Assembly (NCBI GenBank): GCA_019638675.1
Contig: JAHBTE010000001.1
Span: 62,001 to 126,000, forward strand
DNA: 64,000 bases
Reading direction: 5' to 3'
DNA from: Fimbriimonadaceae bacterium
GTDB lineage: Bacteria; Armatimonadota; Fimbriimonadia; Fimbriimonadales; Fimbriimonadaceae
Shown: positions 1 through 64,000 of the stretch, piece after piece
How positions within the stretch are numbered: position 1 is the first letter of the stretch
Layout: every line of letters starts with the position of its first letter
The notes under the pieces: generated by a model
What the model was told of the DNA's origin: nothing
Databases searched by the model: none
What the model saw: the letters and a program-made list of their open reading frames with translations, nothing else
Program-made: the position numbers and the translations under genes

Positions 1-532
1 CTGTCGTTTTTAATTTCTCACCGCGGACATCAACTTCAGCTGACATCTGCTTGCCCACAATCTTTGGCCAGCCATCGCTGTTCTTTTGGTCGATTTTGCC
101 TTGCTCGATTTGCTGGTCGGCAAACTTAGTCCATGCGGTTGGGCCAGGATCACGCAGATATCCAGAATTACCCAGCACATCGCCATTTCCATCCAAGAAC
201 AAAATAGATGGGAAAGCACTGACACCATATTCCCGAGCTAACTGCTCATTTTGTTTAGTGATTTTCTCAGGGAGTTCTTTGCCTTGAGGATAATCGGCCT
301 CAAATAAAATAACTTTTTCTTTAGCCCAGGTTTTGAATTCTTCAGTCGTAAATACTTCTTCTTCAAGGCGGATGCAGTAAGGACACCAATCGGAGCCAGT
401 GAAATTGGCCAGAATCGGTTTGCCGGTTTTCAGAGATTGCGCCTTGACGGACTCCCAGTTCGCCGACCACCCAGGAATACTGACTACTGGTTCAGGCAGA
501 AACAAAACCGTTGCGACAAAAAGGGAGATCAT
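1..532 (-). CDS. Thioredoxin-like exported protein (3' end outside window)
   Basis: Reading the minus strand from the ATG at 532 gives an open frame that runs off the window edge after about 177 codons. It starts with a short hydrophobic segment (MISLFVATVLFLPEPVVS) that may be a signal peptide or anchor. It continues into a thioredoxin fold with the redox motif WCPYC near residue 49 and the cis-proline context SAFPSILFLDG near residue 107. Proteins of this thioredoxin_7/DsbD-gamma-like type reduce or oxidise disulfides outside the cytoplasm. It is last in a minus-strand operon, 45 bp after the amidase gene. The exact redox role and the C-terminus are unknown. Confidence 0.8.
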   Translation of the reverse strand, partial: MISLFVATVLFLPEPVVSIPGWSANWESVKAQSLKTGKPILANFTGSDWCPYCIRLEEEVFTTEEFKTWAKEKVILFEADYPQGKELPEKITKQNEQLAREYGVSAFPSILFLDGNGDVLGNSGYLRDPGPTAWTKFADQQIEQGKIDQKNSDGWPKIVGKQMSAEVDVRGEKLKTT

Positions 533-577
533 CTCTTACCTTATAGAAGCATATTTGATGCCAGATGGTTCCACCAA

Positions 578-1177
578 TCAGCCCATTGGAGACTTGTGCT
601 TTTTGATCGCATCGCGGATTTTTGGCAGAAATTCCATGATTGAAGTGCCAGGGCAGTCGGTCTCACCAGGTGCGTAATCCATGTGCCCTTTAATCTTCTC
701 TGCTGGAACATGGTATTTGTCACTCAGCCAGAGAACTGTTGCCATTAACGACTTCTGCTGGTCTGCGTTGAATTCATCGTCGGGGAACGTTCCTTCCACA
801 ACTACAAGTGCATGACCGCGTACATCGTATGAAGTGTTTGTATCACCTGGCAGATTGATCGGACGGCATTCGGCAATTCCGCCTTGCCAATCAATGTAGT
901 AGTGATAAGGAATATCAGCCCACTGCGGCTTCTTTTTACCGCCAGCAAGTTCATCTTCCCGTTGTGACCAAGCCTGCAATCCGCGCAACTTGCTGAAAAA
1001 GGCTCTCGCTTTATCTTGCTTAACCCCAGTATGGTGAACCGTGATCGTTGTAATTTTGTGGGGTTTTAATTCCAAAACAACTTTGTTAGCACCCCAATTC
1101 TCACGTGAATAAATCCACGGCTGAGGGAACGGTTTTTCTTGGGCTAAGGCAAGACTTGCAACCACAATGCTAATCAT
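578..1177 (-). CDS. Peptidoglycan recognition protein / N-acetylmuramoyl-L-alanine amidase
   Basis: This 199-residue protein has a short N-terminal hydrophobic stretch ending ALAQ and then a PGRP/amidase_2 domain. Visible hallmarks are NWGAN (residues 27-31), HHTG (48-51, first zinc histidine), the YHYYID strand and GHMDYAPGETDCPG near the C-terminus, which supplies the second histidine and the cysteine zinc ligand. All three ligands are present, so amidase activity (cleaving the MurNAc-L-Ala bond) is expected, probably in the envelope. The ATG at 1177 lies inside the end of the DUF423 gene (8-bp overlap), indicating translational coupling. Confidence 0.88.
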   Translation of the reverse strand: MISIVVASLALAQEKPFPQPWIYSRENWGANKVVLELKPHKITTITVHHTGVKQDKARAFFSKLRGLQAWSQREDELAGGKKKPQWADIPYHYYIDWQGGIAECRPINLPGDTNTSYDVRGHALVVVEGTFPDDEFNADQQKSLMATVLWLSDKYHVPAEKIKGHMDYAPGETDCPGTSIMEFLPKIRDAIKKHKSPMG

Positions 1178-1565
1178 GCTCAGACTCTACCAACAAACTG
1201 CCTTTGAGAGCAGCAATGCCAAGCGCAAGGAATGCAATAATCCAAGTTGCACCGCCTAATGGAGTAATCGCGCCTAGAACTTTGATATTCGTAACGGCAA
1301 GCAAGTAGAGACTTCCGCAGAATAAAATCGTTCCGATACCGAGAACACAGGTCAGCCACTTCCATGCTTTATCTGAGATGGCTGACAACGCGAATACGAT
1401 CCATGCTAGCCCGACCCACATATGGTAATCCTTGCTCGTATTGAAGACATCGAGACCGTATTCTGAAAGACTGCTCTTAAGCGCGTGTGCGCCAAATGCT
1501 CCCATCGCAATTGCCAAAGCAAAATTAAACAAAGGTAGAGCCGCTCGCTTTGAACGGTTACTCAC
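1170..1565 (-). CDS. DUF423 family membrane protein
   Basis: This 131-residue, four-helix integral membrane protein belongs to the DUF423 (YgdD/YwdK, TMEM256) family. It is recognisable by the GAFGAHALK motif near residues 22-30 and by ITPLGGATWIIAF in the last third. The function of the family is not known. It starts with GTG at 1565, overlapping the stop of the Rieske gene by 8 bp. Its own stop overlaps the amidase start. The length is normal for the family. Confidence 0.88.
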   Translation of the reverse strand: MSNRSKRAALPLFNFALAIAMGAFGAHALKSSLSEYGLDVFNTSKDYHMWVGLAWIVFALSAISDKAWKWLTCVLGIGTILFCGSLYLLAVTNIKVLGAITPLGGATWIIAFLALGIAALKGSLLVESEHD

Positions 1566-2634
1566 GATTCATTGCCTCAGCGATCATATGATGGAATTGG
1601 TGGACACCTAGTTCACGTTTAGGCGAATAGCGACCTCTATCATAAAATCGGCTACCGACACCTTTCATCGTCATTTCGACAACGACTTCATCTTCCCGTT
1701 CAACTCGGTCGAGGTCGCCGCCGGCTCCTTCGCCGATGAGTTCTGGCTTCCAAACGAATGGTAAGAACGTCACCTTAGTGCGGTTGACGGCAAGAGGCTG
1801 AATAATGTTTACGCTCAGCCCCCACGGATAAAAATTCAACATGAGATTCGGGAAAAGCCAATAGTAGTAAGCACCGATGCGGGAGCCGAAATCAGGACTG
1901 CTTTCGGGGAGGTCAAACGCTGGCTCTCCGGTTCCAGCAAACCCGACCTGTAAGTTGCCGTACTTAATGAGTTCCGTGCGGTAATTCCCATAATCCAGAG
2001 TTGCGTTAAGGGCCGCGTGGATGTACGGGATGTGAAATCCTTCTAGATAATTATCAACATAGAGTGCCCAATGCGCATTTACGAGGTAGTCGCGCTTGCG
2101 TTCGGGTGCATGAATGAACTGTTCAATCGGCATCCAGCCGATCCGTTCTTCGATTTCCGCAAAAACGTCTTGTAGCGTTACGCCAGAATCACTGAGCTTA
2201 GTGAAGTAAAAGTTTCGCCACTCACCAAACGGAATATGCGGAAGATTATCGCTTTCGCAAGGGAAATTTTTGACTTCCTCAAACTCGGGCATTGATTGAA
2301 ACTTGCCGTCTAGCCCAAATCTGCGTCCATGGTAGCGGCATCGGAGGCTGTTGGTGTTTCCGGCTCCTTCGCAAACTAAGTTGCCACGGTGCGTGCAGAC
2401 ATTGGAAAGCAAATGCAGTTCATCTTCGCGAGATCGAGTGAAAAGCAACGGCTCATCTACAAAACCCGGCAAAAGCATAAAGGGATAAACCGAACCAGGC
2501 ACCTTGACCTGATCAAGCCACGTTGTGAATTGCCAACTACAGGCAAAAATTTTATCGGCACTCTCTCGGAAAATTGTTTCATCGGTATAGAACGCGCTCG
2601 GAATCGTCCAAGCCTCAGTGATTTCGGGATTCAT
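1558..2634 (-). CDS. Rieske [2Fe-2S] aromatic ring-hydroxylating oxygenase alpha subunit-like protein
   Basis: The N-terminal Rieske domain has both ligand pairs, C-x-H (CTHRG) and C-x2-H (CRYHGRRF), spaced about 20 residues apart. The C-terminal ring_hydroxyl_A domain has the mononuclear iron context DNYLEGFHIPYIH. Such enzymes insert oxygen into aromatic or quaternary-ammonium substrates using an external reductase, and none is encoded nearby. I place the start at ATG 2634, which lies 1 bp after the hydrolase stop and follows a GGAAG stretch. An upstream in-frame TTG at 2658 would overlap the hydrolase and is less likely. The substrate is unknown. Confidence 0.85.
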   Translation of the reverse strand: MNPEITEAWTIPSAFYTDETIFRESADKIFACSWQFTTWLDQVKVPGSVYPFMLLPGFVDEPLLFTRSREDELHLLSNVCTHRGNLVCEGAGNTNSLRCRYHGRRFGLDGKFQSMPEFEEVKNFPCESDNLPHIPFGEWRNFYFTKLSDSGVTLQDVFAEIEERIGWMPIEQFIHAPERKRDYLVNAHWALYVDNYLEGFHIPYIHAALNATLDYGNYRTELIKYGNLQVGFAGTGEPAFDLPESSPDFGSRIGAYYYWLFPNLMLNFYPWGLSVNIIQPLAVNRTKVTFLPFVWKPELIGEGAGGDLDRVEREDEVVVEMTMKGVGSRFYDRGRYSPKRELGVHQFHHMIAEAMNRE

Positions 2635-2635
2635 T

Positions 2636-3466
2636 TCAAATTTCACTTCCGCCTCCAAGAAATTCGGTTACTTTTTCGATAACTTCTCGGCTTCGGATGA
2701 GCCGGTAATGCCCCAGTTTTTCTGTGATTACTAACTCGCATTTAGGCCAAACCGCCGCCATTGCCTGTGCCTGCTCAACCAAAATCTCCGGATCTTCTTG
2801 ATCGTGAATGATCAGTCCTTGGGCTGTGAACTCCTTAGCTGCGACATCACCGTGGAAGCTTTCAATCAACCCCGGGCCGAAGTAATCCTCAGTATGTTGC
2901 CACATCGCTTGCTGACCGTCAGAATCTAATCCAACCGCGGCACCGAATTCAAAAAACCTTGGCTTGATATAACAAAACGCGCTGAGATAAACCGCCTTTT
3001 CGAATTTGAGCCCGCGCTTCATTGCGACGGTTGCGGCGCATGTTCCGAACGAATGGGCAACCACGCCATAAAACTTGCCCTGCTCCTCCGCTAAGAGAGA
3101 AGCGGCATCGGCATAAAGCGGAGCATAACAATAATCGCCGGCGGAATCGCCATGCCCGGGGGCGTCAATCGCAGTGACTTCATAACCTGCATCGACCAGC
3201 GGCTGAACGAAAGAAGAAAGATTTAAGCCCCTGCCGTTCCAACCGTGCATCAGCAGGATTCGTGGCCCGCTTCCCCAACGCCAGGCGGCGATTCCATCTC
3301 CAAACGTGAAATGCTCACCGGTATCCGCAACTGCGGCTTCCTTGCGAGCCATTTCAACTCGAACGGGAGTAGCGAAAAGCCAGAGGGCTTCTTCGGGAGT
3401 AGGAACTCGATCCATGGTTGCGCCGATTCCTTGCATCGAATCAGGAATCCGAATCGGCGTATCCAT
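2636..3466 (-). CDS. Alpha/beta hydrolase
   Basis: This 276-residue alpha/beta-hydrolase has the oxyanion HGWNGRG loop and the nucleophile elbow AHSFGT (a variant of GHSxG). An acidic residue sits in IHDQEDPE and a late histidine in GHYRL, so the Ser-Asp-His triad appears complete. There is no signal peptide, so it is probably cytoplasmic. It is the first gene of the five-gene minus operon, and a TAGACT hexamer 6 bp before its ATG suggests a leaderless transcript. The neighbouring Rieske oxygenase suggests a shared catabolic role, but this is only context. Confidence 0.85.
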   Translation of the reverse strand: MDTPIRIPDSMQGIGATMDRVPTPEEALWLFATPVRVEMARKEAAVADTGEHFTFGDGIAAWRWGSGPRILLMHGWNGRGLNLSSFVQPLVDAGYEVTAIDAPGHGDSAGDYCYAPLYADAASLLAEEQGKFYGVVAHSFGTCAATVAMKRGLKFEKAVYLSAFCYIKPRFFEFGAAVGLDSDGQQAMWQHTEDYFGPGLIESFHGDVAAKEFTAQGLIIHDQEDPEILVEQAQAMAAVWPKCELVITEKLGHYRLIRSREVIEKVTEFLGGGSEI

Positions 3467-3472
3467 AATCGG

Positions 3473-3478
3473 AGTCTA
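3473..3478 (-). promoter_or_regulatory. -10 element TAGACT of leaderless-type promoter
   Basis: TAGACT on the minus strand ends exactly 6 bp before the ATG at 3466, and there is no room for a Shine-Dalgarno site. The same hexamer and spacing recur before four other minus-strand genes in this window. Confidence 0.6.
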
Positions 3479-3535
3479 TCAACCATTAGCCATTTATCCT
3501 GGGCCTCCCGGTATGCTGAACTGATAGCTATTCAG

Positions 3536-4606
3536 TTGAACCTCACCCATCCATCTACTGAAACATTGTTGGCCCGCGAGATCATTCTCTCTCACGGAAC
3601 CAACGTCGCGAGTTATCAACTGGTCAACGACGGGATAACCAAATGGTTTAACCGCGACCAAACGAGCGTAATTGGTTATGTAGATCACTTTGGAATACGA
3701 GTTGTCGCTGGCAACCCGGTTTGCCCTAGAGGGAAACTTCCTGAAGTGCTCAAGGAGTTCTTTTCAGACTGCAAGTTAGCGAATAAGCGTCCGTGCTTTT
3801 TTGCTGGAATCCCTCCGCTATTGGAAACGAGCGAAGAAATCTGCGCCAGCTCACGAATTGCTATCGGAACTCAGCCTTGTTGGAATCTAGCTGAGTGGAA
3901 GCAAACGATTACGACTCACGCCTCACTCAAAGAGCAACTTCGGCGCTCTCGCGCCAAAGGCGTTACTATTCGCGAATACTCCACCGAAGAAGCAGAAAAT
4001 AACCCTGGGCTACAATCAGTTCTCGATTCATGGCTCGCTGATCGCGGCCTACCTCCCCTACACTTCTTGGTTGAGCCACAGACTCTTAACTATTTGGTTG
4101 ATCGCCGCACGTTTGTTGCTGAACAAAACGGTGAGCCAATAGCCTTCCTCAACTTATGTCCAATTGCGACTCGGAAAGGTTGGCTAACCGAACAATTCCC
4201 GCGTTCCCCATCCGCACCCAACGGGACAGTAGAACTCATGCTCCACACTGCGGCACTTCAGCTTGCCGAGGAAGAGTTTGAATTCCTTACCATGGGATTG
4301 ATTCCATTTTCGAGCACGGTAATGAGTAGCGACCTACCCAAATGGTTGAAGGCACTCGCAACTTGGGCACGAGCCCATGGCCGGAGGTTCTATAACTTTA
4401 ATGGTCTGGAAAATTTCAAGTCGAAGTTTCATCCGCACACTTGGGAAACGGTGTATGCGGTTGTTCCTGAGCCAAAAATCAAGCTGATTCATATTGCCGC
4501 GATTGCCCAGGCATTTGCCGATGAGCCTCTGCCCCAATCTATTACTAAAAGTTTGTTGAGGGCCGTGCGGCAAGAATACCGATGGTTAGCTCGCAAAGAC
4601 CGTTAA
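3536..4606 (+). CDS. DUF2156 / LPG-synthase C-terminal domain protein
   Basis: The protein matches the soluble GNAT-like domain of phosphatidylglycerol lysyltransferases (DUF2156/MprF C-terminal type). Features are HGTNVASY, the GIRVVAGNPVCP strand, KEQLRRSRAKG and the late FNFNGLENFKSKFHPHTWE segment. It lacks the membrane flippase part of MprF, so lipid aminoacylation cannot be assumed; stand-alone members may transfer acyl or aminoacyl groups to other acceptors. The open frame extends upstream to 3245, but that part is antisense to the hydrolase. I prefer the TTG at 3536, just before the conserved region; the start is uncertain. It is convergent with uvrB, overlapping by 4 bp. Confidence 0.75.
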   Translation: MNLTHPSTETLLAREIILSHGTNVASYQLVNDGITKWFNRDQTSVIGYVDHFGIRVVAGNPVCPRGKLPEVLKEFFSDCKLANKRPCFFAGIPPLLETSEEICASSRIAIGTQPCWNLAEWKQTITTHASLKEQLRRSRAKGVTIREYSTEEAENNPGLQSVLDSWLADRGLPPLHFLVEPQTLNYLVDRRTFVAEQNGEPIAFLNLCPIATRKGWLTEQFPRSPSAPNGTVELMLHTAALQLAEEEFEFLTMGLIPFSSTVMSSDLPKWLKALATWARAHGRRFYNFNGLENFKSKFHPHTWETVYAVVPEPKIKLIHIAAIAQAFADEPLPQSITKSLLRAVRQEYRWLARKDR

Positions 4607-6696
4607 TGCTTGTACCGCGATCTTCCACGGGCTCCGGGCAACTTGCGTTTATCAACGCCGATTCGACCATCGCTAATCCCCATCATCTTACGTAAACCAG
4701 AAATCTCATCACGTACTTGCGCGGCTTTTTCAAACTCCATGGCTTTCGCAAGCTCCTTCATGTTTTTTTCTAGCGCGCTGATGAGCACCGGAATATCTTC
4801 AACGCGGATCGGTTGCCCATCGGCCGCTAGTTTCTGACCGGCTTCATCCGAATATTGGGCAACAGTTTCTGCAACTGCGTCGTAGGAGCGGACAGTTTCC
4901 CGCACTTCCTTCTTTACTGTTCGCGGGCGGGTGCCGTTCTTTTCGTTGTATTCCGCCTGAATCTCTCGACGGCGATTCGTTTCATCAATTGCGGCTTGCA
5001 TTGACCGTGTAATTCGATCCGCGTACATGATGACAAGTCCGTCTTCGTTCCGCGCAGCACGCCCAATGGTTTGAATCAGAGAGGTTTCTGATCGTAGGAA
5101 TCCTTCTTTATCGGCATCCAAAATCGCAACCAGCGTGACTTCGGGCAGGTCAAGACCTTCCCGAAGAAGGTTGACGCCGACAACAACATCGTAAACCCCA
5201 AGCCGGAGATCGCGCAGAATTTCTGGTCGTTCAAGCGAATGAACTTCACTGTGGATATAGTTGACCCGCACATTCAAATCTTCGAGATAACCGGTCAAGT
5301 CTTCCGCCATCTTTTTGGTGAGAGTCGTCACCAAGGTTCGTTCTTTTCGTTCAACTCGCTTTTGAATTTCGGTAATCAAATCGTCTATCTGCTTTTCGGT
5401 GGGGCGGACACTGATTTCTGGGTCAATTACGTAGGTTGGGCGGATGATCTGCTCGACTCGGTTATTCTCGACTTCCAGCTCGAATGGGCCAGGCGTTGCC
5501 GAGACGTGAATCACCTGAGGAACGCGATCCAAGAATTCGTCAAACTTGAGCGGGCGGTTGTCTAACGCGCTCGGTAATCGGAATCCGTAATCTACGAGAA
5601 CACTTTTTCGTTGACGGTCGCCGTTATACATCGCCCGAATTTGCGGCAAAGTTTGATGGCTTTCATCAATGAAAACAATCGCATCTTTTGGAAGGAAGTC
5701 CAGAAGCGTGTACGGTGGATCACCCGGCTCGCGACCATCAAAATAGCGCGAGTAGTTTTCGATTCCGTTGCAGAATCCGACTTCTTTGATCATTTCAATA
5801 TCGAATTCGGTTCGCTGGCGCAATCGCTGAGCTTCTAGTAGTTTGTTGTTCGCTTCAAAGTAAGCGACTTGCTGGGCGGCTTCAAATTTGATCAACTCAA
5901 GCACGTCGTCAATCTTTTCCCAAGGCGTGACGTAGTGCGTCGCTGGGAAAATTGAGCATTGGCGCGGCTCATCGTAGACTTCCTGAGTCAGAGGGTCAAT
6001 AAGGCGAATCCGTTCCACACTATCTCCAAAATATTCGATTCTGGTAACGACTTCCTCATCTTTTGGTTGAATATCAAGAATGTCGCCTTTGACTTTGAAG
6101 GTTCCTCGCTCAAGTACGAAATCGTTGCGAGTGAACTGCATCTGGATCAGGCGTTCCATCGCTTGATCCATCGGAAATTCTTCGTTTTGAACAAAAGTGA
6201 TCACACTATCTACGTAAACATCGGGAGAGCCAAGGCCATAGATACAGCTCACGCTGGCAACCACAACAACATCACGCCGCTCAAGCAGTGCTTGCGTGGC
6301 GGCGTGGCGCAGACGTTCTATTTCTTCGTTTGTGCTCGAATCTTTCTCGATATATAAGTCGCTTCCCGGCACATACGCTTCCGGCTGATAGTAATCGTAG
6401 TAGCTGATAAAGTAATGAACGGCGTTGTCAGGGAAGAACGCCCGGAATTCTTGGCAAAGCTGAGCCGCCAATGTTTTGTTATGGGCGATGATGAGCGCGG
6501 GGCGTTGGCTCTCTGCAATCACGCTCGCCATCGTGTACGTTTTCCCGGTTCCGGTAGCACCCAAAAGAGTTTGGAATCGAAAACCACTGTCCAAACCATC
6601 TACTAACCCTTGAATTGCCGTGGCCTGATCACCTTTCGGAGTGAAATCTTGGCTTAGCGCAAGAGGCGCATCAAATCGTACGATGGTGGAAGACAT
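4603..6696 (-). CDS. uvrB: Excinuclease ABC subunit UvrB
   Basis: This is a 697-residue, full-length UvrB. It has Walker A GATGTGKTYT (about residue 45), the beta-hairpin region YYDYYQPEAYVPGSDLYIEK that inserts into DNA, and DEAD-like IDESHQTLP. Helicase motifs VVGVNLLREGLDLPEV and QTIGRAARN are present. A C-terminal UVR coiled-coil (ALEKNMKELAKAMEFEKAAQ) binds UvrC. It verifies damage handed over by UvrA in nucleotide excision repair. Its partner UvrA is encoded at 57.7-61.0 kb in two pieces. The start at ATG 6696 has a TATAAT element 8 bp upstream and no clear ribosome-binding site. Confidence 0.98.
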   Translation of the reverse strand: MSSTIVRFDAPLALSQDFTPKGDQATAIQGLVDGLDSGFRFQTLLGATGTGKTYTMASVIAESQRPALIIAHNKTLAAQLCQEFRAFFPDNAVHYFISYYDYYQPEAYVPGSDLYIEKDSSTNEEIERLRHAATQALLERRDVVVVASVSCIYGLGSPDVYVDSVITFVQNEEFPMDQAMERLIQMQFTRNDFVLERGTFKVKGDILDIQPKDEEVVTRIEYFGDSVERIRLIDPLTQEVYDEPRQCSIFPATHYVTPWEKIDDVLELIKFEAAQQVAYFEANNKLLEAQRLRQRTEFDIEMIKEVGFCNGIENYSRYFDGREPGDPPYTLLDFLPKDAIVFIDESHQTLPQIRAMYNGDRQRKSVLVDYGFRLPSALDNRPLKFDEFLDRVPQVIHVSATPGPFELEVENNRVEQIIRPTYVIDPEISVRPTEKQIDDLITEIQKRVERKERTLVTTLTKKMAEDLTGYLEDLNVRVNYIHSEVHSLERPEILRDLRLGVYDVVVGVNLLREGLDLPEVTLVAILDADKEGFLRSETSLIQTIGRAARNEDGLVIMYADRITRSMQAAIDETNRRREIQAEYNEKNGTRPRTVKKEVRETVRSYDAVAETVAQYSDEAGQKLAADGQPIRVEDIPVLISALEKNMKELAKAMEFEKAAQVRDEISGLRKMMGISDGRIGVDKRKLPGARGRSRYKH

Positions 6697-6704
6697 CTTC
6701 CATT

Positions 6705-6710
6705 ATTATA
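6705..6710 (-). promoter_or_regulatory. -10 element TATAAT upstream of uvrB
   Basis: A perfect TATAAT on the minus strand ends 8 bp before the uvrB ATG, so the leader would be at most a few nucleotides. No LexA-type palindrome was recognised next to it. Confidence 0.6.
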
Positions 6711-6750
6711 CGCCGGGAACGCTTGAAACAGTAACTAAATGTCTACTAGC

Positions 6751-8856
6751 CTAGGCCGCTTTTTGGTCAAGGTTGAGGCGGTCTAAGTAAGCCGGAATTG
6801 GAATCGGTTTTGAATAATAATAACCTTGTCCGAGGATACAGCCGAGTCTTCTCAAAAGCTGGACATGTTCCTCGGTTTCAACCCCTTCGGCAATGACTCT
6901 CAAGTTCATAGATTTGGCGAGAATAAGAATCGTCCGAGTCAATTCGATATTTTTCGGGTTGTTCGGCATATTGATGACAAAGCTTTGGTCAACTTTGAGA
7001 CAGTCGAGTGGAACCTTCAGCATCATGCTCAGCGAAGAGTAGCCAGTTCCAAAGTCATCCAGCGCAATCTTCAAGCCGTATTCCCGAATCTTCTCCAGCT
7101 TCGCGCACACGCCTTCAATATCATCAATCAATGTTGATTCGGTAAGTTCCAACCACAACGCCGCCCGGTGGAAATCGTGCCGACTGATAATCTCTCCAAC
7201 GCGTTGAACGAATTCAGGGTCAATGAGTTGCCGAGCCGATACGTTAACTGAGATATTGATTCGGGCGTCAGGGTCGCCCTTTCTGATTTCGGCCAAAGTT
7301 TCGCAGGCTGTCTCTAGAGCCCAGTAACCTAGCTCACCTATCATGCCAGTTGTTTCCGCAACGGGAATGAAATCAGCTGGAGAAACAAACGTGCCATCGG
7401 CCTTTGTCCAGCGCATCAGCATTTCACCGGCTACCGTTTCACCAGTTGACATATCTACAATTGGCTGAATCGCCATCCAAAACTCTTTTTTCTCCATCGC
7501 TCGGCGAAGATCGCTTTCAATCTGGAACCGACGAACGATGGTTTCCGACATCCAATCTTGATATTCTTCTAAGTGACCCGAAGACTTCGATTTGGCTTCG
7601 TACATCGCGATATCAGCGTGCCGGAAGAGATCAGTGAACGACATCCTTGGCCCGACATTAGATGCCAAACCAATACTCGCAGTACAGGGCTGGAGCAAGT
7701 GCTCATCCACGACAAGCGGTTCTTCTGCTATTGACCGCTGGAATCGCAGCAAAGCCGTGCGTAGGCGATCTTGAGAGTTTTCGCCGGACATCATCACGAC
7801 GAATTCATCTCCGCCGAATCGACCGACAACCGCTTCCTCAACATGCGATTGCAGACGTTGTCCAAATGCAATGAGAACGCTGTCTCCATAAGTGTGGCTA
7901 TGGAGGTCATTCATTAGTTTAAAGTCGTCAAGGTCAATGATGGCGAGAGTTACGTTAGGTGGAGCACCTCCCGGCTTCGCGTGAAGCTCGTTCAGCACTG
8001 TGATCTCGAAGCCAGCTCGGCTCATCAACCCTGTGAGGGCGTCATATCGCACCTGGGTATCAAGAGTTTCATTCAGCAGTTCAAGCTGTCGGTTCTTTGC
8101 GATCACTTCAGCCCGAGATTCCGAAATGGCAATAAACCCTTTCTGAATTCGATTCCAGGCAAGGAATGAAGAAAGACCAACTGCTACACAGAATCCCGCG
8201 GATGTAAAAATCCACATCCAAAAGAACTCGTCAACTGCGTGGAATTGTTTGAGGTACTGCGAATACTCTAAATCAACACCAACAACGGCTTCGACCGAAC
8301 CATCAGGTCGAAAAATAGGTGTATAACCACTGATAAATGTCCCCCATTGGTCTGCATAGGGTCGGGAATCTGTTTGAGACTCGCCTGTCCGCAAGGCTTT
8401 GATAAGTTCACCGGAAGCGTCGTCGTATTCATCTCCCCAGTAAGATTTGTCGTCAACCCCATCTTTGTCCGCATCGCCGGCCGGGGTTGGATCAAGTCCA
8501 AATCGGACTTTGCCGTCTTCCAAATAACAGGTGTAAACGTACCGGATGTTCTTGTTCTGAGCGAGGATCAGCTTTAGTTTTTTGTTTTCCGCATTATATA
8601 TGGCCTGATCCGCACCATTGTCTTCTCTAAGCTTTTCGTGTAGTTTTGAGTCGAGGCGGGTCGCTGCATTTGCAGAAATCATTACCAAGTCCATTTTTAT
8701 TTCTTTATGAACTGTGTCTTCCCATCGCTTAGCAACCATGAGGCCAATAAAATAAAGGGATACAAATATCAAAACCGCGGATCCCATTCCGAAAATCCTA
8801 CGGTCAAAACGCAGAATCATATCTGCCCGCGCAAATCCCTTTGAAAGCCTCACCAA
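6751..8856 (-). CDS. Membrane GGDEF-EAL protein with extracytoplasmic sensor domain
   Basis: This is a c-di-GMP turnover enzyme of up to 701 residues. A first membrane helix (about 22-42) and a second (about 212-235) bracket a Cache-like outer domain containing a DADKDGVDD stretch that resembles a calcium loop. The GGDEF domain keeps RFGGDEF but lacks the upstream RxxD inhibitory site. The EAL domain has the motif as EML, followed by NVSARQ, ELTES, DDFGTGYSS, LKVDQSF and AEGVET, so the metal and catalytic residues look intact. It may synthesise, degrade or switch. The start is uncertain: TTG 8856, GTG 8853 and ATG 8820 are all possible. Confidence 0.93.
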   Translation of the reverse strand: MVRLSKGFARADMILRFDRRIFGMGSAVLIFVSLYFIGLMVAKRWEDTVHKEIKMDLVMISANAATRLDSKLHEKLREDNGADQAIYNAENKKLKLILAQNKNIRYVYTCYLEDGKVRFGLDPTPAGDADKDGVDDKSYWGDEYDDASGELIKALRTGESQTDSRPYADQWGTFISGYTPIFRPDGSVEAVVGVDLEYSQYLKQFHAVDEFFWMWIFTSAGFCVAVGLSSFLAWNRIQKGFIAISESRAEVIAKNRQLELLNETLDTQVRYDALTGLMSRAGFEITVLNELHAKPGGAPPNVTLAIIDLDDFKLMNDLHSHTYGDSVLIAFGQRLQSHVEEAVVGRFGGDEFVVMMSGENSQDRLRTALLRFQRSIAEEPLVVDEHLLQPCTASIGLASNVGPRMSFTDLFRHADIAMYEAKSKSSGHLEEYQDWMSETIVRRFQIESDLRRAMEKKEFWMAIQPIVDMSTGETVAGEMLMRWTKADGTFVSPADFIPVAETTGMIGELGYWALETACETLAEIRKGDPDARINISVNVSARQLIDPEFVQRVGEIISRHDFHRAALWLELTESTLIDDIEGVCAKLEKIREYGLKIALDDFGTGYSSLSMMLKVPLDCLKVDQSFVINMPNNPKNIELTRTILILAKSMNLRVIAEGVETEEHVQLLRRLGCILGQGYYYSKPIPIPAYLDRLNLDQKAA

Positions 8857-9026
8857 CTTATGTATCTAAATCGGCAAAAAAAACCTTCGTCGTTATGTTG
8901 CATAAGAAATTAACCACAATACAGCAATAACTTATTCCATTAGCTATTATTTTTACTGGGGTCGTTTTACGCAGTAAGTTCAATACTGATGCAAACAGGT
9001 AGCAACAGCAGTCCCCGTTGCCAACC

Positions 9027-9917
9027 ATGAAAATCAATCAAAATTACGATATGTCCTCCTCAATCCAAAGTCGCGATTACGCTCATCCCGAATACTTGGT
9101 TGATACCGACTGGGTAGCAGAGCACCTGAACGACCCCAACGTGATTTTCGTAGAATCGAACGAAGATCCGTTGCTTTATGCCTCCGGTCACATTCCGGGT
9201 GCTTTCGAAGTGGATTGGACATTAGATTTAAATGATCCGCTGATTCGTGATTACCTCAATAAGGATGGTTTCGAGAAACTGATGTCGCGGATTGGCGCTG
9301 GACCGCGTTCAAAAATAGTTTTTTACGGGGACAAAAACAACTGGTGGGCTTGTTATGCGTTCTGGGTGTTCCAACTCTTTGGTCACACAAATACAGCGAT
9401 CATGGATGGTGGTCGAGTGAAGTGGATTAAAGAGAATCGCCCTCTCACTACTGATAAATCAACTGCTGAATCTACCAATTACCCAGCTCAGACTCGCGAT
9501 GATTCTCATCTGCGCGCCTTCCGCGACGAAGTGCTTGAACTCGTCAAAAAGCAAGGGCAACTGGTGGATGTCCGATCCCCTGAAGAATATAGCGGCGAGC
9601 GAATGCACATGCCCGACTATCCGAATGAGGGGGCATTGCGTGGCGGTCACATTCCTGGAGCGAAATCTGTTCCTTGGGCTAAAGCAATTAACCCAGACGA
9701 CGGCACATTTAAATCCATGGAAGAACTCCGAGAGCTTTACGAAGTTTCACAAGGCTTAAAATCAAGTGAGCCGACAATTGCTTACTGCCGAATCGGAGAA
9801 CGTTCTTCCCACACTTGGTTCGTTCTCAAGTATCTGCTTGGACATTCAAACGTTAAGAACTATGATGGGTCGTGGACGGAATGGGGCAACAGTGTTGGTC
9901 TGCCCATCGAAAAATAA
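9027..9917 (+). CDS. Thiosulfate/3-mercaptopyruvate sulfurtransferase (two rhodanese domains)
   Basis: Two tandem rhodanese domains of about 130 residues are visible. The N-terminal one is inactive ([13 protein letters not shown] ... [10 protein letters not shown]). The C-terminal one carries the active-site loop CRIGERSSH, whose cysteine forms the persulfide; CRxGxR loops are typical of thiosulfate sulfurtransferases rather than mercaptopyruvate-specific enzymes. SufE begins 2 bp after its stop, which links it to sulfur transfer for Fe-S cluster assembly. I chose ATG 9027; an in-frame TTG lies at 9018 and another ATG at 9051. Confidence 0.92.
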
Positions 9918-9919
9918 GA

Positions 9920-10339
9920 ATGCCCTACCCTGAGCCGATTCAAGAATTCATCGAAAACCTCAGCTTCTTAGAGGATCGTGCCGATCGAGTGCAAGCTCTG
10001 ATCGAACTATCGAAGTCGTATCAACCGGCTCAGCACGAAAAGCCGTATCCGGCTGAAAATCGGGTGCCTGGGTGTGAATCGGAGGTGTACACCTGGGTTT
10101 CATTAAACGACGGGGCTTTAGATATTCAAATCGTAGTGGATAACCCACAAGGTTTAAGTGCGATGGCCTTAGCCGCTTTGCTATCAGAAGCGTTACAAGG
10201 AAAATCTCCAAAAACTGCGGCAACTCTTGATGGCGAGCTAGTCTTCGCACTCTTTGGGCGGGAACTCTCCATGGGTAAATCGCTCGGACTCACTAATTTG
10301 GTTCAGCAGGTCAAAGCCCAATCTTTGAAACTTGCATAA
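9920..10339 (+). CDS. sufE: SufE family sulfur acceptor / Fe-S assembly protein
   Basis: This 139-residue SufE/CsdE-fold protein has the catalytic cysteine in VPGCESEVY (about residue 50). SufE accepts persulfide sulfur from SufS and stimulates the desulfurase. No sufS or sufBCD is present in the window. The sulfurtransferase just upstream (2 bp gap) may be a sulfur donor; that pairing is inferred from position. The start at ATG 9920 follows the upstream stop directly, and length agrees with E. coli SufE. Confidence 0.93.
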   Translation: MPYPEPIQEFIENLSFLEDRADRVQALIELSKSYQPAQHEKPYPAENRVPGCESEVYTWVSLNDGALDIQIVVDNPQGLSAMALAALLSEALQGKSPKTAATLDGELVFALFGRELSMGKSLGLTNLVQQVKAQSLKLA

Positions 10340-10345
10340 TAAGTA

Positions 10346-12097
10346 ATGCTCGGAACGCTCGCCGCTCTCATCACCACCCAAGCTCTCAGCACTGAGAGTC
10401 GGTTTGAACTGGCGGCCCCGCTTGCGCTTCCACCCGTTTACATCCACCACGAACTCGCCAAATACGGGGTTGGGCAATCTACCGCGCGCCGACTAGACCT
10501 CCAAGCGAGGGTTTTGTGGATTGACGCCACCGCCAACCTTGGGCGAGTCAACAGCGAAGAGAAAATCGCTGGTATTGTCGCCAAAGCTAAAGAAGTCGGG
10601 TTCAACACGCTGGTATTCGACATCAAGCCGATCAACGGATACACGATGTATCCATCTAAACTCACCGAGCAGATCACTTTTTGGCGTGATTCAAAAATGG
10701 AAGCGGGATTTGATCCACTAAAGATTTTTTGCGACGAAACGAAGAAGCAAGGGATATCACTCTTTGTTGCGATGAATGCCTTCAGCGAGGGACATAGCTA
10801 CGGCAAACGAGATTTCGGCAAGGAAAACAACCAGTTCTTCAAGCCAGGCTGGGGATATGAGCACCCAGAGCTTCAAACGGTTCGATACATCCCTGTTCCG
10901 ACTTGGAATGGGTTTGAAATCGCACCAGGCCTAGACCCATCAACCCACGATCAACCGATTGCGGTTTACACCGACCCAAAGAAAGCGAGCGGGGAGTGGT
11001 TTGTTGCGGTTGAGAAATCGGGCAATATTCGATCAAGCTCGAGCGAAAAACCGGCTTCTCTCAACGGCTTGGCACTATTCGCCGCCACGGGCGATGCGGC
11101 GACCGAACTTGCTCGTTACAGCCCGGGCAACAGAATCATCATCCGGTCATCCGCTAAATTTGTGCCCAGTGGTGAAGACCAAAACCAAATCCCGCTGATG
11201 ATGAACCCGCACAGTGAGCGGATGCAACAACGGACTTTTGCCTTTATTGATGAAGTTGCTAAGAATTACGAAATTGATGGGCTGCTTTACGACGACCGAC
11301 TCCGATTTGGCGGATTAGACTCTGATTTCTCCGAAACAACCCGCATTAAATTTGAGCAAGCGATTAGCGAATTTGTGGATTGGCCCAACGACATTTACAC
11401 TTATAACTATTCGCCCAGCTTGACACCTTATCTTCAGCCAGGACGGCTTTTCGACGCTTGGCTGGCTTTTAGAGCGCAAACTCTATCTAGCTGGGTTGCC
11501 AAAGCCCGTGCCCACCTCAAAGTCAACCGACCAACCGCACAGTTTGGAATCTATGCCGGTTCTTGGTACGGTGATTATCAGAAGTACGGCAACAACTACG
11601 CAAGCCCCAATATCAACGCAGGATTCCCGTTTCTTACTTCGGCGTACAAACAAACGGGCTTCGCATCTAAGTTAGATGTGCTTATCACCGGATGCTACTA
11701 CCCTCACGGAACCGTTTATGATGCAGTAGGTTCAGGGGGAGTACCCGGTCGGACTGTGGAGGCGGGGGGCATCCTCAGTAACCGAGTCGCGCGCGACCAA
11801 TCATGGGTTTACGCTGGGATAATGCTGGACACGTTTAAAACGAATCACGAAGGGCTAGAATCGGCTCTTCAAGCGGCGACGGCAACCACTCAGGGAGTAA
11901 TGGTGTTTGACCTTTCGCATGGAATCGAAGATTTCTGGCCGATCTTCAAGCAGGCGTTTAAGAACCCCGCCAAAGCACCGCACCAAGTTCCGGGACTGAT
12001 TGATCAGGTTCGCAAAAGCCGCGCCGAGTTTGACGCTAAGGGGTTCAAAGAGCCGCCATTCCCGATTTTTGAAGGCGCGCCCGGCACTGGGTTCTAA
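10346..12097 (+). CDS. Putative secreted glycoside hydrolase (GHL10/DUF187-like)
   Basis: The product is a 583-residue protein with a short hydrophobic N-terminus (MLGTLAALITTQALS) and a TIM-barrel-like domain. It begins RVLWIDATANLGRV and includes GFNTLVFDIKPINGYTMY and the likely active-site strand EIDGLLYDDRLRFGG. This pattern fits the GHL10/DUF187 glycosyl-hydrolase-like families related to GH13. Substrate and catalytic acids cannot be assigned from sequence alone. The region around residues 190-270 looks like an insert. It starts 6 bp after sufE and may simply be read through with it. Confidence 0.7.
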   Translation: MLGTLAALITTQALSTESRFELAAPLALPPVYIHHELAKYGVGQSTARRLDLQARVLWIDATANLGRVNSEEKIAGIVAKAKEVGFNTLVFDIKPINGYTMYPSKLTEQITFWRDSKMEAGFDPLKIFCDETKKQGISLFVAMNAFSEGHSYGKRDFGKENNQFFKPGWGYEHPELQTVRYIPVPTWNGFEIAPGLDPSTHDQPIAVYTDPKKASGEWFVAVEKSGNIRSSSSEKPASLNGLALFAATGDAATELARYSPGNRIIIRSSAKFVPSGEDQNQIPLMMNPHSERMQQRTFAFIDEVAKNYEIDGLLYDDRLRFGGLDSDFSETTRIKFEQAISEFVDWPNDIYTYNYSPSLTPYLQPGRLFDAWLAFRAQTLSSWVAKARAHLKVNRPTAQFGIYAGSWYGDYQKYGNNYASPNINAGFPFLTSAYKQTGFASKLDVLITGCYYPHGTVYDAVGSGGVPGRTVEAGGILSNRVARDQSWVYAGIMLDTFKTNHEGLESALQAATATTQGVMVFDLSHGIEDFWPIFKQAFKNPAKAPHQVPGLIDQVRKSRAEFDAKGFKEPPFPIFEGAPGTGF

Positions 12098-12154
12098 ATC
12101 TTAACGGACAATTTACTAGTTGACGGATGCCCTGGCTGGTAGGCTGAATTCGAT

Positions 12155-12577
12155 ATGGTACGAACTGGTAGCGCCGTGTGGAACGGCGGAATTATGGACG
12201 GCAAAGGCACGGTTTCCACCGAAACCAAAGTGCTTGATCAAGCGCCTTACAGCTTTAACGCACGCTTTGCCGAGGGTCAGGGCACGAATCCCGAAGAACT
12301 CATCGGAGCTGCTCATGCCGGTTGTTTTTCAATGGCACTCGCGGGCCGACTCGCCAAAGAGGGGTTGACCGCCGACAGCATCAACACGAGTTCAGCGGTG
12401 ACGGTCGAAAAAGATGGCGATGGGTTTACCATCACAAAGGTTCACCTGACAGTTAAGGCATCTGTGCCGGGCGCAACCGCCGAACAATTCCAGCAATGCG
12501 CCAAGGATGTTGAAACTGGTTGCCCGGTCAGCAAAGTTCTGAACGCAACCATCACGATGGATGCTTCGCTGGCTTAA
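12155..12577 (+). CDS. osmC: OsmC family peroxiredoxin
   Basis: This 140-residue protein has the OsmC layout. It shows TNPEELIGAAHAGCFSMAL with the peroxidatic cysteine (about residue 54) and, 64 residues later, GCPVSKVL with the resolving cysteine. OsmC reduces organic hydroperoxides in the cytoplasm using lipoamide-dependent reductants. The length matches E. coli OsmC. It is convergent with the downstream lipoprotein gene and overlaps its end by 4 bp. Confidence 0.95.
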   Translation: MVRTGSAVWNGGIMDGKGTVSTETKVLDQAPYSFNARFAEGQGTNPEELIGAAHAGCFSMALAGRLAKEGLTADSINTSSAVTVEKDGDGFTITKVHLTVKASVPGATAEQFQQCAKDVETGCPVSKVLNATITMDASLA

Positions 12578-12975
12578 AGGGGGTCAATTCTAACTAATTC
12601 CAATTCGGTCGGGTAGCGATTTTCGCCCACAACACGATCTACCCGACCAGACATGGTGACATTCTCAACCCCAACTCGCCCTTGAATGAGGTGCTGATCG
12701 CCAGAATCATTTTCTGTAACGATTAGCTCAAGGTCGCCGTTTTCTTGGAGTTGCCCAGAGACAGTAATTTGTTTCGTATCGTCAATGTCGCCCCAGCCGG
12801 TTACCCGCCCGTTGCTCCGGAAGCGCAAATCTACCCAGGCATCGAATTCTCCGGGCGTGACGGATTCGATATCGCCGACGAATTCTCCGACTGCGAGGTT
12901 GATCTTGTAGCTATAGCCGCCACATCCAGCGAGTATTAAAACACTCAGTAACCCTATTGCCCAAACCCATTTCAC
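12574..12975 (-). CDS. Small lipoprotein of unknown function
   Basis: Reading from GTG at 12975 gives MKWVWAIGLLSVLILAGC, a textbook lipoprotein signal peptide with lipobox LAGC. An upstream in-frame TTG at 13011 would add 12 residues that spoil the signal peptide, so the GTG start is preferred. The mature part, about 115 residues, looks all-beta (alternating short hydrophobic strands, many Asp and Gly), without a recognised domain. It sits between osmC (convergent) and the divergent Ser/Thr kinase gene. The function is unknown. Confidence 0.7.
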   Translation of the reverse strand: MKWVWAIGLLSVLILAGCGGYSYKINLAVGEFVGDIESVTPGEFDAWVDLRFRSNGRVTGWGDIDDTKQITVSGQLQENGDLELIVTENDSGDQHLIQGRVGVENVTMSGRVDRVVGENRYPTELELVRIDPL

Positions 12976-13101
12976 GATGAACCAGACGCCTGAAATAAGA
13001 TGGCGGAACAATCAGGCCCAGATTGTTCGCATCCCACACCCAAAAAGAAGCGTCAAATACCTTAGACTGCTGGTAATTCCACCGATAATCTACTTGACTG
13101 A

Positions 13102-14865
13102 ATGAGCCAATCACCGCCGGACACACTGGGCAAGTACCAGATCATCCGCGAGATCGCCCGATCGAACGACATCGTTTACGAGGGCTACGATCCCGTGATG
13201 AATCGGCGTGTTGCGGTGAAAGAGCTTGCCGTGCCGAGCGGTTCTACCGATCAGCAAAAGCAAGACCGGATCAAACGGTTCATGCGCGAAGCCAAAGCCG
13301 CTGGTTCGTTGGTTCACCCGAACATCGTTACCGTTTACGATGTTGCTGAACAAGATGGTCGCTTTTATCTGGCGATGGAATACCTGGACGGCCAGACTCT
13401 GCGCAAAACCCTGGATTCAGCTGGAACACTGGGAGCAGACGAAGCCATTGAAGTCGCGATTGAAATTCTCAAAGCCTTAGCCTTTGCCCATGGAAATGGG
13501 GTTGTTCACCGCGATGTGAAACCGGAAAATATTCAAATCCTAGAAAACGGAGCGATCAAACTCACCGACTTTGGTATTGCCCGACTAACCTTTGAGCCAA
13601 ACATCACTATGGACGGGCAGGTATTCGGAACGCCTTCGTATATGTCCCCTGAGCAAATCAATGGTCGTGACATAGATGCCCGAAGCGATATTTTTAGCTT
13701 AGGAATCGTGCTCTACGAGATGCTTGCTGGCAAAAAGCCGTTCACGGGTGATTCGGTTGTCAGCATCACTTACGCAATTATGAATGCGGAGCCGGAATAT
13801 CTCTCGAATGTTAACCATACGGTTTGGTCTGTGCTCATCAAGGCACTGGATAAATCTCCGCAGCTCAGGCATAGCAGTGCGGACGCGCTGATCAATGATC
13901 TTAAACAAGCCTTAAAATCGCTCACTTCGCAAGTGCTTGATCCGATTCAGCCACAAATGCCGATGGCTCAGCCTCAGGCGAACCCTTACCAAGCCAACAG
14001 CCAGTACACGCCATACGGAACCCCCAACCCGCTATACAATCCGTTGCTCCCCACCGGGAATCCGCCACCAGTGGTAGCTCCAGCTCAACAATACAACTAC
14101 CAAGCCCAACCACTTGGTGGAGCGCCAAACCAAGCGATATATACTCCGTACGGACAAGCACCAGGGCAAGTACAGCAAGCCTATCCTCCTCAACAATATC
14201 CATCTGCGTACAGCCAAGGTGCGGCTTATCCTCCAGCGCAGATCCCGGTTTATTACCCGCCTCCACCACGGCGGCAAATTATCTCGCCCGAGGCTTTAAC
14301 GAACCTGGGACGTTTGCTGATGGCCTTCGTGATCATCGGCGCGCTTTGTGGGCTCCTGATTTTTGGCATCCGGCTTTTAAGCGATGCCGGAACTGAACTG
14401 ACCAATCGAGTTCCTGCGCAAAGAGTTACCAAACCTACCGATACCAATCCGCCAGCAAGCCAACCAGAAAACCGGACTACCCCGAATAATTCTTCGCCGC
14501 CTCCGGTCAATGATTCTTCTTCGGCAACAACTGAAAATACGGTTCCGCAAGGTGACCCGAGCCAACTGATTTTTGAAGCCGAATCACTGGTTGATGAAGG
14601 AACCGCCGCTTCAACCGCCCGTATCCGCAACGAGAAATGGCGACAAGCGAACGAGAAATTTCGTGATGCGATTCAATTGGACAAGGGCCAAGAGAATCAG
14701 ATCAAAACCAAAGCCTATAATCGGTACGTCACCGCCAGCAACCAACTGGCAAGCCTCGGTGCAAACGCTGGTGCGCGCGAAGCTCTTTACCAAGCTTTAG
14801 GCTACGCAAACACCAACGCCGAGCAAGCTAATGTTGAAGCACGGCTCAGGCAATTAGGTAGCTAA
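13102..14865 (+). CDS. Membrane Ser/Thr protein kinase (Hanks type)
   Basis: This is a 587-residue kinase. The catalytic domain (about 10-275) has VAVKEL (ATP lysine), a helix-C glutamate in REAKAAG, HRDVKPENI, DFGIAR and SPEQ. The glycine-rich loop is degenerate: where GxGxxG is expected it reads IARSNDIVYEG. A Pro/Gln/Tyr-rich linker (about 280-390) precedes one membrane helix (LLMAFVIIGALCGLLIFGI). Then come a Thr/Pro/Ser-rich stretch and a helical C-terminal domain outside the membrane that resembles TPR repeats. The substrate is unknown. Confidence 0.92.
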   Translation: MSQSPPDTLGKYQIIREIARSNDIVYEGYDPVMNRRVAVKELAVPSGSTDQQKQDRIKRFMREAKAAGSLVHPNIVTVYDVAEQDGRFYLAMEYLDGQTLRKTLDSAGTLGADEAIEVAIEILKALAFAHGNGVVHRDVKPENIQILENGAIKLTDFGIARLTFEPNITMDGQVFGTPSYMSPEQINGRDIDARSDIFSLGIVLYEMLAGKKPFTGDSVVSITYAIMNAEPEYLSNVNHTVWSVLIKALDKSPQLRHSSADALINDLKQALKSLTSQVLDPIQPQMPMAQPQANPYQANSQYTPYGTPNPLYNPLLPTGNPPPVVAPAQQYNYQAQPLGGAPNQAIYTPYGQAPGQVQQAYPPQQYPSAYSQGAAYPPAQIPVYYPPPPRRQIISPEALTNLGRLLMAFVIIGALCGLLIFGIRLLSDAGTELTNRVPAQRVTKPTDTNPPASQPENRTTPNNSSPPPVNDSSSATTENTVPQGDPSQLIFEAESLVDEGTAASTARIRNEKWRQANEKFRDAIQLDKGQENQIKTKAYNRYVTASNQLASLGANAGAREALYQALGYANTNAEQANVEARLRQLGS

Positions 14866-14873
14866 CAGTTTCG

Positions 14874-16226
14874 CTAAGGCTCGGTGAAATAGGCGGTAAA
14901 CGGCATCAACAAAGAAACCGTCCCTAGACTTTCAGTGATCTCCAGTTTCAATTCCGAAACTTTGACTTTTGAAAACCTAACGATTCGCCGCCGACCAATC
15001 GTGGTTCCACGAGCGACTTCATGCCAGCCGTCTTTAGCGAGCCCAGAAATCCTCCATCCCGCCACAGATTGACCACCGCCGAGCATTTCCGTGAGTTCAA
15101 CCATATTGCACTCTGTAGGGCGGGGAAATCGGATTGTCCAAGTCGGTTTCTTGTCCGACTCATCTGGAGTCCAGACCCAACCATGATTTTGGGCACCGGA
15201 TGAAAAACCGGCATTACTGGAGTCGAGTGCGTTTGCGAAAAGCTTCTCGCGCAGTAGCTTGAACTGCATAAGTGCTTTTTCGTCGACTGGTGATATTTGC
15301 CCTCGGCGATCCGGCGGCACGTTCAGCAAGAGGTTAGAACCACGTCCAACCGAACCAAGCCAAATATCTAAGAGCTTCTCGGGAGATTTGACAGTTGAAT
15401 CCTCGCTTGCTCGCCAAAACCAGCCCTTGCGGATAGATACGTCGCATTCGCTTGGCACCCAGTCTGCACCGCCTTTTTTGCCCTCCGTGAGTTCAGCGTA
15501 TAGCGGAGTTCCAGGCACATAGCGGTCGCGGTCGATGGTGTTCCAGTTGGTTTTGCCTGCGTAACCATCCTCATTCCCTACCCAGCGGATATCCGGGCCA
15601 GCATCAGAAAAAATCACAGCCTTGGTTTGCAATTTTCTCACCGTTTGGTTGAAGCGTGCGAAATCGTAGACCTGCTTCTTGCCGTTCGGGCCTTCCCCGT
15701 TTGCTCCATCAAACCAGACTTCGAAAATCTCTCCATATTTGCCGCCTAAAACCTCCTCAAGCATTCCCACAAATACGTCGTTGTATTCCGGAGTTCCGTA
15801 CTTCGGGTGATTACGATCCCAGGGCGAAAGATAAACCCCCATTTTCAACCCGAACTTTTTGCAACTGGCGGATAGCTCGGCAAGCACATCTCTGCCGAAA
15901 CCACTTTCACGAACCGTGTGAGAAGAAAATTTGCTGGGCCATAAACAGAATCCATCGTGGTGTTTCGCCGTCAGGATCACGGCTTTCATTCCAGCATCTT
16001 TGAACACGCGGCACCACTGGTCGGTATCTAAATCAGTTGGAGCAAATACTTTCGGGTCTTCTAATCCGCTACCCCATTCTTGATTGGTAAATGTGTTGGG
16101 GCCAAAGTGGACGAAGGCGTAATACTCCAAGTCATGCCAAGCCCAGTGCCTCTCTGTGGGCACGGCAGTCTGCTGAGGCATCCCGTTTTGCAATCCAATT
16201 GTCATGGCTAATAAAGCTCCAACCAC
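14874..16226 (-). CDS. Alpha-L-fucosidase (GH29)
   Basis: This 450-residue protein has an N-terminal hydrophobic stretch and a GH29 catalytic barrel. Visible features are FVHFGPNTFT, VILTAKHHDGFCLWPS and GVYLSPWDRNH. The nucleophile strand is EIFEVWFDGANG, with the aspartate in WFDG. A C-terminal beta-sandwich of about 100 residues (WTIRFPRPTECNMVEL) resembles a carbohydrate-binding F5/8-type domain. It should release terminal alpha-L-fucose from glycans outside the cytoplasm. The start is GTG at 16226, which leaves a short signal peptide (MVGALLAMTIGLQNG). Confidence 0.9.
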   Translation of the reverse strand: MVGALLAMTIGLQNGMPQQTAVPTERHWAWHDLEYYAFVHFGPNTFTNQEWGSGLEDPKVFAPTDLDTDQWCRVFKDAGMKAVILTAKHHDGFCLWPSKFSSHTVRESGFGRDVLAELSASCKKFGLKMGVYLSPWDRNHPKYGTPEYNDVFVGMLEEVLGGKYGEIFEVWFDGANGEGPNGKKQVYDFARFNQTVRKLQTKAVIFSDAGPDIRWVGNEDGYAGKTNWNTIDRDRYVPGTPLYAELTEGKKGGADWVPSECDVSIRKGWFWRASEDSTVKSPEKLLDIWLGSVGRGSNLLLNVPPDRRGQISPVDEKALMQFKLLREKLFANALDSSNAGFSSGAQNHGWVWTPDESDKKPTWTIRFPRPTECNMVELTEMLGGGQSVAGWRISGLAKDGWHEVARGTTIGRRRIVRFSKVKVSELKLEITESLGTVSLLMPFTAYFTEP

Positions 16227-16276
16227 AGGTTCAATCTACCCACATCGCACGGCTCAGGCTCCCTTTTTTTCAATGG

Positions 16277-16282
16277 TAAAAT
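16277..16282 (+). promoter_or_regulatory. -10 element TAAAAT upstream of tRNA-Ser
   Basis: TAAAAT lies 16 bp before the first tRNA base, a suitable distance for a short 5' precursor. No consensus -35 was recognised. Confidence 0.45.
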
Positions 16283-16298
16283 CGCCGTTCAATCACCG

Positions 16299-16386
16299 GG
16301 AGAGATGGCAGAGTGGTCGATTGCGACGGTCTTGAAAACCGTTAAGGTGAAAGCCTTCAGGGGTTCGAATCCCCTTCTCTCCTCCA
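16299..16386 (+). tRNA. tRNA-Ser (anticodon TGA)
   Basis: The cloverleaf folds completely. Acceptor GGAGAGA/TCTCTCC has 7 pairs, and the D-arm is GCA/TGC. The anticodon stem ACGGT/ACCGT carries loop CTTGAAA. The long variable arm AAGG/CCTT is the mark of class II tRNA-Ser, and the T-arm has loop TTCGAAT. The CCA is encoded. The discriminator base is T, whereas G is usual for bacterial serine tRNAs. Confidence 0.95.
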
Positions 16387-16456
16387 GATTATTTTTGTTG
16401 AAATGTAACTCTCAAGAGTTATCAACCGTTCTTTGAAAGAACCACTGGAGAATGCC

Positions 16457-16981
16457 ATGTTGCTTTCAACGCTTGCTTTTGCCACCGCACTTTCGACGAA
16501 TTCGTCGCCTGTTAAATCAGAGGAGGAACCAGCATTCCATATTGAAAGCTCCGTCCCCGATGACGAAGGGCAATTTGAAATCAGCATCAAAAACGAGGGA
16601 AAGGCAAACTACAACATTAATTTGGGTTTATCGGTTGGAAACGGAATCCGTCATATTCCCAGCAACCTTGAGCTTCATGTTCTACGGCAAGGCAAAAAAG
16701 AGATTTATAAATACACCGCTATCATGATGGGAATATCTGGACGCCTGGATGACCTCGTGATTAGTTTGCTAGCCAGATCTAGTTATTCATTGGAAGTCAA
16801 TCTTTCGGACTTCCGGTCGACCACAGATAACACGACTCCAACTCCTGGAAGCCTGCGTATGACAACGGTTTTGCACTCAACTGATTATCAAACGAGTAAT
16901 TCGGGTGAAGCCAACGAGGCAAAGTTCAAACTCTGGCAAGGCATGCTTGAATCTAAGCCAATTGAGTTCATACTAAAGTAG
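16457..16981 (+). CDS. Small exported protein of unknown function
   Basis: The ATG at 16457 is preceded by GGAG with a 6-bp gap and gives a hydrophobic N-terminus (MLLSTLAFATALS) that may be a signal peptide. The frame is open further upstream to a TTG at 16433. The 174-residue product is rich in Ser, Asn and Thr with alternating beta-strand patterns and resembles a single beta-sandwich domain. No family was recognised. It lies 70 bp after tRNA-Ser with no obvious functional partner. Confidence 0.6.
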   Translation: MLLSTLAFATALSTNSSPVKSEEEPAFHIESSVPDDEGQFEISIKNEGKANYNINLGLSVGNGIRHIPSNLELHVLRQGKKEIYKYTAIMMGISGRLDDLVISLLARSSYSLEVNLSDFRSTTDNTTPTPGSLRMTTVLHSTDYQTSNSGEANEAKFKLWQGMLESKPIEFILK

Positions 16982-17072
16982 TTGCTGAATTTTAGCCGTG
17001 GGAATGCGAAGTACTCGGTACGCGCTGTAGTCCAGATAAAGTAAACTCGGAAAAATTGGAATTTCCAAATAT

Positions 17073-17705
17073 ATGCCAAAGCTTTACCCCGGTCAAGTCG
17101 AACTTCTGACTTTCAATAACGATCACATCCGAGCTCTTGCATCAGTCGCCTGTACCGAAGTTTTCAGCACGATTTCTGCGAAGGAACCCATCTCGATTCG
17201 GGAGATTGCACAGGAGCTTGGCAAAAGTCCGGCAAGCGTTGGAGAGCACGTTTCTACTTTGCTTGCGGTAGAGCTGATCGTTCCCGCCGGGACACGCAAA
17301 CGCAGATCACGAACGGAGGCCCTCTACATCGCCAAGGGGCGCGAAACGAAAATGGTTCTGCGAGGCAAACCTTGGGGGATCATCATGGAATACCTCGCTC
17401 GATTTCGTGGTCAAATGCGGATGGCGGAACGCCAATTTGAGCTCACCCAAAAAGCAGCACAAATTGAACCTGGCATCAACGACTATCTTCAATACCGATG
17501 GAGCCGCGCTTACCTCAGCCGCGAGAATAGTGCGATTGTTCGCAAAGCTTTGCACGAGGTCTATGACCTCATAGATGAACTTTCTGAATCTGATCCAGAC
17601 AAGCGGATTGAAGGCGAGCATGTTCATGTCAACGTTTCGACATTGATGATCCCAACCCAAAGCGAAAGTAAGCGAATTCTTAAATCGAAAGGTAAGGAGG
17701 AGTAG
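17073..17705 (+). CDS. Winged-helix transcriptional regulator (ArsR/TrmB-like)
   Basis: Residues about 20-75 form a winged helix-turn-helix: ISIREIAQELGKSPASVGEH is the HTH, and a basic wing follows (GTRKRRSRTEALY). The rest is a helical region (about 90-185) that could serve for dimerisation or ligand binding. The C-terminus is very basic (KRILKSKGKEE). No metal-binding cysteines typical of ArsR sensors are present. Its targets are unknown, and the convergent downstream gene abuts its stop. Confidence 0.72.
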   Translation: MPKLYPGQVELLTFNNDHIRALASVACTEVFSTISAKEPISIREIAQELGKSPASVGEHVSTLLAVELIVPAGTRKRRSRTEALYIAKGRETKMVLRGKPWGIIMEYLARFRGQMRMAERQFELTQKAAQIEPGINDYLQYRWSRAYLSRENSAIVRKALHEVYDLIDELSESDPDKRIEGEHVHVNVSTLMIPTQSESKRILKSKGKEE

Positions 17706-18227
17706 CTACGCTTCGTTAGGAGCTTCTTGCCCAAAAGAAACTCTCAAGACCTCATGGTAATTGAGTTCGGCAAATTCGACTGCGTAATCCAAATCCTTAA
17801 ATTCGTACTCCTTGTTGTCGTCGTAAAAGGAAACATCTACCGCCGGAGGATTGAACACCTGCCAAATAACTGCGGGAATAACGCAAATAATTCCACCGAT
17901 GATAATAACCAAGCGTCGCTGCAGCCTTGACATCTCACCCAGAGCGTTCCAAAAAACTGCGACTAATATTATCGGCAAGGCTAAGGTGATGAGAAACCGT
18001 AAAGTTCGGTTGACTACAAATGCCTTCTTGCATGATTTGCAGATCGGCACCTTCGTTTTTTTGAATCCGAATAGAAACAGCACCGGCAGCAAAAAAGTGA
18101 ATATTAAATTGGTGCGGTTGCTAAGAATCGGCCAATAGGTATCCGGAGTTTGCTTACAAACCACGCACTTATCCGGAAAAATCGGCACGGCTTTCAGCGA
18201 TAAAACTACATCATTACTGAGTGGCAT
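17706..18227 (-). CDS. Membrane protein with zinc-ribbon-like cysteines
   Basis: This 173-residue protein has two CxxC pairs (CVVCKQ about residue 21 and CKSCKK about residue 63) flanking a hydrophobic stretch (FTFLLPVLFLFGF). Two more membrane helices follow (about 76-93 and 105-122), and then a soluble acidic tail. The two knuckles could form a small zinc ribbon on the cytoplasmic face. No family name can be given. Its ATG overlaps the end of lnt by 14 bp, so it is the last gene of that operon. Confidence 0.7.
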   Translation of the reverse strand: MPLSNDVVLSLKAVPIFPDKCVVCKQTPDTYWPILSNRTNLIFTFLLPVLFLFGFKKTKVPICKSCKKAFVVNRTLRFLITLALPIILVAVFWNALGEMSRLQRRLVIIIGGIICVIPAVIWQVFNPPAVDVSFYDDNKEYEFKDLDYAVEFAELNYHEVLRVSFGQEAPNEA

Positions 18228-19683
18228 TACGCCGCAAGCTTATCACGCCAACAACACCGCATACAAGCCAGCAAAGATACACGAAACCCATTCGGAAAGC
18301 GAAAGCATCGGACTTTTCTGGCACGACCAATTTTGCTTCCCCTGCAACGCGATCTCCGATCGGAAGCATCGTCACTAATGCTCCACGAGCGTCGGTAGCC
18401 AAACTTTGACCTCTTGCGCCGACCCGCACCAAAGGCAATCCACTTTCGATGGATCGCCAAATTGAACTCATCCATAACTGGTCGTGGCAAGGTGTTTTTT
18501 CGTACCAATCATCAATGCTCATCTGCACCAGCACTTGTGCACCGTTGATCGAGTGTTTAGCGGCAAGATCAGGAAAAACTCCCTCAAAGCAAATTAGTTG
18601 GCCAATTTTGTAATCGCCTGCATCCAGGGTTTGGAAGTTCTTAGCCGGAGACAAATCTCCCGCGGGCAAATCAAAGTTCTGGAGAAACGGCAATTCTCGA
18701 AATGGAACGAATTCACCAAACACAACTAAACGAGTTTTATCGGCATAACTCCATTTTTCGCCGTTCCACAAAAAGGCGGTTTGAAAAGTAGTTTCTCCTT
18801 CAATGTGGTTGCCGCCCATGATCACGGGAACCGCCGGTCGCTCGCCGAGTGGTGTGAAAATCGGGTCGCCTTCATTGCGACCCGCGTACCCTTCCGGCAA
18901 CACAAGTAAATCTGACTTTTGAAGAACGGCAGAATTCAATAAGTCGGGAGTCGCCTCAAGCAATAATTTCCGTTCAACATCTGGGGGAGAAAATGCCATA
19001 TCAACTCCCGGCTGACCAAGAGTGAACGTCTTTGTGACTCCATTTGGGCGTATAGCAAACCGCGCCGTGCTGAGCATCAAGAGCCCGACGAAAACTACGG
19101 TCATTCTCCACACGGTTGGCTGATTTGGCTTTTGCTCCTTGGGATACATAAGTTCCAGAATCACTAAGTTAGCAATGATCACCCAAGCCGAAACCAAGAA
19201 CATGGTTCCCCACGCTGCGTGCTGAACAATGCTCGGAACCCGCCACAAAGGCAGGCTCACATTGCCCCAAGGGAACGCCAAAACCGGAACGTAGGCTCGG
19301 AATCCTTCAATTCCCGCCCAGACCAGCGGCACTGCCCACCACCATCCTCGCGCAAAGGATCGGTTGAGTAACCAACCCAAAAGCATAAAGAAGAATCCCG
19401 CCAAAAATGCACTCACCACCCACGGCAGAAGTGAGAGCGTCAAATTTCCGGTCCAGCGAAAAACAAACGGGAAAAGCCAAAACATTTGAAATCCAAAATA
19501 AAGGAATCCGAACAAGTACCCTCGTTTGGCCGCGTGCCAGCCGCTTTCACTATCCCGCAACTGGCGCAGCCAAGGTACAAGCGCGATGAAAACGAGCAGA
19601 AAGATATTCGCTGGCGGAAAAGCCAAACTCAGCATGATTGCTGAGAGAACAACTGGCCCGAATTCAGCGGCGAGTTTCTTCAT
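18214..19683 (-). CDS. lnt: Apolipoprotein N-acyltransferase
   Basis: This is a full-length Lnt (489 residues from ATG 19683). The N-terminal half has six or more membrane helices. The nitrilase-like domain contains the Glu-Lys-Cys triad: LPEGYAGR (Glu), the lysine in SYADKTRL, and ICFEGVFP (Cys). A C-terminal membrane anchor follows. It N-acylates the diacylglyceryl-cysteine of lipoproteins, consistent with the many lipoprotein genes here and with a diderm envelope. The gene starts inside the end of the histidine phosphatase gene; an in-frame GTG at 19692 is an alternative start. Confidence 0.93.
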   Translation of the reverse strand: MKKLAAEFGPVVLSAIMLSLAFPPANIFLLVFIALVPWLRQLRDSESGWHAAKRGYLFGFLYFGFQMFWLFPFVFRWTGNLTLSLLPWVVSAFLAGFFFMLLGWLLNRSFARGWWWAVPLVWAGIEGFRAYVPVLAFPWGNVSLPLWRVPSIVQHAAWGTMFLVSAWVIIANLVILELMYPKEQKPNQPTVWRMTVVFVGLLMLSTARFAIRPNGVTKTFTLGQPGVDMAFSPPDVERKLLLEATPDLLNSAVLQKSDLLVLPEGYAGRNEGDPIFTPLGERPAVPVIMGGNHIEGETTFQTAFLWNGEKWSYADKTRLVVFGEFVPFRELPFLQNFDLPAGDLSPAKNFQTLDAGDYKIGQLICFEGVFPDLAAKHSINGAQVLVQMSIDDWYEKTPCHDQLWMSSIWRSIESGLPLVRVGARGQSLATDARGALVTMLPIGDRVAGEAKLVVPEKSDAFAFRMGFVYLCWLVCGVVGVISLRRNATQ

Positions 19684-20287
19684 GGCAACCACTTAAATGC
19701 CGGGTATCCGAGAATCTCAGCATTTGCCAGTACCCATCTGGGCGACGGATGAGCTCAGTGATCGAAGCATTTTCGAGTCGAAAGCTCTTTGCCGTCTGAA
19801 CAGTTCCACGCATCAACCGGGCCATTAGCAAACCACCCGTTCCGCCATGAGTTACGATCACCGTGTTTTCACGTGCTCGATCCAACATTCGGTTCATCCG
19901 CGCCAGACGGTTCCATACATCCTTCATGGATTCTCCGCCCTCTGGTCGCAATTCGTGCTCTCCTAATCCGCGCTGTCTGGATTCAGCGGAAAACCAAGCT
20001 CGGATCGCTGTGTAGTGGGCTCCTTCTAGTTCACCGAAGGTGCGCTCGCGTAAATCCTCGCGAATCTCTAATTCTAAATCAAGCGAAGTCGCTAGCGGTT
20101 GAGCGGTTTCTACGCACCGGTTTAGGTCGCTACTGAAAACGCGCTGAATTCTCTGCTCTTGCAATGCGGCTACTAAACGGTCGGCTTGCCGCCGTCCCGT
20201 TTCATCAAGGTCGACGTTCGAATGCCCCTGTGCAAACCCGTTGGTGTTCCACTCAGTTTGGCCATGACGAACAATAAATAAGCGCAT
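19664..20287 (-). CDS. Histidine phosphatase (phosphoglycerate-mutase-like)
   Basis: The 207-residue protein begins with the phosphohistidine motif RHGQTEWNTNG and has the second catalytic region VIVTHGGTGG. It also has VFSSDLNRCVETA and the acid/base glutamate in ERTFGELEGAHY. These are typical of cofactor-independent-sized, GpmB/CobC-like phosphatases. The substrate cannot be told; CobC-type, sugar or nucleotide phosphatases are all possible. It is in the middle of the operon from 22.7 to 17.7 kb and overlaps lnt. Confidence 0.88.
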   Translation of the reverse strand: MRLFIVRHGQTEWNTNGFAQGHSNVDLDETGRRQADRLVAALQEQRIQRVFSSDLNRCVETAQPLATSLDLELEIREDLRERTFGELEGAHYTAIRAWFSAESRQRGLGEHELRPEGGESMKDVWNRLARMNRMLDRARENTVIVTHGGTGGLLMARLMRGTVQTAKSFRLENASITELIRRPDGYWQMLRFSDTRHLSGCHEETRR

Positions 20288-20299
20288 GCAGACTTATGG

Positions 20300-21193
20300 T
20301 TATACCGTCCATGGCGCCAGCGACCCGACCTCCTTGCCGCCAGAATCGATGCGGAAGGTGCCAAGTTTCAAGATTCTCACCGGAGCGGGGGGTAATGCGG
20401 TGTTCAAAATAGTCATAAGTCCTCGGGATTCATCAAACCGTTTAACAATTCCCATTCCAAAATCATCCCCGTTTTCGTGAGCAAAACTACAAATCAACCC
20501 GTGGTAGGTGCGAGGATCAACCATCGATAGGCGAGCGGTGTGAGTATGGTCAAGCATTCGGGCGATTTCTTCATCGCCGAGTTTTGATTGAGTAACCAGG
20601 TGAAGAACGTCTCCGCTGATCTCAGAGTAATCGTTGGTATCTGGGTTCGCTAGCATAGTTCCGCTCCCCAACCGCGAACCGATCACCCTCACATCTTTTA
20701 GTAGAACCTCATGTTCCGAGCATTCTTCAATCAGTTTCAGCCACAAAGCCCGCCGCTGTGCTTCGTGAACTAAATCCGGAAAACCAGCAGAGACCGGAAC
20801 AGCCTTTGCGCCTACCGGCCATGGCCACAACTCTAACCCCGTTTTTTCTGGAGTGAGGATTTCGGTTGGTTGAACCATCATCGCCAGATTCAACAATAAG
20901 TGCCGCATTACCGGGTTGGAACCAGCATCCCCGCAAAGAATGATGCCGCCATCTTGCATCTGCTGAACCAGTTCGCCAACCGCCGCCAGCCAAGCGATTG
21001 GGTTGCGTTGAACATCTAACGTGCCGATAAACCGCCAACCGATTTGTTTCCCCGCACGCCAGAGGCTAACACGGCACGGCGTGCCGTGGTCGCAATTTCC
21101 TAAATCAGCAACGATCAAATCTCGGTGAGACTGATGGCTGATCCAATCTCGCCAGCTGTGCCCCGCCGCACCAATGAGCAGCGTGCATTCCAT
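20300..21193 (-). CDS. Unknown protein with possible Clp1/Grc3-like degenerate P-loop domain
   Basis: The ATG at 21193 lies 2 bp after the AAA gene stop. The 297-residue product begins with a strand and loop, LLIGAAGHSWRDW, where a Walker A would be expected, but the lysine is missing. It continues with IVADLGNCDHGTPCRVSLW and WRFIGTLDVQRNPIAWLAAV. Their order recalls the CLP1_P polynucleotide-kinase fold (ligand strand followed by an FVG-type segment). The second half is unassigned. If the resemblance is real, it would be a non-catalytic nucleotide- or RNA-binding relative. The assignment is tentative. Confidence 0.55.
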   Translation of the reverse strand: MECTLLIGAAGHSWRDWISHQSHRDLIVADLGNCDHGTPCRVSLWRAGKQIGWRFIGTLDVQRNPIAWLAAVGELVQQMQDGGIILCGDAGSNPVMRHLLLNLAMMVQPTEILTPEKTGLELWPWPVGAKAVPVSAGFPDLVHEAQRRALWLKLIEECSEHEVLLKDVRVIGSRLGSGTMLANPDTNDYSEISGDVLHLVTQSKLGDEEIARMLDHTHTARLSMVDPRTYHGLICSFAHENGDDFGMGIVKRFDESRGLMTILNTALPPAPVRILKLGTFRIDSGGKEVGSLAPWTV

Positions 21194-21195
21194 GA

Positions 21196-22695
21196 CTAAT
21201 CTTCGCCGAGTTTTGCGCTCGGACGAGCCCGGAGGGTTGCCCATTCGCGAAGGGCGGTGATGTCTTCGCTCATCATCCGGCTCAACGGCACTTGAGTTTC
21301 CGCTTCTTCTTTGATGTCCTTGAACGTCACTTCTCGGTCAGCAAAAAACGCATGGTTAAGTGCCCCAACCACTAGCTGCTCAATTTCTGCGCCGCTGAAT
21401 CCCGCTGTCACCTTAGCTAACTCTGCGACTTTGAACTTTTTAGGATCGCGTTTGCGTTTGCTCAAGTGAATGCGGAAAATCTCTTCTCGCTCCTTGGTAT
21501 CCGGAAGATCAACAAAAAAGATTTCGTCGAATCTTCCTTTCCGCATGAGTTCAGGAGGAAGTTGCTGAACATTGTTTCCAGTGGCAATCAAGAAAACCGG
21601 CTTCGTTTTTTCCTGCATCCAGGTCAGGAAGGTTGAAAACACTCGAGCTGTGGTTCCACTATCGCTTACTCCGCTGCCCATGCCGGCAAATCCTTTTTCT
21701 AGCTCATCGATCCACAAAACACAGGGGGCGAGGCTTTCCGCGATCTTGATGGCGCGACGCATGTTCTGTTCGCTTTGACCTACTAAGCTACCAAATATCC
21801 GACCGACATCCATCTTAAGCATCGGGAGGTTATAAGCGCTGGCGACCGCCTTTGCAACCAGAGATTTACCGCAACCTTGAACCCCAATAATGAGAATTCC
21901 TTTAGGGAACGGTATTCCGTAATCCCGCGCTGCGTCAGTGAAGCTCTTGGACCGTTTCACGAGCCAATCTTTGAGCAAATCGTGACCGCCAACATCTTTC
22001 ATTGAACTACTGCTGGGATAAAACTCCAACATTCCAGTTTTGCTGACAATTTGCTTTTTCTCTTCAATGATTTTGTCAACGGTGAGCTTCTTTTCTTCGA
22101 CCAAGCTACGAGCCAATGCGCTTTCAATCTCATCCGCAGTCAAGCCTTGTGCGCTACGGACAATAGATTCTCGGAGGTCATCGGGGAGGCTCACATCTAC
22201 ATTGGGCACATCCTTCATCGCGGCGATGACACTATCCAGTTGCCGTGAAATATCATCTTGCTCGGGCAGGGGGAAATCTAAGACCGTGACGTCTTTTTCT
22301 AGCTCTACCGGCAACACTAGCTGGGGTGCGACCATGATCAAAGTTTGAGCCTTGCCTCGCAAGCGAGCCGCCAAATCTCGGAGCAACCGGATCACCCGAG
22401 TGTCCTTCATATACGGATGAAAATCTTTGAGAAGAAAGACCGTGAACTCCGCGCTTTCGTGGATCTGCGCTAGAGCTTCAAGTTCTCCGGGAAGACTGCT
22501 TGCTTTCACTGGTCCGCTCGCTCGACGCACGGCTGGTTGCATTCCTTGCGTCACGCTCCAGGTATGAACTTGCCGATTGAGTTTTTCGCAGACCTTCCTG
22601 ATCGCGTCTTCGACTCGGCGTTCTTCCCAGCTTGAAATAAACAGAATCGGGTACTTGGCCCGAATCAGTACTTCAATCTCGCGTGTTGCATCCAT
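21196..22695 (-). CDS. AAA ATPase, Ycf46-like
   Basis: This 499-residue protein has a degenerate N-terminal AAA-like half (about 1-230, no Walker A). The C-terminal half is complete: Walker [13 protein letters not shown] (about 285), Walker [13 protein letters not shown], a sensor-1 region [13 protein letters not shown], and arginine fingers in RKGRFDE. This two-half design and length match Ycf46-type AAA proteins known from cyanobacteria and plastids. There one has been connected with inorganic-carbon use, but the biochemical role is poorly known. It is first in the operon, with TAGATT 6 bp before its ATG. Confidence 0.85.
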
Positions 22696-22701
22696 GGAAT
22701 C

Positions 22702-22707
22702 AATCTA
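22702..22707 (-). promoter_or_regulatory. -10 element TAGATT before the Ycf46-like operon
   Basis: TAGATT on the minus strand ends 6 bp before the ATG at 22695, consistent with a leaderless transcript for the five-gene operon. Confidence 0.55.
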
Positions 22708-22760
22708 CCTTCCACGCCCTGGTTAGGTTGCTAAAAAGGAACTCTGGTTCGCACGCGGAG

Positions 22761-24545
22761 TTAAGCTACGCCTTGTCGAGACTCTGATTTCCGTAAGAGA
22801 TTGATTACATAGCCGATCACGCGCTTGTTGTCTTCCGAAGGATCAAGTTTGACGGACTTGATCCTGCCAGACTCACGCTTTATTCGATCTGCGTAGTGTT
22901 TCTCAGCAACTGATCGCTCATGCTGTGTTTCCTTCCGCCAGTTCTCCACCCAATCTAGAACTGAGTTTGATTCTGCAACGTAGCCTCGGAAGAACAATGC
23001 TCCGGCGGCCCATTCAAGGCCGATTTGCTGTTCACGTGAGGATCCACGTCGAAAACTTCTTTTCAAACCATCAACCAAAAGGTCAGTTCCCTTTTGAATT
23101 TCATCGTTGGCGATATAAGTAAGACCGGCGAGGGTATGGAACATCGCAAGCATGTTTTCGTTCGGTTCGCTACCCAGTGCAGTAAAAACCTCATTGGTCG
23201 CCATGAGAGCATTTTTCCAGTCACCTAAAATGATGTAAACGGTACACGTATTCGCCCAGTTGATTGCGTAATTCGCCCAAGCGAGAGGATTATCCTGTAG
23301 CAACAAAGCTTTTCTTACTTCAGCGTACATCGCAAGGGCTTTTTCATACTCGCCCATATGCCATCTAAACGAACCTTCCACTGCCTGACAGTTCATTGTT
23401 TTTACATAGTCATCAAGGCCCCTGTAAATTGCCGCCGATTCTTGAATCATCGTAACGGCCGACTCAAAGTCACGCCCTTGAAAAAAAGCGAAAGAACGAC
23501 CGAAGAAGGTACGCGCCCGACGAGGCAACTCCATTTCTTGGGCTAAGAGGTTATCCGTCTGATCAATTACCGCTTTCCAGTTGTAACGTAGCCCTTCAGC
23601 ATCAATAATCAGCAGTCTCATATCTTGCTCAATCTCGCCCATCACTTCATCAGTGGCTACGAGGTCGTACAAGAATTGGACATAGGTGCTCGGGTCACGA
23701 GCGAATTCCCGGGTTGCACCCGGTGTCATAAAAAAACTTGCGGCATCCTTGGGCGTATCCTCAATCGCCCGGGCGAGCAATCGCCCAAGATGGATCAACT
23801 GTGAATCTGTCCAGCGGTTTGCAACGTCAAACTGACCGGTTTTCAACTCTGCGATGTATTGCTTTAGTTCTTCCACCAGCGAACTGCCCCAATTGAACTC
23901 TTCTAATTTGCTGGCGGCTTTGAAATCCCGAATTCCTCGGTCAAGCTCATCAATAGTAGTAAGTGATCTTAGGTAGCTTTTCCACAGCTCAACATCGTTC
24001 AGCTCAAGTTTGAGGGCAGTCTGATATGCATCTGATATTAGCTGCCAATTTCCAGCTTCATTGGCTAAGTGGGCTAGTCGCTTGAGAACTCGTTTGGTTT
24101 CGGCACGCCACTCCTCTTGCCAGTGCCTCACCCATAGCTCGGAAATATCAGGCAGTAACGGCTTCCCGAGCTGAGGCAATATTGCAGTCAATGCTTCCAG
24201 TTCGTCACTCGGATCAATAAGGTCTGCGCTCGCTTGAATTCGTTTTTTGAGTTCTACATAGTCAACATTAATTTGTGAAACGTCGAGTGCCAGGTCAGCT
24301 CTGCCTATGATCAGCGCCTCTCCAACCATCTTTTTGAATCGAGTCAGGGCGACGCGGAGCCTGTTTCCAGATATCTCATAGTCTTCTTCCGGGTAAAGAT
24401 CCTTGGCGCACTTTCTTCGCTCAACATGCTCTGGAGCATGCAACATGAGGTAGGCGAGAAGGTACCCGCCCGAACCTAGGGAATATGATCTTCCAGTATC
24501 CTCTTCCACAAGCCGAGTGGTATCTAGAACCTCAAACCGAACCAT
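22761..24545 (-). CDS. SARP-like transcriptional activator with BTAD and TPR domains (copy A)
   Basis: The 594-residue protein starts with an OmpR-type winged helix (about 1-95): GGYLLAYLMLHAPEHVERR, NRLRVALTRFKKMVG and the wing before LALDVSQINVDYVELKK. A bacterial transcriptional activation (BTAD) helical domain follows (about 100-250), and then TPR-like repeats (about 330-530; ALAMYAEVRKALLLQ, GDWKNALMATNEVFTALG). This is the AfsR/SARP family layout without an NB-ARC domain. It is divergent from the PEP-CTERM gene at 24678, whose promoter carries a SARP-type direct repeat. It is paralogous to the protein encoded at 26692-28473. Confidence 0.85.
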   Translation of the reverse strand: MVRFEVLDTTRLVEEDTGRSYSLGSGGYLLAYLMLHAPEHVERRKCAKDLYPEEDYEISGNRLRVALTRFKKMVGEALIIGRADLALDVSQINVDYVELKKRIQASADLIDPSDELEALTAILPQLGKPLLPDISELWVRHWQEEWRAETKRVLKRLAHLANEAGNWQLISDAYQTALKLELNDVELWKSYLRSLTTIDELDRGIRDFKAASKLEEFNWGSSLVEELKQYIAELKTGQFDVANRWTDSQLIHLGRLLARAIEDTPKDAASFFMTPGATREFARDPSTYVQFLYDLVATDEVMGEIEQDMRLLIIDAEGLRYNWKAVIDQTDNLLAQEMELPRRARTFFGRSFAFFQGRDFESAVTMIQESAAIYRGLDDYVKTMNCQAVEGSFRWHMGEYEKALAMYAEVRKALLLQDNPLAWANYAINWANTCTVYIILGDWKNALMATNEVFTALGSEPNENMLAMFHTLAGLTYIANDEIQKGTDLLVDGLKRSFRRGSSREQQIGLEWAAGALFFRGYVAESNSVLDWVENWRKETQHERSVAEKHYADRIKRESGRIKSVKLDPSEDNKRVIGYVINLLRKSESRQGVA

Positions 24546-24605
24546 TACCTACCATTTTTCCAGAATTGGATGTTAAGGTAGCTGTGAATTCCGCTAATAA
24601 TTGTC

Positions 24606-24641
24606 CAGCTAATGATGATGTAATGATACGGAAAGCATAGT
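24606..24641 (+). promoter_or_regulatory. SARP-type operator/promoter of PEP-CTERM gene A
   Basis: Two TAATGAT heptamers lie at 24610-24616 and 24621-24627, giving an 11-bp period. They are followed by 8 bp and a -10-like CATAGT at 24636-24641. No other -35 is seen, so the downstream repeat would replace it. The same block occurs before PEP-CTERM gene B, with a single mismatch over the 22 bp from CAGC to the second heptamer. Confidence 0.72.
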
Positions 24642-24677
24642 GTAAATGGAGCGAGAGTTCCCCTTGAGAGAGAGATT

Positions 24678-25574
24678 ATGAAATTTGCACACTGCATTAC
24701 TGCGCCTATGGTTCTGGTTGGAATCGGGCTAGCTTCAGTTGCCAGTGCCCAAAGCCTTTTTTCGTTTGCTTCGACTAGCGTAGGCAATGAATGGGAATTT
24801 GGGTTTAACTCAGGCAACATCGCCCTCAATTCTTCTATCAGTACGAGTGGAAATCCTGTAACTTCCAACACAAATAAGAGTTTCAGTGGTCTTGACAGCA
24901 ACGGTCAAGCGCAGACAATGACACTGAATTCATCTGCATTTGCCACGGCACAGTATGGGATTTTGAAGTCAAGCGCGCAAGCTACTATCAACAACACATT
25001 CTTTGATTCTGGTAACCCATGGTATTGGAACCCCGAAACATCAGAGGTGAATGAAAACGGCGTCCCCGATTACTTCTTGGTCGCTGGGACATCCTCGTAT
25101 TCCGATGTCTTCACCTACACTGGCTTAGGAGCCGGATTTACGGTGAACTTCTACTACCATGTTGACGGAATCATGCAAGGTGATACGGCGTACAACGTTC
25201 TTCGAGTAACCAATAACGGAATAACTGAGAACTTTGATGTGGAAGCAGGAGCAAACGGAATTGTCAGCCAAACATTTGTGACTCAAAGATATACGCCAAA
25301 CGCGAACTCGCAAATCATCCACTCCACTTCATTGACAAGCGGAGTTTCCGCTCGGGTTTACGAAATGGATGAGGGCCTGAACATTGTGGGTAATTCTAAC
25401 TTCGCCAACACTGTTTCATTGGTTGGCATGGTCGCGTACGACGCCCAGGGCAATGTCGCTTCTGGTTGGTCATTTACAGCAGGTAGCGGCTCTACTTATC
25501 CTGTGCCGGAACCAGCCAGTATGAGCCTTTTAGCACTCGGTGCGGTTGCCGCCCTCAGACGAAAAAAGAAGTAA
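24678..25574 (+). CDS. PEP-CTERM secreted protein A
   Basis: This 298-residue exported protein has signal peptide MKFAHCITAPMVLVGIGLASVASAQ and a Ser/Thr/Asn-rich beta-type body. Its C-terminal sorting signal is VPEPASMSLLALGAVAALRRKKK (given here as its parts: VPEP, hydrophobic helix, RRKKK). PEP-CTERM proteins are processed by an exosortase, which is not in this window. It shares blocks with protein B: QYGILK followed by an asparagine-rich segment, NP[ED]T[SD]EVN, NG[VT]PD and a late LxGM. The leader has GAGAGAGAT before the ATG. The molecular function is unknown. Confidence 0.88.
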   Translation: MKFAHCITAPMVLVGIGLASVASAQSLFSFASTSVGNEWEFGFNSGNIALNSSISTSGNPVTSNTNKSFSGLDSNGQAQTMTLNSSAFATAQYGILKSSAQATINNTFFDSGNPWYWNPETSEVNENGVPDYFLVAGTSSYSDVFTYTGLGAGFTVNFYYHVDGIMQGDTAYNVLRVTNNGITENFDVEAGANGIVSQTFVTQRYTPNANSQIIHSTSLTSGVSARVYEMDEGLNIVGNSNFANTVSLVGMVAYDAQGNVASGWSFTAGSGSTYPVPEPASMSLLALGAVAALRRKKK

Positions 25575-25596
25575 AAACCTCGTTCAAATGAACTTT

Positions 25597-25622
25597 GCCC
25601 AAGCATTTGCTTGGGCTTTTTT
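25597..25622 (+). terminator. Intrinsic terminator after PEP-CTERM gene A
   Basis: GCCCAAGC and GCTTGGGC form an 8-bp stem around loop ATTT, followed by six T residues. It separates gene A from the promoter of gene B, so the two genes are transcribed independently. Confidence 0.9.
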
Positions 25623-25645
25623 GTATCAGTTTGATAAATTCTTTT

Positions 25646-25681
25646 CAGCTAATGATCATGTAATGATCGCGTGGATATATT
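25646..25681 (+). promoter_or_regulatory. SARP-type operator/promoter of PEP-CTERM gene B
   Basis: TAATGAT heptamers lie at 25650-25656 and 25661-25667, followed by exactly 8 bp and TATATT at 25676-25681. Sequence and spacing match the site before gene A, while the bases between the repeats and the -10 differ. This points to selection on the repeats and not just recent duplication. Confidence 0.75.
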
Positions 25682-25724
25682 TGATTTCAGAGCAGTTGCT
25701 CGAACTTGAGAGAGAGATAATTCC

Positions 25725-26642
25725 ATGAAATTTAGCCAGTCATTTGCATTGAGTGCAGTCCTCACCGCGCTCTGTATTACACAGGTCGGCCAAGCCCAAA
25801 CACATGGTCGAAACTCATTCGCGTTAGTTGGTGTGACCAATAATGGTTTCGAGAATTTTGCCCTTCGCGGTCTTGACGGAGATTATTCGGATACAGGCGG
25901 GTATGTCCAAGCTATGGGGACTGGCTCTTACAATGGCATGAACCGTAACGAAGAGTCCGGCACAATGTCGTTCAGTGGTTTTGGCAGTGCGAATGGCCAA
26001 TACGGAATTTTGAAAACTTATGGCTGGGGAGCCGTTTCCAACTCGTTCTATAACTCCTCCAACGAAATCTATTACAATCCAGACACCGACGAGGTGAATC
26101 CAAATGGAACACCCGATCGCTTTGTCTCATTTGGACAAGCCCAATACTTCGACTATTTTCAATATAGCAGTCCAACTGGCAACATCAGTGCGGGCGTAAA
26201 AGTTGACTTTTGGTATTACGTGCACGGAACCCTTTCTGGTGACAGTGCTTTCCATTCAATCTACGTTGAGAACGATGGCGATTCTGACACGTACCTCATC
26301 CAATCGAACGGTGGCACCCAGAACATCAATGAAATCTGGACAACCAAGAAGTTCACGATCGGAGCCGACTTGGCACTCCAGCACTCCACAACTATTGTGA
26401 GCCAGTTCGATAACCTTTCAACTGAGTACTGGGATGATAACAGTAACGTAGAGGGTACTGCAAATTTCGGAAGCACGATTACGCTCGGTGGAATGCACCT
26501 TTACGATGAGAACGATAACCTCATCTCAGACTGGACAATGACTTCTCTTTCCGGCACCGATTACGAAGCCGTGCCGGAACCCACAACCATGGCTCTACTG
26601 GGTGTCGGGGCCATAGCCGCTCTCAAGAGAAGAAAGGTTTAA
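25725..26642 (+). CDS. PEP-CTERM secreted protein B (paralogue of A)
   Basis: This 305-residue protein has a signal peptide (MKFSQSFALSAVLTALCITQ, cleavage near GQAQ) and a beta-rich body with many Gly, Asn, Ser and Tyr. The C-terminal PEP-CTERM sorting signal comprises VPEPTTMALLGVGAIAAL plus KRRKV. It aligns with protein A through most of the length, for example QYGILK, YNPDTDEVNPNGTPDR and NFGSTITLGGM. No enzymatic domain is recognised; a surface or matrix role is likely for the family. The leader resembles that of gene A (CTTGAGAGAGAGAT). Confidence 0.88.
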   Translation: MKFSQSFALSAVLTALCITQVGQAQTHGRNSFALVGVTNNGFENFALRGLDGDYSDTGGYVQAMGTGSYNGMNRNEESGTMSFSGFGSANGQYGILKTYGWGAVSNSFYNSSNEIYYNPDTDEVNPNGTPDRFVSFGQAQYFDYFQYSSPTGNISAGVKVDFWYYVHGTLSGDSAFHSIYVENDGDSDTYLIQSNGGTQNINEIWTTKKFTIGADLALQHSTTIVSQFDNLSTEYWDDNSNVEGTANFGSTITLGGMHLYDENDNLISDWTMTSLSGTDYEAVPEPTTMALLGVGAIAALKRRKV

Positions 26643-26663
26643 CTGTTCCTTAAGTTCATTGCA

Positions 26664-26693
26664 TTGCCCGAGCTTAGGCTCGGGCAACTTTTT
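26664..26693. terminator. Terminator between PEP-CTERM gene B and regulator B
   Basis: TTGCCCGAGC and GCTCGGGCAA form a 10-bp stem with loop TTAG, followed by CTTTTT on the plus strand. The hairpin sits between convergent genes and the T-run reaches the stop codon of regulator B. It should stop plus-strand transcription and may also act on the minus strand. Confidence 0.85.
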
Positions 26694-28473
26694 ATGCGGA
26701 GTCTCTGGCTTGTGATTCCGCCTCTCTCAACCTCGAAATCAAGTAGTTCATCACTTTTTTTGTACTTTCATTCGGATCAATTCGTTCACCAGGTTTTAGT
26801 TGGTGTAGGCCGATGATCCAATCAGCATACTTTTGCTCTGCTATAGATCTCGTATGTTCCGTCCGATATCGCCAGGCATTCACCCAGTCGAGGAGGGCTA
26901 CTGCATCTTTGTGCATGCCAGCAAAAGTTAAAGCTCCGATAGCCCATTCCATCGAAATTTGCTGATCGCGCGATGCTCCTCTCCGGTATGCCCTTCTCAG
27001 TCCATCGCTTAGATAATTAACGCCTTTCGTCCATTCCCCCTTTTGACAATTTACAATTCCAACAAGCGCATGGAACATTGGGAGCATATTTTCGTTGGGC
27101 TCCCGTTCCAGAGCTTCAAAAGCATTTTGAGTGGCTTTGTAAGCTTCTTCCCAGTTACCTAGAATCACATAAACGGCAGTCGTGTTCGACCAAATAACAG
27201 AAAGGTTTGAACGCACCAAGGGGCGATCCGTATTCCCCAATTCCGTGATTCCAAGCATATACAACTCTAGAGCTTTTTCGTATTCCCCGATATGCCACCT
27301 AAATGAGCCTTCACTCACTCGACAGTTGATGGCTCTTAAGTAATCGCCACTTTTCTCGCTGGTATCAATTGCCTCTTGAATTGTAGCGAGTGCTCCTTCA
27401 AAATCTCTCCCTTGAAACTGGGCAAATGACCTTACAAAACCTACCCTCGCCCTCTGGTTGAGGTTCAAATCCATCTTCATAAGAATGGCTGTTTGTTCAA
27501 TGATTATTTTCCAATCGTTTTCTTTTCCGTGCACTGCCTCAAGAACTCGTATGCGAGTATCTATCTCTTGAGATTTACTCAGTTGTCCCGATTCAGTTAA
27601 TTGTATTAAGAACTTGAGATATGCCTTCCGATCGCGATTGAACTCGCCCTCGGCTCCTCTGGACGTAAAAAAAGCGGCTGCATCTTCGGGGGAATCTTCG
27701 ATGCCCCTCGCTAAAATTCTGCCCAAAACAATCAACTCTTCCTCTGTCCATCTATTGGCTACATCAGGGCCAGGAACCGCCAGAGAGTTGCAAAACTCAA
27801 TTAGTTCGATCGCTTCTTCTTTGGAGATATCTGAGGCTTCTTTGGCCAGCCCGATCTCCCTAATCCCTTGCTCGATTCGATTCAACTCATGCAAAGACCG
27901 GAGATACTTTTGCCAAATGGGGATAGAGCTTGGATCGTGAGCCAGTGCCGCTTTGGATGCTTCGACGGCTAATCCCCACTGCTTAGTATCACAACACAGA
28001 TCATAGAGCCGCACTAATCTTGTGACACATAGCTTTCGCCAAGACTCTTGCCAATCTAAAAGCCAAAGTCCGCTCTCATCTGAAAGCAGATCTTCTTTAA
28101 ACTTGGGCAAGAGTCCAGCCAGCCGATCAAGCTCGTCCTGCTCGTCAATTTCATCAGTTGCTTTTCGCAGTGCTTTTTGAATCGCTATTGCATCGACCTC
28201 AACTAAATCTAAGTTGAGCTTCAACTGGTCGCGATCAACATTAAGCGCATCACCTAGCTGCTTTTTTAGCCTAACAAGAGCTACTCTTAAACGATTGCCT
28301 GATACTTCGTATTCGTCGTCGGGATAAAGGTCTGCGGCACAGCGCCGTCTTTCAACCCACTCTCCGTCATGTTTTGCTAAATATCCTAATAGATTTGCGC
28401 TTGATCCTAATTTGACTTCTTTGCCATCTTCCAGGATCAACCGGGCAGAACCAAGGAGATGCAGAGTGATCAT
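26692..28473 (-). CDS. SARP-like transcriptional activator with BTAD and TPR domains (copy B)
   Basis: This is a 593-residue paralogue of the protein at 22761-24545, with the same order: winged helix (NRLRVALVRLKKQLG), BTAD-like helical region and TPR-like repeats (EKALELYMLGITELG, GNWEEAYKATQNAFEALE). Conserved blocks include GSFRWH[IM]GEYEKAL, EPNENML and a C-terminal IAEQKYADWI segment. The ATG at 28473 has a TAGAAT element 9 bp upstream; an in-frame TTG lies at 28479. It is convergent with PEP-CTERM gene B. Four tandem 9-bp units lie directly upstream of its promoter. Confidence 0.85.
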   Translation of the reverse strand: MITLHLLGSARLILEDGKEVKLGSSANLLGYLAKHDGEWVERRRCAADLYPDDEYEVSGNRLRVALVRLKKQLGDALNVDRDQLKLNLDLVEVDAIAIQKALRKATDEIDEQDELDRLAGLLPKFKEDLLSDESGLWLLDWQESWRKLCVTRLVRLYDLCCDTKQWGLAVEASKAALAHDPSSIPIWQKYLRSLHELNRIEQGIREIGLAKEASDISKEEAIELIEFCNSLAVPGPDVANRWTEEELIVLGRILARGIEDSPEDAAAFFTSRGAEGEFNRDRKAYLKFLIQLTESGQLSKSQEIDTRIRVLEAVHGKENDWKIIIEQTAILMKMDLNLNQRARVGFVRSFAQFQGRDFEGALATIQEAIDTSEKSGDYLRAINCRVSEGSFRWHIGEYEKALELYMLGITELGNTDRPLVRSNLSVIWSNTTAVYVILGNWEEAYKATQNAFEALEREPNENMLPMFHALVGIVNCQKGEWTKGVNYLSDGLRRAYRRGASRDQQISMEWAIGALTFAGMHKDAVALLDWVNAWRYRTEHTRSIAEQKYADWIIGLHQLKPGERIDPNESTKKVMNYLISRLREAESQARDSA

Positions 28474-28482
28474 GCTCAATTA

Positions 28483-28488
28483 ATTCTA
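28483..28488 (-). promoter_or_regulatory. -10 element TAGAAT of regulator B
   Basis: TAGAAT on the minus strand lies 9 bp before the ATG at 28473. The 9-bp tandem repeat occupies the place of the -35 and the bases beyond it. Confidence 0.5.
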
Positions 28489-28492
28489 GTCG

Positions 28493-28528
28493 CGAACTGC
28501 TGTAACTGTCGCAATTAGCGTAATTATC
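28493..28528. repeat. Four tandem 9-bp units upstream of regulator B
   Basis: On the plus strand the units CGAACTGCT, GTAACTGTC, GCAATTAGC and GTAATTATC follow each other without gaps. They share AA[CT]T at the same place in each unit. Position suggests a transcription-factor binding array for regulator B. Confidence 0.55.
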
Positions 28529-28543
28529 GGCGACTGAATGACT

Positions 28544-29650
28544 TTATTTAACTTCTAAACAATCCAATTGGTTCAAAAACTCACCTGTTGGCCCAGCACC
28601 TAGGCCAACTACATCCCCTACTTTTATTGACCCGGAGACAATTTGTATTCCCCCATCAATTGGATCGAGCGTATGTCCCACGTGAGCATCAAGATCTAAA
28701 AACTCAAAAACTTGATTTGTGCAGGCCAAATGCGCGGAAGCAGTTACCCCCAACCGTGTTTCCGCCATTCCGCCGATCATTGATTTGCCAAATCCTGCTT
28801 CAACAACCGAACCGATTGCTCCACCGCCCAGAATGCCACCGCTCTTGCAGAGTTTCACATTCACTAAACTACAGCATCCTCGGCTAAACAATCCAAAGGC
28901 ATCTTGCGCCGAAAAACAGCTTTCATCGGCCATGACGGGTACCGGAGCGTTATTGTGGAGCCACTTCAATCCTTCCCAATCTCCACGCTTAACTGGTTGC
29001 TCACAAAATTGGATATCAAACTCCGCGATTCCTTCGAGGACGGTCATTGCGGATTCACGGTCGTAAGCTTGGTTGGCGTCCACCCGGATGTCAACATCTG
29101 GGGCACCTTCCCGAACCGCCTCGACCCGAGCGTAGTCATTGGCTAATCCATCTCCCAGTTTAAGCTTAATCACTTCAAATCCCTGGCTTGCAATTTCTGC
29201 CGCACGGGATTTAGCCTCCTGTGGTTCAACAATGCCGATGGTGAGATCAGTTTTTAACTCTCGTTGCGATCCGCCGAGCCACGCCCATAAAGGCATATCT
29301 GCACTTTGTGAAACAAGGTCGTGCAGAGCAACATCCACTCCGCAGATCGCCGTCGTTTGAGTCGGCATCAACTGAAAGCAAGTTTTGATAAGATGCCGAA
29401 GTTCAAGCGCATTTTTGCCGATCAAGAACTCAGCAAAAACCTTGAGCGATTCAACGCATGTGCCTTGATTTTCACCGTTGATCGCATGAAAAGGAAGGCA
29501 CTCGCCCCATCCGGTAAAACCGCCCGCATCAATAGCAACAAACACACCGCTCGCCGCATGATTGGTCATCGTAGCAATCTTAAACGGCTTAACCAATGGA
29601 ATCTCGAACGGATAAATCCGCACTCGATCTATTTTTAGCGCACCGCTCAA
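28544..29650 (-). CDS. Dipeptide (L-Ala-D/L-Glu-type) epimerase, enolase superfamily
   Basis: This 368-residue muconate-lactonising-enzyme-like protein has the KxK catalytic motif (VIKLKLG, about residue 167). The metal ligands lie in DANQAYD, EQPVKRGD and MADESCF, and the second catalytic lysine in VKLCKSGG. These are typical of dipeptide epimerases, which invert the second residue of L-Ala-D-Glu released from peptidoglycan. The start is TTG at 29650, directly after the preceding stop, with AGGTG 6 bp upstream. A peptide-recycling role fits the adjacent M20 peptidase-like gene, but substrate specificity is not certain. Confidence 0.85.
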   Translation of the reverse strand: MSGALKIDRVRIYPFEIPLVKPFKIATMTNHAASGVFVAIDAGGFTGWGECLPFHAINGENQGTCVESLKVFAEFLIGKNALELRHLIKTCFQLMPTQTTAICGVDVALHDLVSQSADMPLWAWLGGSQRELKTDLTIGIVEPQEAKSRAAEIASQGFEVIKLKLGDGLANDYARVEAVREGAPDVDIRVDANQAYDRESAMTVLEGIAEFDIQFCEQPVKRGDWEGLKWLHNNAPVPVMADESCFSAQDAFGLFSRGCCSLVNVKLCKSGGILGGGAIGSVVEAGFGKSMIGGMAETRLGVTASAHLACTNQVFEFLDLDAHVGHTLDPIDGGIQIVSGSIKVGDVVGLGAGPTGEFLNQLDCLEVK

Positions 29651-30364
29651 CTAAGGCACCTGGTAAATGCGGTCAATGAAAACTTGCAAAGAGTAGTGTC
29701 TGTCCATACCCGTAAAAGCAAGATGCTCCAGCGTGTATCCGCCCGGGCTATTGAGCATAGAGTTTCCGCTTGCAAAATTGCTCACTTGACCAGGTGCAAG
29801 AACACCCTTCGGAATTGCGGCCAGATTCACTTCCACCGTTTGCCAAACACCAGGAACTAAATCTTGACCGCCAGGGAGCGAACCGCCGATTAAACCACTG
29901 TTGGCAACCCATTCGATTCCGCCGGAGGTTCCGCCATTAGCACCGATTGCTCCGACACCAATTACTTCTCGCAGACCAAGCGCCAGTTTTGCGGGAGCCG
30001 AAACATACATATCTATGCGAAGCTTCTGGTTCACATCAATGTAGGGGTTTGGGCGTCCGGTAGAGTTAAAGGTTGTGAGCCTCATCCACTTGAATGGAGC
30101 GTTCCATTTGTATTCCCACTGGGCTTCAAATACTTGCGCCCCAAATCCAGTGAGCGTGCTAATCGGACGCGGCATTCGGACGACACGACCATCATTGAAC
30201 TTGGTTTCTAAGTAGCCGCTTGTTGAGCCTGAGTAGCGTGGAACTCGGAACATTGTGCCCGTATCCAAACCCGCCGATTCAAAGTCTTCAACGATTGTTT
30301 GGGCGCCCGCAAGTGCGGAACACACGATTACTCCCGCCAACAAAGCCAACCGAATACAACGCAT
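29651..30364 (-). CDS. Exported protein of unknown function
   Basis: The 237-residue product has a clear signal peptide (MRCIRLALLAGVIVCSALAG, cleavage near AGAQ) and a single beta-sandwich-like domain beginning IVEDFES. That opening, the tryptophan-rich middle and a late IDRIYQV strand recall carbohydrate-binding or concanavalin-type modules, but no family can be named. The stop codon touches the start of the epimerase gene, so the two are probably co-transcribed. No active-site residues can be proposed. Confidence 0.68.
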   Translation of the reverse strand: MRCIRLALLAGVIVCSALAGAQTIVEDFESAGLDTGTMFRVPRYSGSTSGYLETKFNDGRVVRMPRPISTLTGFGAQVFEAQWEYKWNAPFKWMRLTTFNSTGRPNPYIDVNQKLRIDMYVSAPAKLALGLREVIGVGAIGANGGTSGGIEWVANSGLIGGSLPGGQDLVPGVWQTVEVNLAAIPKGVLAPGQVSNFASGNSMLNSPGGYTLEHLAFTGMDRHYSLQVFIDRIYQVP

Positions 30365-30414
30365 TCCTCTATCGTATCGCCAAACCTACCGCAGTTGCAA
30401 ATAATTTGCAAGAA

Positions 30415-31596
30415 TCAGGCAGTATCCAGGGCAAGGCGGCACATCACTTCAACGCAATCGGGAATCACCGCATCGTTAAAGTCGAACCGTGGAGTGTGAA
30501 CGCTCGGTGCTTCGGTGACCCCTGGTTTGCGTAATCCCATAAAGTAGAACGCGGCCGGAACGTGTTCACCGTAGAAGCTGAAATCTTCTCCTCCCATAAC
30601 GGGTGCCGCGAGTTCCTTCACTCGGTCGTTTCCGATTACTCCTGAAGCAACCCGCTTGACGTTTTCGGTTGCGCCCTGTTCGTTAGCCGTTACCGGATAC
30701 CCTTCTGTCCACACGATTTCGGCGGTGCAGCCCATCGCGGCGGCGATTCCATCTGCGATGGCATAAATTCGCTCTTTCCCGAAAACCCGTGTTTCGGCTA
30801 AAAGCGTTCGCATTGTGCCCTTGAGTTCGACTTCTTCTGGAATCACGTTGAACGCAGTGCCACCGTGGATGCTGGTCACACTGACAACGATTGAATCCAG
30901 CGGGTCAACGTTTCGGCTCGCAATGCTTTGCAGACTGGTCACCGTTTGCGCGGCGGCGACTACAGGATCAATGGTTGTGTGCGGAGCCGCGGCATGACCG
31001 CCTTTTCCGCGAATGTAGATCGTGAATTGGTTCGTTGCCGCCATCATCGGCCCGACCTTCCAGAAAATCTCGCCTTGGGCTTCTTCTGGCCAACCATGAA
31101 GACCATAGATCATATCGGCTTTGTTGCCAAGAATCCGGCCATCCAAAACGCCGTCTTCACACATGGCTTTTCCGCCTGCGCCGCCTTCTTCTGCTGGTTG
31201 GAATACGAACAGCACATTATTCGGGCGATCTTCCTCTCGCACCAGGGCGCGAGCAACCCCGACCAGAATTGCCGTGTGTCCATCGTGACCGCAGGCGTGC
31301 ATTTTGCCTGGGGTTTGGCTGGCGTAAGGCAAGTTCGTTTCTTCATGAATCGGTAGGGCATCCATATCCGCCCGCAGAGCGACGGTTTTCCCGCCCGGTT
31401 GCGTGGCGGGTAGGAAACCAAGAACGCCCGTTCCCTTTGCCAATCCGGCGACAAACTGAACCCCGATTTCTTTTAACTCGGATTGCACGCGCTTGCTGGT
31501 TTCGACTTCTTCGTACATCAGTTCCGGGCATTTGTGGATGTCGTGCCGTAACTCAGCTAAATAATTCGCATCTTCGTCAATCCGGTTTCGCAACAT
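30415..31596 (-). CDS. M20 family amidohydrolase/peptidase (M20D type)
   Basis: This 393-residue metal-dependent hydrolase of the hippurate/N-acyl-amino-acid hydrolase group has ALRADMDALPIHE with the first metal Asp, and MHACGHDGHTA with Cys/His ligands. It also has FQPAEEGGAGGKAM with catalytic Glu residues, and a C-terminal GGEDFSFY. The small dimerisation domain is in the middle (GKGGHAAAPH). It should remove acyl groups from amino acids or small peptides in the cytoplasm. TACAGT lies 6 bp before the ATG. Confidence 0.92.
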   Translation of the reverse strand: MLRNRIDEDANYLAELRHDIHKCPELMYEEVETSKRVQSELKEIGVQFVAGLAKGTGVLGFLPATQPGGKTVALRADMDALPIHEETNLPYASQTPGKMHACGHDGHTAILVGVARALVREEDRPNNVLFVFQPAEEGGAGGKAMCEDGVLDGRILGNKADMIYGLHGWPEEAQGEIFWKVGPMMAATNQFTIYIRGKGGHAAAPHTTIDPVVAAAQTVTSLQSIASRNVDPLDSIVVSVTSIHGGTAFNVIPEEVELKGTMRTLLAETRVFGKERIYAIADGIAAAMGCTAEIVWTEGYPVTANEQGATENVKRVASGVIGNDRVKELAAPVMGGEDFSFYGEHVPAAFYFMGLRKPGVTEAPSVHTPRFDFNDAVIPDCVEVMCRLALDTA

Positions 31597-31602
31597 AATC
31601 TA

Positions 31603-31608
31603 ACTGTA
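31603..31608 (-). promoter_or_regulatory. -10 element TACAGT before the M20 gene
   Basis: TACAGT on the minus strand ends 6 bp before the ATG at 31596, a leaderless-type arrangement. Confidence 0.5.
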
Positions 31609-31634
31609 CCAATTCTCACTGCAGGTTCGTAGAT

Positions 31635-32003
31635 ATGAAAAAGTCACCCAAACCGCTCAAAGATCCCCGAGCTCAATCGGCTTTAGATGCGATGAACGAT
31701 ATTGAACCTACTACCGCGCGAGCGATGTTTGGCGGCTACGGTTATTACAGCGAAGGTGGCCCTATGTACGCCTTGTTCGCCATTGACCAAATGTATTTCA
31801 AAGTGGATGATGTCAACCGCGAGGAATTTGAATCGGTTGGCGGCGGGCCGTTTATCTGGACGGGCGGCGACCAACCAATGGTGATGCAGTACTACTCCAT
31901 TCCGGAATCAGCTTGGACAAATCCGCCGGAACTCACCAAATGGATGAAGTCTGGACAAGGGGCGGCAGATCGCGCGGCGGCGAAGAAGAAGCCCAACAGG
32001 TGA
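31635..32003 (+). CDS. TfoX N-terminal domain protein
   Basis: This 122-residue protein matches the TfoX_N fold: TARAMFGGYGYYSEG followed by MYALFAIDQMYFKVDD and a C-terminal helix. In gammaproteobacteria the domain is part of the competence regulator TfoX. Stand-alone copies are common in other phyla and have no established role. The C-terminus is basic (RAAAKKKPNR). No competence genes are seen nearby. Confidence 0.85.
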   Translation: MKKSPKPLKDPRAQSALDAMNDIEPTTARAMFGGYGYYSEGGPMYALFAIDQMYFKVDDVNREEFESVGGGPFIWTGGDQPMVMQYYSIPESAWTNPPELTKWMKSGQGAADRAAAKKKPNR

Positions 32004-32013
32004 AGCGCTATTC

Positions 32014-32033
32014 CCTCCCCAATTCTGGGGAGG
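32014..32033. terminator. C/T-rich hairpin between convergent genes
   Basis: CCTCCCC and GGGGAGG pair around AATTCT, with AATTAAA following. The hairpin lies between the convergent TfoX-N and hisC genes and probably acts as a terminator. Similar C/T-rich hairpins occur at 57705 and 63747. Confidence 0.5.
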
Positions 32034-32063
32034 AATTAAAGGAGGGGTTAATTAATGACGGCT

Positions 32064-33167
32064 TTAACCCATCACACGATCAAACGCCGCGAAGAATTCA
32101 TCCATCTCAGCCGGAGTGCCGATTGAAACACGGATGTGCGATGGCATACCAAGCGGGCCGCCGCTCCGAATAATCACGCCCTCACGTAACAGTAGGTCGA
32201 ACAGTTCCTGGCCTGTTTTCCCAGAAGAGGCCACATCTACGCAAATGAAGTTCGCCCGGCTGGGAACCACTCCATAACCACGCGCGGACATGAATTCGGC
32301 GACTCGATTTAGCCCTTGGGTGTTGACTTGAAAACTGTTTGCCAAATGTTGCGAATCATTTAGGGCCGCAATCGCCGCCGCTTGAGCTAGAGAGTTCACG
32401 TTAAACGGCTCCCTTGCTCGGTTGGTCGCATCAACGATTTCGGCAGAAGCAAGCCCGTAACCCACCCGGATTCCTGCCAGTCCGAACGCTTTGCTGAATG
32501 TACGCAAAACCACAACCTTGCGACCTGATTTCAGCAACGAAACCGAGTCAAGCCGGTCAGCAAGGCCTTCCGAATATTCGTAGTAAGCCTCGTCCAAAAC
32601 GAGGACTGCATTTGCGGGAATCTGATTCAAAAACTTTGAAATCTCTGAGTGCGTTAGAACAGTGCCCGTCGGGTTGTGCGGATTTGCCAGAAAGATGAGC
32701 TTTGTTTTTTCATCACAAGCCTCCGCCATTGCCGCTAGGTCGTGCTTCCATTCCTGATCAAGCGGAATCGCACGCAATTCAACGTCGGAAAGATGCGCGG
32801 CCGCATCGTATCTCACAAAACTGGGCGCACCGATGACCACATTGTCGCCTGGTTCTAAATAAATCAGTCCGAGTAGGTGGATGAGTTCATCACTGCCGTT
32901 GCCAATCATGACTTGGTCGGTGGTCACTCCGAACTTTTCTGCGACGGCGACTTTTAGTTCGTAGCCGCTAGCATCGGGATAAAGGTGCATCTGCGCGGCG
33001 GCGGCGCGGACGGCTTCGACCGCTTTCGGGCTCGGCCCAAGAGGGTTTTCGTTGCTCGCCAACTTCACGACTTCGGTCAGGCCGAGTTCGCGCTTGACTT
33101 CATCAATCGGCTTCCCTGGGGTGTACGGGGTCATTTTGAGCACGTTGGGTCGCAAACCGGAAGCCAT
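32064..33167 (-). CDS. hisC: Histidinol-phosphate aminotransferase
   Basis: This 367-residue fold-type I PLP aminotransferase has LASNENPLGPSP, the cofactor-binding ANPHNPTGT and DEAYYEY. The Schiff-base lysine is in RTFSKAFGLAG, and IRVSIG is near the C-terminus. These are HisC signatures; it converts imidazole-acetol phosphate to histidinol phosphate. No other his genes are in the window, so the gene is isolated, and an aromatic aminotransferase activity is possible too. TACACT lies 7 bp before the ATG. Confidence 0.92.
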   Translation of the reverse strand: MASGLRPNVLKMTPYTPGKPIDEVKRELGLTEVVKLASNENPLGPSPKAVEAVRAAAAQMHLYPDASGYELKVAVAEKFGVTTDQVMIGNGSDELIHLLGLIYLEPGDNVVIGAPSFVRYDAAAHLSDVELRAIPLDQEWKHDLAAMAEACDEKTKLIFLANPHNPTGTVLTHSEISKFLNQIPANAVLVLDEAYYEYSEGLADRLDSVSLLKSGRKVVVLRTFSKAFGLAGIRVGYGLASAEIVDATNRAREPFNVNSLAQAAAIAALNDSQHLANSFQVNTQGLNRVAEFMSARGYGVVPSRANFICVDVASSGKTGQELFDLLLREGVIIRSGGPLGMPSHIRVSIGTPAEMDEFFAAFDRVMG

Positions 33168-33174
33168 GAAAACG

Positions 33175-33180
33175 AGTGTA
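33175..33180 (-). promoter_or_regulatory. -10 element TACACT before hisC
   Basis: TACACT on the minus strand ends 7 bp before the ATG at 33167; no Shine-Dalgarno sequence is present. Confidence 0.55.
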
Positions 33181-33200
33181 CCGACGAACGACTGAGTGAT

Positions 33201-33860
33201 CTAAGCCAGAACCATTTCGTGAAGGTTCGGACAAACGGTGTAATTCGCCTCGGTTTTCGAGCGGATTTCTTCCTCGGTTACGCCGGGAGCGAGTTCCTTA
33301 AGAACCATTCCGTTATCGCCGAGTTCAAATACGCAAAGGTCGGAAATCACCATATCCACACACTGCTTTCCGGTGAGCGGAAGACTGCATTCATGAAGGA
33401 TTTTGGAATCACCGTGCTTATTCGTGTGCTCCATCACCACGACAACTTTTTTTACTCCTGCGACCAAATCCATTGCTCCGCCCATGCCTTTCACCATCTT
33501 GCCGGGGATCATCCAGTTCGCGAGGTCGCCTTCTTCGCTGACTTCCATCGCACCGAGGATGCTGAGGTCTATCGCGCCGCCGCGAATCATTCCAAAGCTA
33601 TCTGCACTGGAAAAATAAGCCGTGCCAGGAATTTCGGTGATTGTTTGTTTGCCCGCGTTGATCAAATCCGGGTCTGCCTCGCCGGTGAACGGAAACGGCC
33701 CCATGCCCAACATTCCGTTTTCACTCTGCAGAACCACTTCTACTCCGGGCGGGATGAAGTTCGCAACCAAGGTCGGAATCCCGATTCCCAGGTTGACGTA
33801 AAAGCCATCTTGGAGTTCTTGTGCGGCGCGTTTCGCCATTTCGTCGCGGGTGAGAGGCAT
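33201..33860 (-). CDS. scoB: 3-oxoacid CoA-transferase subunit B
   Basis: This 219-residue beta subunit of a family I CoA transferase has [17 protein letters not shown] and then [12 protein letters not shown], whose glutamate forms the glutamyl-CoA intermediate. It also has [15 protein letters not shown]. With subunit A it would move CoA between succinyl-CoA and an acetoacetate-type acid in ketone or branched acid catabolism. It has its own TAGACT 6 bp before the ATG, so it may be transcribed separately as well as with scoA. Confidence 0.92.
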
Positions 33861-33866
33861 GATTTC

Positions 33867-33872
33867 AGTCTA
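33867..33872 (-). promoter_or_regulatory. -10 element TAGACT before scoB
   Basis: TAGACT ends 6 bp before the ATG at 33860. It lies in the 18-bp gap after scoA, implying an internal promoter. Confidence 0.5.
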
Positions 33873-33878
33873 CATCCT

Positions 33879-34577
33879 TTACCGAGCGGTCTCCGTCAAT
33901 CGCTCGATTCGTTTTTCGTATCGGGTGCCGACAATCACCTTATCCACAAAAATCCCAGGAGTGTGAATTTGATCGGCATCTAGCTGACCGACCTCGAATA
34001 TCTCCTCGACTTCGGCAATACAAACCTTGCCCGCGCTTGCCATCATCGGGTTAAAGTTTCGCGCGGTTTTGCGGTAAATCAAGTTGCCCCAGCGGTCGGC
34101 CTTCCACGCTTTGACAATCGCAAGATCTGCTTTGAGCGCGGTCTCCATCACATACATTTCGCCATCGAACTCGCGAGTTTCTTTGCCTTCGGCGATGAGC
34201 GTTCCGTATCCGGTCTTGACAAAAAACGCGGGAATCCCGGCCCCGCCGGCACGGATGCGTTCGGCGAGAGTGCCTTGTGGATTGAATTCGAGTTCCAGTT
34301 CGCCGCTCAAGAATTGGCGTTCGAATTCGGCGTTTTCACCCACATAGCTACTGATCATTTTTTTGATCTGCTTGGTTTGGAGCATGAGGCCCAGACCGAA
34401 ATCATCGACGCCACAGTTGTTGCTGATGACCGTGATATCTTTAACTCCGCTATCTCGGATCGCCACGATGAGGTGCTCGGGGATTCCGCAAAGCCCAAAC
34501 CCTCCGCTCATAATTGTCATGCCGTCAAATAGCAGTCCTTCGAGCGCCGTTGCCGCATTCGCTACCTGTTTATCCAC
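33879..34577 (-). CDS. scoA: 3-oxoacid CoA-transferase subunit A
   Basis: This 232-residue alpha subunit shows [17 protein letters not shown] near the start, [36 protein letters not shown] and [15 protein letters not shown], all typical of SCOT/AtoD-type subunits. The start is GTG at 34577, with TAGACT exactly 6 bp upstream. It is followed by scoB after 18 bp, the usual order for the two-gene form of the enzyme. Substrate specificity (acetoacetate or other 3-oxoacids) cannot be told. Confidence 0.92.
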
Positions 34578-34583
34578 GGTTCC

Positions 34584-34589
34584 AGTCTA
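34584..34589 (-). promoter_or_regulatory. -10 element TAGACT before scoA
   Basis: TAGACT on the minus strand ends 6 bp before the GTG at 34577 and supports that start. Confidence 0.55.
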
Positions 34590-34625
34590 CTGAACCATCT
34601 TCCCAAAATCCCAGGCATCGGCAAA

Positions 34626-34658
34626 GAAAAAACCGAACCGTGGGCATACGGTTCGGTT
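34626..34658 (-). terminator. Intrinsic terminator (minus strand)
   Basis: AACCGAACCG and CGGTTCGGTT form a 10-bp stem with an 8-nt loop. On the minus strand it is followed by a run of T. It ends the transcript of the receiver-like gene at 34760-35101 and lies just after a 32-codon open frame. Confidence 0.85.
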
Positions 34659-34680
34659 AGCAAGCACACTGGATGCTCCA

Positions 34681-34779
34681 TTAATATTTCAGTCGTAAAC
34701 AGTTAGTAGGATTCCCCTCGCTATCTGGCTGTTCCCAGACGACAAAATATCCAGCATTTTTACTGGGATTCAGATTCAA
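34681..34779 (-). CDS. Possible small protein (32 codons) before the terminator
   Basis: From TTG 34779 the minus strand encodes 32 residues (ends NPTNCLRLKY then TAA). It overlaps the last codons of the receiver-like gene in another frame and stops 22 bp before the terminator stem. The composition (GYFVVWEQPDSEGN) looks protein-like and not random. There is no ribosome-binding site that decides the start. It could be a translationally coupled micropeptide or a remnant of a longer gene. Confidence 0.25.
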   Translation of the reverse strand: MNLNPSKNAGYFVVWEQPDSEGNPTNCLRLKY

Positions 34780-35101
34780 ATTTGGCTAGGATGGCTTCCA
34801 GTTTGAAGGTGGTTTCGCTGTTCGTGGCTAAATAATCACAGCCCATTTCTTTGCCGTATTCCAGCTTTTCTTTTTCTTTGTGTCCAGCATGACCGATCAC
34901 CCAGGTTGAGCGAGCCTGCAATGCTTTGATGAGTTCGGCAATATCCCAGGCGTTGCTTCCTAGGTTGATGATTGCCACCGGAGCTTCGGGATGATCTTTA
35001 GTCGGCCTTGAAACAACCACTGGCTCATGCCCAAGCGCAATGAGTGTCTTCCTCAGCTTTTCACTCCACATCAGGTTATCTTCGTACAGCAAAACTCGCA
35101 C
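34760..35101 (-). CDS. Degenerate response-regulator receiver-like protein
   Basis: The 113-residue protein resembles a stand-alone CheY fold. It begins RVLLYEDNLMW with the acidic pair, and has a strand AIINLGSN where the phospho-accepting aspartate is expected, WVIGHAGH in place of the Thr/Ser strand, and GCDYLATN near the end. The aspartate and the conserved lysine appear to be lost, so phosphorylation is unlikely; it may act by protein binding. The GTG start at 35101 is fixed by TAGACT 6 bp upstream. Confidence 0.65.
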   Translation of the reverse strand: MRVLLYEDNLMWSEKLRKTLIALGHEPVVVSRPTKDHPEAPVAIINLGSNAWDIAELIKALQARSTWVIGHAGHKEKEKLEYGKEMGCDYLATNSETTFKLEAILAKFESESQ

Positions 35102-35107
35102 AGCCGC

Positions 35108-35113
35108 AGTCTA
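35108..35113 (-). promoter_or_regulatory. -10 element TAGACT before the receiver-like gene
   Basis: TAGACT on the minus strand ends 6 bp before the GTG at 35101. Confidence 0.55.
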
Positions 35114-35156
35114 TCCGGTTGCACTTTGGCTCAAAAGGTAACCTTGGGCAGAACCA

Positions 35157-36131
35157 ATGCCCTCCCAACTCCGAGCTTTGTATTTTGAAGATGGTGTACT
35201 CAGTCTGCTGGATCAGCGATTGCTCCCGGCACAGGAAGTTTGGCTTGGCCTTTCGACTTCCGACCATGTGGTGGAAGCGATTCGAGAAATGGCGGTTCGC
35301 GGTGCACCCGCAATTGGAGTCGCCGCCGCCTACGGAATGGTGCTCGCGGTTCAAAATGGCGAGGAATGGAACTCTGCTAAGGAAAAACTTGCTGGCTCTC
35401 GCCCAACCGCCGTGAATCTATTTTGGGCTTTGGACAGGTTAGATAAGTTATCAGATAGATCAGTCAAAAGGGTTCTCGCAGAGGCTAAAGCAATCGAACA
35501 GGAAGACCTCGCCATGAACCATAAAATCGGCGAGTTCGGAGCGAGTTTGGTGCCAGAGAACGCCACCATTTTAACGATCTGCAATACAGGTTCACTCGCT
35601 ACATCTGGCCACGGAACCGCACTTGGGATTATCCGCACGGCGCATATGCAAGGCAAAGTGAAGCACGTTTTTTCCTGCGAAACTCGCCCTCGTCAGCAAG
35701 GGTTACGCCTCACCGCATACGAGCTGATGCACGACCAAATTCCGTTCCACAGCATCGCCGATTCCGCCGCGGCATCTTTAATGGCGGCGGGCAAAATTGA
35801 TTTCGTTGTGGCCGGAGCAGACCGCATCGCGGCAAACGGAGATACGGCCAACAAAATCGGAACACTTATGCTCGCGGTTCTTGCAAATCACTATAAAATT
35901 CCGTTTGTGATTGCCGCTCCGAGTAGCACGCTTGATCCTTCTCTCCCCGATGGTTCGCATATTCCTATAGAGGAACGGCATTCTTCAGAACTCACCCACG
36001 CCGAAGATTTACAGATTGCACCGGAAGGAACACCTGTGTTCAATCCAGGTTTTGACGTCACTCCTGGCACGCTGATAACCGCAATCGTCACTGAAAATGG
36101 CATCAACCGCCAACCATATGGTTTCAAATGA
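35157..36131 (+). CDS. mtnA: Methylthioribose-1-phosphate isomerase
   Basis: This 324-residue MtnA of the eIF2B-like family has AVRGAPAIGVAAAYG, the catalytic cysteine in CNTGSLAT (about residue 141) and ETRPRQQGLRLTAYEL. The catalytic aspartate is in AGADRIAANGDTANKIGT (about residue 222). It isomerises 5-methylthioribose-1-phosphate to the ribulose form in methionine salvage. No other mtn genes are here. The next gene, a nucleoside phosphorylase, overlaps by 4 bp (ATGA), suggesting joint use in nucleoside or thio-nucleoside salvage. Confidence 0.93.
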   Translation: MPSQLRALYFEDGVLSLLDQRLLPAQEVWLGLSTSDHVVEAIREMAVRGAPAIGVAAAYGMVLAVQNGEEWNSAKEKLAGSRPTAVNLFWALDRLDKLSDRSVKRVLAEAKAIEQEDLAMNHKIGEFGASLVPENATILTICNTGSLATSGHGTALGIIRTAHMQGKVKHVFSCETRPRQQGLRLTAYELMHDQIPFHSIADSAAASLMAAGKIDFVVAGADRIAANGDTANKIGTLMLAVLANHYKIPFVIAAPSSTLDPSLPDGSHIPIEERHSSELTHAEDLQIAPEGTPVFNPGFDVTPGTLITAIVTENGINRQPYGFK

Positions 36132-37423
36132 ACATCCTAGATCTGATCGCTAAAAAACGTGACCACGGCATTTTCAATGCAGAAGAGCTTGCCTTTATTG
36201 CCGATGGTGCGGCAGATCAATCTATTCCCGATTATCAGTTATCCGCGTGGTTGATGGCGACTTATTTGAACGGATTGGATGACCAGGAAACCGCAGATCT
36301 CACGCTAGCGATGGCAGATTCGGGCGAGCGGATTGACCTCACTGGACTCCCCAAACCCTGGGTGGATAAACATAGCACCGGTGGAGTTGGAGATAAAACA
36401 ACGATTGTCCTTCTCCCGATCCTCGCCGCCTGTGGGCTGACTGTCGTCAAAATGTCTGGCCCTGGGCTCGGGAAAACGGGCGGCACGATTGACAAACTCG
36501 CCAGCGTTCCTGGGTTCAACACCAATCTTTCGCCCGAACAAATGAAGGCTCAAGCAAAAGAAATCGGGCTTGCTCTCACTGGTCAAACGCCGAGCCTTGC
36601 TCCCGCCGACAAGACCCTTTATGCACTCCGTGATGTGACAGCGACTGTGCCTTGCCTGCCACTCATCGTCAGCAGTATCCTCAGCAAGAAAATTGCCGGA
36701 GGCGCCGATGTCGTTGTTCTTGATGTGAAATGCGGTTCTGGGGCGTTTATGGAAACCCTGGACGATGCGTCCCGGCTGGCATCTAAACTACGCGAAGTTG
36801 GCGAAAAGGCGGGACTCACTGTTCGCACCGTGATCACTGATATGGATCAACCACTTGGTCGAACAGCTGGCAATGCGCTTGAAATTAAAGAAGCGATACA
36901 GATTCTGAAAAATAAGGAATCTTCCAGGTTCTCTGAGCTTTGCATCCATCTCGCGAGAACCGCATTAGAGGCGGCAGGAGTCGTAGCCGATCCGGCTTTT
37001 GCGATTGCTTCTGGTGCGGCTTTGATTAAAGCAAAGCAGTGGTTCGCCGCACAAGGCGCGGATATATCAGTTTTCGATCAAGATGATTGGCAAGTTGCTC
37101 CCATCCAAAAGGAAGTTCTTTCTAACGAGTCAGGGTTTGTCAAATCCGTTTCGGCTGATATCATTGGCGAAGCGGTGGTTGATCTGGGCGGTGGGCGGAG
37201 AGTCAAAACCGATACGATTGACCCAACTGTGGGCATAGAAACCTTAGTGCATATTGGCGACAGGGTTGAGCTAGGTCAACCTATTTTTCGGATTCATGCA
37301 AGCACCGAAGAATCAGCTGCAAATGCTTCAGAAAAATTAACGCTAGCAGTTGAATTGAGTTCTACAGAAGTGACCGCGCGACCAATTTTAATGGGTTCTT
37401 CCCAGCCAGAATTTAAGTTGTGA
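36128..37423 (+). CDS. Pyrimidine-nucleoside/thymidine phosphorylase
   Basis: This 431-residue protein has the family layout: N-terminal helical domain, KHSTGGVGDKTT phosphate loop, the signature region KMSGPGLGKTGGTIDK and a C-terminal alpha/beta domain. The family signature normally reads SGRGLGHTGGT, but here Arg is Pro and His is Lys, so substrate preference may differ. The reaction cleaves pyrimidine nucleosides with phosphate. It is translationally coupled to mtnA. A role in feeding (deoxy)ribose-1-phosphate to DeoC, encoded at 49.1 kb, is plausible but inferred. Confidence 0.88.
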   Translation: MNILDLIAKKRDHGIFNAEELAFIADGAADQSIPDYQLSAWLMATYLNGLDDQETADLTLAMADSGERIDLTGLPKPWVDKHSTGGVGDKTTIVLLPILAACGLTVVKMSGPGLGKTGGTIDKLASVPGFNTNLSPEQMKAQAKEIGLALTGQTPSLAPADKTLYALRDVTATVPCLPLIVSSILSKKIAGGADVVVLDVKCGSGAFMETLDDASRLASKLREVGEKAGLTVRTVITDMDQPLGRTAGNALEIKEAIQILKNKESSRFSELCIHLARTALEAAGVVADPAFAIASGAALIKAKQWFAAQGADISVFDQDDWQVAPIQKEVLSNESGFVKSVSADIIGEAVVDLGGGRRVKTDTIDPTVGIETLVHIGDRVELGQPIFRIHASTEESAANASEKLTLAVELSSTEVTARPILMGSSQPEFKL

Positions 37424-37424
37424 A

Positions 37425-38003
37425 CTAAGAAATCTCCCTCAGGGATTCCTTCAGCCGATCAACTGGTAACCCTATTACGTTCTCCACACTGCCGCGAATT
37501 GAGGTCACATACTTTCTTGCCCCGCCTTGCAGACCATAGGCACCCGCTTTATCCATTGGCTCACCAGTGGCGATATACGCTCGGATTTGTTCTTCGGTCA
37601 TTTTCGCAAACGTGACTTCACTTTCTTCAGCAAACGTATCGATTCCCTTCGGCCACTTTACGCAGACTCCGGTGATGACCTTGTGCGTTCTCCCGCTGAG
37701 CAATCCCAGAATTCTAGCCGCGTCATCTTCGTCGGTGGGCTTGGTCAGTTGGGTCATGACGCCGTCGATTTCTAGGGCAACAACCGTATCGCCGCCAATT
37801 ACAACCGAATCTGGATTTTCGGCGAAAACCGCCAGAGCTTTTTCGCGAGCGAGCTTCCGGGCTGTGATTCCTGGATCATCAACCGTCAAGGCATCTTCGT
37901 CAACGTGGGCAGGAATCACCTCAAATTCCACACCCATACCCGCCAATAACTCCTGGCGACGTGGGCTGGCGCTTGCCAGAATCACTCGATATCCACCCTT
38001 CAT
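37425..38003 (-). CDS. maf: Maf-like nucleoside triphosphate pyrophosphatase
   Basis: Starting at ATG 38003 (AAGGAG 5 bp upstream; an in-frame GTG at 38009 is worse placed), the 192-residue protein shows ILASASPRRQELL and the central GGDTVV. It also has LSGRTHKVITGV and DKAGAYGLQGG, all Maf/YhdE hallmarks. These enzymes hydrolyse non-canonical or m5-type NTPs and were first named for septum effects. It is convergent with the phosphorylase gene. Confidence 0.93.
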   Translation of the reverse strand: MKGGYRVILASASPRRQELLAGMGVEFEVIPAHVDEDALTVDDPGITARKLAREKALAVFAENPDSVVIGGDTVVALEIDGVMTQLTKPTDEDDAARILGLLSGRTHKVITGVCVKWPKGIDTFAEESEVTFAKMTEEQIRAYIATGEPMDKAGAYGLQGGARKYVTSIRGSVENVIGLPVDRLKESLREIS

Positions 38004-38050
38004 GCCCACTCCTTTTACCTGAGCCTATTTGTCACCCCCCGACCCAGTAG

Positions 38051-38056
38051 TAAAAT
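38051..38056 (+). promoter_or_regulatory. -10 element TAAAAT before the DegT gene
   Basis: TAAAAT ends 6 bp before the GTG at 38063, a leaderless-type arrangement that supports this start. Confidence 0.55.
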
Positions 38057-38062
38057 AGGGGC

Positions 38063-39187
38063 GTGAACGTACAGTTCATTGACCTAAAAACCCAGTACGA
38101 AGAAGTACGGGACATCCTTGACCCTGCAATTGCCGAGATTCTCTCCACCGGAGCTTATGTTCTTGGCAAGTGGAATAAACAGCTTGAGGACGAAATTGCG
38201 GCGCGCCACGGCGTGAAGCATGCGATTTGCGTGAACAGCGGCACAGATGCTCTTCGTATCATGATGCAAGCCGCTGACATCGGCCCGGGTGATGAAGTCA
38301 TCACCACTGCGTTCACATTTGTTGCCACGGTCGAAACGATTGCCCAACTTGGCGCAGTGCCTGTATTTGTAGATATCGACCGCGAAACAATGTGCATTGA
38401 CCCAAGCAAGATCGAAGCGGCAATTACTCCGAAGACTAAGGCGATCATGCCAGTTCACTTGTTTGGACAGTTGGTAGATGTCAAGGCGATTCAGGCGATT
38501 GCCGAAAAACACAACTTGCTAGTTTTAGAAGACAGTGCTCAAGTGATTGATGGTCACCACGAAGGCGTTTACACGGGGAACTGGGGAATCGCGGCCGGAA
38601 TCAGTTTTTACGTCACTAAGAATCTTGGAGCGGCAGGCGACGGTGGAATGATTCTCACTAACGATCCTGAAATTGACCGCCGTTCTCGCTCGATCCGCAT
38701 TCACGGAATGGGACGCGAACGCTACTACTACGATGAGCTCGGCTACACCAGCCGACTTGCCGAAATTCAAGCCGCTGTGCTTGCCTGCAAACTCACCAAG
38801 CTGGACGAATGGAATGCAGTTCGCCTCAAAGTTGCTAATTACTACCTAGAAGCTATTGCGAATGCGGATTTGATTCTACCGCGCACCTATCCTGGCAATA
38901 ACAACGTGTGGCACCAATTCACCATTCAAACTACCAAGCGGGATGAATTGATGAACCACCTGAAAGAAAACGGAATCGCGAGCGCGATTTTCTATCCTGT
39001 GCCGATCCACATGCACGAACCATATGCACATTACGGGAACGGAAAGGGTTCTTTGCCCATTACGGAAATTGTCAGCGAACAATGCCTGAGCTTGCCAGTG
39101 CACCAGCACATGACAATGGAACAAGCAGAGTTTGTCGCAAAGACAATTTGTGCGTTTGTGGGAGAAAAACAAGGCTCTCACGCCTAA
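38063..39187 (+). CDS. DegT/DnrJ/EryC1/StrS family aminotransferase
   Basis: The 374-residue PLP enzyme has CVNSGTDALRIMM for cofactor binding, EDSAQVIDG, the Schiff-base lysine in FYVTKNLGAAGDGG, and the late YPVPIHMHEPY typical of WecE/FdtB-type sugar aminotransferases. It would put an amino group on a nucleotide-linked keto-sugar for surface polysaccharides. No glycan cluster surrounds it, so its sugar is unknown. The start is GTG 38063, with TAAAAT 6 bp upstream. Confidence 0.92.
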   Translation: MNVQFIDLKTQYEEVRDILDPAIAEILSTGAYVLGKWNKQLEDEIAARHGVKHAICVNSGTDALRIMMQAADIGPGDEVITTAFTFVATVETIAQLGAVPVFVDIDRETMCIDPSKIEAAITPKTKAIMPVHLFGQLVDVKAIQAIAEKHNLLVLEDSAQVIDGHHEGVYTGNWGIAAGISFYVTKNLGAAGDGGMILTNDPEIDRRSRSIRIHGMGRERYYYDELGYTSRLAEIQAAVLACKLTKLDEWNAVRLKVANYYLEAIANADLILPRTYPGNNNVWHQFTIQTTKRDELMNHLKENGIASAIFYPVPIHMHEPYAHYGNGKGSLPITEIVSEQCLSLPVHQHMTMEQAEFVAKTICAFVGEKQGSHA

Positions 39188-39314
39188 ACAAGCAAATTCA
39201 GTTGGGCCACTAGAACTTTTTGGTGAACCCGGCTGGAATACTAACGGTCATTACTACTGCGAGACAGTTTTGCATTCGATGCAACGCAAGGCTCGTTTTC
39301 TCCAGTAGAAGAAT

Positions 39315-39375
39315 AGTAGAGAGGCTGCAGAGTCCCACGCTTGCGGTCCCTGTTGGGACACGGCGGCCCTCTACT
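39315..39375. repeat. Imperfect inverted repeat with inner hairpin
   Basis: Outer arms AGTAGAGAGGC (39315-39325) and GGCCCTCTACT (39365-39375) pair with two mismatches. Inner arms TCCCA (39333-39337) and TGGGA (39354-39358) form a second stem. It lies in the 206-bp gap between the convergent DegT and ogt genes. It could be a terminator or a small dispersed element; only one copy was noticed here. Confidence 0.55.
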
Positions 39376-39393
39376 CTTTCTCAAATACTCTTT

Positions 39394-39936
39394 TTAAAAT
39401 AATCCGCGCTGACCGCTTTCTAACCCCAAAAGCTGTTGCTTGCGCCAGAGTCCTCCGGCGTAACCACAAAGCTGACCGTCGGCTTGGATCACGCGGTGAC
39501 AAGGCACCAAAATTGCAACTGGATTCTGGCGATTCGCCATTCCTACCGCGCGCTGACCGTTCTTCACACCTACTCGTTCGGCTAGTTCGGAATAACAAAT
39601 CGTCTGGCCATAGGTGACTTCTTCCAATGTTCGCCAAACATGGACTTGAAACGGAGTTCCGGTCAGCCTGATCGGCACGGAAAACTCTGCCCTCTTATTG
39701 TCAAAATATTCGGATAGCTGTTCGTGGGCAATCAAACCGGCGTGGTCTTTTTCGTCTGGGTTGCCGGGCACTGATTCATCGCAGAAATCAATGCTGATAA
39801 CGTTGCCGCCGTCTGAGATGATTTCCAAACAGCCAAGCGGGGTGGATAGCCATGAAGAAAAGAAAGCCCGTGCAGATGGACGCACCAAGCTCTCACAACT
39901 CTCCCCCACTTCATCGAAAAGTGTTGATTGCACCAT
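39394..39936 (-). CDS. ogt: Methylated-DNA--protein-cysteine methyltransferase
   Basis: The ATG at 39936 follows GGA with 8 bp spacing and gives 180 residues; an upstream start at 39993 would add an unlikely extension. The DNA-binding winged helix contains TYGQTICYSELAERVG and GMANRQNP, and the acceptor motif PCHRVI is intact, so it repairs O6-alkylguanine by suicide transfer to cysteine. The N-terminal RNase-H-like part is present. Compare the separate PFWRV-bearing relative inside the split uvrA locus at 58757-59167. Confidence 0.93.
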   Translation of the reverse strand: MVQSTLFDEVGESCESLVRPSARAFFSSWLSTPLGCLEIISDGGNVISIDFCDESVPGNPDEKDHAGLIAHEQLSEYFDNKRAEFSVPIRLTGTPFQVHVWRTLEEVTYGQTICYSELAERVGVKNGQRAVGMANRQNPVAILVPCHRVIQADGQLCGYAGGLWRKQQLLGLESGQRGLF

Positions 39937-40005
39937 TTTTTGACATCCGTGTCGCAGGTTAAGACGGTTAATAATCCGGATGTGATGCGGCAATTATTCA
40001 ACTAT

Positions 40006-40021
40006 TGGCACGATCATTGAA
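40006..40021 (+). promoter_or_regulatory. Candidate sigma-54 (-24/-12) promoter
   Basis: TGGCACGATCATTGAA matches the sigma-54 consensus TGGCACGNNNNTTGCW at all fixed positions but one (the C of GC at -12 is A). The preceding bases CTATT resemble those of the site at 44283. The following gene starts at 40099, giving a leader of about 65 nt. Confidence 0.5.
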
Positions 40022-40098
40022 CGTAAACTGTTGCTACTGCACGGCCTTACTGTTATCAGCAGTGATGGCGGACGTCCATAATGGTGTTGGATTCAAAA

Positions 40099-41247
40099 AT
40101 GACATTTTTCAGTTCCCTTCTTGCCGTCGCGGCACTCGCGACAAATCTTTCTGGATGCGCTCCGGAAGAGAAAGGAGAACTGGTTAAGGTTTCATTGCCC
40201 AAGATTGAAGCTTCGTCCGCTCCCGATGATCAGGCGAAAAGAGTTTTAGTCGTCATCAACACATCCAGTTCGGAAAGCCGCGAAATCGGCGCGTATTACC
40301 GCATCAAGCGGCAAATCCCAAAGGAAAATGTTGTGATGATCAGCGTCAGCACAACAGAAAACGTTGATGTTTCGGAATACCAAACAGGAATCCTCGGCCC
40401 AATTCAAGCGGCGATCAAGAATTCGCGCAACCAGATTGACTACATCGTCTTAACTTCCGGCACACCGATCCGATTAGAAAACGACAACGGTTTTAGTGTG
40501 GATGGTCATCTTGCGACGATGAATATGAATCTGGCGCCAATCCGCGAACTCAACGCAACGGACATCAACCGATGCCGTAATCCGTATTACGGTGCAAATG
40601 AGCCATTTTCGAGCAAGAAATACAACATGTATCTGGTCACACGGTTGATTGGTTATACAGTTGACGATGCTAAGAAGTTGGTTGACAATTCTCTTGCGGC
40701 AACCGCCAAACCAGGGCCATTCTTTTTAGATGAAGCAACCAACCGTACAGAAGGCGGATATGGCCAATTGCAATCCTTAATGCAACGCTCATACGAAAAT
40801 CTGAAAGAAAAAGGATTTGAAGCCCAAATAGACCAAAGCAAAGACTTCATGTTGCCAAGTACCCCTGTTATGGGATACGTTTCGTGGGGGAGCAACGACG
40901 GAGCTTTTAACGCCGACGTGTATAAGAAAATCCAGTTCCTACCTGGGGCAATTTGCGAAACCTTTGTGAGTACCAGCGGTCGCACATTTAAGCCAACGAC
41001 AGGTGGACAGAGTCTGATTGCTGATCTCATTAAGAACGGAGTAACTGGCGTGAAAGGATATGTTTCTGAACCGTACACTTTTGCCCTGGCACGGCCAGAT
41101 GTTCTTTTTGACCGCTATGTGGGTGGATTCAACCTCGCCGATTCGTTCTATTCCGCTTCGCAAGTGATTAAGTGGAAAGACATTGTGGTGGGTGATCCGC
41201 TCTGCCAGCCATACCCAAAGAAGGCTCAATCGGATACAAATCGATAA
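40099..41247 (+). CDS. TIGR03790-type lipoprotein of unknown function
   Basis: From ATG 40099 the protein begins MTFFSSLLAVAALATNLSGC, a lipoprotein signal with lipobox LSGC. The track from ATG 40081 adds six residues. The body (382 residues in total) matches the TIGR03790 family as I recall it: KRVLVVINTSS, IGAYYRIKRQIPKENV and DYIVLTSGTPIRL, then a late GVTGVKGYVSEPYT. Members occur in environmental bacteria and have no known activity; the alternating alpha/beta pattern with DYIVLT suggests a Rossmann-like or caspase-like fold. A near-consensus sigma-54 site lies upstream. Confidence 0.72.
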   Translation: MTFFSSLLAVAALATNLSGCAPEEKGELVKVSLPKIEASSAPDDQAKRVLVVINTSSSESREIGAYYRIKRQIPKENVVMISVSTTENVDVSEYQTGILGPIQAAIKNSRNQIDYIVLTSGTPIRLENDNGFSVDGHLATMNMNLAPIRELNATDINRCRNPYYGANEPFSSKKYNMYLVTRLIGYTVDDAKKLVDNSLAATAKPGPFFLDEATNRTEGGYGQLQSLMQRSYENLKEKGFEAQIDQSKDFMLPSTPVMGYVSWGSNDGAFNADVYKKIQFLPGAICETFVSTSGRTFKPTTGGQSLIADLIKNGVTGVKGYVSEPYTFALARPDVLFDRYVGGFNLADSFYSASQVIKWKDIVVGDPLCQPYPKKAQSDTNR

Positions 41248-42236
41248 ACTGACCTTTGCAGCAAAATCAATAGGATCGGCGAGCCTAAAATCGCCATGAC
41301 GGCTCCAACTGGGAGTTCGCCACCAGGGATGATTTTTTGTGCGAGTAGATCCGCGAGCACGAGCAAAATTGACCCTAGAAATGCGCTGACAGGTAACGAC
41401 CGCCGTAAATCTGGCCCCACAAGGTTCCTGGCAATATGAGGTGCGATCAGGCCAACGAATCCGATAATTCCAACGCATCCCACGATTGCGCCGACCGCCA
41501 CTGATCCGAGGGTTAGCTGGTTGGTCATCAGTGTTCGGCTATCGACGCCCAACCGGTTGACCAAATCTCCGCCAAAGGCAAAGCTATTGAGCTTTCGAGC
41601 GTCTCGTGTGCTGTATAGAACCGTTATCGCAACCAAAACGAGCATGATGGCTATTCGAGGCCAGCTCATCGGAGTAAGGCTCCCGAGTAGCCACCGGAGA
41701 ACCACATTTGAATCCTTTCCACTCATTAGCAAAACAAGGGTGGTCAGCGCGGCTAACATTGCGCCAACCACAACGCCAGCCAGAATCAAGCGAACAACGT
41801 CTTGCTTTTTCCACCAGGAACTGAGCAAGAAAACTAGTAGCAGAGCGACGACTGCTCCAATAATTCCGCCAATCGCTACGCCGAGTCCCCCTACTAAGCC
41901 GGACGCTCCAAATGAAAGGGCCAAACTTCCACCGACTCCCGCGCCGCTGCTGACGCCGATGACGTACGGTTCTGCGAGAGGATTTCGGAATAGTAGTTGG
42001 AAAACCGACCCAACCACGGCAAGTCCAGCTCCGGCGATCACGCCCGCGATCAACCTGGGTAATCGGAGTTTCCAAACTACAGTCTGTGCAAGTTCCCCTC
42101 GGTCTCCTTTAATCAGAGCCGCAAAAACATCGCTGGGTGCCAGGGAAATCCCTCCGCTAACCAATAAGTGAACCAAGCAAACGACGACAAGCCCAACACA
42201 CCCTCCTAATATCCAGCGACCTGACTTGCCGTTCAC
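41226..42236 (-). CDS. FecCD-type ABC transporter permease (iron-siderophore/cobalamin)
   Basis: This 336-residue, about ten-helix permease of the BtuC/FecCD family has LRLPRLIAGVIAGAGLAVVGSVFQLLFRNPLAEPYVIG near the start and the cytoplasmic coupling region GCVGIIGFVGLIAPHIAR. It would import iron chelates or B12 together with a binding protein and ATPase, neither of which is next to it. Its end overlaps the TIGR03790 gene by 22 bp (convergent). The start is GTG 42236, with TATGCT 6 bp upstream. Confidence 0.92.
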   Translation of the reverse strand: MNGKSGRWILGGCVGLVVVCLVHLLVSGGISLAPSDVFAALIKGDRGELAQTVVWKLRLPRLIAGVIAGAGLAVVGSVFQLLFRNPLAEPYVIGVSSGAGVGGSLALSFGASGLVGGLGVAIGGIIGAVVALLLVFLLSSWWKKQDVVRLILAGVVVGAMLAALTTLVLLMSGKDSNVVLRWLLGSLTPMSWPRIAIMLVLVAITVLYSTRDARKLNSFAFGGDLVNRLGVDSRTLMTNQLTLGSVAVGAIVGCVGIIGFVGLIAPHIARNLVGPDLRRSLPVSAFLGSILLVLADLLAQKIIPGGELPVGAVMAILGSPILLILLQRSVYRFVSD

Positions 42237-42242
42237 ACGCCG

Positions 42243-42260
42243 AGCATACTCCGGTAAAAT
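42243..42260. promoter_or_regulatory. Back-to-back divergent -10 elements
   Basis: The 31-bp gap between two divergent GTG starts holds TATGCT (minus, 42248-42243, 6 bp before GTG 42236) and TAAAAT (plus, 42255-42260, 7 bp before GTG 42268). The two promoters must overlap, so each -35 region would lie over the other gene's -10 and start. Confidence 0.55.
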
Positions 42261-42267
42261 ACCGCTC

Positions 42268-43452
42268 GTGGTTCACCCGGAGCTCAGCCAAAGATGCCAT
42301 CTCATCAAACCATCGCCAACCCTGGCGATGACGGCACGGGCCAGAGAAATGAAAGCGGCCGGGATTGACGTGATCTCATTTGCCGCTGGCGAACCTGATT
42401 TCAATACTCCAGAAGAAATCCGCGATGCGGCAAAACTTGCCCTTGATGAAGGTCAGACCAAATATTGTTCATCTCGTGGTTTGCCGACCCTGATTGAAGC
42501 GATCCAGCGAAAAGTTTCGCGAGAAAACGGTTTCCAATGCAATGCGAACCAAGTCGTGGTTTCGTGCGGAGCAAAACACTCGATTTACAATGCTTTGCAA
42601 GTTCTCATCAACCCAGGTGATGAGGTGATTTTGTTTGCCCCGTTTTGGATGACTTACGCAGATCAAGTTCTGCTTGCGGGTGGAAAGCCAATAATTATTC
42701 ACACAACCGCCGAAACAGGGTTCACACCCGATCCTGATCAGATCAAGCAAGCAATCACCGCCAAAACCAAGGCAATGATAGTGAATACGCCCTCCAATCC
42801 AACGGGGGGAGCGTGGAGCCGTCAGCTCATCAAAGAAGTGGCGAGCATCGCGCTCAAGCACAACTTGACGATTATTAGCGATGAAATTTATGAACGCCTA
42901 ACATACGATCACGACCACTGTAGTTTCGCAAGCCTCAGCAAAGATGTAGCGGCGCATACGATCACTATTCTTGGTGTGAGTAAAACCTACTCGATGACAG
43001 GATGGCGAATTGGGTTTTCCATCAGCACACCAGAGATCGCAACCGCAATCGCAAACTTTCAAGACCAAGTGACGAGTAATGCCACCACTTTTGCTCAAGC
43101 TGGCGCGGCGGCGGCTCTTGATTCCGCACCTGAAACAGTTGCCGGAATGAAGCAGAAATTTTCTGACCGACGTGAGTTGGGCCTTAAACTTTTAGGAGAT
43201 ATCTCTGGACTAAAAACCGCTCCACCAAAAGGTGCATTCTATTTCTTCACTGATGTTTCAACTTATCTCACTGGAAGTATCTCCACAGATGTTGAACTTG
43301 CTGACCACCTTCTTGATACCGCGCATATTGCCACTGTTCCCGGCTCTGTGTTCTATGGCCCAGGTCACCTCAGACTGAGCTACGCCAACAACCCCGAAGC
43401 AATAACCGAAGGTTTTACTCGTCTAAAAAATGCCTTGAACAACCTCTCATGA
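42268..43452 (+). CDS. Class I aminotransferase (aspartate aminotransferase-like)
   Basis: This 394-residue PLP enzyme (from GTG 42268) has SFAAGEPDFNTP, the ring-stacking region SCGAKHSIYNALQ, NTPSNPTGG and SDEIYERL. The Schiff-base lysine is in VSKTYSMTGWRIG, and the carboxylate-binding arginine in HLRLSYAN. This is the AspB group of Thermus/Bacillus type, transferring amino groups from aspartate to 2-oxoglutarate; alanine or aromatic substrates are possible. The longer frame from 42226 would cross the divergent promoters. It is translationally coupled to rnc (ATGA overlap). Confidence 0.92.
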   Translation: MVHPELSQRCHLIKPSPTLAMTARAREMKAAGIDVISFAAGEPDFNTPEEIRDAAKLALDEGQTKYCSSRGLPTLIEAIQRKVSRENGFQCNANQVVVSCGAKHSIYNALQVLINPGDEVILFAPFWMTYADQVLLAGGKPIIIHTTAETGFTPDPDQIKQAITAKTKAMIVNTPSNPTGGAWSRQLIKEVASIALKHNLTIISDEIYERLTYDHDHCSFASLSKDVAAHTITILGVSKTYSMTGWRIGFSISTPEIATAIANFQDQVTSNATTFAQAGAAAALDSAPETVAGMKQKFSDRRELGLKLLGDISGLKTAPPKGAFYFFTDVSTYLTGSISTDVELADHLLDTAHIATVPGSVFYGPGHLRLSYANNPEAITEGFTRLKNALNNLS

Positions 43453-44150
43453 TTCCGAAACCGATCCCGCTTAAAAGTGAATCTTTGTTCCAGCTTGCTA
43501 TGAAGCACCGCTCTGCCGCAGCTGACCCTATTCAAGATTCATACGAACGGTTAGAGTTTTACGGAGACGCGGTTCTCAGTCTGGTCATCGCTCAGTACTT
43601 GTACGAGCACCATCCGAATTGGGATCAAGGGATGATGAGCAAAGCACGCAGTTCAGTTGTCCAAGAAGCTCCCCTTGCCGAACGGGCGAAAGTTTTGGGG
43701 CTAGACGCCCTTCTTGAGCTTGGCCCGGGCGAAGAAACTTCTGGTGGACGTGACCGGCCATCCATCCTCTGCGACATTTTTGAAGCTGTGATCGGAGCCA
43801 TCTACATTGAATCCGGGCTCGAAAAAGCCAGATGGTTTGTTTTGGAACAACTGGACTCCTATCTCTTGCAGATCAGTGATGGAGATGTCAGCCCGAACGA
43901 TTACAAATCTCGGTTGCAGGAAGTATCGCAAGCTCTTTGGCGAAAAACCCCTACCTATCGAGTGATTAGTGAGAATGGTTTTGCCCATGAAAAGCGATTT
44001 ACCACCCATGTTTTGTTTGACAACGAAGTCATGGGAGAGGGTCAGGGTCGCTCAAAAAAAGAGGCCGAACAATCCGCCGCGAAAGATGCTTTGGAAATAA
44101 TTGAACGGGCGCAGAATAGTAAAAAACCTATAGAAGACCCCGAATTCTGA
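43449..44150 (+). CDS. rnc: Ribonuclease III
   Basis: The 233-residue protein has the RNase III signature ERLEFYGDAVLS (Phe/Tyr in place of the common Leu), the second metal cluster CDIFEAVIGAIYIE and a C-terminal dsRNA-binding domain (DYKSRLQEVSQ ... GEGQGRSKKEAEQSAAKDAL). It processes rRNA precursors and structured mRNAs as a dimer. Length and order are standard. The start overlaps the aminotransferase stop by 4 bp. Confidence 0.96.
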   Translation: MIPKPIPLKSESLFQLAMKHRSAAADPIQDSYERLEFYGDAVLSLVIAQYLYEHHPNWDQGMMSKARSSVVQEAPLAERAKVLGLDALLELGPGEETSGGRDRPSILCDIFEAVIGAIYIESGLEKARWFVLEQLDSYLLQISDGDVSPNDYKSRLQEVSQALWRKTPTYRVISENGFAHEKRFTTHVLFDNEVMGEGQGRSKKEAEQSAAKDALEIIERAQNSKKPIEDPEF

Positions 44151-44282
44151 ACCTAAACTGAATATTCCTAGTAAAAATCATCGTTAATCAAAATCCAAGT
44201 CCCTTTGCGTGGAACAATCCCGCTTCTACGTATGTAATATGTACCAGAGTTCTTTTTATTAAAAAGACTTGGGCAAGTGTAT

Positions 44283-44298
44283 TGGCACGATTGGTGCA
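44283..44298 (+). promoter_or_regulatory. Candidate sigma-54 (-24/-12) promoter of a PEP-CTERM gene
   Basis: TGGCACGATTGGTGCA matches TGGCACGNNNNTTGCW except for one T (G instead). The GG and GC pairs are in the right register. Transcription would start near 44309, about 20 nt before the ATG at 44328. Sigma-54 control of PEP-CTERM genes is known in proteobacteria (PrsK/PrsR system). Confidence 0.6.
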
Positions 44299-44327
44299 CA
44301 TCACTGATTCGGAGTGGGTTAAAGAAA

Positions 44328-45062
44328 ATGAAAATGGCTAAAATTGCGACAATGATCGCAGCGACAATGCTGGTTGCTCTGGCAAGTGCGCGTACCGAAC
44401 CTAACAGCTTTCTAAATAAGCCGGTAGAAACTCATGCCGCCTTAATGAAGCAAATCTCATCCGATCCACAAGTGATGAATCGCTTTATGCGACACTTTGG
44501 CATGACCAGGGATGAAGTGATCAATTACTTCAACACCCTAAAACTAGATACCCTCAAATCCGACGGCGTGTACCTTGTATACAACGTGCCCGAAAGTGAA
44601 GAAATTCGAGCCCGCGCAATTTTCTACAAGAAAGGAACCAAAGTTTGGGTTGATCAGCAAGGAACACTAGTGCTCAAAGCATCATGCGGTAACCCCATGA
44701 TCCGAGGAACTGACAGTTCATCCGTTACGGTGGAAAGTCCAATCGAAGCGGCTGTAGCCCCAGTAACGGCAACCGCGGTAGTACCAGAAGGTGTTGGCAT
44801 TGATCCAGTTGCACAATCTCTTCCGATGGATGTAGAAAGTTCAGCTCTTGCCTTCCCTGCGGCGGCACCGGCTGACATTACTCAGTTCACCCGGTCTTCA
44901 GGTGCCGTATTCAATCCGGCTTTCCTGTTACCACTTGCCGCTGTTCCGTTCATTATCACAACCGATGATCCACCGGATTCAGTACCCGAGCCAATGACAA
45001 TGGTGGCTCTTGCCGCTGGTGCCGGATTCATCGCTCGAAAGCGACGCAAAAACAAAAACTAA
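44328..45062 (+). CDS. PEP-CTERM protein of unknown function
   Basis: From ATG 44328 the 244-residue protein has a signal peptide (MKMAKIATMIAATMLVALASA), a helical N-terminal domain (about 35-90) and a short beta part. Then comes an Ala/Val/Pro-rich low-complexity stretch (about 140-185). The C-terminal signal has VPEPMTMVALAAGAGF plus a basic end (RKRRKNKN). The open frame extends back to 44277, but that would include the sigma-54 site. No enzymatic motif is seen. It differs from the twin-cassette PEP-CTERM proteins. Confidence 0.82.
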   Translation: MKMAKIATMIAATMLVALASARTEPNSFLNKPVETHAALMKQISSDPQVMNRFMRHFGMTRDEVINYFNTLKLDTLKSDGVYLVYNVPESEEIRARAIFYKKGTKVWVDQQGTLVLKASCGNPMIRGTDSSSVTVESPIEAAVAPVTATAVVPEGVGIDPVAQSLPMDVESSALAFPAAAPADITQFTRSSGAVFNPAFLLPLAAVPFIITTDDPPDSVPEPMTMVALAAGAGFIARKRRKNKN

Positions 45063-45098
45063 ATAACCCAAAACCACTCAACGTCAGAGTGAAACCTA

Positions 45099-45137
45099 GA
45101 CCGGTCAATCCAACGAGTTTGACCGGTCGTTTCTTTT
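45099..45137 (+). terminator. Intrinsic terminator after the PEP-CTERM gene
   Basis: GACCGGTCAA and TTGACCGGTC form a 10-bp stem around a 10-nt loop, followed by GTTTCTTTTTT. It separates the PEP-CTERM gene from the convergent M24 peptidase gene. Confidence 0.88.
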
Positions 45138-46226
45138 TTAGATACGAGGTAGCTTTGACGGAGGATCGTCGTTAAAACTTTCATGACCAGAATCAGTCAC
45201 CGTGACGATATTTTCGATTCTTACGCCAAACCGTCCAGGAATATAAACGCCTGGCTCGATGCTGAAACAATCCCCAACTTGGAGAACTTCATCGCTACCC
45301 GGCATGATGTTAGGTTCTTCGTGAACCCTCATTCCTAAGCCGTGACCAGTGCGATGAACAAAAAATTCGCCATAACCCGCTTGGTCAATGACATCCCGAG
45401 CCGCTTTATCGACTTCTCCAGCGGTTACGCCCGGTCGGATTTTCGCTCTTGCCGCCATGTGGGCCGCATAAACGACTTCATAAACTTTGTCGGCTTCGGC
45501 TTCTGGTTCGCCGAGGGCAATTGTGCGAGTGATGTCGCTGTTGTAACCGTGGTGGTTGCATCCAAAATCCATGATCACCACCTGACCGCTTTCCAATACC
45601 GTCTTATCCGTGTGGTGGTGGGGTTCGGCTCCGTTGGGGCCAGCGGCAATGATTCCAAACGTTGGTCGGCCGCCCGCCTCCGCCATGAAGTCGCTGAGAT
45701 CGCGGGCGACTTGCTCTTCGGTCAATCCCGGTTTGAGTACGTTGAGAATATTTTTGTAGGCAGTGTCGGCTTGGCGACCAGCTTCGTGCAAATCCGCGAG
45801 TTCATCGCCGCATTTGGTTCGCATCACTTGACCGGCGAGCTTCGATCCTGCAACCAACGAAACGCCAGGCATCAACCATTGCAACCGCAAAACCTGACCG
45901 CCTCGCATCTCGTCATCGATTGCAACGCTTTTGAGATTCCAATTCCCAGCGAACTCGCGGAACTCTGCATCTGGCGAAACTCCGTCGGCGTACCCTCGGG
46001 CTTGAGATAATCCGCACCGAACCGCTTGGTTCACGCTCAGTGCGGGGCAGAACAGTTCAATTTCTCCGGCCTGATTGATCGCCATCACCATAAACCGCTC
46101 GCTGCCGTCTTCCCCAAATCCACTGAAGTAATCCATCGTGACCGGGGTGCTGGCAAAAAATGCCTGATGCCCGGCTTCAGCGAGGAGTTTGCCAAGTTTT
46201 TGGCGTCGAACCAGATGCTTATCCAT
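45138..46226 (-). CDS. M24 family Xaa-Pro aminopeptidase/dipeptidase
   Basis: This 362-residue protein has a creatinase-like N-terminal domain (about 1-125) and a pita-bread C-terminal domain. All five dinuclear metal ligands are visible: Asp in IMDFGCNHHGYNSD (two), His in HRTGHGLGMR, Glu in SIEPGVYI and Glu in VRIENIV. It should remove N-terminal residues next to proline or split Xaa-Pro dipeptides in the cytoplasm; the choice cannot be made here. TAGACT lies 6 bp before the ATG. Confidence 0.93.
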   Translation of the reverse strand: MDKHLVRRQKLGKLLAEAGHQAFFASTPVTMDYFSGFGEDGSERFMVMAINQAGEIELFCPALSVNQAVRCGLSQARGYADGVSPDAEFREFAGNWNLKSVAIDDEMRGGQVLRLQWLMPGVSLVAGSKLAGQVMRTKCGDELADLHEAGRQADTAYKNILNVLKPGLTEEQVARDLSDFMAEAGGRPTFGIIAAGPNGAEPHHHTDKTVLESGQVVIMDFGCNHHGYNSDITRTIALGEPEAEADKVYEVVYAAHMAARAKIRPGVTAGEVDKAARDVIDQAGYGEFFVHRTGHGLGMRVHEEPNIMPGSDEVLQVGDCFSIEPGVYIPGRFGVRIENIVTVTDSGHESFNDDPPSKLPRI

Positions 46227-46232
46227 GATCGT

Positions 46233-46238
46233 AGTCTA
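46233..46238 (-). promoter_or_regulatory. -10 element TAGACT before the M24 peptidase gene
   Basis: TAGACT on the minus strand ends 6 bp before the ATG at 46226. Confidence 0.55.
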
Positions 46239-46296
46239 GCGCATCGCCATAAGAAATTCTGATGCGCGTCCTATGCCAATACATGTCCTCGCCGGG

Positions 46297-46302
46297 TATA
46301 GT
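46297..46302 (+). promoter_or_regulatory. -10 element TATAGT before tRNA-Gln
   Basis: TATAGT lies 11 bp before the first base of the tRNA, so the precursor leader would be only a few nucleotides. Confidence 0.5.
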
Positions 46303-46313
46303 TCCCATGGCTT

Positions 46314-46387
46314 TGGCGGATCGTCTAAGGGTAGGACAGCGGTTTTTGGTGTCGTCAATCTAGGTTCGAATCCTAGTCCGCCAGCCA
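46314..46387 (+). tRNA. tRNA-Gln (anticodon TTG)
   Basis: The acceptor TGGCGGA/TCCGCCA has 7 pairs; the D-arm is GTC/GAC. The anticodon loop is TTTTGGT with anticodon TTG, and the T-arm CTAGG/CCTAG has loop TTCGAAT. The discriminator is G and the CCA is encoded. The anticodon stem GCGGT/GTCGT relies on three G-T pairs out of five, which is weak but acceptable. Confidence 0.92.
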
Positions 46388-46441
46388 TAAAAATTCATAT
46401 CTGTACTTTTATCCTATGCACCTTTAGAATCCAAATCAGTT

Positions 46442-47131
46442 TTGCTGAGCGATAATAGAATTATCTCAGTAACCATCGCACAGATAAAAGATGCTCTTCC
46501 TCCATTCGGCAATGAAGAAGCATCCATAGAAGACCAAGTTCGCAGTGTTCTTCACTTGCTAGTGCCGTATGCTGATGACAGTTCTGCCCGTGCCCTACAT
46601 GGCGACGCGAACAGATGCCCCAACTGCGATACGCCAACCGATAGCCTTTCCAGCCCCTACTGCTCAGAAACCTGCCGTAATCAGGCCGCGTTTATACGTC
46701 AATTTCGGGGCGCACTGGCTTCGGGAGTAATCCTTAATCCCGAAAAGCAAGTTGCATTTGGCGAGCGACTATGGTGGCTCCTTGGGGGCGGTTTGCCGAT
46801 GCGTGAAAGCAGAATTCCAGAAAGCGCAAAACGTCAAGTGATCAAACGTTGTTCAGGTTTGTGTGAGTTTTGCGGCGCGCCGATGGCAACAATCGAAAAT
46901 TTTGGTAGTGGATGCAACCGTCCGCTCCACCTCCGTGCGGTTTGTGGAGATTGCTCCAAAACTAAACAATACGGAGACTTGGAATTCGGGCAGAACCCAG
47001 AGGTGATTCAGTTACTGCGTGATTTCAGTGTGAGGATTAACGCGCCGTTGCCACTGAGGCTATGTGATGATCCCGAACACTGGGATTGGCGCGAATATGT
47101 CGCTCAGCGACGCAATTCTATGAAAAGCTAA
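46442..47131 (+). CDS. Cysteine-rich HNH-endonuclease-like protein (degenerate)
   Basis: The protein of up to 229 residues has a first cysteine cluster CPNCDTPTDSLSSPYCSETC (zinc finger). A second HNH-like zinc site comprises CSGLCEFCGAP and, 27 residues on, VCGDC. The segment between, where HNH nucleases carry the Asp-His or His-His metal pair, reads ATIENFGSGCN, so nuclease activity may be lost. The frame starts at TTG 46442; no good ribosome-binding site or -10 fixes the start. It is convergent with the cupin gene. Confidence 0.6.
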   Translation: MLSDNRIISVTIAQIKDALPPFGNEEASIEDQVRSVLHLLVPYADDSSARALHGDANRCPNCDTPTDSLSSPYCSETCRNQAAFIRQFRGALASGVILNPEKQVAFGERLWWLLGGGLPMRESRIPESAKRQVIKRCSGLCEFCGAPMATIENFGSGCNRPLHLRAVCGDCSKTKQYGDLEFGQNPEVIQLLRDFSVRINAPLPLRLCDDPEHWDWREYVAQRRNSMKS

Positions 47132-47484
47132 ATTCGATCCAGCTCCAATACAGTCTTTTCCGAAACCACGTCTCCAGTATTCACCGTGCTGAGCGGTTCA
47201 AATAAGATCACCTCGACCTCTTCCTCCGCAACCGGACGATGCTCCACCCCACTTGGAACGATCAGAAACTCCCCTTCTCCCAACTCCACCGACCGATCCC
47301 GAAACTCCATCCGAAAACTTCCCCGATGAACCAGAAACATTTCGTCTTCGTTTTCATGGCTGTGCCAATCAAATTCACCGACAAACTTCACCAATTTCAC
47401 GGCTTGGCCGTTCAATTCGCCAACGATTTTCGGCGACCAGTGATCAGAAAATAATTGAAATTTCTCGCTGAGGCTGACCTTCAC
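47128..47484 (-). CDS. Cupin domain protein
   Basis: The GTG at 47484 is placed by TATAAT exactly 6 bp upstream; a TTG at 47490 would sit inside that spacer. The 118-residue single-domain cupin has motif 1 WHSHENEDEMFLVHRG, with two His and one Glu ligands, and motif 2 PSGVEHRP with the last His. Stand-alone cupins of this kind bind a metal and may be isomerases, dioxygenases or sensors. No substrate can be proposed. Confidence 0.88.
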   Translation of the reverse strand: MKVSLSEKFQLFSDHWSPKIVGELNGQAVKLVKFVGEFDWHSHENEDEMFLVHRGSFRMEFRDRSVELGEGEFLIVPSGVEHRPVAEEEVEVILFEPLSTVNTGDVVSEKTVLELDRI

Positions 47485-47490
47485 CCACAA

Positions 47491-47496
47491 ATTATA
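47491..47496 (-). promoter_or_regulatory. -10 element TATAAT before the cupin gene
   Basis: A perfect TATAAT on the minus strand ends 6 bp before the GTG at 47484 and decides between the GTG and the upstream TTG. Confidence 0.65.
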
Positions 47497-48342
47497 CTAA
47501 GCCCGGCTCGCAACCACTGAATACGAAGGCAACGGTTGGCACTTGCTTTCGTCTGCAACTCGCCTGAGAACTTCCAACTGACTTTGCACGAGGCTATGCA
47601 ATCGCGGAGGAAGCCCCAATTGCAACAAATCCCCTGTTGTTTCTGATAAGCAAGTGTCAATTTCCCAGCGTGCGTCATCGAGTTCACTGGCATCTATGAG
47701 CGCCTGAGAGTCCAACTGCCACCCGGTTTCCTGCAGTAGGTGAAGAAGGGTTTCTCTTGAATAAGGAGTGCGAACATTCGCCTGGCTCTGTGATTTGTAA
47801 GCCTCGACCTGCCCTTGAATCAACACGGCCAGTAGATGGCCTAATTGGTCGATTGACTGCGGTTGCATATCCCATTCAGAAAGGCATAGTTGATTCGCCC
47901 ACGGACGGATTCGACGGAAAGTTTCTTCTAGTTTCTCCAGCGATTCCCAGTACCAAGTGCAATGCGCCATCACTATCGTATCAAACTCAAACTCGTCAAA
48001 GGTATTCGCCCAGTCAAGGACATCAAACTCAAATCGGAAATTCATACGGTTACCGAACTCACCGTTTTTTAAAAACCGAGCGGATTCACCAATTGTTAAT
48101 GGGGCACCGTAATTGGGATCGGCAATGTCAACCGCAAGCACATAGCCCGAATCTCCCACTGCATCGGCCAAAACCAGAGTCGTATCGCCTTGGCCGCACC
48201 CAATTTCAAGAACCCGAGAGCCTTCGGCTATTCCCCAATTCTTAACTAAATCCATGCGAAACTTGGTCTGACGGAATTGGATACTGTTGTCGCCCGATGG
48301 GTTTGGTGGCATCAAGGCGACAAGTTGCTGGGCCGTGCGCAT
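47497..48342 (-). CDS. SAM-dependent methyltransferase (class I)
   Basis: From ATG 48342 the 281-residue protein has motif I VLEIGCGQGDTTLVLADAV, the acidic LAVDIADPNYG and the motif IV region DTIVMAHCTWYWES, typical of Rossmann-fold methyltransferases. The open frame reaches back to 48396, but TATACT 8 bp before 48342 supports the shorter form. The C-terminal 90 residues are helical and may define the substrate, which is unknown. Confidence 0.85.
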   Translation of the reverse strand: MRTAQQLVALMPPNPSGDNSIQFRQTKFRMDLVKNWGIAEGSRVLEIGCGQGDTTLVLADAVGDSGYVLAVDIADPNYGAPLTIGESARFLKNGEFGNRMNFRFEFDVLDWANTFDEFEFDTIVMAHCTWYWESLEKLEETFRRIRPWANQLCLSEWDMQPQSIDQLGHLLAVLIQGQVEAYKSQSQANVRTPYSRETLLHLLQETGWQLDSQALIDASELDDARWEIDTCLSETTGDLLQLGLPPRLHSLVQSQLEVLRRVADESKCQPLPSYSVVASRA

Positions 48343-48350
48343 AACAGTGC

Positions 48351-48356
48351 AGTATA
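48351..48356 (-). promoter_or_regulatory. -10 element TATACT before the methyltransferase gene
   Basis: TATACT on the minus strand ends 8 bp before the ATG at 48342. Confidence 0.45.
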
Positions 48357-48422
48357 AGCGTTGCAGAGCCATCTGCCGGATTGGCCTTAGAACCATTTGC
48401 CAAACCCCTCACAATCTAACCT

Positions 48423-49100
48423 ATGGATCCAGAGGTTCTGAAGTTTGGGCTTACGGCGTTTGCGGCGATTTTCGCCGTGCTCAATCCGTTTAGCATCCTG
48501 CCGATTTTTCTCGCGATCAACCAAAACACCCGTCCGGGCGTGCGTCGCAACATGGCGTTGGTCATTTCCATATTTGTTGTGGTTGCGCTGCTTTTGTGTC
48601 TGCTTGCCGGAGAAATCGTGCTTGATTTCTTCGGAATTTCTATTCCCGCATTCCAAATCGCGGGGGGAGTTCTGCTGTTCTCCACGGGACTTTCTATGAT
48701 CAACGGAACTGCGCGGTTTATAGATCGGTTTGTCGCCGAAGATAGTTCAATCAGCGACTTTAAGGAAGCAAACGCGCGGTTTCGGGATTTGCTCGTCCCG
48801 ATTGGTACTCCTTTATTCGTCGGCCCTGGTTCGATTTCGACCGTCATTTTGTTTGGCAACCAGGCCAAGGTTTCAGCGACCCCGGCTCTGAGTTACACGA
48901 TGGTTGCATCCGCTTGTTTGGTCTGCGCGGTTGCCACTCTGCTGATCTTTTTGAGTGCCGATGCTTTGGTGAAGGTTTTACGTACGACGGGGATTGCCAT
49001 TCTCTCCCGGTTGATGGGGTTACTGCTCTGCGCGATTGCCGTCCAGTTCTCTCTGAGCGCGTTACAGGCTCTGATGCCTTCGTTGTTCCGGGCCGCGTGA
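48423..49100 (+). CDS. MarC family integral membrane protein
   Basis: The 225-residue protein has six predicted membrane helices in two triplets with a polar middle. Recognisable segments are FAAIFAVLNPFSILPIFLA near the start and LLVPIGTPLFVGPGSISTVI in the middle, hallmarks of the MarC (UPF0056) family. Despite the name, MarC is not an established multidrug exporter and the function is open. It precedes deoC by 18 bp in the same direction. Confidence 0.9.
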   Translation: MDPEVLKFGLTAFAAIFAVLNPFSILPIFLAINQNTRPGVRRNMALVISIFVVVALLLCLLAGEIVLDFFGISIPAFQIAGGVLLFSTGLSMINGTARFIDRFVAEDSSISDFKEANARFRDLLVPIGTPLFVGPGSISTVILFGNQAKVSATPALSYTMVASACLVCAVATLLIFLSADALVKVLRTTGIAILSRLMGLLLCAIAVQFSLSALQALMPSLFRAA

Positions 49101-49118
49101 TATAATCTCACTACCCCC

Positions 49119-50138
49119 TTGGCGCAGATCACCCAAACTTCCGCATCGTCTCAGACCATCAGCCAAAACGGGCAGACCAACCTGCTACCCGTGCCGCTTG
49201 ACCGCAACCCCGGCATGCCGCTGGATATGGATTGGGTGATGTCGCTGACGGTGAACCGATCGGCGGTAGAACGGCGGGCCGACACCTTTACCAAGCGGCG
49301 CACGGTGAAAAGGGAGTTCCAAGCCGCCTATCTCATCCGCGCTATTGAATGTATTGACCTCACCACACTAAGCGGCGATGACACTCCTGGTAACGTCCAC
49401 CGCCTATGCGCCAAGGCGATCAACCCGCTTTCCACCGAAACTCGAGAGGCACTTGGAATCCCCAAAATTCACACGGGCGCGGTGTGCGTTTACCATCAAT
49501 ATGTCGCGGAAGCAGTTCGATTACTCGCGGGCACTGGCATCCCAGTCGCGGCGGTTTCTACCGGATTTCCAGCAGGGCTTTCTCCATTTAAGCAACGTCT
49601 CGAAGAAATCCACCAATCGGTGAAAGATGGTGCCCATGAAATTGACATCGTCATCACTCGGGCTCATGTTTTACGCTGTGATTGGCAAGCACTTTACGAA
49701 GAAATGCAGGCATTCCGTGAAGCTTGCGGCGAGGCACACGTGAAAGCGATTCTTGCAACTGGCGAACTCGGAACACTAACAAACGTGGCCCGAGCGAGCG
49801 CCGTTTGCATGATGGCGGGAGCCGACTTCATAAAAACATCCACAGGCAAAGAACCAACCAACGCCACATTGCCCTACGCTTTGGTGATGGCGCGCCTGAT
49901 TCGAGAATATCAGGAACGTACAAATATCAAAATTGGTTTTAAACCAGCTGGTGGAATCCGCACTGCTAAACAAGCCTGCGAATACCTAATGCTGATGAAA
50001 GATGAGTTGGGTAACGATTGGCTTTCTCCGCACCTGTTCCGCATTGGAGCGAGTACCCTCCTTGCCGACATTGAGCGTCAGTTGGAACACCACCTTTCCG
50101 GACGCTATTCCGCTTTCAACCGACACCCTATGGGCTAA
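49119..50138 (+). CDS. deoC: Deoxyribose-phosphate aldolase
   Basis: This protein of up to 339 residues has a DeoC barrel (about 75-325). It has IDLTTLSGDDT, the Asp in EIDIVITRAH, the second lysine region VKAILATGELG and the Schiff-base lysine in DFIKTSTGKEP, and FKPAGGIRTA supplies the activating lysine. It cleaves 2-deoxyribose-5-phosphate to glyceraldehyde-3-phosphate and acetaldehyde. A TATAAT lies 12 bp before the TTG start. The N-terminal 50 residues are poorly conserved. ALDH16 follows 4 bp later and can oxidise the aldehyde. Confidence 0.94.
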   Translation: MAQITQTSASSQTISQNGQTNLLPVPLDRNPGMPLDMDWVMSLTVNRSAVERRADTFTKRRTVKREFQAAYLIRAIECIDLTTLSGDDTPGNVHRLCAKAINPLSTETREALGIPKIHTGAVCVYHQYVAEAVRLLAGTGIPVAAVSTGFPAGLSPFKQRLEEIHQSVKDGAHEIDIVITRAHVLRCDWQALYEEMQAFREACGEAHVKAILATGELGTLTNVARASAVCMMAGADFIKTSTGKEPTNATLPYALVMARLIREYQERTNIKIGFKPAGGIRTAKQACEYLMLMKDELGNDWLSPHLFRIGASTLLADIERQLEHHLSGRYSAFNRHPMG

Positions 50139-50142
50139 CACA

Positions 50143-52437
50143 ATGAGCAAAGTTGCTGATCTTCTTGAATCCCTCCCTTACGGCCCTGCGCCCGAAGACC
50201 ACAAAGCCGCATTCGCCTGGCTAGATGCTCATAACCGCACATTTGGTTCTTACATTAACGGTGAGTGGGTTTCCGCTGATAAAACCTTTGTTTCCATCAA
50301 CCCCGCCGACGGTTCGGAACTTGCCCAAATCGGTCAAACTTCACCAGAGCAGATCAACCAAGCGGTGGAGGCGGCTACTGTTGCACTCCCCAAATGGCAA
50401 GCTTTGAGTGCGCAAAAACGAGCGGAATACCTCTACGCAATCGCTCGGCAAATCCAAAAGCATTCTCGGCTATTCGCAGTTTTAGAAACTCTCGATAACG
50501 GGAAACCTATCCGCGAGACTCGAGATATTGATATCCCTTTAGTCGCTCGGCATTTTTACTACCATGCAGGCTGGGCTAAATTAGCAGATTCCGAATTTTC
50601 CGAGTATCAACCAGTTGGTGTATGTGGGCAGATCATTCCTTGGAACTTCCCTCTCCTCATGCTCTGTTGGAAAATTGCCCCTGCTCTCGCTATGGGCAAC
50701 GTCGTTATTCTCAAGCCTGCTGAATTCACATCGCTCACTGCTTTGCTCTTCGCGGAAATCTGCGACCAAGTTGGAATTCCCAAAGGCGTTGTCAACATTG
50801 TGACCGGCGATGGTGAAACCGGCCGCGCAATTGTCGAACATCCGGGAATCCACAAAATCGCGTTTACTGGCTCTACAGAAGTTGGACGGATCATCCGTAA
50901 AGCAACCGCAAATACGGACAAAAAGCTTTCCCTTGAGCTTGGCGGCAAATCGCCGTTCATTGTTTTTGAAGATGCCGACCTGGATAGCGCGGTTGAAGGA
51001 TTGGTAGATGCAATCTGGTTCAACCAAGGCCAAGTTTGCTGTGCTGGCTCTAGGCTACTTGTGCAAGAAGGAGTAGCAGAGAAGCTATACGCGAAAATCC
51101 GCGCTCGCATGGCAACGCTTCGGGTGGGTAATCCACTTGATAAAGCGGTAGACCTCGGAGCGATTGTTGACCGGACACAACTCGAACGAATCACCGAACT
51201 AGTTGAGCAGGGTGTTTCTGAGGGAGCAAGCAAGTACCAGGCCCCCTGCGATTTGCCGACCGACGGATTCTACTTCCCGCCAACTTTGCTCACCGATGTT
51301 GAGCCGGCTTCCACCGTCGCCCAAGTCGAAATCTTCGGCCCGGTTCTGGTTGCGATGACGTTCCGCACTCCCGCTGAGGCGGTGGCTCTCGCCAACAACA
51401 CGGTTTATGGTTTGGCAAGCAGTGTTTGGACTCAAAATCTCGACATCGCTCACGACATCGCCGCGCAGATCAAAGCCGGAACCGTGTGGGTGAACTGCAC
51501 AAACCAATTCGATGCTTCCGCTGGCTTTGGCGGCTACCGGGAATCTGGATTCGGGCGCGAAGGTGGTCGCGAAGGACTCTACGAGTATCTCAAATGGAAA
51601 GCTCCTAAAGTAACTAAGTCTTTACCAAATGGTCAGGTTTCTTCGTCCGACATAGACAGAACTCACAAACTGTACATCGGTGGAAAGCAAGCCCGCCCCG
51701 ATGGAGGTTATTCCTTCACCGCTCATGGGCAAGAATTCGCCCTTGCGAATCGCAAAGACCTTCGTAATGCAGTAGAAGCAGCCGCCACAGCTCAGTCAGG
51801 TTGGGAGAAAACTGCCGCGTTTACACGGTCGCAAATTTTGTATTACATCGCAGAAAATCTGCAGGCGGCTGAGCAACAGTTCGGCAACGCCGGGGTTTCC
51901 GCAGAAGAGTTTGAACAAGCGATTTCGCTCACTTTCCATTACGCAGCAACCGCAGACAAACACGACGGGCAAGTTCACCAGCCTCCGATGCGGGCGATGG
52001 TCTACACACGTAACGAGTCGCTCGGTGTTGTTGCTTCCTTCGCGCCAGAATCCCAGCCTCTGCTCGGGTTCCTTGCCGTTACTTTGCCACTTATCGCAAT
52101 GGGTAACGCCGTTATCGCGGTACCTAGCGCTGGCAACCCTCTGCCCGCCGCGGAGCTCATGCGAGTTCTGGAAGCATCAGATGTCCCCGCGGGTGTGTTC
52201 AACATTCTCACCGCTCCTCACGCTGATCTCGAAAAAACGATTGCCGATCACCTGGGAATTGATGCGGTCTGGCATTTCAGTGGCGCGGCAGGGGCCGAGG
52301 TCATTCAATCACTTTCGGCGGGCAATCTCAAGCAGACTTGGTGTATTTCGGATGAGGTTGATTTTGCTCAGCCAAGCCGAGAGTTCCTCCGCCGCGCGAC
52401 TCAGGTCAAAAATATCTGGGTTCCGTACGGTGCCTAA
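50143..52437 (+). CDS. ALDH16-type two-domain aldehyde dehydrogenase
   Basis: From ATG 50143 (4 bp after deoC) the protein has 764 residues. A complete aldehyde dehydrogenase domain (about 1-480) shows PWNFPLLMLCWKIAPALA, ELGGKSPFIVFEDAD and the catalytic cysteine in NQGQVCCAGSR. A second ALDH-like domain (about 510-760) has a shortened NAD region (LGVVASFAPESQPLL) and no catalytic cysteine or glutamate. This is the ALDH16 layout. With DeoC it forms an acetaldehyde-producing and aldehyde-oxidising pair for deoxyribose use. A frame open back to 50002 overlaps deoC and is rejected. Confidence 0.92.
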   Translation: MSKVADLLESLPYGPAPEDHKAAFAWLDAHNRTFGSYINGEWVSADKTFVSINPADGSELAQIGQTSPEQINQAVEAATVALPKWQALSAQKRAEYLYAIARQIQKHSRLFAVLETLDNGKPIRETRDIDIPLVARHFYYHAGWAKLADSEFSEYQPVGVCGQIIPWNFPLLMLCWKIAPALAMGNVVILKPAEFTSLTALLFAEICDQVGIPKGVVNIVTGDGETGRAIVEHPGIHKIAFTGSTEVGRIIRKATANTDKKLSLELGGKSPFIVFEDADLDSAVEGLVDAIWFNQGQVCCAGSRLLVQEGVAEKLYAKIRARMATLRVGNPLDKAVDLGAIVDRTQLERITELVEQGVSEGASKYQAPCDLPTDGFYFPPTLLTDVEPASTVAQVEIFGPVLVAMTFRTPAEAVALANNTVYGLASSVWTQNLDIAHDIAAQIKAGTVWVNCTNQFDASAGFGGYRESGFGREGGREGLYEYLKWKAPKVTKSLPNGQVSSSDIDRTHKLYIGGKQARPDGGYSFTAHGQEFALANRKDLRNAVEAAATAQSGWEKTAAFTRSQILYYIAENLQAAEQQFGNAGVSAEEFEQAISLTFHYAATADKHDGQVHQPPMRAMVYTRNESLGVVASFAPESQPLLGFLAVTLPLIAMGNAVIAVPSAGNPLPAAELMRVLEASDVPAGVFNILTAPHADLEKTIADHLGIDAVWHFSGAAGAEVIQSLSAGNLKQTWCISDEVDFAQPSREFLRRATQVKNIWVPYGA

Positions 52438-52458
52438 GCGAAAATCTAGGTGCGGCAG

Positions 52459-52464
52459 TACACT
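52459..52464 (+). promoter_or_regulatory. -10 element TACACT before ychF
   Basis: TACACT ends 7 bp before the ATG at 52472 and lies only 21 bp after the ALDH16 stop, so ychF likely has its own leaderless promoter. Confidence 0.5.
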
Positions 52465-52471
52465 CGGCTAA

Positions 52472-53563
52472 ATGCTGAGAGCCGGAATTGTCGGATTGCC
52501 TAACGTTGGAAAATCAACCCTCTTCAACGCCGTTGTAGCCAACGCACAAGCGCAAGCGGCAAACTTCCCGTTTTGCACAATCGAACCCAATGTCGGCCTC
52601 GTCAGTGTTCCCGATTCACGGCTGAATGTGCTCGCAAACATCTCAAGTTCGGAAAACATCCTGCCCGCCCGAGTTGAGTTTGTTGATATCGCCGGTCTGG
52701 TCAAGGGTGCTTCTAAAGGCGAAGGACTTGGCAACCAATTCCTCGCAAACATCCGCGAAGTAGATGCCATCGTCCACGTGGTTCGGTGCTTCGATAACCC
52801 AGATATCACCCACGTTCATGAAACGGTTGATCCTCTGCGAGATATTGACATCATCAACTTGGAACTCATCCTTGCCGACCTCGCCCAAATCGAAAAACGA
52901 ATTGAGCGAGCCCGGAAAGATGCCCGCACTAGCAAAGAAGCCAAGCATGAAGTTGATGCCCTGGAAGCAATTCTTCCCCTGCTCGAAAACGGAAAGCCCG
53001 CCCGAGAAGCAACTCTCACCGAAGACCAAGAAAATTCAGTCAAACATTTGGGTTTGCTCACTCGCAAGCCAGTGATCTACGCGGCAAATGTCGCCGAAGA
53101 ACATATCGTTTCTGGCAACGATTGGACAAGCGAAGTCGCCAAACTTGCTCAATCTGAAGGCAACGATATGATTATCATTTCGGCTCAGATAGAAGCTGAG
53201 CTCATCGAACTGCCCGAGGAAGATCGCGGAGAATTCTTAGAATCTTTGGGAATTACAGAATCTGGATTGCAGAACCTCATTCGGCACACTTACAGCTTGC
53301 TCGGGCTACAGACTTACTTCACCACCGGGCCGAAAGAAACTCGCGCGTGGACGATTAGTAAGGGCATGAAGGCGCCCGAAGCCGCCGGTGTGATTCACAC
53401 AGATTTCACCAAAGGGTTTATCCGAGCCGAAACAGTGGCGTATGCCGATCTTGTGGAGACAGGCAATATGGCAAACGCCAAAGCCAAGGGCAAAGTACGG
53501 TCAGAAGGCAAAGAATATGTCGTTCAAGAAGGCGACGTCATGCACTTCTTGTTCAACGTTTAA
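52472..53563 (+). CDS. ychF: Redox-regulated ATPase YchF (OLA1 family)
   Basis: This 363-residue Obg-related P-loop protein has [14 protein letters not shown] (G1), [10 protein letters not shown] (G2), [20 protein letters not shown] (G3) and YAANVAEE where GTPases have NKxD. The loss of NKxD explains the ATP preference of YchF. It has the coiled-coil insertion and the C-terminal TGS domain ([20 protein letters not shown]). It associates with ribosomes and stress responses in other bacteria. The length is standard. Confidence 0.96.
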
Positions 53564-53658
53564 TGCCAAACCGCCAATAGGGTTGCAAGTTCTGTTCAAA
53601 AAGTCAACCCTTCTATTCAATCTTTACAGGTAAGCGGAATTGCACACTGCAGATTCCT

Positions 53659-54609
53659 ATGAAATGCTTGCACCTGATTCGGAGAGCCAAATTCGCCCTT
53701 GCGTTACTCATTCTTCCCTCAACTCTGTTTGCCCAGACCTACTGGGTGAGTTCTTACAACGCAGATAAAGTTGACCGTTATGATGCGAGCGGCAACTACA
53801 TCGATACTCTCGCTGGTTCGTTTAACGGCCCGCAAGGAATCACCATCGGTCAAGATGGTTTGGTTTACATCGCCGATGAAGAGAACCACCGCGTTGTACG
53901 ATACAACCAAAACGGCACGTTTCACAGTGTTTTCATCACGGCTGGTTTGGGTGGATTGAGCGGCCCAACGGGAGTTACTTTCAACAACGCAGGTGAAGCC
54001 CTTGTTGCGTCCTTTAATGGTGACAGCGTTCTGCGTTATTCCAGCACTGGTTCGTTTTTAGGAACCTTAGTCGCCCCAAATTCGGGCGGACTCAACGGCC
54101 CGGATGTAGGCATCACGGTCGGGCCAGACGGAAATCTACTCGTCCCTAGTTTTTGGAATGGTCGTGTTAACCGATACGACATCAACACCGGAGCATTTTT
54201 GAATTCATTCGTCGCGCCTGGTTCGGGCGGATTGATTTCCCCAAGAACGATGCTGTTCCACAACGGTTTGATGTATCTCACCGATGACTTCGGTAACAAG
54301 ATCAACCGCTACAACTCGACAACCGGAGCATTTGTTGATACGATTGTAACTGCTGGTTCGGGTGGGCTGAACGGAGCGTGCGGATTAATTCTTGGCCCTC
54401 AAGGTCAGTTGTTGGTCACCAGCCTCGGTACGAACAGCGTGAAGCAATACAACGCAACAACCGGAGCGTATTTAGGCGACTGGATTTCACCAGGGAATAT
54501 GGGAATGAACGGCCCAACTTTCATTACAAAAGTAGACGCGGTTCCAGAGCCAATCACATTGCTCGCGGCGGTAGGAATTCTCCCCTTACTCCGACGCAGA
54601 AAACGCTAA
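53659..54609 (+). CDS. PEP-CTERM beta-propeller (NHL/SMP-30-like) protein
   Basis: The 316-residue secreted protein has a signal peptide (ending PSTLFAQ) and about six repeats of 40-45 residues of the type N-x2-V-x-R-Y-(D/N)-x2-(T/S)-G-x-(F/Y) followed by GPxG[IV]T. The repeats form an NHL- or Vgb-like propeller; three begin within APGSGGL/APNSGGL-type turns. The C-terminal sorting signal is VPEPITLLAAVGILPLL plus RRRKR. It probably is a surface-attached binding protein; ligand-gated or enzymatic activity is not supported by visible motifs. Confidence 0.87.
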   Translation: MKCLHLIRRAKFALALLILPSTLFAQTYWVSSYNADKVDRYDASGNYIDTLAGSFNGPQGITIGQDGLVYIADEENHRVVRYNQNGTFHSVFITAGLGGLSGPTGVTFNNAGEALVASFNGDSVLRYSSTGSFLGTLVAPNSGGLNGPDVGITVGPDGNLLVPSFWNGRVNRYDINTGAFLNSFVAPGSGGLISPRTMLFHNGLMYLTDDFGNKINRYNSTTGAFVDTIVTAGSGGLNGACGLILGPQGQLLVTSLGTNSVKQYNATTGAYLGDWISPGNMGMNGPTFITKVDAVPEPITLLAAVGILPLLRRRKR

Positions 54610-54621
54610 ACTCGAAACAAT

Positions 54622-55401
54622 ATGAAGCTCTATCCGATTGGTGAGTTTCACGGTGACGTCATCGCATCCACCCTGTGCGATGACGTCATGTTTGCGATTA
54701 CGCGCCGCAATCGATCAGTCAGCGTCCCGGTTCACTATCACGATTATTACAGCATCCGAACACTCATTTCGGGCGTTCACCACTACACAATGGACGATGG
54801 AACGATAAGACACTCCATCCCCAACGTTTGGTATTGGTCTCCCCCAAACACCCCGCATGAGCACGAAGCGTGTGAAAGCGATATCGTGAGTATTGGTATT
54901 CAAATTCCCGTAAATCGTATGCAAGAGGTAGATATTCCTCCGCGCGCGCAACTGCGTGGAGACACTGCCCAACACACGATTAGGATCATTCAAGAGCAAC
55001 TCATCACCACGGCATCCACAAGAATTTTGCTCGCGACTATGGATCTGATCATCGGATGCTTGATGCAAGGCACGGAACATTTTGAAGAAGATTGGCCAGC
55101 GTGGCTTACGCCAGTCAAAACTTCAATCGACAACGATTTTCTCAAAGTCCAATCGGTGAACGAAATCGCGGCCTCAGCAAACGTGCATCCTAGCCACTTG
55201 GCACGGACATTCCGCAAACATTTTGGTCAGCCAATCACCGAATACATCCGCGACCGTAAGCTCGAATGGTGTTACCAAAAGGTGCAAACAACGGATTGGA
55301 AACTCGGGCAAATTGCCAGCGTCGCTGGATTCGCTGATCAAGCTCATTTCTGCCGGGTGTTCAAGCGACGATACGGGCGTTCACCTTCCGATTTTCGATA
55401 A
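54622..55401 (+). CDS. AraC family transcriptional regulator
   Basis: The 259-residue protein has an N-terminal cupin-type sensor domain (VPVHYHDYYSIRTLISG, then PPNTPHEHEAC). Its C-terminal double helix-turn-helix (about 165-258) includes VNEIAASANVHPSHLARTFR and GQIASVAGFADQAHFCRVFK, followed by the typical GRSPSDFR end. It likely responds to a sugar or related small molecule. TAAACT lies 9 bp before the ATG. It follows the propeller gene by 12 bp, so the two may be functionally linked. Confidence 0.92.
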   Translation: MKLYPIGEFHGDVIASTLCDDVMFAITRRNRSVSVPVHYHDYYSIRTLISGVHHYTMDDGTIRHSIPNVWYWSPPNTPHEHEACESDIVSIGIQIPVNRMQEVDIPPRAQLRGDTAQHTIRIIQEQLITTASTRILLATMDLIIGCLMQGTEHFEEDWPAWLTPVKTSIDNDFLKVQSVNEIAASANVHPSHLARTFRKHFGQPITEYIRDRKLEWCYQKVQTTDWKLGQIASVAGFADQAHFCRVFKRRYGRSPSDFR

Positions 55402-55402
55402 A

Positions 55403-55942
55403 TCAGAGTAGCTTCTGGATCGCTTCTTTCAAGTTTTCTGGATCAACTGCGGCGATTTTGCCTTCCTGACTGACGACATAGACAGTCGGGAACAGATCGA
55501 CTTTCCAAGCCTCAACGACAGGTGAATCAATCGTTCCCAAGGTGATTTGGGGCCAGGTGATGTCTGCCTTTTTCAGCTTTTCTGAGAGTTCCTCGACGCT
55601 AAGTTCATCGGTATTCACACCTATGACCTCAACCCCTTTGTAAGTAAATTCTTGATGCGCTTCACGAATGGTTGGCAGGAGTTCGACACAACTTGGGCAC
55701 CACAGACCCCAGAAATCTAACACAATAACTTTGCCTTTGTGATCGGCAATATTGAACGTAGTACCATCCAGCATTTTCGCCTCAAGAGTTGGCACTGCCT
55801 CGCCTACCTTGAGCAAGGCATGCTCAACCTTTTCAATTTTCGCCGCTGGTTTGCCCTGTTCAGACACTTGTGTAGTTGGAGTACAGCCAGCAATAGATCC
55901 TACAATCAGTAATCCTAACGCGACTATTTGAATATTTCTCAT
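55403..55942 (-). CDS. TlpA/ResA-like thioredoxin lipoprotein
   Basis: This 179-residue protein has a lipoprotein signal (LLIVGSIAGC). Its AhpC/TSA-Redoxin fold reads KVIVLDFWGLWCPSCVELLPTIREAHQ, with the redox pair WCPSC at about residue 83, VIGVNTDE and a cis-proline in DLFPTVYVV. Such proteins reduce disulfides in cytochrome c maturation or other envelope proteins. It is convergent with the AraC gene (1-bp gap). Confidence 0.92.
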   Translation of the reverse strand: MRNIQIVALGLLIVGSIAGCTPTTQVSEQGKPAAKIEKVEHALLKVGEAVPTLEAKMLDGTTFNIADHKGKVIVLDFWGLWCPSCVELLPTIREAHQEFTYKGVEVIGVNTDELSVEELSEKLKKADITWPQITLGTIDSPVVEAWKVDLFPTVYVVSQEGKIAAVDPENLKEAIQKLL

Positions 55943-56023
55943 CTCAATAGTCCCAGTAATGTCACAGCACTGCTATTTGTTCCCGTGGCCTACTGATGCC
56001 ACCCGGTACCCTGAACTTCTTAC

Positions 56024-57670
56024 ATGAGTTTAATTAAAGTCATCCCTCTCGGTGGTACAGGTGAGATCGGCAAAAACTGCACCCTCATCGAAACCGAAAA
56101 CGACATCGTCATCGTGGATTGCGGAATTTCCTTCCCTCACGAAGAGCATTACGGTGTAGACATTGTTATCCCGGATTTCACTTACATTATTGAAAACAAG
56201 GAAAAAGTTCGTGGAATTGTCATCACTCATGCGCATGAAGACCACGTCGGAGCGCTCTCCTATCTCCTTAAAGAAGTTAACCTACCCATGTGGTGCACTC
56301 CGCTTACTGAAGCGATGGTGCGGAGCAAACTTGAGGAGCGAGCCAAGCTTCTTGAAGTCAAAATCAACCGAATGACTCCGGGCGAAAAGTTCAAGCTTGG
56401 AGAATTTGAAATTGAGCCGATTCAGATCACTCACTCGATTCCAGAAACATCGGCAATCGCAATCCATACTTCAGAAGGCGCAATTCTTTTCACTGCTGAT
56501 TTTAAATTTGACCCTACTCCCGTTGATAAGATTGTTACTGATGAAGCGAGACTAAAAGAACTCGGCGAAAAAGGGGTTTTGCTCCTCCTCTGCGATTCCA
56601 CAAACGTTGACCGGGAAGGCTGGTCGCATTCGGAATCCGAGGTTGGCCCTTCATTAAAAAAGATTTTTCATCAAGCGGAAGGCCGGGTTCTTATCACCCA
56701 ATTCAGCAGCAATATCCACCGGATGCAGCAGATTTGCGATGCCGCCCGCGCGACCGGGCGCAAGGTTTCTATCGCTGGTCGGCGGATGGAAATGACTTTC
56801 CAGATGTGCCGGAAACTGGGTTACATCAAGGTGGAGCGTGAAGACACTGTGCCGATTGAAGAAGCTGTGAAAATGGCTCCGAACAAGATTGCAATCATCG
56901 TGACTGGCTCACAAGGAGAGCCTCGCGCTGCGCTTTCACAAATGTCACGGCGAGAATACAGCCGAGTCAAAGTGCGAGAAGGTGATACCGTTGTCTATTC
57001 CGCACGGCCAATTCCTGGCAACGAGGGCCCGATTTGGCGTGTCGTCAACAATCTGGTTCGCCAAGGGGCAAACGTCATCACCGATTATCCGACTCCCATC
57101 CACACTTCTGGTCACGCGAGCAAGGATGAAATCCGGCACATGATTGCTCTCACCAAGCCATTTTATGTTGCGCCAGTTCACGGAGAACCTCGGCACCAGC
57201 AATCAATGGTTGACCTTCTGGTTGAAGGCGGTCACGCTGAGCACCGCATATTCGTGCTTGAAAACGGCGACCAACTCCTGATCAACGATGAAAAGGCATG
57301 GATTGATGACGCGATTCAATATGGCGAAGTTTTCATCGATCAGAACGCGAACAAGCCAGTAACCGACGCGGTTCTCCGCCAAAGAACTGGCCTCGCCCAT
57401 GACGGAGTTTTCGTATTCACGGTCGTCATTGATCAGCGCGATGGAGCCATGGCAAACCGCCCGCGAGCAGACGTGCGGGGAATGGTTGCGGATAAGGAGG
57501 CGATCGAAGACATTCTCGATGACCTTTGCACGATTCTCACCAAGTATCAGCCCAGCGAGCTCTTGAGCCAAGATTATATTTCCGCGCAGATTCTGGAAGC
57601 CGCGCAGAAAATCATCTGGCGGCGCACCAGCCAAAAGCCGGTTGTGATTCCGGTTGTTGAGATTGTTTAA
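56024..57670 (+). CDS. rnj: Ribonuclease J
   Basis: This 548-residue metallo-beta-lactamase/beta-CASP nuclease has LGGTGEIGKNCTLIE, the metal motif THAHEDHVGAL (about 67-77), LFTADFKFDPTP and SDSTN-like CDSTNVDREG. It also has the beta-CASP segment QFSSNIHRMQQI, TSGHASKDEI and VAPVHGEPRH. The C-terminal domain aids dimerisation. RNase J is a 5' exonuclease/endonuclease acting in mRNA decay and rRNA maturation in many Gram-positive and deep-branching bacteria. It coexists here with RNase III. Confidence 0.96.
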   Translation: MSLIKVIPLGGTGEIGKNCTLIETENDIVIVDCGISFPHEEHYGVDIVIPDFTYIIENKEKVRGIVITHAHEDHVGALSYLLKEVNLPMWCTPLTEAMVRSKLEERAKLLEVKINRMTPGEKFKLGEFEIEPIQITHSIPETSAIAIHTSEGAILFTADFKFDPTPVDKIVTDEARLKELGEKGVLLLLCDSTNVDREGWSHSESEVGPSLKKIFHQAEGRVLITQFSSNIHRMQQICDAARATGRKVSIAGRRMEMTFQMCRKLGYIKVEREDTVPIEEAVKMAPNKIAIIVTGSQGEPRAALSQMSRREYSRVKVREGDTVVYSARPIPGNEGPIWRVVNNLVRQGANVITDYPTPIHTSGHASKDEIRHMIALTKPFYVAPVHGEPRHQQSMVDLLVEGGHAEHRIFVLENGDQLLINDEKAWIDDAIQYGEVFIDQNANKPVTDAVLRQRTGLAHDGVFVFTVVIDQRDGAMANRPRADVRGMVADKEAIEDILDDLCTILTKYQPSELLSQDYISAQILEAAQKIIWRRTSQKPVVIPVVEIV

Positions 57671-57704
57671 GATTTACTTGGCAACCTGAGAAGGTTCACC
57701 GAAT

Positions 57705-57728
57705 TCCCTCCCCGAGTCTAAGGAGGGA
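57705..57728. terminator. C/T-rich hairpin between convergent rnj and uvrA-C
   Basis: TCCCTCC (57705-57711) pairs with GGAGGGA (57722-57728), followed by TTGTTCTTATTTT on the plus strand. It is suited to end rnj transcription and shares its sequence style with hairpins at 32014 and 63747. Confidence 0.6.
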
Positions 57729-57734
57729 TTGTTC

Positions 57735-58760
57735 TTATTTTGCCTTAGCTTTAGAACTCACGCCAGGCAGAATCTTAGTTAAGAACTGACCTGTGTAACT
57801 GCTCGGAATTTTAGCGATATCTTCGGGTGTGCCAAATCCAACCACTTGACCGCCGCCTGTACCGCCTTCTGGCCCCATATCAATGATCCAGTCCGCGGTT
57901 TTGATAACATCTAAATTGTGCTCGATAACCAAAACTGTGTTGCCTTGATCAACCAATTGGTGCAGCACAGCTAAAAGTCTTTTTACGTCGTCAAAATGCA
58001 GACCAGTAGTTGGTTCATCAAGAATGTAAAGAGTCCGCCCGGTACTGCGTTTACTGAGTTCAGTGGCAAGTTTGACCCGCTGGGCCTCCCCACCTGAAAG
58101 AGTAGTCGCCGCTTGACCCATGCGGATGTATCCCAATCCGACTTGCAAAAGTGTTTCCAGCTTTCGGAATATCTTAGGGATCGGCTTGAAGAATTCACAC
58201 GCTTCTTCAATGGTCATTTCTAAAACGTCGGCGATATTCTTGCCCTTGTAGCGAACTTCAAGCGTTTCGCGGTTGTACCGCTTGCCTTTGCACTGCTCAC
58301 ACGGAACATAAACATCCGGCAAAAAGTGCATTTCAATTTTGATAATCCCGTCACCACGGCAAACTTCGCACCTTCCGCCCTTCACGTTAAAACTAAACCG
58401 GCCCTGCTTATAACCGCGCATTTTTGCGTCCGGCGTTTTACTGAACAGGTCACGGATCATATCAAAGGTTCCGGTATAAGTCGCGGGGTTACTGCGCGGG
58501 GTTCTCCCAATCGGCCCTTGATCAATATCAATCACCTTATCAATGGCTTCAAACCCAATGAGCTCGTCATGAGCTTCCCAAACGCCGCGCGTTCCATGAA
58601 GTTCAAACATCAACCTCGGGAAAAGAGTGTCTTGGATGAGGGTGGATTTTCCGCTACCGCTGACCCCCGTGACGCAAGTGAAAAGGCCAAGCGGAATCGC
58701 GACGCTCACGTTTTGTAGGTTATGCCCACGCGCGTTTTTGAGGATCAGCCAGTCGTTCAA
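57735..58760 (-). CDS. uvrA: UvrA C-terminal half as a separate protein
   Basis: The 341-residue protein begins with the second ATPase half of UvrA. It has Walker [17 protein letters not shown] (about residue 32), [19 protein letters not shown], zinc finger CEVCRGDG...[12 protein letters not shown] signature [13 protein letters not shown], Walker [13 protein letters not shown] and the switch [10 protein letters not shown]. Nothing of the N-terminal half is present; normal UvrA has both on one chain of about 940 residues. The TTG start overlaps the stop of the inserted gene (TTGA), with GGAGGG upstream. It is probably functional and assembles with the N-half. Confidence 0.95.
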
Positions 58761-59167
58761 GCGATTCCCTCCGATTGGCGCATTTGATTTATAAAATCAG
58801 CTCCGCACCGGAGCTTTGCAACCACTTTATCCTTAGGCTGAATCACCCGCCAAAACGGAGTAATTTCTTCAGCGGGCTTGCCTGCGATATGCTCGTCCCA
58901 CGCCGCTTCTGCCGCGATCCGAACAAATATCCCGCTACTCATCGGGCAAGTCATATCTGCGCCGTATTCCTTGGCAAGCTCTTCCCTAATTTGTGGAATT
59001 GTTTTGGTTTGACCGCTCGGAATAGCTTCAATTCTTGCCTTCATCACCAGAGGGTTCACGATCAGGATCGTGGTTCCCGCTTTAACCCAACTGAAATCCT
59101 TTTCGATCAATTCCACCACCGGTTCTTTGCCGTTATTGAGTTTTTCTGCCCAAGTCTTTTTCGCCAT
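58757..59167 (-). CDS. MGMT/ATL-like DNA-binding protein inserted between UvrA halves
   Basis: The 136-residue protein has a winged-helix-like core ([27 protein letters not shown]) and the segment ITPFWRVIQ (102-110). Its position and sequence recall the PCHRV acceptor motif of alkylguanine transferases and the PWHRV of alkyltransferase-like proteins. Similar small proteins starting MAKK-W-x-EKL are often annotated MGMT family. C74 is in a different motif, so alkyl transfer is doubtful; damage recognition is more likely. AGGAG lies 5 bp before its ATG and overlaps the uvrA-N stop. The family assignment is from memory of related sequences. Confidence 0.7.
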
Positions 59168-59175
59168 AAACTCTC

Positions 59176-61032
59176 CTAAAGTGGATACCCCGATTTTGGT
59201 TGACGCCGTGATTTGGGAACAGCGATTTCATCCGTTCCGTTTAAGTACCTTGCGGTTGGTGAATCGCGTTTTATGAACTCATCGTAAGGGCCTTCATTCA
59301 CTACTTGACCACCGTGCTCGCCAGCAGCGGGTCCGATGTCAATCATCCAATCGCTTGCCCGCATCGTGTCCTCATCGTGTTCAACGACAATAACCGTGTT
59401 GCCTAAATCGCGTAACCGGAGCAATGTTTCGATCAGCTTTTGGTTGTCCCGCTGGTGAAGCCCGATACTCGGTTCATCCAGAACATAAAGACATCCCATT
59501 AATCCACTGCCGATTTGAGTGGCGAGCCGAATTCTCTGCGCTTCTCCACCCGCCAGAGTATTCGCCGCCCGGCTGAGGTTGAGATAAGTCAAACCGACGT
59601 CATTCAAAAATCCTAGCCGCTCACGGATTTCTTTAATTGCTCGCTCACCGATAATCTTTTGTCGCTCATTGAGTTTTTTATCCAAATGGTCAAAAAATAT
59701 GAATGCTTCACCAACACTCATTTCTGAAATATCGCTGATATCAACGTTGGCTAGTTTTACGCAGAGGCTTTCTGGCTTGAGTCGCTTACCGCCGCAAGTT
59801 GGGCATGGTTTTGTTCGCATGTACTGTTGTAAATCGCCACGAACCCATTCGCTCTCGGTCTGCTCGAATTTCTTTTTGAGAACGTTGAGAACTCCATCCC
59901 ATTTGGTCTGGAACTCGCGAGTAGACCGACTGTAAGTCATCTTGACCGTCACCGGTTTATCTAGTCCATGCAGAACCGCGTCGTACTGTTCGTCTGTGAG
60001 CTCAGCGACCGGAATATGGGCATCGAATCCCATCGCTCGGCCCACCCCATCCAAAACTTGCGGCCACCATTCTTTAACCTCTCCACTTTTGTAAACAAAC
60101 GGAACAATCGCACCTTCGCGCACGGGTTTGCTTTTATCGGGGATACACAAGTCAGGATCGAATTCTGTTTTGGTTCCGAGTCCCGTGCAGTCTGGGCAGG
60201 CTCCATACGGCGAGTTGAACGAAAACATCCGAGGCTCGAGTTCCGGCATGGTGAACCCACTTTCCGGGCAAGAATAGAATTCGCTGAATAAAACATCTTT
60301 CCACTCTTTTCCATCTTCGTGGCTGATCGTCACCAGGCCCTTGCCCATTTTCAACGCAGTTTCAATTGAATCAGAAAGCCTTCGTTCAATTCCTACTTTC
60401 ACCACCAAACGGTCAATAACAACTTCAATCGTGTGCTGTTTATATCGATCCATTGGGATGTCGTCGGTAACTTCATACATTTCGCCATCAACGCGCACAC
60501 GAACAAATCCGGCTTTTTCAATGTCTTCAAGTTCTTTTTGGTAGGTGCCTTTTCGGCCCCGAACAACCGGAGAAAGAACCTGAATCTTGACTCCCTCGCC
60601 CAATGCCATCGCGGCATCTACTACCTGGTCGGGCGTGCTTCGCTCAATGGGTTTTCCGGTTGCTGGCGAGTATGGAATTCCCACTCTCGCGAATAGAATC
60701 CGCAGATAGTCGTAAATCTCAGTGACCGTGCCCACGGTGGAACGCGGGTTGCGACTTGTGCTTTTTTGGTCAATCGAAATCGCCGGGCTGAGGCCCTCAA
60801 CACTGTCGACATCGGGCTTATCCATCTGCCCCAAAAACTGGCGGGCGTATGAGCTAAGGCTCTCGACATACCGCCGCTGACCTTCGGCGTAAATCGTATC
60901 GAATGCAAGTGAACTCTTGCCACTTCCACTCAGGCCAGTGATCACGACGAGCTTGTCACGCGGAATTTCAACCGTGATGTTTTTCAGGTTGTTTTCTCTG
61001 GCTCCGACGACAACAATTTTCTCGTGGCTCAT
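59176..61032 (-). CDS. uvrA: UvrA N-terminal half as a separate protein
   Basis: The 618-residue protein covers the first half of UvrA. It has [20 protein letters not shown], Walker [21 protein letters not shown], the UvrB-binding region, zinc knuckles CPDCTGLG and CPTCGGKR, signature [13 protein letters not shown], Walker [14 protein letters not shown] and VVEHDEDTM. It stops after the first ATPase domain ([15 protein letters not shown]), where a full-length UvrA would continue into a linker and the second ATPase. TAAAAT lies 11 bp before the ATG. All motifs are intact, so this is a clean domain split and not decay. Confidence 0.96.
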
Positions 61033-61126
61033 GCGTTACTGCAATTTTACCGAAAAGAAGTAGACGTAAATCTACAGACTTATGAAGCCAATCTAAAATT
61101 AACGGGACTTTCCGGTTCCTTCACAG

Positions 61127-62911
61127 TTATTTAATCGGTAGTCCCTCAACCTCAATTTTAAACGTCGGGCGTTCCAGCATAACCACTCGTACGACTTGGT
61201 CTGGTGCTACTTCGGCTCGCCATGTCTCACGCAGTTTAGAACCTTCCACCATGATCTGTTCTGTTTCAACCCGTTCTCCATTTTTTAGATAGAAGTAGAC
61301 CATCCGATCAGTTAGTCCGCGGTCGATAACTTTCCAGTCGTAGCCGAATTCAGTTATGTCTGAACCCATACCCGCTTTCTGTGTGTAATTAACTGCAAAA
61401 GGACGATCCATATCCGACAGTTGAGCCCGGCCAAGCCGTACATTGTCGAATTCTTTAATTCTTCCTAATTTGCTCGATTCGGAATAGTAAGTCCCTACAT
61501 CCTTCCATTCATTAAGCGAATACACCAATGTAGTTAAGTCTTTGCCGTTCTCTTTGTAAACTGTGATTTTGTTGTCCCAAGTTACCACCCACAAGTCGGA
61601 GAGAGAATAAGCGCGATCGTTTTCTAGGCTTGGCCAATCCTCAATTTCAAAGTCTATAGTAACGCCCCTCCGGTCGAAAAAGTTGCCCATGATTCCGACT
61701 TGCTCGTTGCTTGGTGCCCACCCTTTATCCGAAGTCCAATCCATAAGCTTGCCATTTCTTTTCATGGTCATTCCAACTACTTTGACTTTTTTTCCCTGCG
61801 AATCTATACTCGCAAAGTTATTGTAAGGACTTACCACTGTAATTCCAGGACTTCCGTAATTTTCACTGACTGGGCGGTTAAAGGCTGCTTTATTAGAAGC
61901 AATACAGAAAGTTGCAAGTAATGTTACTAGCGCGCCAATAATATTTGCTAACATCAGATTCGTACGTTTAGGAGGTTTATTCTCAATAATTCGGCGGATT
62001 CTGGATTTCACATCTCCACCCTCTGCGAGACGCAGACCCCCTATTGGCCTTAATGATCTTTTGCCAGCAAATGAAAGCAATGCTTCCGAGAGGTCAGTCG
62101 GCTTTACATTCATAGCAATCGCAGCATCGTCAGCAGCGAGTTCTGCAAGAACCTTCAATTTTCTAACTGCCCAGAATCCCCAAGGTGCGATTACTGTAAG
62201 TATTGTAACAAACCTGACAAATCCAATAGTCATTACATGCTTTTCTCGAATATGTGCGGCCTCGTGGGCAAGTACTGCACGCAGTTTTTGATCACTCCAT
62301 GACTCAGCATCTGAGGGAAGCAGCACTGTGTTCGGGCCCACTAACGCTGCAGGAACGGCTAATGAATCGTTAAGTTTTGCCTCAATTTCTACGTATGAAT
62401 GCTGTGGCTGCAAGTCGCTCAGCAGAGATTTGATTCTTTCACTGGCCGGGCGTGACATCTTCAGTAGTCTTGTATTGATGATGCTTTGGTAAATAGCAAA
62501 TGGAAACAGGAATATGAACATAATCGGCACAGAAACCCAATTCCAGCTCATCCCATATGCAACTTTATATTTGGCATCCTTCCATGCTTTATTACTTGCT
62601 TCAATAAATGGCATTCCCTCCTGCTTATATTGATCAGTTAAGGCAAATGCTGTATGGCTAAGCTCCTGTCTTGCCACCATATTCGGTGGCCCAGGAGTCA
62701 AAGAAGGTGGTATCGCTATAGCAGGATTTAGTGCAAACAACTCAACTAATGGTCCGGAAACAATTATAAATCCAACCGCCACAGCCGCCAGCCGCAAACG
62801 AAAGGATGGTGTCCACTTTGTAACCGATAATAACCCACAAAGGACTAACAATACGATGGCGGTAACAAATAATTGGGGACTAACCATCCCCATTAAAAAA
62901 CTCCAAATCAT
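61127..62911 (-). CDS. BlaR1-type M56 membrane metallopeptidase sensor
   Basis: The 594-residue protein has several N-terminal membrane helices (about 5-70 and 125-150). A gluzincin domain follows, with zinc motif LAHEAAHIREKH (about 215) and LAELAADDAA giving the third ligand, and then another helix (about 315-335). The C-terminal extracytoplasmic part of 250 residues is beta-rich and lacks the penicillin-binding SxxK motif of BlaR1. It probably senses something other than beta-lactam. By analogy it would cut the BlaI-like repressor. The two genes overlap by 4 bp. Confidence 0.88.
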   Translation of the reverse strand: MIWSFLMGMVSPQLFVTAIVLLVLCGLLSVTKWTPSFRLRLAAVAVGFIIVSGPLVELFALNPAIAIPPSLTPGPPNMVARQELSHTAFALTDQYKQEGMPFIEASNKAWKDAKYKVAYGMSWNWVSVPIMFIFLFPFAIYQSIINTRLLKMSRPASERIKSLLSDLQPQHSYVEIEAKLNDSLAVPAALVGPNTVLLPSDAESWSDQKLRAVLAHEAAHIREKHVMTIGFVRFVTILTVIAPWGFWAVRKLKVLAELAADDAAIAMNVKPTDLSEALLSFAGKRSLRPIGGLRLAEGGDVKSRIRRIIENKPPKRTNLMLANIIGALVTLLATFCIASNKAAFNRPVSENYGSPGITVVSPYNNFASIDSQGKKVKVVGMTMKRNGKLMDWTSDKGWAPSNEQVGIMGNFFDRRGVTIDFEIEDWPSLENDRAYSLSDLWVVTWDNKITVYKENGKDLTTLVYSLNEWKDVGTYYSESSKLGRIKEFDNVRLGRAQLSDMDRPFAVNYTQKAGMGSDITEFGYDWKVIDRGLTDRMVYFYLKNGERVETEQIMVEGSKLRETWRAEVAPDQVVRVVMLERPTFKIEVEGLPIK

Positions 62912-63285
62912 CGTTTTTGCTCCTGTTTAGCCTGTTCAATGAGTTGTTCAAGCTCTGCGATTTCTGATTCAGTCAACTGCTCCCTGCTGTCTCCCAGCAA
63001 ACTCAAAACCGCTGCACTTCTACTTCCACCAAAAAAGGAGTCCACCACTCGCCGCATCATCCCGCGAGCGGCTTCTTGCTTAGGTTGAACCGGGAAATAA
63101 ACATATTTGCCATCTTTTTCCCCATGTTTCAAATGGCCTTTCTCTTCAAGAATTCTTAGTTGGGCACGCACTGCGGAATATCCCGCTGGGTTACTCATGG
63201 CATCAATTACATCCGCCACTGACCCGCTACCAAGCTTGTAGATCGCCTCCATGATCTGGGTTTCACGTTTAGAAAGTGGCGTCAT
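62908..63285 (-). CDS. BlaI/MecI family repressor
   Basis: This 125-residue protein has the winged-helix domain of BlaI/MecI (LSKRETQIMEAIYKLGSGSV ... GYSAVRAQLRILEEKGHLKH). A C-terminal dimerisation helix region follows (ESEIAELEQLIEQAKQEQ). Such repressors are inactivated by proteolysis between the two domains. AGGAG lies 6 bp before the ATG. Its own promoter is covered by one arm of a 16-bp inverted repeat, so autoregulation is expected. Confidence 0.93.
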   Translation of the reverse strand: MTPLSKRETQIMEAIYKLGSGSVADVIDAMSNPAGYSAVRAQLRILEEKGHLKHGEKDGKYVYFPVQPKQEAARGMMRRVVDSFFGGSRSAAVLSLLGDSREQLTESEIAELEQLIEQAKQEQKR

Positions 63286-63296
63286 TCAATACTCCT

Positions 63297-63353
63297 GCTA
63301 AAAATATAGCACCCATATCATTGGATGTCAATACTTTGTGCTATTTTTTTAGC
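63297..63353. promoter_or_regulatory. BlaI-type operator: inverted 16-bp arms over the promoter
   Basis: Arm 1 GCTAAAAATATAGCAC (63297-63312) and arm 2 GTGCTATTTTTTTAGC (63338-63353) are inverted copies with one mismatch, 25 bp apart. On the minus strand TTGACA (63331-63326), a 17-bp spacer and TATATT (63308-63303) form a strong promoter for blaI; its -10 lies within arm 1. Arm 2 lies upstream of the divergent lipoprotein gene. Confidence 0.75.
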
Positions 63354-63369
63354 ATTATCATAAAACAGC

Positions 63370-63375
63370 TACAAT
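63370..63375 (+). promoter_or_regulatory. -10 element TACAAT before the Gly-rich lipoprotein gene
   Basis: TACAAT ends 6 bp before the ATG at 63382. The operator arm at 63338-63353 is in the -35 region, so BlaI could control this gene too. Confidence 0.6.
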
Positions 63376-63381
63376 AGTTCC

Positions 63382-63738
63382 ATGCGAAATATCCTCATCG
63401 CGACAATTGCCCTTGCTTCTTTCGCGCTCATCGGATGCGGCAATGCTGAACCAGAAGGCAAGATTGACGCCCCTGAAAGCGGAGCAACTAACGATCCCGC
63501 GACCAACCAAGCTCCTCCTACGGGGACCGAATCAACCGCAAACACGGGCGGCGGATCAGGTTCTGGCGTTCAAATTCACGGAGCAGGAGCGGGCGGAATG
63601 GCTCCCGTCACTGGCACAGAAAATCTTGGCGGTGGGGGTGGCGGAGTTCAACAAGCGGCTAAAGAAAAAGCCCTGAGTACCGCTGCAGGTGCAGGAGCTG
63701 GCTCAGCTGGTCAGCTTGGCAACGACGACGGGGAATAA
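63382..63738 (+). CDS. Glycine-rich lipoprotein of unknown function
   Basis: The 118-residue protein has a lipoprotein signal (MRNILIATIALASFALIGC, lipobox LIGC). The mature part is low complexity, rich in Gly, Ala, Thr, Asn and Pro with no predicted fold. Runs such as HGAGAGGMAPVTG and LGGGGGG resemble spacer or disordered surface segments. It is divergent from the blaI-blaR pair and shares their operator region, making it a candidate target of that system. Confidence 0.7.
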   Translation: MRNILIATIALASFALIGCGNAEPEGKIDAPESGATNDPATNQAPPTGTESTANTGGGSGSGVQIHGAGAGGMAPVTGTENLGGGGGGVQQAAKEKALSTAAGAGAGSAGQLGNDDGE

Positions 63739-63746
63739 GCAAATAC

Positions 63747-63776
63747 GGTTCCTCTCTCCTTAGAGGGAGGAACTTT
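63747..63776. terminator. C/T-rich hairpin between convergent genes
   Basis: GGTTCCTCTCT and AGAGGGAGGAAC pair with a small bulge around CCTT. The hairpin lies between the lipoprotein gene and the end of rmuC and ends close to the rmuC stop codon. Confidence 0.5.
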
Positions 63777-64000
63777 ATTCCAAACTTAGCTGGTTGCTCT
63801 CTGGGAGCACGGCGAAATCACGCGCCCTTAGTTCCCGCTCGGCGAATTCCACAACCATTGTTTCATCTATTTCCGAGTTAGAAGGCAATCCAGCTTCCTT
63901 CATTTTTCTTGCCTTCGGGATAACCGTAGCATCGAGTGATCCACCAAATTTGTTGTAACTCTTGCCTACCGAGTCAATACGCCGGCCAAGTTCGTCGTAG
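63775..64000 (-). CDS. rmuC: DNA recombination protein RmuC (C-terminal end only)
   Basis: The minus strand is open from the window edge to a TAA at 63777-63775, giving about 74 residues. The segment YDELGRRIDSVGKSYNKFGG followed by SLDATVIPKARKMKEAGL matches the conserved C-terminal helix region of RmuC, which precedes the variable tail. RmuC proteins carry a nuclease-like domain and limit inversions at short repeats. The 5' part lies outside the window, so the identification rests on the last quarter. Confidence 0.7.
   Translation of the reverse strand, partial: YDELGRRIDSVGKSYNKFGGSLDATVIPKARKMKEAGLPSNSEIDETMVVEFAERELRARDFAVLPESNQLSLE

Follow-up and report, generated by a model that had tools for sequence, protein, structure and literature searches.

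SARP-type regulators with a TPR domain and a probable common operator at PEP-CTERM protein genes of a Fimbriimonadaceae bacterium (Armatimonadota)

Results

Regulators of the SARP type adjoin genes for PEP-CTERM proteins in a Fimbriimonadaceae bacterium (Armatimonadota), and the promoters of these genes carry a matching site at SARP spacing, so that, judging from the sequence, an exosortase surface-protein system in this organism appears to be governed by a switch of a type already known. Our best reading, with a probability of roughly 0.8, is that the two regulators, RegA and RegB, are SARP-TPR activators that share one operator and are either redundant or differ in their input. The window, i.e. 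the whole stretch of DNA analysed, comprises 64,000 nt (GCA_019638675.1, contig JAHBTE010000001.1, forward strand 62,001-126,000) of a 2.85-Mb genome, labelled G000 here, with relatives labelled G003, G005, G006, etc.

The four ORFs are arranged as in the preliminary description, namely RegA (22761..24545, minus strand), PEP-A (24678..25574, plus), PEP-B (25725..26642, plus), and RegB (26692..28473, minus; ATG start at 28473, with an alternative TTG at 28479 possible). Each secreted gene had been credited with its own promoter and terminator. Rho-independent terminators indeed follow PEP-A (25597..25622, plus; hairpin GCCCAAGCA/TGCTTGGGC at 25597-25616 and a T-run) and PEP-B (26664..26693, plus; hairpin TTGCCCGAGC/GCTCGGGCAA at 26664-26687 and a T-run), and the promoters can be defined more sharply as a TAATGAT-N4-TAATGAT direct repeat of 11-bp period with a -10 element exactly 8 bp past the 3' repeat. 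Operator A (TAATGAT-GATG-TAATGAT, 24610..24627, plus, wider conserved block 24606-24627) is followed by CATAGT (24636..24641, plus) and operator B (TAATGAT-CATG-TAATGAT, 25650..25667, plus, wider conserved block 25646-25667) by TATATT (25676..25681, plus). Both genes further share a leader/RBS block (CTTGAGAGAGAGATTAT, 24663..24679, plus, in PEP-A; CTTGAGAGAGAGATAAT, 25705..25721, plus, in PEP-B). An AAA+ ATPase gene (21196..22695, minus) lies outside the switch. In G003 it is a syntenic anchor beside the slot of the regulator, and G005 and G006 have 499-aa ORFs at its position.

RegA and RegB (594 and 593 aa) are paralogues (44% identity, BLASTP E=3e-173) with the blocks NRLRVAL, GSFRWH, and EPNENML in common, as originally noticed. 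Their SARP/BTAD label needed proof, since neither is matched by Pfam BTAD and the Trans_reg_C match is sub-threshold; within the regulator family, Pfam BTAD matches 6/19 members, RegA and RegB not among them. The label holds because the family profile matches AfsR (8k60; E=5e-19, residues 5-260) and also EmbR (E=1e-6), and the RegA model (residues 1-244) aligns with AfsR over 238 residues (Z 17.7, rmsd 4.5), running through the BTA of AfsR (chain 24-271) with the BTAD directly after the winged helix. The winged helix and BTAD of RegA (~1-244) pass straight into a TPR superhelix (~244-564) without an NB-ARC/NOD ATPase in between, and Pfam scans found no NTPase family in RegA, RegB, or the 19 family members. 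The DNA-contacting residues R87, R92, R94, and K95 of AfsR map to R64, R69, K71, and K72 of RegA, R64 being invariant among 19 relatives, and the recognition helices of RegA and RegB are nearly identical despite the 44% overall identity. In scans of genome contigs, an alignment of two regulator sequences gave no match and one of the clade-II regulators gave five loci. Autoregulation is not supported, since the only TAATG repeats near both regulator genes are the two PEP operators.

PEP-A and PEP-B are likewise paralogous (35% identity, E=5e-57) and have the previously listed motifs QYGILK and NP[ED]T[SD]EVN in common. Both combine an N-terminal signal peptide with a C-terminal PEP motif, hydrophobic helix, and basic tail (PF07589 at 29.4 and 29.5 bits, cut-off 20.7; the TIGR02595 match also exceeds its cut-off), from which sorting and surface location are predicted, and a single exosortase gene is encoded in the genome (PF09721, C1:1418872-1419636, E=1.9e-37). 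The ectodomain is beta-rich in PEP-A and jelly-roll-like in PEP-B (model pLDDT 84). Foldseek with the PEP-B model gave no match of usable TM-score and a second comparison gave weak jelly-roll matches (Bd1399, Z 9.0; PA14 and CBM61, about 7); thus, a carbohydrate-binding-like function for this modelled domain is only a lead.

The exact TAATGAT-N4-TAATGAT repeat occurs in the genome upstream of PEP-A and PEP-B only, and a TAATGGT version stands at one more PEP-CTERM gene. The published rule for SARP operators (PMC10936776) sets the direct repeats at a distance of 11 or 22 bp and leaves 8 bp between the 3' repeat and the -10, and both promoters conform to it. Scanning 23 genomes of the same family, including our own, for TAATGNTN4TAATGNT gave 12 matches, nine of which immediately precede PEP-CTERM genes (binomial 7e-22), and the reversed control gave three. 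A repeat of at least 7/8 at a period of 11 bp was found in 15/22 linked promoters vs 6% in shuffles; unlinked PEP promoters reached this level in 9/37 cases, mostly AT-rich and out of register, and only our own PEP-C (L031) among these nine had a TAATG core. Across 18 sites, two of which were put in register by hand, the -10 match peaked at spacing 8 (mean 3.44/6; next best spacing 2.28), with A2/T6 kept in 14/18. The half-sites vary jointly, with TAATGAT twice at our PEP-A and TAATGGT twice in G003. As to residue 65 of the regulators, V65 occurs with a TAATG core and T65 with TCACG/TAGCG, in two cases.

The linkage extends well beyond this locus: of 36 regulator loci in Fimbriimonadaceae, 21 have a PEP-CTERM gene next to them, against an expectation of about 1.4, and the association is kept over many genera. 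Together with the SARP-type operator, this bears out the initial proposal of a SARP-type regulator and PEP-CTERM pairing in a non-actinobacterial lineage. The operator repeat is present at 11/12 regulator-linked PEP homologues vs 0/3 unlinked ones. One homologue (G013 C16) is linked to a regulator yet has no canonical operator upstream, and several distant regulator loci have neither a PEP neighbour nor a clear repeat.

Discussion

RegA and RegB would activate transcription in the manner of SARPs and sense a signal through the C-terminal TPR domain. Two protomers would bind side by side on the TAATGAT heptamers, which have an 11-bp period and would stand in for the -35 element in both PEP promoters. 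The bound regulator would recruit RNA polymerase to the -10 element 8 bp downstream, PEP-A and PEP-B would each be made from a single-gene transcript and exported, and the exported proteins would be processed by the single exosortase. Most likely, RegA and RegB act on the same small regulon, because the core operator is common to PEP-A, PEP-B, and an unlinked third PEP-CTERM gene (G000:C1:1761957) and the recognition helices are near-identical. A difference between the two regulators, if any, would lie in the signal sensed by their TPR domains, i.e. in a putative TPR ligand. Against a role as activators stands the report of a negatively acting SARP, Atr32 (PMC10972967).

The closest parallel is AfsR, a large SARP of Streptomyces coelicolor, which shares with RegA and RegB the OmpR-type winged helix and BTAD, the C-terminal TPR, the conserved phosphate-contacting residues, and an 11-bp direct-repeat operator replacing the -35 at 8 bp from the -10 (here predicted from sequence). 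Unlike AfsR (993 aa), the regulators of about 594 aa lack the NB-ARC/NOD ATPase between BTAD and TPR, their putative target is a surface-protein gene, their operator is TAATGNT, and their host belongs to the Armatimonadota. The SARP domain is also common to the small, medium, and SARP-LAL regulators RedD, ActII-ORF4, CdaR, and PimR of Streptomyces, whose SARPs likewise use heptamer repeats with 4-nt spacers (PMC5930380), while a SARP with TPR but without NTPase falls outside the four size classes given for that genus (PMC10972967). GSU1771 of Geobacter sulfurreducens is another SARP-family regulator outside Actinobacteria, the deletion of which alters expression of the exosortase gene epsH and PEP-motif proteins (PMC10599522, PMC12325454). 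It differs in being a global biofilm regulator with response-regulator receiver architecture, and the parts of these two papers available to us describe neither a local pairing nor an operator. RRNPPA peptide sensors (Rap, NprR, PlcR, AimR), TPR regulators whose cognate secreted peptide is encoded alongside them, resemble the TPR superhelix in fold (Z 17-24) but differ by another DNA-binding domain and no sequence-level membership.

It is possible, though less likely than not, that RegA and RegB integrate two signals at the same operators, either through different TPR ligands or with one of them as antagonist or repressor. The conserved DNA-binding helices in otherwise divergent proteins, the likeness of the TPR part to peptide-sensing folds, and the separate origin of a Reg-PEP-Reg arrangement in G010 speak for such an integration, whereas RegA is dispensable in G003 and the TPR match reflects a common superhelix that LGN, MalT, and kinesin light chain match too. 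Somewhat more speculative is a phylum-wide extension, in which Armatimonadota would possess dispersed SARP-TPR/PEP-CTERM switches with operator cores matched to their own recognition helices (TAATG for the NRLRV-type helix, other cores for divergent helices) and TPR domains sensing a secreted peptide or the state of the cell surface, each activator lying beside a PEP-CTERM gene of its own. Local one-component signalling might then pick the displayed surface protein, and the twin locus might represent two sensors wired to one operator.

The preliminary description had instead explained the locus by duplication of a whole regulator-effector unit into two parallel switches, with RegA controlling PEP-A and RegB controlling PEP-B independently. 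Gene order and orientation agree with this, RegA being divergent from PEP-A and RegB and PEP-B converging, and so does the paralogy of both pairs, but PEP-A and PEP-B carry the same operator and the recognition helices hardly differ, which makes independent control unlikely. Moreover, the sister genome G003 retains both PEP genes and both operators with RegB only, RegA being cleanly absent from its slot. The trees expected to reveal co-duplication do show a split in each family, but the splits cover different genomes: the RegA/RegB split is seen in our genome, G003, and G007 only, while the PEP-A/PEP-B split takes in G006 (PEP-A with our A) and G008 (PEP-B-type with our B), where the linked regulator belongs to another clade (about 23% identity). 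Thus, the two families have partly different histories, and co-duplication of the cassette is rejected both on the trees and on G003.

Chance adjacency with a coincidental repeat, or one serving another factor, might be considered, since genomes of this genus encode 42-64 PEP-CTERM tails each, but the excess of linked loci, the concentration of pattern matches at PEP-CTERM promoters, and the joint fit of period and spacing to the SARP rule make it very improbable. The PrsR/PrsK/PrsT system of Proteobacteria (PMC1569441) resembles our locus in its dedicated regulator, common upstream site, and single-gene PEP-CTERM transcripts, and pepA is RpoN-dependent (PMC9850573); it differs in its sigma-54 -24/-12 promoter and NtrC-type activator, neither of which is found at PEP-A/PEP-B. 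Such control is rejected here despite a PrsR-like NtrC-family protein at C1:2593448 (383.7 bits, under the 502.6 cut-off), as the 150 bp preceding PEP-A and those preceding PEP-B contain no -24(GG)/-12(GC) element, the best sigma-54-like match there is no better than in shuffles, and Haft 2006 found the motif in Proteobacteria only (PMC1569441).

SARPs are chiefly known as activators of actinomycete antibiotic clusters. If RegA and RegB are indeed activators sharing one operator, the AfsR activation geometry would extend to a distant phylum, exosortase substrates of Armatimonadota would gain their first direct regulatory link, and natural regulator-operator pairs would become available in which recognition helix and heptamer might jointly reveal the specificity. 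In the literature searched, outside of which most subscription journals lie, no paper combined PEP-CTERM with Armatimonadota or Fimbriimonas, PEP-CTERM with SARP gave two Geobacter papers only, and the only PEP-CTERM promoter system was the sigma-54/PrsR one of Proteobacteria, reported absent elsewhere (PMC1569441). As a minor observation on the PEP-A promoter, an additional TAATAAT at 24595 lies 15 bp ahead of the first heptamer, off the 11-bp register.

Regulators of SARP type flank two PEP-CTERM genes

The locus comprises RegA (22761-24545, minus strand), PEP-A (24678-25574, plus), PEP-B (25725-26642, plus) and RegB (26692-28473, minus); gene order and positions, the sequence blocks common to the regulators and to the secreted proteins, and a separate terminator hairpin for PEP-A and for PEP-B were all found as claimed in the preliminary description. 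RegA and RegB share 44% identity over their full length and the PEP-A and PEP-B proteins 35%, both of the latter exceeding the PEP-CTERM cut-off of Pfam. The predicted model of PEP-B is all-beta, jelly-roll-like and weakly similar to sugar-binding modules, and both proteins would be exported and then sorted by the single exosortase of the genome.

Since RegA and RegB yield only a sub-threshold Trans_reg_C match and weak TPR matches, Pfam alone is insufficient to prove a SARP identity. A profile of 19 relatives matched both AfsR, across residues 5-260 (E=5e-19), and EmbR (E=1e-6), and residues 1-244 of the RegA AlphaFold2 model (pLDDT 90) can be aligned with AfsR as seen in the transcription initiation complex (238 residues, Z 17.7, rmsd 4.5), so that the SARP-type label stands. 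Residues 244-564 align to TPR superhelices, including the peptide sensors Rap, NprR, PlcR and AimR as well as MalT domain III. The AfsR residues R87, R92, R94 and K95, which touch DNA in the cryo-EM structure (PMC10936776), correspond in the alignment to R64, R69, K71 and K72 of RegA, with R64 invariant in 19/19 regulators. No NTPase domain lies between the SARP part and the TPR of the regulators, and this layout therefore falls outside the small, medium, large and SARP-LAL classes.

An AfsR-like operator and promoter

Upstream of both PEP genes we found CAGCTAATGAT[G/C]ATGTAATGAT, i.e. two TAATGAT heptamers with an 11-bp period (24610-24627 for PEP-A, 25650-25667 for PEP-B), followed after exactly 8 bp by the -10 elements CATAGT (from 24636) and TATATT (from 25676). 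Hexamers at the -35 match poorly (1-4 of 6 positions), and the heptamers occupy the place expected for a -35. Published SARP promoters fit the same terms, with direct repeats at a distance of 11 or 22 bp and 8 bp separating the 3' repeat from the -10 (PMC10936776), and the minimal PimR box consists of two heptamers with 4-nt spacers (PMC5930380). The likeness to AfsR extends from the aligned SARP domain and matched DNA-contact residues to the repeat and spacing at the promoters. We consider it about 80% probable that the regulators bind the heptamers as dimers, protomers side by side in place of the -35, and once bound switch on transcription in the manner of AfsR; the TPR part would respond to a ligand. 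The exact operator occurs in the 2.85-Mb genome only at PEP-A and PEP-B, while TAATGGT-CGTC-TAATGGT, again with 8-bp spacing, precedes one further PEP-CTERM gene (G000:C1:1761957-1762610).

Conservation of linkage and operator

The linkage recurs across genomes. With regulator loci picked on regulator score alone (the third regulator of the genome under study via a wider profile), a PEP-CTERM gene was the direct neighbour at 21 of the 36 loci with enough flank, compared with about 1.4 expected from 42-64 PEP-CTERM tails per genome (binomial about 1e-20). A period-11 repeat of at least 7/8 was present in 15/22 linked PEP promoters vs 6% of dinucleotide shuffles, all other periods being far behind. 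Among homologues of the PEP-A/B ectodomains, the TAA[TC]G repeat accompanied 11/12 regulator-linked but 0/3 unlinked genes (Fisher p=0.009). Half-sites of PEP-A promoters vary in concert between relatives: TAATGAT/TAATGAT here, TAATGGT/TAATGGT in G003 despite 96% protein identity, and TAACGGC/TAACGCC in G006.

Scanning 37 genomes (23 of the same family, the Fimbriimonadaceae of the Armatimonadota, own included) for TAATGNTN4TAATGNT gave 12 matches within the family vs 3 for the reversed control pattern, and nine of the 12 were just upstream of PEP-CTERM genes. Over 18 non-identical sites (register set by the TAATG/TAACG core in 16, by hand for G010 C6 and G013 C11), the match to TATAAT peaked sharply at spacing 8 (3.44/6; next 2.28), with A2 and T6 of the -10 retained in 14/18. 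Outside the family but within the order, the pattern precedes one PEP-CTERM gene and also the genes of a secreted dockerin-like protein and of WD-repeat-like proteins (loci L158, L160 and L161 of G045, L157 of G043), hinting that this operator class is more widespread. One linked PEP gene in G013 (C16, L131) has no forward operator, but about 164 bp before its called start the other strand reads ACTAATG-CATA-ACTAATG.

On contig C11 of G013, the recognition helix reads SLRTALHRVKK, not NRLRVALxRxKK, and the neighbouring PEP-CTERM gene is preceded by GTCACGG-TGCT-GTCACGG-8 bp-GACAAT. The distant third SARP-TPR regulator of the genome under study (L146:360-2144, 594 aa) has directly after it a PEP-CTERM gene preceded by TGCTAAC-GATT-TGCAAAC-8 bp-GAGAAT. 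Helix and heptamer may co-vary, judging from these few cases. The region G000:C1:1756359-1762610 (L146 360-6610) holds this pair and, 3 kb further, the PEP-CTERM gene with the TAATGGT operator.

Partly separate histories of regulators and PEP genes

Two parallel switches arising by duplication of one regulator-effector pair, as the preliminary description had it, find no support in the trees or in the gene content of G003. PEP-A-type genes occur here and in G003, G007 and G006, PEP-B-type genes here and in G003, G007 and G008, and an additional B-like lineage in G005/G006; yet the regulators linked to them in G005, G006 and G008 are from a different clade (about 23% identity to RegA/RegB), in G005 and G006 occupying the same slot and adjoining an ATPase-sized (499-aa) ORF. 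RegA clusters with the regulator of G007 (95/92). RegB clusters with the G003 regulator (100/100); in that genome RegA is missing entirely from the junction of the ATPase gene and PEP-A, and PEP-A is retained with its operator. In G006 (L120, 6026-7803), a frameshift, through decay or assembly error, splits the regulator into 172 and 437 aa beside two intact PEP genes. Given the trees, the missing RegA and the split regulator, the two families have partly separate histories, and one regulator alongside two PEP genes is a common state.

Two sister regulators (100/99) around a single PEP-CTERM gene in G010 represent an independent doubling. The locus holding them (L118, G010:C6:47000-61000) also contains a perfect TAATGATN4TAATGAT with TACGAT at 8-bp spacing, aimed at a secreted hydrolase-like gene past the second regulator.

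Relation to known PEP-CTERM control

The sigma-54/PrsR system of Proteobacteria, reported to be confined to them (PMC1569441; PMC9850573), is the only PEP-CTERM control described in the literature searched, and its promoter element is absent from the 150 bp upstream of PEP-A and of PEP-B. The same search found no paper linking PEP-CTERM to Armatimonadota or Fimbriimonas. Transcriptomes of Geobacter show a SARP-family regulator affecting epsH and PEP-motif proteins (PMC10599522, PMC12325454), which is an indirect precedent. A modified form of a known type of switch would here be coupled to an unexpected output. The genome also encodes a PrsR-like NtrC-family response regulator (G000:C1:2593448-2594572; TIGR02915, 383.7 bits, below the 502.6 cut-off), which possibly controls other PEP-CTERM genes.
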